Program-made: the position numbers and the translations under genes
Source: Pontiella sp.
GTDB taxonomy: Bacteria > Verrucomicrobiota > Kiritimatiellia > Kiritimatiellales > Pontiellaceae
Length of the DNA: 21,618 nucleotides
Reading direction: 5' to 3'
Assembly (NCBI GenBank): GCA_029939385.1
Contig: JAOZSZ010000004.1
Location: forward strand, 1-21,618
Shown here: piece by piece, positions 1 through 21,618 of the stretch
How positions within the stretch are numbered: the first letter of the stretch is position 1
Layout: the number at the start of each line of letters is the position of its first letter
The notes under the pieces: generated by a model
What the model saw: the letters and a program-made list of their open reading frames with translations, nothing else
What the model was told of the DNA's origin: nothing
Databases searched by the model: none

Positions 1-365
1 TCGTGCGAGATCCCAAAGGTTCCGATAATTCCTCCGGCGGCATTTCTTAAGGGCATCTTGGTGGTTGAAACCCACGTCACGCTACCATCTGGCCAGGTTT
101 CCTTTTCTTCAATCCCATCGAGCGGCTCGCCGGTTTCGATAATCTTTTGTTCATCCGCAAAGGCTTGCTCAGCGTGTTCTTTAGAAAAAACATCAAAATC
201 CGTCTTTCCTTTGACGGCCTCGACCGATTCCCATCCATGTTTATCGCAACACGCTTGGTTCATCATAATAAAGCGCGATTGAAGGTCCTTAAAATAAATA
301 GCATCGGATAAGTTTTCCATCAGGGCGCGAAGCAAAAAGCCGGAGTCGGGTATATTTGGAATCAT
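1..365 (-). CDS. PAS-domain protein, probable SpoIIE-type phosphatase paralogue (3' end outside window)
   Basis: Only the first 121 codons are visible; the frame is still open at base 1. The N-terminus reads MIPNIPDSGFLLR, then a PAS domain (about residues 14-121) with N-L-S-D-A-I-Y-F-K-D, T-W-P-D-G-S and G-T-F-G-I-S motifs. It is nearly the same protein as the N-terminal PAS domain of the gene just upstream (377-1594), so a SpoIIE/PP2C domain is expected beyond the window edge; that part is inference. The ATG lies 11 nt after the upstream stop codon, and a TAGGA-like ribosome site overlaps that stop, so the two genes are probably co-transcribed. PAS domains sense small ligands or redox state and pass the signal to an attached output domain. 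The first residue of the I-S-R-D motif's arginine pair is His here. Confidence 0.8.
   Translation of the reverse strand, partial: MIPNIPDSGFLLRALMENLSDAIYFKDLQSRFIMMNQACCDKHGWESVEAVKGKTDFDVFSKEHAEQAFADEQKIIETGEPLDGIEEKETWPDGSVTWVSTTKMPLRNAAGGIIGTFGISH
58..300. repeat. Diverged direct repeat, copy A (PAS-coding paralogous segment)
   Basis: This segment is a close nucleotide copy of about 1288-1530. Bases 106-167 are identical to 1335-1396 over 62 bp, and most other differences are at synonymous positions. It records a tandem duplication of the PAS-phosphatase gene. Confidence 0.85.
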
Positions 366-376
366 GACAAAAAATC

Positions 377-1594
377 CTACATAGGGTTACGGAAGGTAAA
401 GCCAACAAGGCAGATATCGTCATCAAATTCACCCGAAAGAGAGAATTGACGTACGTCATTAATCAAGGCCGGAAAGAGCTCTGCAAGAGGCAGGCTTGCA
501 TGATGGCATGCCGCGCCGAGCAAGCGGACTTCTCCAAACTCCTCATCGTTCGGCCCAATCGCCTCGTAGAGGCCATCGGTATACATCACGATAGAGTCAC
601 CCGGCATCATTTGCTTTTCAAAGGTTGGATATTCCGCCTGCTCAACAATCGCCAATGCAGGCCCCCGCAGGGAGTCATCATCCATCAGCCAGACCGCTCT
701 ATTTTCTGAGCCCTGAAAGTGCAACGGATCCGGATGCCCCGCATTAGCCGAACGAAGCATGCCCGTGGAGGCATCAAAAATGGTATAGCATGCCGTGGCA
801 TAGAGAAAAACATCGTCTTGGCGTAAAATAGGAAGTAGCAGTTCATTCATTCGTGCAAGGAAATCACCGGGGTTACGCTCCTGTTGCGACAACTCCTCGA
901 CCACCGCCCAAATCAAGGCGGTTCCCAAAGCGGCACGAACCCCATGCCCCATAACATCGCACTGAAAAATCGCAGATTCGGTATCGGAAAGTTGCATAAC
1001 AGCGCAGAAGTCGCCGCTTACCATACCGCTAGCATGATAATAATGAAGGAATTGCACTCGGCTATCCTCACTCGAAACACCCGCCGGGAAAACCGGATAT
1101 TTGCGCGGGAAGAAAGTTTTTTGCAGCTCCCCCGCCATCCGGACATCTTCTTCCTTTCTTTCTTTGATGCTTCGAACCTGCTCCGCGTAATAGGCCGCCC
1201 GCAGTTCGGCCTCCTTATGCTTGGTAATATCGCGCGAAATACCGAAGGTCCCAATCACCTCTCCCTCTTCGTTTCTTAGTGGCATTTTGGTGGTTGAAAC
1301 CCACGTTGAGCTCCCATCTGGCCAGGTTTCTTTCTCTTCAATCCCATCGAGCGGCTCGCCGGTTTCGATAATCTTTTGTTCATCCGCAAAGGCTTGTTCG
1401 GCGTGCTCCTTCGAGAAGACATCAAAATCACTTCTTCCCCGAACCGCTTCCGTTGATTCCCATCCATGCCTTGTGCAACAAGCCTGGTTCATCATCATAA
1501 AACGGGATTGCCGATCCTTAAAATAGATGGCATCCGACAGGTTATCCATCAGGTTTCTAAGCAGTAAGCTAGTATCATTCAAATCGCCGGGCAT
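377..1594 (-). CDS. PAS domain - SpoIIE-type serine phosphatase (RsbU-like)
   Basis: The product has a PAS domain (about residues 14-130 counted from the longer start), a short helical linker (about 130-165) and a SpoIIE/PP2C-like domain (about 170-405). Metal-binding acidic motifs are present: S-G-D-F (D199), C-D-V-M-G-H-G (D217), Y-T-D-G-L-Y-E-A (D344) and F-D-D-D-I (395-397), so the phosphatase looks active. Such proteins normally dephosphorylate an anti-sigma-factor antagonist (STAS protein) in partner-switching control; no STAS or RsbW partner lies in the window. The reading frame extends to an ATG at 1606, but the internal ATG at 1594 is preferred. It has GGAG six bases upstream, and it gives a 13-residue leader that aligns without gaps to the downstream paralogue. 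There are no membrane segments, so the protein is probably cytoplasmic. Confidence 0.88.
   Translation of the reverse strand: MPGDLNDTSLLLRNLMDNLSDAIYFKDRQSRFMMMNQACCTRHGWESTEAVRGRSDFDVFSKEHAEQAFADEQKIIETGEPLDGIEEKETWPDGSSTWVSTTKMPLRNEEGEVIGTFGISRDITKHKEAELRAAYYAEQVRSIKERKEEDVRMAGELQKTFFPRKYPVFPAGVSSEDSRVQFLHYYHASGMVSGDFCAVMQLSDTESAIFQCDVMGHGVRAALGTALIWAVVEELSQQERNPGDFLARMNELLLPILRQDDVFLYATACYTIFDASTGMLRSANAGHPDPLHFQGSENRAVWLMDDDSLRGPALAIVEQAEYPTFEKQMMPGDSIVMYTDGLYEAIGPNDEEFGEVRLLGAACHHASLPLAELFPALINDVRQFSLSGEFDDDICLVGFTFRNPM
1288..1530. repeat. Diverged direct repeat, copy B (PAS-coding paralogous segment)
   Basis: Partner of the repeat at 58-300. The 62-bp perfect block is 1335-1396. The high identity could support recombination or gene conversion between the two phosphatase genes. 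Confidence 0.85.
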
Positions 1595-1703
1595 TTCCTT
1601 CTCCATGAATTCTGTTCATTATTAGAGAAATTCGAAGGCATCTTCAAAGCAAAAGCCTTTGAAACCGTTCCCTTTCCCAAAACATTCTGATATTCTACGC
1701 TCT

Positions 1704-1901
1704 ATGGAAGAACGAATTATCAAACTCGAAACCCTATCGGCGATGCAGGATAAGATTATTGTGAGCCTCAATGAAGAAATTTTTAGGCAACAACAAGACC
1801 ACGCTCGGCTACTGCGGCGAATCAATACCCTTGAAAAGAAAATGGCTGAATCTGGAGAGCCCGATCAGATTGCCGGAAACGAACGGCCTCCGCATTATTA
1901 A
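1704..1901 (+). CDS. slyX: SlyX family protein
   Basis: A 65-residue, highly charged, predicted coiled-coil protein: MEERIIKLETLSAMQDKII at the start, then S-L-N-E-E-I, a glutamine-rich stretch and a second heptad-like segment, R-R-I-N-T-L-E-K-K. It ends in P-P-H-Y, the typical C-terminal signature of SlyX. Length matches the family (about 70 residues). A longer frame opens at a TTG (1659), but the ATG at 1704 is preferred because the family alignment begins there. No clear ribosome site precedes it. The molecular role of SlyX is not settled. It is divergent from the phosphatase gene on the other strand and lies 71 nt upstream of pyruvate kinase. Confidence 0.8.
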   Translation: MEERIIKLETLSAMQDKIIVSLNEEIFRQQQDHARLLRRINTLEKKMAESGEPDQIAGNERPPHY

Positions 1902-1929
1902 GGGTTGGATTCAACGCCCGCCCGCAAAA

Positions 1930-1935
1930 TACAAT
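1930..1935 (+). promoter_or_regulatory. Possible -10 box upstream of pyruvate kinase
   Basis: TACAAT lies about 37 nt before the pyk start. The best -35 candidate is TTGGAT at 1905-1910 with a 19-bp spacer, longer than ideal. This is a weak call. Translation is supported by AAGGA just before the ATG at 1973. Confidence 0.3.
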
Positions 1936-1972
1936 TGATAAAAATCTCTTCTCAGAAAAATTAAGGAAAAAC

Positions 1973-3391
1973 ATGCACAGCAAACAAACCAAAATTATTT
2001 GCACGATCTCCGGCGAAAAATGCGAACCCGAATTTATTCGAAGCCTGGTCGAGCGCGGCATGAATGTTGCACGGCTTAATACCGCACACATTAGTACCGC
2101 CGAGGCTGATACCATCGTCGCGAACATTCGCTCCGTATCCAACCGCATTGGGATCCTCATCGACACCAAAGGCCCCGAAGTGCGTACCTGCGAAATGGAA
2201 GAATCCTTAACCCTCAAAAAGGGAGACAGGGTACATATTGCCGCCCAGCACACCCCCAAAAATGGATTTAAAATCAGTCACGAAAACTTTGTTGATGAAG
2301 TTCCCGTGGGGAGCGACATCCTCATCGATGACGGCGAAATTCAACTCTCCGTCACCGACAAAACGGAAACAGAACTCATTTGCACGGCCTCTCATAACGG
2401 CATAATTCAAAACCGCAAAAGCGTTAACGTCCCGGGCGTTCAGCTCAACATGCCCACGCTGACCGAAAAAGATGCCGCCTTCATCGACTGGGCCACCCAC
2501 GCGAATGTCGAATTTATTGCCCACTCCTTCGTCCGCAACCGCGATGATGTGATGGCCGTCCAAAGCATCCTCGATATGCACAAAAGCCCCATCAAGATTA
2601 TTGCCAAAATTGAAAATCGAGAGGGCGTTGATAACCTCGACTCCATTCTCGATGTGGCCTACAGCGTCATGATTGCCCGAGGCGATCTGGGCATCGAAAT
2701 CCCCGCCGAAGAAGTGCCGATCATTCAAAAAAAGATGATCAAAACCTGCATCCGGCGCGTAAAGCCCGTCATTACAGCCACCCAAATGCTACACACCATG
2801 ATTGATAATCCGCGACCCACCCGCGCCGAAGTCTCTGACGTGGCCAACGCCATCTATGATGGCACCGATGCCGTCATGCTCAGTGGTGAAACGGCTTACG
2901 GAAAATATCCCGAGGAAGCCGTTCAAACCATGGCCGACATTGCACGGAACGTCGAAGCACAGAAGAGAACGCTCACCCACAAGCTTCCCGTTTTTCAGCA
3001 ATCAGAAGATCTTATGTCGCGAAACCATCTGGCCAAAGCCGCCGTATCCATAGCCGCGGCACTTCCCGCCAAGGCCATTATCACCAGCACAAAATCGGGC
3101 GACACCGCACAAATTTGTGCCTCCTATCGAGGAAAGACTCCCATCTTTGCTCTGTCCGAAAGCGAAAGAACCGTTCGAGAGTTATCGCTCAGCTACGGAG
3201 TGCACGCCGACCAAGTTGATATCCCACACACCACCGACGGGCTCGTTAAAACCTGCCTCGGAAAATTGCTCAACCAAAATCGAATCGATACCGAGGATCT
3301 GGTTGTATTTATCGGAGGCGGGCACGTCTACTCCGCCCACACCAACTTTTTACAGGTCGATACCCCCACCACCCTGCTCAAAGAAAAATAA
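1973..3391 (+). CDS. pyk: Pyruvate kinase
   Basis: Converts phosphoenolpyruvate and ADP to pyruvate and ATP, the last step of glycolysis. The 472-residue length is normal. Visible motifs are L-I-D-T-K-G-P-E-V-R-T (about 62-72), the catalytic-lysine and metal-site segment A-K-I-E-N-R-E-G (K212, E214), A-R-G-D-L-G (D238), T-A-T-Q-M-L (269-273) and N-P-R-P-T-R-A-E (279-286). The C-terminal allosteric-type domain is present (about 340-472). Two N-terminal motifs are unusual: the common T-I-G-P is T-I-S-G, and N-F-S-H-G is N-T-A-H-I (residues 36-40), which replaces a serine that normally helps bind potassium. I recall the same N-T-A-H variant in Bacteroidetes-type enzymes. AAGGA precedes the ATG. 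The gene converges on the porin gene with a shared terminator. Confidence 0.95.
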   Translation: MHSKQTKIICTISGEKCEPEFIRSLVERGMNVARLNTAHISTAEADTIVANIRSVSNRIGILIDTKGPEVRTCEMEESLTLKKGDRVHIAAQHTPKNGFKISHENFVDEVPVGSDILIDDGEIQLSVTDKTETELICTASHNGIIQNRKSVNVPGVQLNMPTLTEKDAAFIDWATHANVEFIAHSFVRNRDDVMAVQSILDMHKSPIKIIAKIENREGVDNLDSILDVAYSVMIARGDLGIEIPAEEVPIIQKKMIKTCIRRVKPVITATQMLHTMIDNPRPTRAEVSDVANAIYDGTDAVMLSGETAYGKYPEEAVQTMADIARNVEAQKRTLTHKLPVFQQSEDLMSRNHLAKAAVSIAAALPAKAIITSTKSGDTAQICASYRGKTPIFALSESERTVRELSLSYGVHADQVDIPHTTDGLVKTCLGKLLNQNRIDTEDLVVFIGGGHVYSAHTNFLQVDTPTTLLKEK

Positions 3392-3457
3392 TTAAACCGC
3401 GCTTCGATCTACACGTTTTAGAAAAGGGGCGCAGAGGAAGAGTCTCTTTCAAAACAC

Positions 3458-3487
3458 AAAAAAGACCCCGAACTTCGGGGTCTTTTT
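3458..3487. terminator. Bidirectional intrinsic terminator between pyk and the porin gene
   Basis: GACCCCG (3464-3470) pairs with CGGGGTC (3476-3482) around a 5-nt loop. The stem is flanked by an A run on the left and a T run on the right, so it can end transcription of both converging genes. Confidence 0.92.
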
Positions 3488-3510
3488 CAGCTTCAAGACT
3501 TAGGCCACCA

Positions 3511-4674
3511 TTAGAAGACGCGCGTCATACCAAAGGTCAGCGAATTTTGATACATGCTGATCGTTGTGTCAGTCCCCATAACACCTCCACCTAAATCCTC
3601 ACCATCGGCTGTCAGATCATTTTCCAGAGCATGGATATAGGCAAAATGAGCCGCCCATTTTTCCCATGCATAGGATGCGCCGCAGGCCAGATGAGTTTCC
3701 ATGATAGCAGGGAAGAGAGCATTGCTCATTGCAGTATCTTCATCAATTGGTGACTTGCCATAGGAGAAACCTCCACGCAGCGTCAGGGACTCCGTCACGC
3801 CCCAAGTAACACCCGCTTTTACAATATTCTGGTTTTCCCAACCGAATCCATTTGGAAATGTGCCCCCGAAAGTATCGAGCTCCCCCCAGCCAACCCAACG
3901 ATAATCGAGCGCTAGCTCCAGATTATCCAATACGTTGTAGGCTGCGCCCACAGTGATCTGTTGCGGAAGATTAAGAGAATCCCTCAGTACACTATCAGGA
4001 CCCATAGCAGGCCCCGTGTAATCATCGAAGTCCGACATAAACTGTTCTGACATATAGCTTCCACCAATCGTAAAGCGGCCAATGTGTTGATTAATCCCGA
4101 TAATTGCTCCCACGCCATATGCCGTATCCCACTCTCCAGAGGATCCCATCATATCCGTCTTAAATTGGGAAATTACAAAAATGGGTCCCGCTCCTATACT
4201 AAAACCGCTATCACCAAATTTATAGGCATAGGTTGCCGTCATCTTAGCAATAGAAAGTTCCGTCATTGAACCCATAGCTCCCAGCCCAGGAGAATAATCT
4301 ACGCCCATTCCGCTGGTACCATAGATCCCCAATCCCAACGAACCATTTTCACCATGACAGCAACCAAAGGAGGTACTGATGGAAGGAATTACAAATGCGG
4401 AGTGATCGGACTGCTCGCCCGCAGGACTCGTTGTAGAATTCATCGTACGCACTGGCGCGAAAATCTGGAACGAGGCATCGACGCTCATTTCCACGTCGGT
4501 TAATCCGGCAGGGTTGAGGATGAGCCAGGTGGAATCTTTAGCGGAAGCGACACCGGCGCCGGCGGTTCCCTGCTGGACCGGGCCAATACCGATCAGGTTA
4601 ATACCTTCTGTGGCGTGAATTTGAATGGTTACTGCCGCGATGGCCACCACGATTACTGCTAGACGCATTTTCAT
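3511..4674 (-). CDS. OmpP1/FadL family outer-membrane transport protein
   Basis: A predicted 387-residue outer-membrane beta-barrel of the FadL/TodX type, which takes up long-chain fatty acids or other hydrophobic molecules. A signal peptide covers about residues 1-21 (basic start, hydrophobic core, cleavage near I-H-A/T-E-G). The N-terminal family motif L-N-P-A-G-L lies at 53-57. The rest is alternating, aromatic-rich beta-strand sequence, and the chain ends in Arg-Val-Phe, a terminal aromatic used for barrel assembly. The AAGGAG ribosome site is about 9 nt upstream of the ATG. FadL-family proteins are broad, so the substrate cannot be named. It is slightly shorter than E. coli FadL. Confidence 0.87.
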   Translation of the reverse strand: MKMRLAVIVVAIAAVTIQIHATEGINLIGIGPVQQGTAGAGVASAKDSTWLILNPAGLTDVEMSVDASFQIFAPVRTMNSTTSPAGEQSDHSAFVIPSISTSFGCCHGENGSLGLGIYGTSGMGVDYSPGLGAMGSMTELSIAKMTATYAYKFGDSGFSIGAGPIFVISQFKTDMMGSSGEWDTAYGVGAIIGINQHIGRFTIGGSYMSEQFMSDFDDYTGPAMGPDSVLRDSLNLPQQITVGAAYNVLDNLELALDYRWVGWGELDTFGGTFPNGFGWENQNIVKAGVTWGVTESLTLRGGFSYGKSPIDEDTAMSNALFPAIMETHLACGASYAWEKWAAHFAYIHALENDLTADGEDLGGGVMGTDTTISMYQNSLTFGMTRVF

Positions 4675-4703
4675 CCCCTGACTCCTTATTAATTAAACTA
4701 ATT

Positions 4704-4709
4704 ATTATA
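4704..4709 (-). promoter_or_regulatory. Possible -10 box for the porin gene
   Basis: On the minus strand this reads TATAAT, about 30 nt upstream of the porin ATG. No good -35 hexamer is seen at 16-18 bp. Confidence 0.4.
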
Positions 4710-4895
4710 GCTGAGGCCTGTTAGACCAGTTTCACTGACACACCGCAAGTGCTAATTTTAGTCTTTAAAACCTTCAAATATTAATATTTCGATATTCTTA
4801 TTTATTGATCTATCGGCTCTATTCCCAGAGATCAAAGGCTAATTTCTCCTCAAATAATCCGGCTCAGATAAGATGATCTTAAAAAACCCCGAAAA

Positions 4896-4927
4896 TTGAA
4901 TTGGGGTGAATATAAAAATATTATAAT
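4896..4927 (+). promoter_or_regulatory. Promoter with overlapping palindrome upstream of the ArsR-type regulator
   Basis: A perfect TATAAT -10 box lies at 4922-4927. The -35 is either TTGGGG (4901-4906, spacer 15) or TTGAAT (4896-4901, spacer 20), neither ideal. An inverted repeat TATAA-AAATA-TTATA (4911-4925) overlaps the -10 box and could be the operator of the adjacent ArsR-type repressor; that role is inference. The rest of the 4675-4954 intergenic stretch is AT-rich and shows no other clear element. Confidence 0.5.
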
Positions 4928-4954
4928 ACCTGAGCCTCGAATTCGGAGAACGGT

Positions 4955-5254
4955 ATGATTCAAGAAGAGCGAAATATTGCAGCAGATGTTTTAAAAGCCA
5001 TGGCACACCCCATTCGACTGGGCGTGATCGAAGTGCTAACGGACGGAGAAAAGACGATTACTGAACTCTACGAAGAACTAGAGTGCAGTCAGTCTATGAT
5101 GTCGCAACAATTAAAGATTCTCTGTCAACAAAAGTTGGTCACTATCCGTAAAGACGGCACACAGAAATATTGTAGTCTGAGCAATCGCGACTTCCTGAAA
5201 CTATTCGATTGTATGCACATACACCTTCGTAAGTTTCTACATTTTAAAGACTAG
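4955..5254 (+). CDS. ArsR/SmtB family winged-helix transcriptional regulator
   Basis: A 99-residue regulator with the ArsR core: A-D-V-L-K-A-M-A-H-P-I-R-L (about 10-22), then a helix-turn-helix recognition helix S-Q-S-M-M-S-Q-Q-L-K-I-L (45-56) and the wing R-K-D-G-T-Q-K-Y-C (65-73). Family members repress until a metal or oxidised or persulfidated thiol releases DNA. Four cysteines are present (C44, C57, C73, C86), but the C-V-C metal motif of ArsR is absent. C44 sits just before the recognition helix, as in the persulfide sensors BigR/SqrR, and C86 is in the C-terminal helix. A dithiol sulfur switch is therefore plausible but unproven. GGAG precedes the ATG. The gene opens the sulfur cluster and probably controls it. 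Confidence 0.88.
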   Translation: MIQEERNIAADVLKAMAHPIRLGVIEVLTDGEKTITELYEELECSQSMMSQQLKILCQQKLVTIRKDGTQKYCSLSNRDFLKLFDCMHIHLRKFLHFKD

Positions 5255-5255
5255 C

Positions 5256-5282
5256 GTTCTGAACGTTCAGAACCCAGGTTCT
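5256..5282. promoter_or_regulatory. Two overlapping palindromes between the regulator and the CoA-disulfide reductase fusion
   Basis: GTTCTGAACGTTCAGAAC (5256-5273) is a perfect 18-bp palindrome starting one base after the regulator's stop codon. Its right arm is shared with a second palindrome, AGAACC-CA-GGTTCT (5269-5282). It could be an operator, or in RNA two mutually exclusive hairpins. There is no T run, so a simple terminator is unlikely. Confidence 0.6.
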
Positions 5283-5349
5283 CCATTATTTTTCAGGCAG
5301 GCATTCCAACTTATTATTTATTAGTGAATCAGAATTAAAAGGTAACGAT

Positions 5350-7803
5350 ATGAAAACAAAAAAACTCCTTATTGTCGGCGGCGTGGCCGGTGGCGCTAGT
5401 GCAGCAGCACGCGCACGGCGATTAGATGAAAATGCAGAAATCATCCTCTTTGAACGCGGTCCTGACATCTCTTTTGCCAATTGCGGACTCCCTTACCACA
5501 TTGGAGGAGAAATCCAAGAGCGGGAAAAATTGCTGGTGACCACCCCCGAATTAATGATGTCCAAATATAATTTTGATGTGCGCGTTCAAACGGAGGTGCT
5601 CTCTATTGATCCTGATAAAAAAGAGGTTGTGGCTAAAAACCTTAAAACGGGCGAAGAATATACCGAAACCTACGATGCGCTTATTCTCAGCCCCGGCGCA
5701 TCGCCCATGCGCCCCCCGATTCCAGGAATCGAAAACCCTCATGTCTTAACCTTACGCAACTTAGAGGACATGGATAAAATTATCGGCCGGCTTGAAAACA
5801 AAAAAACCGCGGCGGTGATTGGGGGTGGATTTATTGGACTAGAAGTGGCGGAAGCGCTACGGGAACGGGGCGTGAATACCACCTTAGTCGAACTGGCCCC
5901 TCAAGTGATGGGCCCGGCCGACCGAGAAATGGCCACCCCCCTCCATCAAGAAATGCGTCTATTTGGAGTCGATCTCCGGCTGGAGACCTCGGTCACTGAA
6001 TTTAAAGAAGCGGAGGATGGCGTAACCCTAATCCTGAGCGACGGAAAAAGCCTCACCGTGGATGTCACCATTCTCGCTATTGGCGTTATTCCTGAAACTA
6101 AACTAGCGGTTGACGCCGGGCTAGAGATTGGAACGACCCGCGGGATTAAAGTGGACGATCACATGAAAACGTCCGATGAAAATATTTATGCCGTCGGGGA
6201 TGCGGTAGAAATTACGGACTATATCACTCGGCAGCCTGCACTCATTCCTCTGGCTGGGCCGGCTAACCGGCAGGGCCGAATTGCCGCCGACAATATCTTT
6301 GGGCGCGACAGCGTCTATAAAGACACGCAAGGCACCTCCATTTGTAAGGTCTTTAATATGGCCATCGGAATGACGGGCCTGAGCGAAAAAACAGCGAAGC
6401 GAACAGGAACGCCTTACGAAAAAATCTATGTCCATCCGGCCAGTCATGCATCTTATTATCCCGGATCACATCCGATTAGCTTTAAGTTACTTTTTGATCC
6501 TACAACAGGAAAAGTACTTGGAGCTCAAGCGGTCGGCGCGGACGGGGTTGACAAACGGATCGACGTTATTTCGGTTGCGATTCGTGCCGGACTCACCGTG
6601 GAAGATCTGGCGGAAATGGAACTCTCTTATGCGCCCCCTTTTGGTTCAGCAAAGGATGTGATCAACTATGCTGGATTCGTTGCCGGAAACGTCCTTTCGG
6701 GAGATATCGAAATCTTCCACTCCGAAGAGGCCATAAAACCCAAGGATCATCAGAAGCTCCTCGACGTTCGACTGGTGGAAGAAACCCTCATCGGAACCAT
6801 CCCGGGTGCAAAAAACATTCCCCTCGAAGAGCTTCGAGAAAAACTGGAGACCCTCTCCAAAGAAAAAGAATATCTCATCTTCTGTCAAGTGGGACTCCGC
6901 GGCTACCTTGCTTACCGGATTCTCACCCAAAATGGATTTAAGTGCCGGAACCTAAGCGGCGGATATAAATCCTATATGATGGCAACTGATCAGCAAATTG
7001 CCTCCATTCCTGAAGCAGAAACCATGAATACCGATACCGGCGAGAAAGTCCTTCAAATAAAGAAAGGACCCATCGTCCCCGTCACTGAGGTCGATGCCTG
7101 TGGTCTTCAATGCCCCGGCCCTATCATGAAGCTAAAGGCCGCATTAGATGCGGTAAGAACGGGCGAGGCCATTGCCATTACCTCCACCGATCCCGGCTTT
7201 GCTTCCGATATTCCTGCATGGTGCAACTCGACGCAAAACAAACTCGAGTCCCTCGATCCCATCAAAGGCGGCGGTTACCGAGCAATCATCTCCAAACGCA
7301 ACGGCGGTGACGTTTGCCCAAGCATCCAAACCCGCCCGAAACGCTTTACCAACGTGGTCTTTAGTCAGGATCTCGATAAAGCGCTCGCGGCCTTCATTAT
7401 CGCAAATGGCGCCGCCAGCATGGGATATGAAGTTACGTTATTCTTCACCTTCTGGGGATTGAACATTCTTCGTAAAGAAAAAGCCCCTCCCATGAAAAAG
7501 AACTTCATTGAACGTATGTTCGGAATAATGATGCCAAGGGGCCCCAAAAAACTAGGGCTTTCAAATATGAATATGGGCGGAGTCGGAGCAACCATGATCG
7601 AAGGGATCATGAACAAAAAGAATGTGGCCTCCCTGCCGGAACTCATTACGGCCGCTCAAGAAGCGGGGGTTAAGCTAGTCGTCTGCACAATGTCGATGGA
7701 TCTAATGGGCATTAAACGCGAAGAACTGATCGATGGCATTGATGAAGGCGGTGTTGCCATGTATATCGACCAGATCGATGGCGATGCCACCCTGTTCATT
7801 TAA
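5350..7803 (+). CDS. Four-module fusion: CoA-disulfide/NADH persulfide reductase - rhodanese - TusA - DsrE2
   Basis: An 817-residue multidomain sulfur-transfer flavoprotein. Residues 1-440 form an FAD/NAD(P)H disulfide reductase of the CoA-disulfide reductase/Npsr type. They carry an FAD-binding G-G-V-A-G-G-A motif (10-16), redox cysteine C45 in S-F-A-N-C-G-L-P-Y, the NADH Rossmann motif V-I-G-G-G-F-I-G-L-E, and A-V-G-D-A. Residues about 455-545 are a rhodanese domain with active-site C512 in F-C-Q-V-G-L-R-G. Residues about 580-650 are a TusA domain with D-A-C-G-L-Q-C-P-G-P (C584, C588). Residues about 663-817 are a DsrE2-like domain with C779 in V-C-T-M-S-M-D. All four modules keep their cysteines, so sulfur could be released from persulfide or polysulfide and passed along the chain; that relay is inference. 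The AAGGT ribosome site is upstream. The gene is followed closely by OsmC and thioredoxin genes. Confidence 0.93.
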   Translation: MKTKKLLIVGGVAGGASAAARARRLDENAEIILFERGPDISFANCGLPYHIGGEIQEREKLLVTTPELMMSKYNFDVRVQTEVLSIDPDKKEVVAKNLKTGEEYTETYDALILSPGASPMRPPIPGIENPHVLTLRNLEDMDKIIGRLENKKTAAVIGGGFIGLEVAEALRERGVNTTLVELAPQVMGPADREMATPLHQEMRLFGVDLRLETSVTEFKEAEDGVTLILSDGKSLTVDVTILAIGVIPETKLAVDAGLEIGTTRGIKVDDHMKTSDENIYAVGDAVEITDYITRQPALIPLAGPANRQGRIAADNIFGRDSVYKDTQGTSICKVFNMAIGMTGLSEKTAKRTGTPYEKIYVHPASHASYYPGSHPISFKLLFDPTTGKVLGAQAVGADGVDKRIDVISVAIRAGLTVEDLAEMELSYAPPFGSAKDVINYAGFVAGNVLSGDIEIFHSEEAIKPKDHQKLLDVRLVEETLIGTIPGAKNIPLEELREKLETLSKEKEYLIFCQVGLRGYLAYRILTQNGFKCRNLSGGYKSYMMATDQQIASIPEAETMNTDTGEKVLQIKKGPIVPVTEVDACGLQCPGPIMKLKAALDAVRTGEAIAITSTDPGFASDIPAWCNSTQNKLESLDPIKGGGYRAIISKRNGGDVCPSIQTRPKRFTNVVFSQDLDKALAAFIIANGAASMGYEVTLFFTFWGLNILRKEKAPPMKKNFIERMFGIMMPRGPKKLGLSNMNMGGVGATMIEGIMNKKNVASLPELITAAQEAGVKLVVCTMSMDLMGIKREELIDGIDEGGVAMYIDQIDGDATLFI

Positions 7804-7818
7804 CGTTTAAGGGGAAAG

Positions 7819-8238
7819 ATGATGTGGACCTACAAAACCTCGGTTGACTGGAAAGCAGGAAAAACAGGCGAAACCCGTTGCGGCGGAAAGCCGGTTATTG
7901 AAGTGGCCACTCCTCCAGAATTTGGGGGGCCCGAAAATATTTGGACCCCCGAAGACCTGCTGACGAGTGCGGTGGCAACATGCATTATGACCTCCGCTCT
8001 ATTCTTTGCCGACCGGGCAAAAATCCAACTGCGTTCCTATAAAAGCAACGCCATTGGAACCCTAGAAAAAACGAAAGCTGGATTGGCTATCACTCGGATT
8101 ACGGTCGCGGTCTCCATTGAGCTCGACAACATGGAGCAGGAAGCGGCGACACGAAAAGCTGTGGAGCAGGCAGAAAAAACCTGCCCAATAACCAACTCGC
8201 TAAACTGCCCCGTCGAACTCAGCCTTCATATAAGCTAA
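7819..8238 (+). CDS. OsmC family protein (first copy)
   Basis: A 139-residue OsmC/Ohr-fold protein. Motifs are G-G-P-E-N-I-W-T-P-E-D-L-L-T-S-A-V-A-T-C (about 36-55), with the first conserved cysteine C55, and E-K-T-C-P-I-T-N-S-L, with the second, C122. Two such cysteines form the peroxidatic pair in this superfamily, which reduces organic hydroperoxides and in some members acts on sulfane sulfur. C21 and C130 are additional. The ribosome site AAGGGGA precedes ATG-ATG, so the start could be either Met1 or Met2. It begins 15 nt after the fusion gene and is surely in the same transcript. Confidence 0.9.
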   Translation: MMWTYKTSVDWKAGKTGETRCGGKPVIEVATPPEFGGPENIWTPEDLLTSAVATCIMTSALFFADRAKIQLRSYKSNAIGTLEKTKAGLAITRITVAVSIELDNMEQEAATRKAVEQAEKTCPITNSLNCPVELSLHIS

Positions 8239-8254
8239 AAAAAGGAATCCTTTC

Positions 8255-8797
8255 ATGGTCATTAAACTCCTCATAGGAATACTCATCGGAGCAGGGATTG
8301 GTGCCGTGATTGGCCATTTTGGAAAATGTTCTTCAGGAGGTTGCCCCCTCACCGCCAACCCCTTCCGGGGCTCCCTTTACGGAGCGGTTATGGGAGCCCT
8401 CTTTGCGCTCTCTTCTACAGGAGGAAATCCCCAATCCACGGTTTTAACAGAGGATCAGCCGGCCCCTGGCGAAGGCATTATTCAGGTCACCACCGCCGCA
8501 GATTTTAACCAATACATTATCCAAGCCTCCCTGCCTTGTTTGGTTGATTTCTATTCCGACCACTGCCCTCCCTGTCGTCAGCTTGCTCCAATCATTAAAA
8601 AGTTGACCCAAAAATACCAAGGCCGCGTAGTCGTCTGCAAAATTAATGTAGACACCGCCACTTCGCTCTCAATCCCTTATGGAATTGATGCGGTTCCCTC
8701 CGTTCTCTTTTTCCAAGACGGCGAAGAAGTGCAACGGGAAATTGGACTGCAATCGCAAGAAACCTATGAATATGCCCTTGATCAAATGCTGAAATAG
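8255..8797 (+). CDS. Membrane-anchored thioredoxin with N-terminal DUF6132-like domain
   Basis: The first about 55 residues contain two hydrophobic segments (about 4-22 and 39-53) joined by a loop with G-K-C-S-S-G-G-C-P-L-T-A-N-P, matching the small cysteine-bearing DUF6132-type membrane domain. A linker (about 55-76) leads to a thioredoxin domain (about 77-180). The active site is H-C-P-P-C (C104, C107) instead of W-C-G-P-C, and the conserved cis-proline is in A-V-P-S-V. CxxC thioredoxins reduce disulfides or persulfides. The changed dipeptide should alter the redox potential; the effect cannot be read from sequence. Loop cysteines C25 and C30 could act as a second dithiol. AAGGAAT precedes the ATG. 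It sits between two OsmC genes in the same operon. Confidence 0.87.
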   Translation: MVIKLLIGILIGAGIGAVIGHFGKCSSGGCPLTANPFRGSLYGAVMGALFALSSTGGNPQSTVLTEDQPAPGEGIIQVTTAADFNQYIIQASLPCLVDFYSDHCPPCRQLAPIIKKLTQKYQGRVVVCKINVDTATSLSIPYGIDAVPSVLFFQDGEEVQREIGLQSQETYEYALDQMLK

Positions 8798-8819
8798 CGC
8801 GCAACCCTAGGAGATAAAA

Positions 8820-9239
8820 ATGGAAATTCGCAAAAAAGATATCACCGTGAGCTTCCCCGGCGGGAAGCGGGTCGACGCACACTATGGGGACCGCACGGTC
8901 CAAACCGATCAATCCGTCAAGAACGGAGGCGAAGGCTCCGGCCCCGAGCCCTTCGATCTGTTTTTCGTTTCGATGGCCACTTGCGTAGGCATCTATGTGC
9001 TGGAGTTCTGCACCACACGAGATCTCAGCACGAAAGGTCTGGATGTCCGCCTCTATTCCGAGTTTGACCCCGAAGAAAAACGCTATCCTAAAATCTCAAT
9101 TGATATCTCCTTGCCCGAGGACTTTCCTACCAAATATAAAAAAGCGATCTGGCGAGCCGCCAATCTTTGTACGGTGAAAAAGCACATCCTAACCCCGCCC
9201 GAATTCAACATCACGCTGGACAGAAACTCCGTTTCTTAA
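8820..9239 (+). CDS. OsmC family protein (second copy)
   Basis: A 139-residue OsmC-like protein, clearly diverged from the first copy. Motifs are G-S-G-P-E-P-F-D-L-F-F-V-S-M-A-T-C (about 40-54), with C54, and A-A-N-L-C-T-V-K-K-H (C117). These are the two conserved cysteine positions of the family; C64 is extra. The downstream context N-L-C-T-V-K-K is typical of the YhfA-like branch rather than Ohr. TAGGAGA lies 6-7 nt before the ATG. Its stop codon is followed by a strong hairpin. Equal length but low similarity to the 7819 gene suggests separate roles rather than a recent duplication. Confidence 0.9.
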   Translation: MEIRKKDITVSFPGGKRVDAHYGDRTVQTDQSVKNGGEGSGPEPFDLFFVSMATCVGIYVLEFCTTRDLSTKGLDVRLYSEFDPEEKRYPKISIDISLPEDFPTKYKKAIWRAANLCTVKKHILTPPEFNITLDRNSVS

Positions 9240-9254
9240 ATAGAGAAACTCCGT

Positions 9255-9298
9255 AAAAATACGTTTCTTGACCTCGGTCAAGGAACGTATTTTTGTTT
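9255..9298 (+). terminator. Strong intrinsic terminator or attenuator inside the sulfur cluster
   Basis: A 19-bp inverted repeat runs from AAAAATACGTT (9255-9265) to AACGTATTTTT (9284-9294), with one G-T wobble, a tip near CTCG, and a T-rich tail to 9298. It follows the second OsmC gene and precedes the iron-sulfur gene. It may end the first transcript or set lower expression of the last two genes. No convincing new promoter is seen in the 42 nt before the next ATG. Confidence 0.88.
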
Positions 9299-9339
9299 AA
9301 GGCATACTGCATCCAACATTTTAAGAAAAGGAAGCCGAT

Positions 9340-10143
9340 ATGAAACGAAAAATTATCGAAGTGAACGAAGCCCTCTGCAACGGATGCGGGGAATGTGTGG
9401 TGGGATGCGCAGAAGGAGCGCTACAAATTATTGATGGGAAAGCGAAAGTCGTGAAAGAACAGTTTTGCGATGGCTTCGGCGACTGCATCGGAACCTGCCC
9501 AACAGGCGCCCTAAAAATTATCGAACGCGAAGCCGATGCTTATGATATTGCTGCAACGCGCGAACATGTTCTCAACACCGGTGGCGAAAACGCCGTTAAA
9601 CGCTTCGACGAAGTGAATGAAGTCCACGATGCCAAAGAAAAAGCGGATACTCCGCCTAAAATGAGTGGATGCCCCGGAACACAAATGAGAATGAAAAAAG
9701 CCGCAGAAGGTCCGAAACCAACGATGAATACAACCCTCTCAGGCCAAGTAATTAAGTCCGATCTTGACCAATGGCCCATCCTGCTTCACCTCGTTCAGCC
9801 CGGCGCCGAATTCTTTAAAAATAAAGAACTCGTTATTCTCAGCACCTGCTCTCCAGTTGCATCGCCCGACGTTCACTGGCGCTTTGTCCGCGGGCGCTCT
9901 CTCGTTGTAGCCTGTCCGAAGCTTGACCGCACCGAAGGCTATGTTGAAAAACTAGCGGGGATTATGGCTCAAAATAATATTCCAAAAGTAATCGTCGTTC
10001 GCATGACCGTTCCCTGCTGCGGCGGACTCAGCATGATGGCCCGGCAAGCACATGCCGCCAGTGGCCGCACCGATCTGGTTATTGAAGAAGTCACGATTGG
10101 GCTCGACGGTGAACTTATGAATACCGAAACCATTATTGGATAA
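9340..10143 (+). CDS. Cysteine-rich protein with two N-terminal [4Fe-4S] sites
   Basis: A 267-residue protein. Residues 1-60 form a bacterial ferredoxin-type domain: cluster I C13-x2-C16-x2-C19-x3-C23, cluster II C43-x5-C49-x3-C53-P. The C5 spacing in the second motif (C-D-G-F-G-D-C) is a known variant. The C-terminal region has conserved-looking cysteine sites: G-C-P-G (C111), S-T-C-S-P (C170), V-A-C-P-K (C192) and V-P-C-C-G-G (C226-C227). I recognise it as a ferredoxin-containing protein family often seen in anaerobes, but its reaction is unknown to me. Electron transfer to or from the reductase fusion is a guess from context. AAGGA precedes the ATG. The stop codon is 10 nt before the cupin gene. 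Confidence 0.85.
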   Translation: MKRKIIEVNEALCNGCGECVVGCAEGALQIIDGKAKVVKEQFCDGFGDCIGTCPTGALKIIEREADAYDIAATREHVLNTGGENAVKRFDEVNEVHDAKEKADTPPKMSGCPGTQMRMKKAAEGPKPTMNTTLSGQVIKSDLDQWPILLHLVQPGAEFFKNKELVILSTCSPVASPDVHWRFVRGRSLVVACPKLDRTEGYVEKLAGIMAQNNIPKVIVVRMTVPCCGGLSMMARQAHAASGRTDLVIEEVTIGLDGELMNTETIIG

Positions 10144-10153
10144 AGGCAACGCC

Positions 10154-10483
10154 ATGGATGAATTAAAAGGGAACGTATTAAATCTGAAAGCCGAAATTGC
10201 CTATGCCGACGGGGCTGTGATTAGCAAAACGCTACTTAAAAAAGAAACCGGGAATATTACCCTCTTCTCCTTCGACAAGGGGCAAGGACTCAGCGAGCAT
10301 ACCTCGCCCTTCGATGCCGTCGTTCACGTGGTCGAAGGCGAAGGTGCTTTCATTATTGATGGTAAAATGAAAACCGCAAAAGAAGGCGAAATGATCATTA
10401 TGCCCGCCAACATCCCGCACGATGTCCAAGCCGCAGAACACCCCTTTAAGATGCTTCTAACCATGATCCGGTCGGAGACATAG
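10154..10483 (+). CDS. Small cupin-domain protein
   Basis: A 109-residue single-domain cupin. Motif 1 is S-E-H-T-S-P-F-D-A-V-V-H-V-V-E-G-E-G (H49, H58, E61). Motif 2 is E-G-E-M-I-I-M-P-A-N-I-P-H (H89). These give a plausible metal site. Enzymatic versus binding role is not predictable. The ATG at 10154 is preferred over an upstream TTG at 10136, because AAAGG lies 9 nt before it and the TTG would overlap the previous gene. The last codons and stop lie at the left edge of the 118-bp direct repeat, so the C-terminus (R-S-E-T) may have been shaped by repeat insertion. Confidence 0.85.
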   Translation: MDELKGNVLNLKAEIAYADGAVISKTLLKKETGNITLFSFDKGQGLSEHTSPFDAVVHVVEGEGAFIIDGKMKTAKEGEMIIMPANIPHDVQAAEHPFKMLLTMIRSET

Positions 10484-10598
10484 CCCCGAAGATCACCGAA
10501 GAGCCGCGCAACGTAGGTCCCCGATGTAATCTCGAAGCGAGCGGAAAGAAAAAGTCCCGACCCGTAAATACGGATCGGGACTTAGATTGGAGCGAGCG
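10481..10598. repeat. 118-bp direct repeat, copy 1
   Basis: Matches 10612-10729 with six substitutions; the last 72 bp (10527-10598) are identical. It contains a full copy of the tRNA-Gly terminator hairpin and the last 11 bases of tRNA-Gly (10588-10598), but no tRNA body. Copies are separated by 13 bp. The cupin stop codon (10481-10483) is the first three bases of this copy. Confidence 0.92.
10549..10582 (-). terminator. Duplicated terminator hairpin (copy 1)
   Basis: On the minus strand AGTCCCGATCCGTA pairs with TACGGGTCGGGACT and is followed by TTTTT. It is identical to 10680-10713 and could serve as a second, backup terminator for the tRNA operon. Confidence 0.8.
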
Positions 10599-10611
10599 TA
10601 CCGGAGGGGCG

Positions 10612-10729
10612 TAGCCCCGGAGATCACCGAGGAGCCGCGCGACGTAGGTCACAGATATAATCTCGAAGCGAGCGGAAAGAAAAAGTCCCGACCCGTAAAT
10701 ACGGATCGGGACTTAGATTGGAGCGAGCG
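10612..10729. repeat. 118-bp direct repeat, copy 2 (overlaps tRNA-Gly 3' end)
   Basis: Partner of 10481-10598. Its right end is the CCA-end and 3' acceptor strand of the intact tRNA-Gly. A short GGGGC-GTA-GCCCC hairpin spans its left boundary. Confidence 0.92.
10680..10713 (-). terminator. Intrinsic terminator after tRNA-Gly
   Basis: A long hairpin with one G-T wobble and a minus-strand T run, placed just 3' of tRNA-Gly. It ends the rsmD-coaD-tRNA-Ser-tRNA-Gly transcript. Confidence 0.88.
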
Positions 10730-10793
10730 AAGAGATTCGAACCCTCGACAACCACCTTGGCAAGGTGGAGCTCTACCACTGAGCTACGCTCGC
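10719..10793 (-). tRNA. tRNA-Gly (anticodon GCC)
   Basis: 75 nt including an encoded CCA. Acceptor GCGAGCG pairs with CGCTCGC and the discriminator base is T. D arm is GCTC...GAGC; anticodon arm is CCACC-TTGCCAA-GGTGG, giving GCC; the T loop is TTCGAAT. Confidence 0.96.
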
Positions 10794-10810
10794 ATAAATT
10801 ATTCCGCAAA

Positions 10811-10903
<93 letters not shown>

Positions 10904-10970
10904 TGAATTGAGCAAGTCGGGAAAACTACACACTCCAGAACCGGAAATCAACCGGGTTTTTCTGAAATTT

Positions 10971-11462
10971 CTAGTGAGAGGAGCTGTTTAGCTTGGCTTC
11001 AAGCGCACGTTGAACAGGAGCAGGAACAAACATCGAGGTGTCCCCTCCCAGCATAGCCACCTCACGAACATTGCTGGAGCTGACATAGCTATAGTCTTGT
11101 TTCGGCATCAGGAAAACGGTCTCGGTTTCTGGCTTAAGCTTACGATTCGTTAGCGCCATCTGAAACTCATATTCAAAATCGGAAAAAGCGCGTAACCCCC
11201 GAACGATCATTTGCACCCCTTTTGACTCCGCAAAATCAACGAGCAGACCATTAAAACTATCAATTTCAATTCCACTCATATGTGCCGTAGATTGGCGCAC
11301 AAGTTCGATCCGCTCTTCGAGATTAAACAGTGTATTCTTGCCGGGGTTGGTGGCCACGCCAATCACAACACGCGGAAAAATGCGTGCAGCACGTTCAATA
11401 ACATCTAAATGTCCCATAGTGATGGGGTCATAAGTTCCCGCACATATCGCCGCTTGATTCAT
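10971..11462 (-). CDS. coaD: Phosphopantetheine adenylyltransferase
   Basis: Transfers AMP from ATP to 4'-phosphopantetheine to make dephospho-CoA, the fourth step of coenzyme A synthesis. The 163-residue length is typical. The nucleotidyltransferase motif is G-T-Y-D-P-I-T-M-G-H (9-18, catalytic H18; usual form G-S-F-D-P-I-T-N-G-H). R-G-L-R-A-F-S-D-F-E-Y-E (88-99) and Y-S-Y-V-S-S-S-N-V-R-E (124-134) complete the active site. Its ATG overlaps the rsmD stop in an ATGA arrangement, so translation is coupled. The rsmD-coaD pairing is common in bacteria. Confidence 0.96.
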   Translation of the reverse strand: MNQAAICAGTYDPITMGHLDVIERAARIFPRVVIGVATNPGKNTLFNLEERIELVRQSTAHMSGIEIDSFNGLLVDFAESKGVQMIVRGLRAFSDFEYEFQMALTNRKLKPETETVFLMPKQDYSYVSSSNVREVAMLGGDTSMFVPAPVQRALEAKLNSSSH

Positions 11463-12019
11463 AAAACATCCTCATCATTTAATTTTAACATTAGAACGCG
11501 GGTATCTCCATAAACCTTGTTGCGAAGCACGTTCCAATCTTTAGAAATCTCAAATACGTCTGATGAGCGCAACTCGTACACCAGGAGCCCGCCATCTGTC
11601 AAAACAGAATGCTCCATAATACCGGCTAAGGTCTGCGTCATGGCATCGGGAAGATTATACGGTGGGTCGGCAAAAATAAGATCAAATGCTTCTCCCGCTC
11701 GCCCCATCCATCGAAAGGCGTCGGCCTTAACACACCGCACCGCACCCAACTCATCCTGATCCAGCGTATGAATACTTCCTTGTAGATTTTTCCAAACCAA
11801 AGGATTTTGTTCCACAAAAACAACCGACGTTGCCCCGCGGCTCCAAGCTTCTAACCCCAGACTCCCCGCCCCAGCAAAGAGATCCAGCACCTTTAATCCC
11901 TCGCACGTTCCTCCCAGCGAAGAAAAGATGGATTCCCGCACACGCTCCTTCGTTGGCCGCACCTCTTGCTTCGGCACACTGAAACGTCGGTTTCGTAATA
12001 TTCCACTCGTAATTCTCAT
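11459..12019 (-). CDS. rsmD: 16S rRNA (guanine(966)-N2)-methyltransferase RsmD
   Basis: Methylates G966 in the 16S rRNA P-site region using S-adenosylmethionine. The 186-residue form starting M-R-I-T-S-G is chosen because the family begins with M-R-I-I-S-G; the frame is open upstream to 12079 without family similarity. Motifs are R-P-T-K-E-R-V-R-E-S-I-F (21-32), the SAM site D-L-F-A-G-A-G-S-L-G-L-E (46-57) and catalytic D-P-P-Y (118-121). No clear ribosome site is visible before the chosen ATG. It is first in the operon with coaD and two tRNAs, and divergent from proB. Confidence 0.94.
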   Translation of the reverse strand: MRITSGILRNRRFSVPKQEVRPTKERVRESIFSSLGGTCEGLKVLDLFAGAGSLGLEAWSRGATSVVFVEQNPLVWKNLQGSIHTLDQDELGAVRCVKADAFRWMGRAGEAFDLIFADPPYNLPDAMTQTLAGIMEHSVLTDGGLLVYELRSSDVFEISKDWNVLRNKVYGDTRVLMLKLNDEDVL

Positions 12020-12133
12020 TTTCAAACTGTAGCGCAGGTTGAATGTGTTGAAAACCCGAATAAGCGGGACTCTCGACAAAAACTCACCTATGGACTACCC
12101 TTTTCGCCTGTCTAGTGAAGTAGGAACGCCTTT

Positions 12134-13219
12134 ATGATACAAAATCTACAGCATAGAACCGCATTGAAAAACGCGAAGCGAATCGTCGTAAAGGTGGGAA
12201 GCAAAGTGCTGGTGCAAAGCACCGGATGCCCCGATTCGAAACGGCTTAAGCTCTTAGTCGAAGAACTGGCACAATTCCAAAATAACGGCACGGAAGTAGT
12301 CTTTGTTTCCTCTGGTGCCATTGGAGCGGGGCTCGATGCGCTCGGCATGAAGAGCCGCCCCAAAGCCATGCCCGACCTACAAATGGCCGCCGCCGTGGGT
12401 CAAATGCGCCTTATGGGTATATATGACTCCCTTTTTAGAGAAAACCACTGCCAGATTGGCCAAGTATTGTTAACGCACGATGCACTCAAACATCGCGAAC
12501 GGCATCTGAATGCTCGCAATACGCTGCTCCATTTAATTAAACATCGCATCATTCCCATCATTAATGAAAATGATGCGATCTCCACGGAGGAGATTAAGTT
12601 TGGTGATAATGATGTGCTGGCTGCTCTTGTGTCGATTCTACTCGATGCCGATGCGCTGGTTCTACTCAGCACAACGGATGGATTGCGCGATGGGAAACAG
12701 CGCGTTTCCTATATTGAAGAGATCGACGATGTTCTTGAACTGGTGGCCGACAAACCGGATCATCTTTCAACCGGCGGCATGGCCTCCAAATTAGAGTCCG
12801 CACAGATTGCCGCACATAACGGCATTCCCGTGGTGATTGCTGATGGACGCAAAACCGGCGTATTAGAACGCATCTTCCAAGGGAAAGATGAAGGAACATT
12901 GCTCTTTCCAAAGGAAGGGAATATTTCAAAGCGAAAACGCTGGATTGCTTTCTTTAATCGGGCAGAGGGTCACCTGGTGATCGACGAAGGTGCCGCCAAT
13001 GCACTCCATAAAGGAAAGAGCTTATTGCCCGTCGGTATCCAGATCGTCGAGGGCGACTTTAAGGTCGGAGCCATGGTTAATATTAAAACCCAAGAAGGGC
13101 TACACATCGCGCGCGGCCTCGTGGAATATTCAAGCGACGACATTCATTTAATTCTAGGAAAGAAATCTTCCGGCACAACGGGTGTCGCCATCCATCGCGA
13201 TAATCTGGTGATACTTTAG
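12134..13219 (+). CDS. proB: Glutamate 5-kinase
   Basis: Phosphorylates glutamate to glutamyl 5-phosphate, the first committed step of proline synthesis. A kinase domain (about 1-260) carries V-K-V-G-S-K-V-L, V-S-S-G-A-I-G-A-G, N-E-N-D-A-I-S and F-G-D-N-D-V-L-A-A-L, plus S-T-G-G-M-A-S-K-L near its end. A C-terminal PUA domain covers about 268-361, making this the long, two-domain form. Proline feedback inhibition is usual for the family. AGGA lies about 10 nt before the ATG. proA follows after 14 nt, so the two are one operon. The protein is cytoplasmic. Confidence 0.97.
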   Translation: MIQNLQHRTALKNAKRIVVKVGSKVLVQSTGCPDSKRLKLLVEELAQFQNNGTEVVFVSSGAIGAGLDALGMKSRPKAMPDLQMAAAVGQMRLMGIYDSLFRENHCQIGQVLLTHDALKHRERHLNARNTLLHLIKHRIIPIINENDAISTEEIKFGDNDVLAALVSILLDADALVLLSTTDGLRDGKQRVSYIEEIDDVLELVADKPDHLSTGGMASKLESAQIAAHNGIPVVIADGRKTGVLERIFQGKDEGTLLFPKEGNISKRKRWIAFFNRAEGHLVIDEGAANALHKGKSLLPVGIQIVEGDFKVGAMVNIKTQEGLHIARGLVEYSSDDIHLILGKKSSGTTGVAIHRDNLVIL

Positions 13220-13233
13220 ATAAGGAAAAATAG

Positions 13234-14490
13234 ATGAACGTAAAAGAACAGATCTTAAAAATGGGGGAAGATGCACTCGCCGCGAGCCGCGAGCTGGCCA
13301 AGCTTTCAACTCGTAAAAAAAATAGCCTGCTTGAAGCGATCGCCCAAGAGCTAGATGCGCAGCGCTCCTTCATCCAGTCCGAAAATGCAAAGGACTTGGC
13401 CGCCGGAAAGGAAAATGGACTGAATCCAGCGATGCTCGATCGACTCGAACTGAGTGACGCGCGAATCGATGGAATGATGAAGGGCCTGCGCGACGTTGCC
13501 GTGCTAAACGATCCCGTCGGAGACGAAATTAGCCTCTGGAACCGACCCAATGGACTTGAAATTAGAAAAGTGCGCGTCCCCATCGGCGTGATTGGAATCA
13601 TCTTTGAATCGCGCCCTAACGTAACGTGCGATGCTGCGGCGCTCTGCTTAAAAACCTCCAATGCCGTGATTCTTCGCGGCGGCAAAGAGGCGATCCACTC
13701 CAACCTTGCGATTGCTAAAGCCATGCAGATAGGAGGAATTGCTAAGGGAATGCCCGCTCATGCCATTCAGCTTATCCCGACCATCGACCGCGAGGCCGTT
13801 AAGGTGATGTGTCAAATGACCGACTATCTTGATCTCATTATTCCGCGGGGCGGGGAAGGCCTGATTAAGGCCGTAATGGAAATGGCACACGTTCCCGTCA
13901 TCAAACACTATAAAGGGGTTTGCCACACCTATATTGATGCCGCGGCCGATCTTTCCATGGCGTGGGCGATTGCTGAGAATGCAAAGTGCCAGCGCCCCGG
14001 CGTCTGCAATGCAATGGAGACCCTGCTGGTGCACAAAGATATCGCCGAAGCCTTCCTGCCAAAGATGGGAGAACTCTTTGCCGCACAAGGGGTCGAACTG
14101 CGCGGAGACCCAACGGTATGCCGATATATTCCAACCGCTAAACCCGCAAGCGAAGAGGACTGGTATGAGGAATACCTCGACCTGATTCTCGCCATCCGGG
14201 TGGTTGACGGGGTCGATGCCGCCATTGCACACATTAATAAATATGGATCGGGACACTCCGATGCCATCATCACGCAGGATGAAAAATCTGAAAAAAGCTT
14301 CCTTGCCGAAGTGGATTCTTCTTCGGTTTATGTAAACGCCTCCACTCGTTTTACGGATGGTGCAGAATTTGGTATGGGTGTAGAGATCGGCATTAGCACC
14401 GACAAATTACATGCGCGTGGCCCGATGGGTCTGGAGGAACTTACGACTTATAAATTCATGATCGAAGGCAAAGGACAGATCCGGAAATAA
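13234..14490 (+). CDS. proA: Glutamate-5-semialdehyde dehydrogenase (gamma-glutamyl phosphate reductase)
   Basis: Reduces glutamyl 5-phosphate with NADPH to glutamate-5-semialdehyde, which cyclises towards proline. The 418-residue length is normal. Recognisable motifs are V-P-I-G-V-I-G-I-I-F-E-S-R-P-N-V (about 112-127), S-N-A-V-I-L-R-G-G-K-E-A (about 140-151), I-P-R-G-G-E-G-L-I and the catalytic-cysteine segment Q-R-P-G-V-C-N-A-M-E-T (C258). The C-terminal R-F-T-D-G-A-E-F-G-M-G-V-E-I-G-I-S is also conserved. AAGGA lies before the ATG. It ends 60 nt before tRNA-Asp; no terminator is visible between. Confidence 0.97.
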   Translation: MNVKEQILKMGEDALAASRELAKLSTRKKNSLLEAIAQELDAQRSFIQSENAKDLAAGKENGLNPAMLDRLELSDARIDGMMKGLRDVAVLNDPVGDEISLWNRPNGLEIRKVRVPIGVIGIIFESRPNVTCDAAALCLKTSNAVILRGGKEAIHSNLAIAKAMQIGGIAKGMPAHAIQLIPTIDREAVKVMCQMTDYLDLIIPRGGEGLIKAVMEMAHVPVIKHYKGVCHTYIDAAADLSMAWAIAENAKCQRPGVCNAMETLLVHKDIAEAFLPKMGELFAAQGVELRGDPTVCRYIPTAKPASEEDWYEEYLDLILAIRVVDGVDAAIAHINKYGSGHSDAIITQDEKSEKSFLAEVDSSSVYVNASTRFTDGAEFGMGVEIGISTDKLHARGPMGLEELTTYKFMIEGKGQIRK

Positions 14491-14507
14491 AAAGTAAAAA
14501 AATCCAC

Positions 14508-14535
14508 TTGCCACCGCGCATGAAATGGCTACTAT
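14508..14535 (+). promoter_or_regulatory. Probable promoter of tRNA-Asp
   Basis: TTGCCA (14508-14513), a 16-bp spacer and TACTAT (14530-14535) end 15 nt before the mature tRNA. The position suits a short leader. Confidence 0.5.
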
Positions 14536-14550
14536 GTCGCTTCCTTTTAA

Positions 14551-14627
14551 GGGGGTGTAGCTCAATTGGTTAGAGCGCCAGCCTGTCACGCTGGAGGTTG
14601 CGGGTTCGAGTCCCGTCACTCTCGCCA
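14551..14627 (+). tRNA. tRNA-Asp (anticodon GTC)
   Basis: 77 nt including encoded CCA. Acceptor GGGGGTG pairs with CACTCTC (two G-T pairs), discriminator G. The anticodon arm is CCAGC-CTGTCAC-GCTGG, giving GTC. T arm GCGGG-TTCGAGT-CCCGT. Confidence 0.96.
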
Positions 14628-14634
14628 CTCTTTT

Positions 14635-14661
14635 AGCGGTTCATTTGAACCGCTTTTTTTT
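14635..14661 (+). terminator. Intrinsic terminator after tRNA-Asp
   Basis: AGCGGTTC pairs with GAACCGCT around ATTT, followed by a run of T. Eight base pairs, 7 nt past the tRNA. Confidence 0.92.
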
Positions 14662-14716
14662 ATCCCGGACTCATGCGGTCTTCGCTCTAAGATTAAACAG
14701 AGATCCTTCGCGTGCA

Positions 14717-16678
14717 TTATGCTTCAGGTTCAAAATCATAGACCGAGGAGGGCTTTAACACGCCTTGTAATTGGCCCTTCTCATCTAAATCTTGAATAGA
14801 AAAAACAAATTCACGAATCAATAGGTTATACTTTTTCTTGAGAGAAAAAACGCCCTCTCGAAGCGCGGGGCTGTAGTGATGAGTAAAAATCACTTCATTA
14901 ATATTATGCTTTTGGATCAAGGCCTCAAGTTGGGAGAAATTCCCCAGCACGGAATAGCCGTAGACCACTTTATGATAAAGCACAGGGTTATCATCCACTA
15001 ACCCCACAATCTTTCGTGCGGCCTTTTGTTGATCTTCGAACGAGGCCTGTCGTAAATAGAGAATTGCATTTTCGCCGGCACCCAGAATAAGCGTTTTTAA
15101 GTCGTGTTCAGAGCCCGTTGAGCACCGTAGCCATGCGTTCAGATCACGAACCAATCGAAGCGATGCCCGAGCGCCAACAATCCCGATGGCCACAATCAAA
15201 GCATGGAACAACAACGCCATGAACAGCTCAATGTGCGAAAGATCGGTAATCCATAACAACGCAACAAAAGCCAAGATTTCGCCCGCAAATAACTGCAAGG
15301 ACAAAACCAATAGCTGGGATATGCGCGAACGAGTCCAAACGGTTTTATAAATTCCATAAAAGTAAATCGTCATAAAGGGAATCATCACACAGACCGCCAT
15401 AAGCGAAAGGGTGACCGAAAACGAAAAGACTCCTTCGAAAACAAATTGAGTCGCCAGAATGAAGAATAAGAGGTCCCAGCCCATCGCCACCAGCAAACTC
15501 ACAATACTCCGAGGGCGACGCATTCCTTGAAGCACAACCTGCGTGGTCGTCCATAATTCAACCTGCGCGAGTTGCCGCACCACAACGTGCAATACAACAA
15601 TCATACCCACCATTAAAAGGGCCGTGCGGTTGGACGCCATGGCCGTGGCGCCGAGGGCAATCAGACAGACAAATACCGCCGCAACATAAAGAGAAATAGC
15701 GGCCTTACGCTGACTCATTCCGCCGCGTATAAGTTTGTGGTGAATATGATCCAAGTCGGGACCAAAAACTTTACACGACAATTGGTCTTTTCGGATCATC
15801 GAGATAAGCTTTCGCGCAAGCCGCCGCCAAACGGCCATGATTACATCGAAAACAGGAATGCCAACCGCTAGCAGAGGAACCAACAGCGCCACCATCATCG
15901 ACTGTTTTACATTGGCCTTAAGCGATACCGCCGCGAGAAGAAATCCAATAAACATGCTTCCGCAATCGCCTAGAAAAATCGAAGCAGGGCTAAAGTTATA
16001 TCGTAAAAACCCGAGGCAAGCCCCCGCCAAGGCGATGAGCACCAAAGCATCGGAGGGCTGATGTAATGAAAAAAGCATGCCCGCAAGCCCCGCGCTGGCA
16101 ATCAAGCCCAACCCCGCGCAGGCCCCATCGATACCATCGATCAGGTTGAATGCATTCATCAAGAGGACAAACCAAAATAAGGTGGCTCCAAAATTTACAA
16201 TCCACGGGAGCGATATATGTAAGAAAGCCTCAAACGTGAAGCCCCCCATAAACATAAGACCGGCAACTCCTAGCTGACCCAAAAGCTTGAACCAAGCCCG
16301 CATTTCAAAACGATCATCAAACAGGCCAACTAATAAAAGAATCAGCGACCCCGCAAATAATAAGCCCCACTCTTCTATTTGAATCGATCCCGCAAGATTC
16401 TTCCACGGCCCAAGAAAAACAACGACCAAGGCTATATGCGTTGCCAAAAAAACAGCAATTCCTCCGCACCGAGGAATGGGGATTTTATGAATACGACGCT
16501 CGGAGGGTTCATCAACTAAACCCAAATAAGGGGCCATCCGCTTGACCAAAGGAATCAACAGCCAAGCGACGACTAGGCTGGTAAAAAAAACAATGATGTA
16601 CTTAATGATAAATCCCATAAAGCCCCGCACTTTAGAGAAACTTCTCTTAAAAAGAAAGCCCATCACTCTTCTATTCAT
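14717..16678 (-). CDS. Polyprenyl-phosphate sugar-1-phosphate transferase (WecA/MraY family) fused to a membrane and Rossmann-like module
   Basis: A 653-residue integral membrane protein. Residues about 20-370 form a WecA/TagO-like transferase that would load a sugar-1-phosphate from a UDP-sugar onto undecaprenyl phosphate to start a surface polysaccharide. Motifs are E-P-S-E-R-R-I-H-K-I-P-I-P-R-C-G-G (57-73), G-L-F-D-D (118-122), N-A-F-N-L-I-D-G-I-D-G (175-185), L-G-D-C-G-S (236-241) and H-I-H-H (311-314). Residues about 390-510 add about four membrane segments, and about 525-653 a nucleotide-binding fold with L-I-L-G-A-G-E-N-A. This tail resembles the N-terminal half of CapD/PglF-type nucleotide-sugar enzymes but stops before any catalytic dehydratase domain. 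The ATG at 16678 is used. M21 (about 16618) is an alternative nearer the usual family start, though neither has a strong ribosome site. UDP-GlcNAc as substrate is only the family default. Confidence 0.88.
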   Translation of the reverse strand: MNRRVMGFLFKRSFSKVRGFMGFIIKYIIVFFTSLVVAWLLIPLVKRMAPYLGLVDEPSERRIHKIPIPRCGGIAVFLATHIALVVVFLGPWKNLAGSIQIEEWGLLFAGSLILLLVGLFDDRFEMRAWFKLLGQLGVAGLMFMGGFTFEAFLHISLPWIVNFGATLFWFVLLMNAFNLIDGIDGACAGLGLIASAGLAGMLFSLHQPSDALVLIALAGACLGFLRYNFSPASIFLGDCGSMFIGFLLAAVSLKANVKQSMMVALLVPLLAVGIPVFDVIMAVWRRLARKLISMIRKDQLSCKVFGPDLDHIHHKLIRGGMSQRKAAISLYVAAVFVCLIALGATAMASNRTALLMVGMIVVLHVVVRQLAQVELWTTTQVVLQGMRRPRSIVSLLVAMGWDLLFFILATQFVFEGVFSFSVTLSLMAVCVMIPFMTIYFYGIYKTVWTRSRISQLLVLSLQLFAGEILAFVALLWITDLSHIELFMALLFHALIVAIGIVGARASLRLVRDLNAWLRCSTGSEHDLKTLILGAGENAILYLRQASFEDQQKAARKIVGLVDDNPVLYHKVVYGYSVLGNFSQLEALIQKHNINEVIFTHHYSPALREGVFSLKKKYNLLIREFVFSIQDLDEKGQLQGVLKPSSVYDFEPEA

Positions 16679-16755
16679 GCTTTATAATTTTACAAACGAT
16701 AGAAAATGCAGAATCAAGCCTAGCTAAACAAAACCAGCTTTGTTCTACTTTAAAA

Positions 16756-18297
16756 ATGGTGAGAAAAGCATTAAACCGCCCGAATGGGATGCCTGTTAAC
16801 CTTCTTTTATCCGGCCGACCCTGCCTGGTCGTCGGAGGAGGAAAGGCGGCTGGGAATAAAATTCAATTATTACTCGATGCCGGCGCCCAAGTGGCAATCA
16901 TTAGTCCAGACGTCTCTCCCGAAGTGGCTCAACTTATTGAAAAAGGGTTGATCACTCACACCGTTCGCGCCTTTAAAGATCATGATATTGAACATGCAAC
17001 CCTTGTGTATGCCGCCACCAACAACCGCGCGGTTAACGGTCAGGTTCTCGAAGCCTGTCGTAAAAAAAACATTCTTTGCTCCTGCGTCGATGGCAACTGG
17101 GCGCAGGGCGACTTCACGACCCCGCCCCTTATTCGGCATAATCAGCTGACTGTATCGATTTCCTCCGGAGGCAATGACGGCCGCCAATCCAAAATGATCA
17201 AAAACAGTTTAGCGCGTCACCTCAAGATGATGGATACCGCCAATCTGGTTGTGGTCGGCACCGACCACAACCACCTAACGCTAGAAGAACGCGAACCCTT
17301 TCATCTGACCGGTCATCGCTTGGAGCGCGGTGGATTCATGATCATGCAGCTCTGGGGAATCCATGAATTCATGATTCTTAATACGTGCAACCGCATCGAA
17401 GTGATTGCGGTTGTTTCCGATGAAACGGCACACAATGAAATTCTCCGCCATGTCATGGGTTTCGCGACTCTAAAAGAAGATAAGTTTTACCTCAAAAAGG
17501 GGAAGGCCGCGTTCGAACACCTCTGCCTAGTCTCCGCCGGCATGCTCTCGCAGACCCCCGGCGAAAACCACATCACCGCTCAGATAAAAGAAGCGCTCGA
17601 AACCGCCAAACACCGCGGCTGGGCCAGCAATATGATTCAGGAGTGGATCTCTACCGCCTTACACGTTTCAAAACAGATCAAGAACTCGGTCGCCCCGCTT
17701 TTGCACAGCTATGAGATCGAAGCGCTGGCGTTAAAATATCTTGAGGCGAACCATCATCCTCTCGCCTCCTCTACGCTCATGATCCTCGGTGCAGGAACGA
17801 TTGGAAAAAGCCTCATAAAAGAGGGCTGGCCAACCACACAAAAAATAATCTGGTGCTACCATATCCAGAAGCCCGAAATCCCCAAAGAATGGGAACGTAA
17901 CGTCGATCTCTGCACCTTCAATGATATGAAAGAGCGCATCGCCGAAGCCGACATCATCATTAGCGCAACCGAAACAACCGGCCATTTACTACACCTCGCC
18001 CACGCCCCTTTCTTTAACCAAGAGCGCCCCGTTATACTGCTCGACCTCGGCATGCCGCGCAATATTGACCCCAAGCTAGACTCCCTTTCATCCAACATTA
18101 CCGTCATTGACCTCGATGGCCTTAAATATTGGTACCGCCGCGAACTCACCGATATAAACGATATTCTCGCGCGCTGCCGCGCCGTTGTTACCGAACATCA
18201 GGATCTCTATGAAAAGATCGCACACAGTTTTCAAAGCGGGAACGCGCCCCAGTCATCTTGCGCTCACTCAGACCCGTCAGGCGCTCGATCGACTTGA
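16756..18297 (+). CDS. hemA: Fusion of Met8/CysG-type precorrin-2 dehydrogenase and glutamyl-tRNA reductase
   Basis: Residues about 12-158 match the siroheme-synthase N-terminal domain: L-V-V-G-G-G-K-A-A-G-N-K (24-35), C-V-D-G-N-W-A-Q-G-D-F (110-120, catalytic Asp likely D112) and S-I-S-S-G-G (134-139). That domain oxidises precorrin-2 and may insert iron to make siroheme. Residues about 164-460 are glutamyl-tRNA reductase, the first step of C5 tetrapyrrole synthesis. It has G-T-D-H-N-H-L-T-L-E-E-R-E-P-F (168-182), catalytic C211 in N-T-C-N-R-I-E, and an NADPH site L-G-A-G-T-I-G. The chain ends at 513, so most of the usual C-terminal dimerisation domain is missing. The start is uncertain: no ribosome site precedes the ATG at 16756, and Met12 is an alternative. 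The 3' end overlaps hemC by 89 nt. Confidence 0.9.
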   Translation: MVRKALNRPNGMPVNLLLSGRPCLVVGGGKAAGNKIQLLLDAGAQVAIISPDVSPEVAQLIEKGLITHTVRAFKDHDIEHATLVYAATNNRAVNGQVLEACRKKNILCSCVDGNWAQGDFTTPPLIRHNQLTVSISSGGNDGRQSKMIKNSLARHLKMMDTANLVVVGTDHNHLTLEEREPFHLTGHRLERGGFMIMQLWGIHEFMILNTCNRIEVIAVVSDETAHNEILRHVMGFATLKEDKFYLKKGKAAFEHLCLVSAGMLSQTPGENHITAQIKEALETAKHRGWASNMIQEWISTALHVSKQIKNSVAPLLHSYEIEALALKYLEANHHPLASSTLMILGAGTIGKSLIKEGWPTTQKIIWCYHIQKPEIPKEWERNVDLCTFNDMKERIAEADIIISATETTGHLLHLAHAPFFNQERPVILLDLGMPRNIDPKLDSLSSNITVIDLDGLKYWYRRELTDINDILARCRAVVTEHQDLYEKIAHSFQSGNAPQSSCAHSDPSGARST

Positions 18298-19573
18298 AGG
18301 AATGCTTAAAGGGATTACCTTTGAAATGATTCCAATCGCCTCGATGGGGGATCTAGATCGAGCCACCGACTTGCGCGAAGGCCCGGCCAACTTCTTCACC
18401 CGCGAACTCGATGCCGCCCTCCTGCGCGGTGAGGTTGACCTTGCCGTTCATAGCGCCAAGGATCTCCCCGATCCCCTGCCCCCAGGCATCGACGCCTTCT
18501 GGCTTCCTGAGCGCGAAGAGCCGCGCGATGTCCTCGTACTTTCCAAAGGCCAAAAGATTTCCGAGCTCCCCAAAAACCCCATCATCGGCGTCAGCTCCGA
18601 CCGCCGCGCGGCCTACTGCACCCGCCGTTTTCCCTGCGGCATCCAAAAAAATATCCGAGGAAACATTGAAGAGCGCATCGCGCAGGTCGATGCCGGCGAT
18701 TTCGACATCGTCGTTATGGCCGCCGCCGCACTCATCCGTTTAGGGATCGAGGAACGAATCACCGAATGGATTCCACTCAACGAACTGGCGGTTCCCGAAG
18801 GCCAAGGCTATCTCGCCATCACCCTCCGTAAAAACGAACCCTCCCCCCTGCGAACGCTCTTTCCGCTGGCGGGAAAAAAAGTCCTTCTCACCTGCTCCGA
18901 AGCCCTTCAAGAAAAAACGGCCGCACTCGTTCGCGCCGGAGGAGGGCATCCTATTCAGCTCCCGCTCATCCGACTCCAATGTAGACGGAGCTTCCAGCTT
19001 CGTTGCGCAGAATTCGATTGGGTTGTCATCACCTCCCCCTCCGCCGCGCGATGCCTGAGCCAAAGCGACGGGGACGTCGCTTCTACGAAATGGATGGCCT
19101 GCGGACAGGGCACTGCCGATGAACTTCTAAAAAAAGGAATTCAAGTTGAGGCCCAGCCGGAATCAAACTATAGCGCCGATGCGCTCATCCAGCTCGCACA
19201 AAAAACAATCCGCCCCGGCGAAAAAATCCTGCGCCTTCGCTCCGACAAAGCGGGACCACAACTCGCCGAAGCTCTACGCGAAACCGGCGCAACGGTTGAA
19301 GACACCATTCTCTATAATAATAAATCGATTGAATACGACGCGCTCCCCGATTTTGATGTCCTCTTTTTTGCTAGCGCCTCCGGCGTCGAAGCATTCATTC
19401 AACAATGGGGCACGCAACCCCTCGGCGGAAAAACGATTTTAGTGATTGGTGCCCCTACGGCCCTTGCCTTGAAAAAACACCGACTCAAGCCCAATATCAT
19501 CGCCCCCGAAGCCACCGCCTCCTCCGCAATCCAATCCCTTACCCCCTATTTTTTAGCCCAAATGATAGAGTAA
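18209..19573 (+). CDS. hemC-hemD: Fusion of hydroxymethylbilane synthase (lacking domain 3) and uroporphyrinogen-III synthase
   Basis: A 454-residue protein that should turn porphobilinogen into uroporphyrinogen III. Residues 1-218 match HemC domains 1 and 2: K-A-G-T-R-P-S-H-L-A-L (9-19), H-S-A-K-D-L-P (81-87, catalytic D85), S-S-D-R-R (129-133), R-G-N-I-E-E-R (150-156) and V-P-E-G-Q-G-Y-L-A-I (195-204). Right after this, at L-A-G-K-K-V-L-L-T-C (about 220-229), HemD begins and continues to 454 with I-T-S-P-S-A-A and Y-S-A-D-A-L motifs. The third HemC domain, with the cysteine that holds the dipyrromethane cofactor, is absent. The ATG at 18209 is chosen: AGGA is 7 nt upstream and the family motif starts nine residues later. 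hemB follows after 55 nt. Confidence 0.9.
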   Translation: MKRSHTVFKAGTRPSHLALTQTRQALDRLEGMLKGITFEMIPIASMGDLDRATDLREGPANFFTRELDAALLRGEVDLAVHSAKDLPDPLPPGIDAFWLPEREEPRDVLVLSKGQKISELPKNPIIGVSSDRRAAYCTRRFPCGIQKNIRGNIEERIAQVDAGDFDIVVMAAAALIRLGIEERITEWIPLNELAVPEGQGYLAITLRKNEPSPLRTLFPLAGKKVLLTCSEALQEKTAALVRAGGGHPIQLPLIRLQCRRSFQLRCAEFDWVVITSPSAARCLSQSDGDVASTKWMACGQGTADELLKKGIQVEAQPESNYSADALIQLAQKTIRPGEKILRLRSDKAGPQLAEALRETGATVEDTILYNNKSIEYDALPDFDVLFFASASGVEAFIQQWGTQPLGGKTILVIGAPTALALKKHRLKPNIIAPEATASSAIQSLTPYFLAQMIE

Positions 19574-19628
19574 TGACCTTGCCAGTCGCCCCGCACGAAC
19601 CTATTTTTTATTGAAACCGAGGAGACCT

Positions 19629-20609
19629 ATGTTCCCAGAAACCCGATTAAGACGCCTGCGCCAAAACGCCGAGATTCGCAAAATGCTGGATCTCCCGTTG
19701 CCGGGGCCAGAAAAATTTATCTGGCCAGCCTTTGTGCTCGATGGCGCCGCAAAGCGCGAACCGATCGAAGCGATGCCGGGGCAGTCGCGCCTGAGTGTTG
19801 ATCAACTGCTCATTGATCTAGAACCGGTCGTCGATTCTGGTGTTAGCGGGGTCTTACTCTTTGGTCTCGTGGAAGATTCTAAAAAGGATTTCCACGGCTC
19901 GGAGGCCTATAATGATCAAGGGACCATCCAGCGCGCGATCCGCAAAGTGAAAGAAAAATTTCCAAAGCTCGTCGTCACCGCCGACGTCTGCGTTTGCGCC
20001 TACACCTCCCACGGTCACTGCGGCCCACTGACCGAGGCCGGTGAGGTCGACAACGATGCCGCCAACGAAGTGCTCGCAAAAATTGCCCTCTCCTATGCCG
20101 CCGCCGGAGCCGATATGGTTGCGCCAAGTTCGATGATGGATGGACAGGTTCAAGCGATCCGCTCCGCACTCGATGCCGCCGCCTTCGACCAAACGTTGCT
20201 CATGAGTTATTCCACAAAATTTGCATCGGCCATGTATGGCCCCTTTCGAGAGGCCGAGAAATCGACCCCCAGCCAAGGGGATCGCAAGGGCTATCAAGCA
20301 TCCTACGGCGATCTGCGTACGGCCTTGCGCGAATCGGAATTTGATGAAGCGGAGGGCGCGGATATCCTTATGGTAAAGCCGGCACTCTTCTACCTCGATG
20401 TGCTGAGCAAATTGCGCGAAACCACCGACCTGCCGATCGCGGCCTATAACGTGAGTGGAGAATATTCCATGTTGCACGCCAGCGCTGAGCGCGGCTGGGG
20501 CAACCTAAAAGATATGGTGCAGGAATCCACCGCCGCAATGGTTCGTGGCGGAGCCGACATACTGATTTCCTACTGGGCAAACCAGTATGATGTCCTCTTC
20601 AAAAACTAA
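19629..20609 (+). CDS. hemB: Delta-aminolevulinic acid dehydratase (porphobilinogen synthase)
   Basis: Condenses two 5-aminolevulinate molecules to porphobilinogen, the substrate of the preceding HemC fusion. The 326-residue length is standard. Motifs are the zinc-site cysteines V-C-V-C-A-Y-T-S-H-G-H-C-G (C121, C123, C131), active-site lysine K197 in S-T-K-F-A-S-A-M-Y-G-P-F-R, Schiff-base lysine K250 in M-V-K-P-A-L and Y-N-V-S-G-E-Y. This is therefore the zinc-dependent type. The ATG at 19629 is preferred over an in-frame TTG at 19611 because GAGGAG sits 7 nt upstream. It is the last gene of the tetrapyrrole run, and its stop lies 6 nt from the stop of the convergent epimerase gene. Confidence 0.97.
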   Translation: MFPETRLRRLRQNAEIRKMLDLPLPGPEKFIWPAFVLDGAAKREPIEAMPGQSRLSVDQLLIDLEPVVDSGVSGVLLFGLVEDSKKDFHGSEAYNDQGTIQRAIRKVKEKFPKLVVTADVCVCAYTSHGHCGPLTEAGEVDNDAANEVLAKIALSYAAAGADMVAPSSMMDGQVQAIRSALDAAAFDQTLLMSYSTKFASAMYGPFREAEKSTPSQGDRKGYQASYGDLRTALRESEFDEAEGADILMVKPALFYLDVLSKLRETTDLPIAAYNVSGEYSMLHASAERGWGNLKDMVQESTAAMVRGGADILISYWANQYDVLFKN

Positions 20610-20615
20610 TCCCAT

Positions 20616-21618
20616 TTATTTTTCTATACCAAACCTATAAATACAGGTGTGGGTGTAGGTTTCGCTGGGGATAAGTTCGGTGGAAGGAAACCCCGACTGG
20701 TTGGGGCTGTCGGGATAGTGCTGAGTTTCGAGGCAAAACCCTTCGTGCTTATTGTAGACCGCCCCGCCCTTTCCCGTAATGTTATCGAGAAAGTTTCCGG
20801 TATAAAACTGAACCCCCGGCTCCGTGGTCCAACATTCGAGCGTTCGTCCACTTTCGGGTTCAACCACGCGGGCGGCGAGCACAAGCTCGCCGGGAGTAGT
20901 CTGGTTGATGCAATAGTTATGGTCATAACCCCGCCCCTGCACGGCGGCCAGATTTTGGCCGATTGGCGTCGGGGCCAGCAGATCCATTTCGGTTCCGATC
21001 ACGGCGCGTAGTTCGCCCGACGGCGTGGCATCATCATCAACCACCGCGTATCGATCGGCATTCATCTGCACAATATGGCCATGAACAGAGCCACCGCCCG
21101 CGAGATTAAAGTAGCTGTGGTTCGTTAGGTTGACCACGGTTTTTTGATCCGTCGTCGCGGCATATTCAATCTTGAGTTCCCCCGCATCATTCAGGGAATA
21201 AATAATTTCAACCTTCAGCGTCCCCGGATAGCCCTCGTCGCCATCCGGACTGGTGAGCGACATCTTAACGGAGTCGCCCACAATCTCCGCGCTCCACACT
21301 TTTTTATCAAACCCGATCAGGCCGCCGTGCAAAGCATTCGGGCCATTATTAATAGCGAGAGAATACTCCTCATCATCAAGGGAAAATCTCCCCTTGGCAA
21401 TGCGGTTGGCATAACGGCCGCAGCAGGCACCGAAGTAGGGATTATCCGCACGTTGGTAGCCCGCCATATCATCGAACCCCAGCACCACATCGGAAAGGTT
21501 CCCCTCCCGATCCGGCACCTCGATCGAAACAACCGTCGCACCATAGTTGATGACTTTCGCTTCCGCTCCATTGGCATTTTTAAAGACAAATGCATCGACC
21601 CATTGTCCATCCACGGTC
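20616..21618 (-). CDS. galM: Aldose 1-epimerase (galactose mutarotase), 5' end outside window
   Basis: The frame is open to the window edge; 333 codons are visible and only a short N-terminal piece seems missing. It interconverts alpha and beta anomers of hexoses such as galactose and glucose. Motifs are N-R-I-A-K-G-R-F (about 71-78), G-P-N-A-L-H-G-G (about 91-98), catalytic-histidine segment L-T-N-H-S-Y-F-N-L and the C-terminal L-E-T-Q-H-Y-P-D-S-P-N, whose Glu is the catalytic base in the family. A GTG at 21614 is in frame but lies inside the conserved N-terminal strand, so it is not the real start. Whether a signal peptide precedes it cannot be seen. No terminator separates it from hemB. 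Confidence 0.95.
   Translation of the reverse strand, partial: TVDGQWVDAFVFKNANGAEAKVINYGATVVSIEVPDREGNLSDVVLGFDDMAGYQRADNPYFGACCGRYANRIAKGRFSLDDEEYSLAINNGPNALHGGLIGFDKKVWSAEIVGDSVKMSLTSPDGDEGYPGTLKVEIIYSLNDAGELKIEYAATTDQKTVVNLTNHSYFNLAGGGSVHGHIVQMNADRYAVVDDDATPSGELRAVIGTEMDLLAPTPIGQNLAAVQGRGYDHNYCINQTTPGELVLAARVVEPESGRTLECWTTEPGVQFYTGNFLDNITGKGGAVYNKHEGFCLETQHYPDSPNQSGFPSTELIPSETYTHTCIYRFGIEK

What the first reader, a model, noticed from the sequence alone, without database searches (positions are those of the whole stretch)
4955..10483. Compact persulfide/polysulfide handling cluster under an ArsR-type regulator
Seen: an ArsR-family gene followed, same strand and mostly 15-25 nt apart, by a reductase-rhodanese-TusA-DsrE2 fusion, OsmC, membrane thioredoxin, OsmC, then, past a hairpin, a 2x[4Fe-4S] protein and a cupin. 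Known: CoADR-rhodanese enzymes reduce persulfides, TusA and DsrE carry sulfur, and BigR/SqrR-type ArsR proteins sense persulfide. Inferred: the set senses sulfane sulfur, strips it with NADH, passes it along TusA/DsrE to an unknown acceptor, and uses OsmC and thioredoxin to deal with persulfidated thiols. The co-occurrence of two OsmC types, a thioredoxin with a non-standard active site and an iron-sulfur protein is the part I do not recognise as a described pathway.
Basis: partly seen in the sequence, partly recalled or inferred. Interest (0 to 1): 0.75.

Follow-up and report, generated by a model that had tools for sequence, protein, structure and literature searches.

The report
Bacterial operon for handling reactive sulfur
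An uncultured bacterium's gene cluster looks built to sense and reduce reactive sulfur chains, and it faces a gene for an outer-membrane channel with an unusual conserved pair of cysteines that may be the entry door for that sulfur.

Summary
The seven genes are real. Five look like one unit: ArsR, a CoA-persulfide-reductase/rhodanese/TusA/DsrE2 fusion, OsmC1, DUF6132-thioredoxin (CPPC) and OsmC2, followed by a strong hairpin. The iron-sulfur/cupin pair behind it mostly lies elsewhere in related genomes and is probably not part of the pathway. Best reading: an ArsR-controlled sulfane-sulfur reductase module of Kiritimatiellales. The fusion is known from Bacteroides fragilis. BigR/SqrR-type sensing is not supported: the first SqrR cysteine position is Glu in 28 of 28 orthologs, which share C44, C73 and C86 instead. 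Distant FadLs beside Hdr/DsrE2/TusA clusters carry a CPC motif elsewhere. I propose, unproven, that FadL admits sulfane sulfur. New variant of a known kind; interest 0.6.

The parts
3511..4674 (-). FadL/TodX-like outer-membrane beta-barrel (387 aa), divergent from ArsR; vicinal Cys C105-C106 encoded at 4357-4362, third Cys C331
   Evidence: Pfam Toluene_X 67.2 bits, E 1.3e-18; only solved chain found, CymD 6z34, E 6.5e-8; divergent from ArsR within 700 bp in 15 of 28 loci; C105-C106 in 15 of 15, C331 in 12 of 15
4675..4954 (.). divergent FadL-ArsR control region; conserved AT block ATATAAAAATATTATAAT at 4910-4927 in front of ArsR
   Evidence: upstream alignment of 28 ArsR loci; promoter-like pair 4896-4924 (+), but the scan finds no more sites than shuffles (8 v 8.2); dyad AACATTA-N8-TAATGTT is 14/14 in 3 of 8 family-f2 loci, while the window's own best score is at chance level
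4955..5254 (+). ArsR-family regulator, 99 aa; Cys44, Cys57, Cys73, Cys86
   Evidence: C44, C73 and C86 in 28 of 28 orthologs, C57 in 27 of 28, SqrR first-Cys position Glu in 28 of 28
5350..7803 (+). four-domain fusion: CoA-disulfide/persulfide reductase (C45) - rhodanese (C512) - TusA (C588) - DsrE2 (C779), 817 aa
   Evidence: Pfam/NCBIfam; PDB 3nta E 1.4e-198, 8a56 CoA-persulfide reductase E 6e-153; cysteine conservation over 28 loci
7819..8238 (+). OsmC1 (Ohr-like, Cys55 and Cys122; Lys15 where aligned Ohr chains have Arg)
8255..8797 (+). DUF6132 membrane segment (C25, C30) fused to thioredoxin (CPPC, C104-C107)
8820..9239 (+). OsmC2, like the OsmC part of TIGR03549 OsmC/YcaO proteins (Cys55, Cys117)
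9254..9295 (+). terminator-like hairpin after OsmC2
   Evidence: fold z -5.68; not listed by the consensus terminator scan
9340..10143 (+). iron-sulfur protein, 4+3 Cys plus a C-terminal Cys-containing domain (PF27217 by precomputed label); probably a separate unit
   Evidence: near the module in 6 of 23 loci
10154..10483 (+). small cupin (ORF listed from TTG 10136), partner of the iron-sulfur gene
   Evidence: next to the iron-sulfur gene in 18 of 23 loci, 2 of the 5 misses being at a contig end

Best explanation
An ArsR-controlled sulfane-sulfur (polysulfide, S8-derived sulfur, CoA-persulfide) uptake-and-reduction module. Inferred steps: hydrophobic or oligomeric sulfane sulfur crosses the outer membrane through the FadL-like barrel, helped by its C105-C106 dithiol. 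Inside, thiols become persulfides. ArsR, autorepressing, is released when its own Cys set (C44/C73/C86, not the SqrR pair) reacts, switching on fadL and the operon. In the fusion, the rhodanese cysteine and the covalently attached TusA and DsrE2 carry the sulfane sulfur to C45, where NADH/FAD reduces it to H2S and free CoA. OsmC1, OsmC2 and the membrane-tethered CPPC thioredoxin, possibly with the DUF6132 cysteine pair, clear persulfides from low-molecular-weight and protein thiols. Where relatives have the Hdr-DsrE2-TusA cluster next door, sulfur may instead be handed to it. Shown here (sequence level): domains, catalytic cysteines, gene linkage, conserved FadL and ArsR cysteines, the hairpin. 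Inferred: ligand, direction, substrate, transport, regulation.
For: Reductase-rhodanese part: best PDB matches 3nta/4ocg (Npsr by recall), 3icr/3ics CoADR and 8a56, named CoA-persulfide reductase. The Cys replaced by Ser in 3nt6 and 3ntd align with window C45 and C512, both present. Over 28 loci C45 is kept in 27 (1 not covered), C512 in 28, C588 and C779 in 26 (2 not covered). Published relatives: E. faecalis CoAPR reduces CoASSH and is regulated by the reactive-sulfur sensor CstR (PMC9405070, passages); T. maritima NSR reduces S0, polysulfide and thiosulfate, stimulated by CoA (PMC9431562, passages). Module: of 19 OsmC2 loci, thioredoxin within 5 kb in 11, OsmC1 in 10, CoADR in 8; outside the window's own family 5, 3 and 4 of 12; control of 17 iron-sulfur-centred loci 0 for each (some contigs shorter than the 5 kb asked). 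In family f35 a row of DUF6132-Trx, CoADR-like flavoprotein, OsmC2, DsrE and DUF302. FadL: 15 of 28 ArsR loci; CC in 15 of 15; homologues at 52-62% identity with no linkage seen lack it, 0 of 4. Close Cys pair in 18 of 19 sulfur- or ArsR-linked FadLs versus 2 of 12 others (hand count; Fisher). Control: 0 of the 27 full-length frames recovered from 30 phylum FadL-family loci have a pair within three residues beyond residue 25.
Against: No expression or biochemical data. ArsR lacks the SqrR/BigR cysteine pair, so the ligand is unknown. FadL is missing beside ArsR in 13 of 28 loci, so it is not essential to the ArsR-reductase pair. One regulator-linked FadL (G048) has no Cys pair, and two with a CPC pair (G479, G252) show no sulfur linkage in the 15 kb fetched for each. 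OsmC2 has none of the three partners in 7 of 12 loci outside the family (several of these contigs are short). The reductase is not always four-domain: in G006 and G048 it is 547-563 aa without TusA-DsrE2 in the frame, and in G027 and G042 the frame is split. The four-domain enzyme's B. fragilis relative was read by its authors as a thiol/disulfide enzyme with a diamide phenotype (PMC6158253, Discussion read). In control two proteins (L247, L262) do have a close Cys pair, inside the first 25 residues, which I did not count. The FadL linkage table is not corrected for phylogeny.
Confidence: 0.6

Rival explanations
1. General thiol/disulfide redox repair: the fusion mainly reduces CoA disulfide (and mixed disulfides), OsmC1/2 remove peroxides, and thioredoxin repairs proteins during oxidant stress; sulfur trafficking is secondary.
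For: B. fragilis lacking the same four-domain gene is more sensitive to diamide, and deletion of its repressor BmoR changes redox genes (PMC6158253, passages, Discussion). TIGR03385 CoA-disulfide reductase is the top NCBIfam match, though below its cut-off (499.5 v 578.8). OsmC1 keeps the Cys55/Cys122 pair in 12 of 12.
Against: Fused rhodanese, TusA and DsrE2, each with its cysteine kept, are sulfur carriers (family knowledge); the Arg seen in aligned Ohr chains is Lys in 10 of 12 OsmC1; recurrent Hdr-DsrE2-TusA neighbours.
Confidence: 0.2
2. Dissimilatory sulfur reduction as an electron sink: the enzyme disposes of fermentation NADH onto S0/polysulfide, like T. maritima NSR, rather than detoxifying.
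For: A cytoplasmic CoA-stimulated NAD(P)H polysulfide reductase of this kind exists (PMC9431562, passages); FadL-type entry and Hdr clusters beside it in some relatives.
Against: Repair-type partners (two OsmC, thioredoxin) fit stress handling better; none of the genes in the cluster is a membrane sulfur reductase.
Confidence: 0.12
3. Arsenic or metal response: ArsR with three invariant Cys senses As(III) or a soft metal, and the reductase set supplies thiols.
For: C44, C73, C86 in 28 of 28, H90 in 11 of 11; an SBF/ACR3-like gene with CBS domains lies beside the two-domain CoADR-rhodanese in own contig C341 and in several relatives.
Against: The SBF-CBS protein scores 85.3 bits against the ACR3 cut-off of 282.8 and is not in the window cluster; no arsenic enzyme is among the window cluster's genes.
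Confidence: 0.08

Closest known systems
Bacteroides fragilis BF638R_0572 under MarR-type BmoR (PMC6158253; passages and Discussion seen)
   Same: Same four domains in the same order (CoADR, rhodanese, TusA, DsrE2-type), next to and repressed by its own regulator; a thioredoxin operon responds with it.
   Different: MarR instead of ArsR; OsmC does not occur in the paper's text and no FadL was mentioned in the parts read; read by its authors as thiol/disulfide balance.
CoA-persulfide reductase CoAPR of the Enterococcus faecalis cst-like operon (8a56); Npsr (PDB 3nta, name recalled); B. anthracis CoADR-RHD (3ics)
   Same: CoADR + rhodanese with both catalytic cysteines; reactive-sulfur-regulated operon in E. 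faecalis.
   Different: Matched chains of 551-588 residues end at the rhodanese, no TusA-DsrE2; CstR is not an ArsR (recalled); different partners.
SqrR/BigR/SoxR/sHdrR sulfane-sulfur ArsR repressors
   Same: ArsR family, beside sulfur genes, conserved cysteines.
   Different: The two defining cysteines are not at the same positions; Glu at the first in 28 of 28.
Hdr-like clusters with TusA/DsrE
   Same: DsrE2, TusA and Hdr genes sit next to this module or to FadL in some relatives.
   Different: Not in the window; in the own genome a DsrE2-TusA-FlpD piece lies on another contig, C206.
FadL/TodX/CymD outer-membrane hydrophobic-substrate channels
   Same: Toluene_X family; CymD 6z34 is the one solved chain found.
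   Different: Conserved vicinal Cys-Cys and linkage to sulfur genes; no pair within three residues beyond residue 25 in 27 family frames.
FrdX iron-sulfur protein of HcpR/Hcp nitrosative-stress regulons (PMC12915319, PMC1274295, passages)
   Same: Recalled resemblance of the 9340-10143 protein; ferredoxin-like, in anaerobes.
   Different: No match to it at 10 Hcp loci of this class, 4 of them also fetched wider; identity with FrdX not tested.

Membership tests
CoA-persulfide reductase / Npsr (CoADR-rhodanese) | flavin-site Cys in the NCGLPY motif and rhodanese-loop Cys | tested here: met
   C45 and C512 align with the Cys replaced in 3nt6/3ntd; kept in 27 of 28 (1 not covered) and 28 of 28 loci
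CoA-persulfide reductase / Npsr (CoADR-rhodanese) | NADH-dependent reduction of CoA-persulfide/polysulfide | not testable with these tools
   needs purified enzyme
BF638R_0572-type four-domain fusion | order CoADR-rhodanese-TusA-DsrE2 in one chain | tested here: met
   domain table; published table in PMC6158253 (passage)
SqrR/BigR/SoxR persulfide-sensing ArsR | two conserved sensing cysteines (SqrR Cys41 and Cys107 numbering, and the naming of PDB 6o8l/13ct as SqrR, are recalled; that SqrR, SoxR, BigR and sHdrR share the pair is in PMC10451225, passages) | tested here: not met
   first position Glu26 in 28 of 28; second, by ungapped extrapolation only, Arg92 in 28 of 28; BigR model 52.1 v cut-off 155 bits
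Ohr/OsmC peroxidase (OsmC1) | catalytic Cys pair | tested here: met
   C55 and C122 in 12 of 12
Ohr/OsmC peroxidase (OsmC1) | catalytic Arg near the N-terminus (role recalled) | tested here: not met
   Lys15 in 10 of 12, Arg in 1, Glu in 1; the Ohr/OsmC models matched are all below cut-off
ACR3 arsenite efflux (companion in relatives, not window) | NCBIfam acr3 cut-off | tested here: not met
   85.3 v 282.8 bits
FadL/TodX outer-membrane channel | Pfam Toluene_X above gathering score | tested here: met
   67.2 v 29.7 bits
FadL as sulfane-sulfur importer | transport of S8/polysulfide | not testable with these tools
   needs uptake assay
HcpR-regulon FrdX (iron-sulfur protein) | linkage to hcp | tested here: not met
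   no FeS match at 10 Hcp loci, L164-L173, 4 of which were also fetched wider as L190-L193; the six wider-unseen loci have flanks of about 1.5 kb or less

The most novel reading that the evidence does not exclude
FadL-like outer-membrane channels that carry a close cysteine pair (CC here, CPC in a second, distant clade) are dedicated entry ports for zero-valent sulfur: the dithiol attacks S8 or polysulfide and passes a polysulfane to the periplasm, and the port is co-regulated with a cytoplasmic CoA-persulfide reductase by an ArsR with a new three-cysteine sulfane-sulfur sensor.
Probability: 0.27. Interest if true: 0.82.

Novelty: new variant of a known kind. Interest (0 to 1): 0.6.

Why it matters
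How insoluble elemental sulfur and polysulfide cross the outer membrane is open: one paper, seen in passages, says the membrane proteins for S0 transport in sulfur oxidizers have not been experimentally confirmed (PMC10045233). A single gene with a conserved dithiol, divergent from a sulfane-sulfur operon, makes that directly testable. The ArsR would be another cysteine layout for reactive-sulfur or metalloid sensing in this family, and the recurring OsmC-thioredoxin-CoADR set suggests a function for OsmC proteins that lack the peroxidase arginine.

Tried and rejected
Rejected: BigR/SqrR-type sensing (cysteines not met). Rejected: the iron-sulfur/cupin pair as part of the pathway. It is a stable pair of its own (cupin beside it in 18 of 23 loci; 2 of the 5 misses are at a contig end), near the module in 6 of 23, behind a strong hairpin. 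Rejected: 'non-standard CPPC' as unusual (79 of 120). Tried: linking the iron-sulfur gene to Hcp; Hcp is in 37 of 58 genomes, own included, but no FeS match at the 10 Hcp loci examined. Tried: a shared operator; AACATTA-N8-TAATGTT is strong in family f2 (total score 320 over 28 loci against a mean of 267 and a maximum of 278 in 100 shuffles), but the consensus came from the same sequences and the window's own best site scores 9 of 14, which 92 of 100 shuffles reach. An early note took a paper on YedE1E2 for one on FadL; its main text does not mention FadL. Two searches for FadL with sulfur terms gave no title on a FadL sulfur transporter among those listed (3 of 3, 12 of 740), so no FadL precedent is claimed and none is excluded. 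My note that outer-membrane barrels rarely hold Cys was too strong: 21 of 30 control loci have at least one Cys beyond residue 25. A first simple gene caller hid OsmC genes behind antisense frames and was replaced by homology-based calling.

Literature: the listings (15 of 755 listed) showed no paper on this gene set; the library holds only open-licence papers. The named genome collection was scanned once (17 loci); most relatives used are unnamed.

Rows dropped before counts: FadL copies at contig edges in G018, G037 and G013:C61 (all with CC) were left out of the 18/19 v 2/12 table. For five of its twelve 'other' rows (G319, G250, G404, G461, G201) the neighbourhood was not examined; the other seven were seen in 5.6 to 18 kb. 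The table was counted by hand; only the Fisher test was computed. In one search, 3 of 30 frames were not recovered, pairs within the first 25 residues were not counted (L247 and L262 have one there), and the 30 are the best-scoring family places with a locus, not a random draw.
Full report
WHAT IS THERE. The window is the complete contig C302 of an unnamed, 81% complete genome. The closest named records holding the same genes are titled Kiritimatiellales or Pontiellaceae (one Lentisphaerae), mostly MAGs. The fusion of 817 aa contains a CoA-disulfide-reductase-type flavoprotein, rhodanese, TusA and DsrE2.

ENZYME. The N-terminal 550 residues match 3nta (Npsr by recall, E 1.4e-198), CoADR 3icr/3ics and CoA-persulfide reductase 8a56. 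The two cysteines replaced by Ser in deposited variants align with C45 and C512. Across 28 loci the four sulfur-handling cysteines are kept wherever covered; two loci lack TusA-DsrE2 in the frame (G006, G048) and two have split frames (G027, G042). The same four-domain enzyme was described in B. fragilis as BF638R_0572, repressed by BmoR, with a diamide phenotype (PMC6158253, passages and Discussion). The fusion is therefore not new.

REGULATOR. ArsR is followed by the CoADR-rhodanese gene in 26 of 28 ArsR loci, in two families (f1, f2). These loci were chosen because they hold the fusion (26) or OsmC2 (2), so the count shows conservation of order rather than an unbiased rate. The regulator keeps C44, C73 and C86 in 28 of 28 and C57 in 27 of 28, but has Glu where SqrR has its first sensing Cys in 28 of 28. 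[quoted passage not shown] The ligand of this ArsR is open; sulfane sulfur is inferred from the operon.

PARTNERS. OsmC1, DUF6132-thioredoxin and OsmC2 follow with 15-22 nt gaps in the window. In the two loci lacking the reductase gene beside ArsR (G007, G003) the order FadL, ArsR, OsmC1 (Trx in G003 only), OsmC2 remains. In other relatives a DUF6132, DUF302 or DUF4405 gene often follows the reductase, or nothing recognised, the latter in family f2. Searching for OsmC2 alone through the phylum gave 13 of 387 genomes at E 1e-25. Over 19 OsmC2 loci, thioredoxin lies within 5 kb in 11, OsmC1 in 10 and CoADR in 8. For the 12 loci outside the window's family the figures are 5, 3 and 4; seven of the twelve have none of the three, among them the four most distant OsmC2 (44-49% identity) and three at 64-67%. 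Seventeen control loci gave 0 for each partner. Thioredoxin and CoADR together with OsmC2 occur in families f2 (two genomes), f12 and f35. In f35 the row is DUF6132-Trx, CoADR-like flavoprotein, OsmC2, DsrE, DUF302; in f2 it is an SBF/ACR3-like gene, CoADR-rhodanese, (DUF302 in one), Trx, OsmC1, OsmC2. This supports a functional set, assembled in different ways.

IRON-SULFUR AND CUPIN GENES. They stand behind a hairpin of -24.9 kcal/mol with a T run in its 3' arm, which the consensus terminator scan did not list. Of 23 iron-sulfur loci, 18 have the cupin next door and 6 lie near the module. In 7 of the 23 (G004, G005, G009, G017, G019, G024, G027) the neighbours include an endonuclease-III-like gene (my reading of the sequence), a Crp-type regulator or hemB. 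I treat them as a neighbour, not a part. The iron-sulfur protein lacks one cysteine of the second cluster in 119 of 120 homologues.

THE MISSED GENE. Directly divergent from ArsR is a FadL/TodX-family gene, the only member of that Pfam family found in the incomplete own genome. It faces ArsR in 15 of 28 loci. All 15 carry adjacent cysteines C105-C106. Homologues at 52-62% identity that show no ArsR or sulfur gene in the region fetched (the G017 paralog; G115, G478 and G268 of family f20) have no such pair, 0 of 4. A distant FadL clade of six members (26-29% identity to the window's) in families f12, f32 and f8 includes three beside Hdr-DsrE2-TusA genes (G052; G449 twice) and one in a row of ArsR, FadL, Pyr_redox_2 flavoprotein (SQR-like by my reading) and DsrE2 (G048). 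Five of the six have a CPC motif at another site; G048 has not; G479 and G252 have it without linkage seen. Counting linked versus others by hand, a close pair is present in 18 of 19 and 2 of 12 (Fisher p 1.5e-5); this ignores shared ancestry, and five of the twelve others had no neighbourhood check. Of 30 phylum FadL-family loci, 27 gave a full-length frame and none of these has a Cys pair within three residues beyond residue 25, though 21 of 30 have at least one Cys there and two have a pair within the first 25 residues. By alignment with CymD the pair falls in what looks like a short turn; which side of the membrane that is was not tested.

MECHANISM AND LIMITS. The proposed flow is outer-membrane entry, thiol activation, persulfide formation, ArsR release, transfer through rhodanese-TusA-DsrE2, NADH reduction to sulfide, and OsmC/thioredoxin clean-up. 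Only sequence features and gene order are shown; ligand, substrate, direction and transport are inference. Related enzymes give precedent for the reduction step: CoAPR (PMC9405070, passages) and NSR (PMC9431562, passages). For outer-membrane sulfur entry, PMC10045233 (passages) states that the proteins involved are not experimentally confirmed, and describes S0 activation by thiols of outer-membrane proteins in Acidithiobacillus and Acidiphilium; PMC10531304 (passages) names Omp40 as a candidate.

VERDICT. A conserved sulfane-sulfur module, a new variant of the CoA-persulfide-reductase kind, with a distinct ArsR cysteine layout and a cysteine-pair FadL that deserves an experiment.

Noticed in passing
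3511-4674 (-), L233, L237, L239: FadL-like outer-membrane proteins beside sulfur clusters carry a close Cys pair (CC or CPC) at two different sites, suggesting the pair arose more than once.
   Followed up: partly
10481-10598 and 10612-10729: A 118-nt tandem duplication at 95% identity, each copy holding a terminator-like hairpin, between the cupin stop and tRNA-Gly.
   Followed up: no
16756-18297 and 18185-19573: Heme/siroheme gene fusions by Pfam: an NAD-binding_7 domain (precorrin-2-dehydrogenase-like by my reading) with glutamyl-tRNA reductase, and porphobilinogen deaminase with uroporphyrinogen-III synthase.
   Followed up: partly
5256-5273: An 18-nt perfect palindrome GTTCTGAACGTTCAGAAC between ArsR and the fusion, not seen by eye in the relatives' gaps printed.
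   Followed up: no
L136 (G003:C202), after ArsR: Where the reductase gene is missing, the first codons still resemble its start (MKTKRLLIIGGVAGGAS...), as if most of the gene had been lost or the assembly had collapsed.
   Followed up: no
L052 (G000:C206): Own-genome contig with a different ArsR, DsrE2, TusA and FlpD-type gene, a NapH-like ferredoxin protein and a phosphonate-type binding protein; in five relatives (G005, G007, G010, G014, G017) Hdr genes sit directly upstream of FadL.
   Followed up: partly
L231 (G018:C487) and L024 (G018:C335): The FadL gene seems split over two contigs, which would place an SBF/ACR3-like, CoADR-rhodanese, NifU cluster next to the FadL-ArsR-fusion locus.
   Followed up: no
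1-1606: A PAS-SpoIIE phosphatase (377-1606, -) with what looks like a second, cut-off PAS copy at the contig start (antisense frames at 58-282 and 1221-1526 nearly repeat each other).
   Followed up: no
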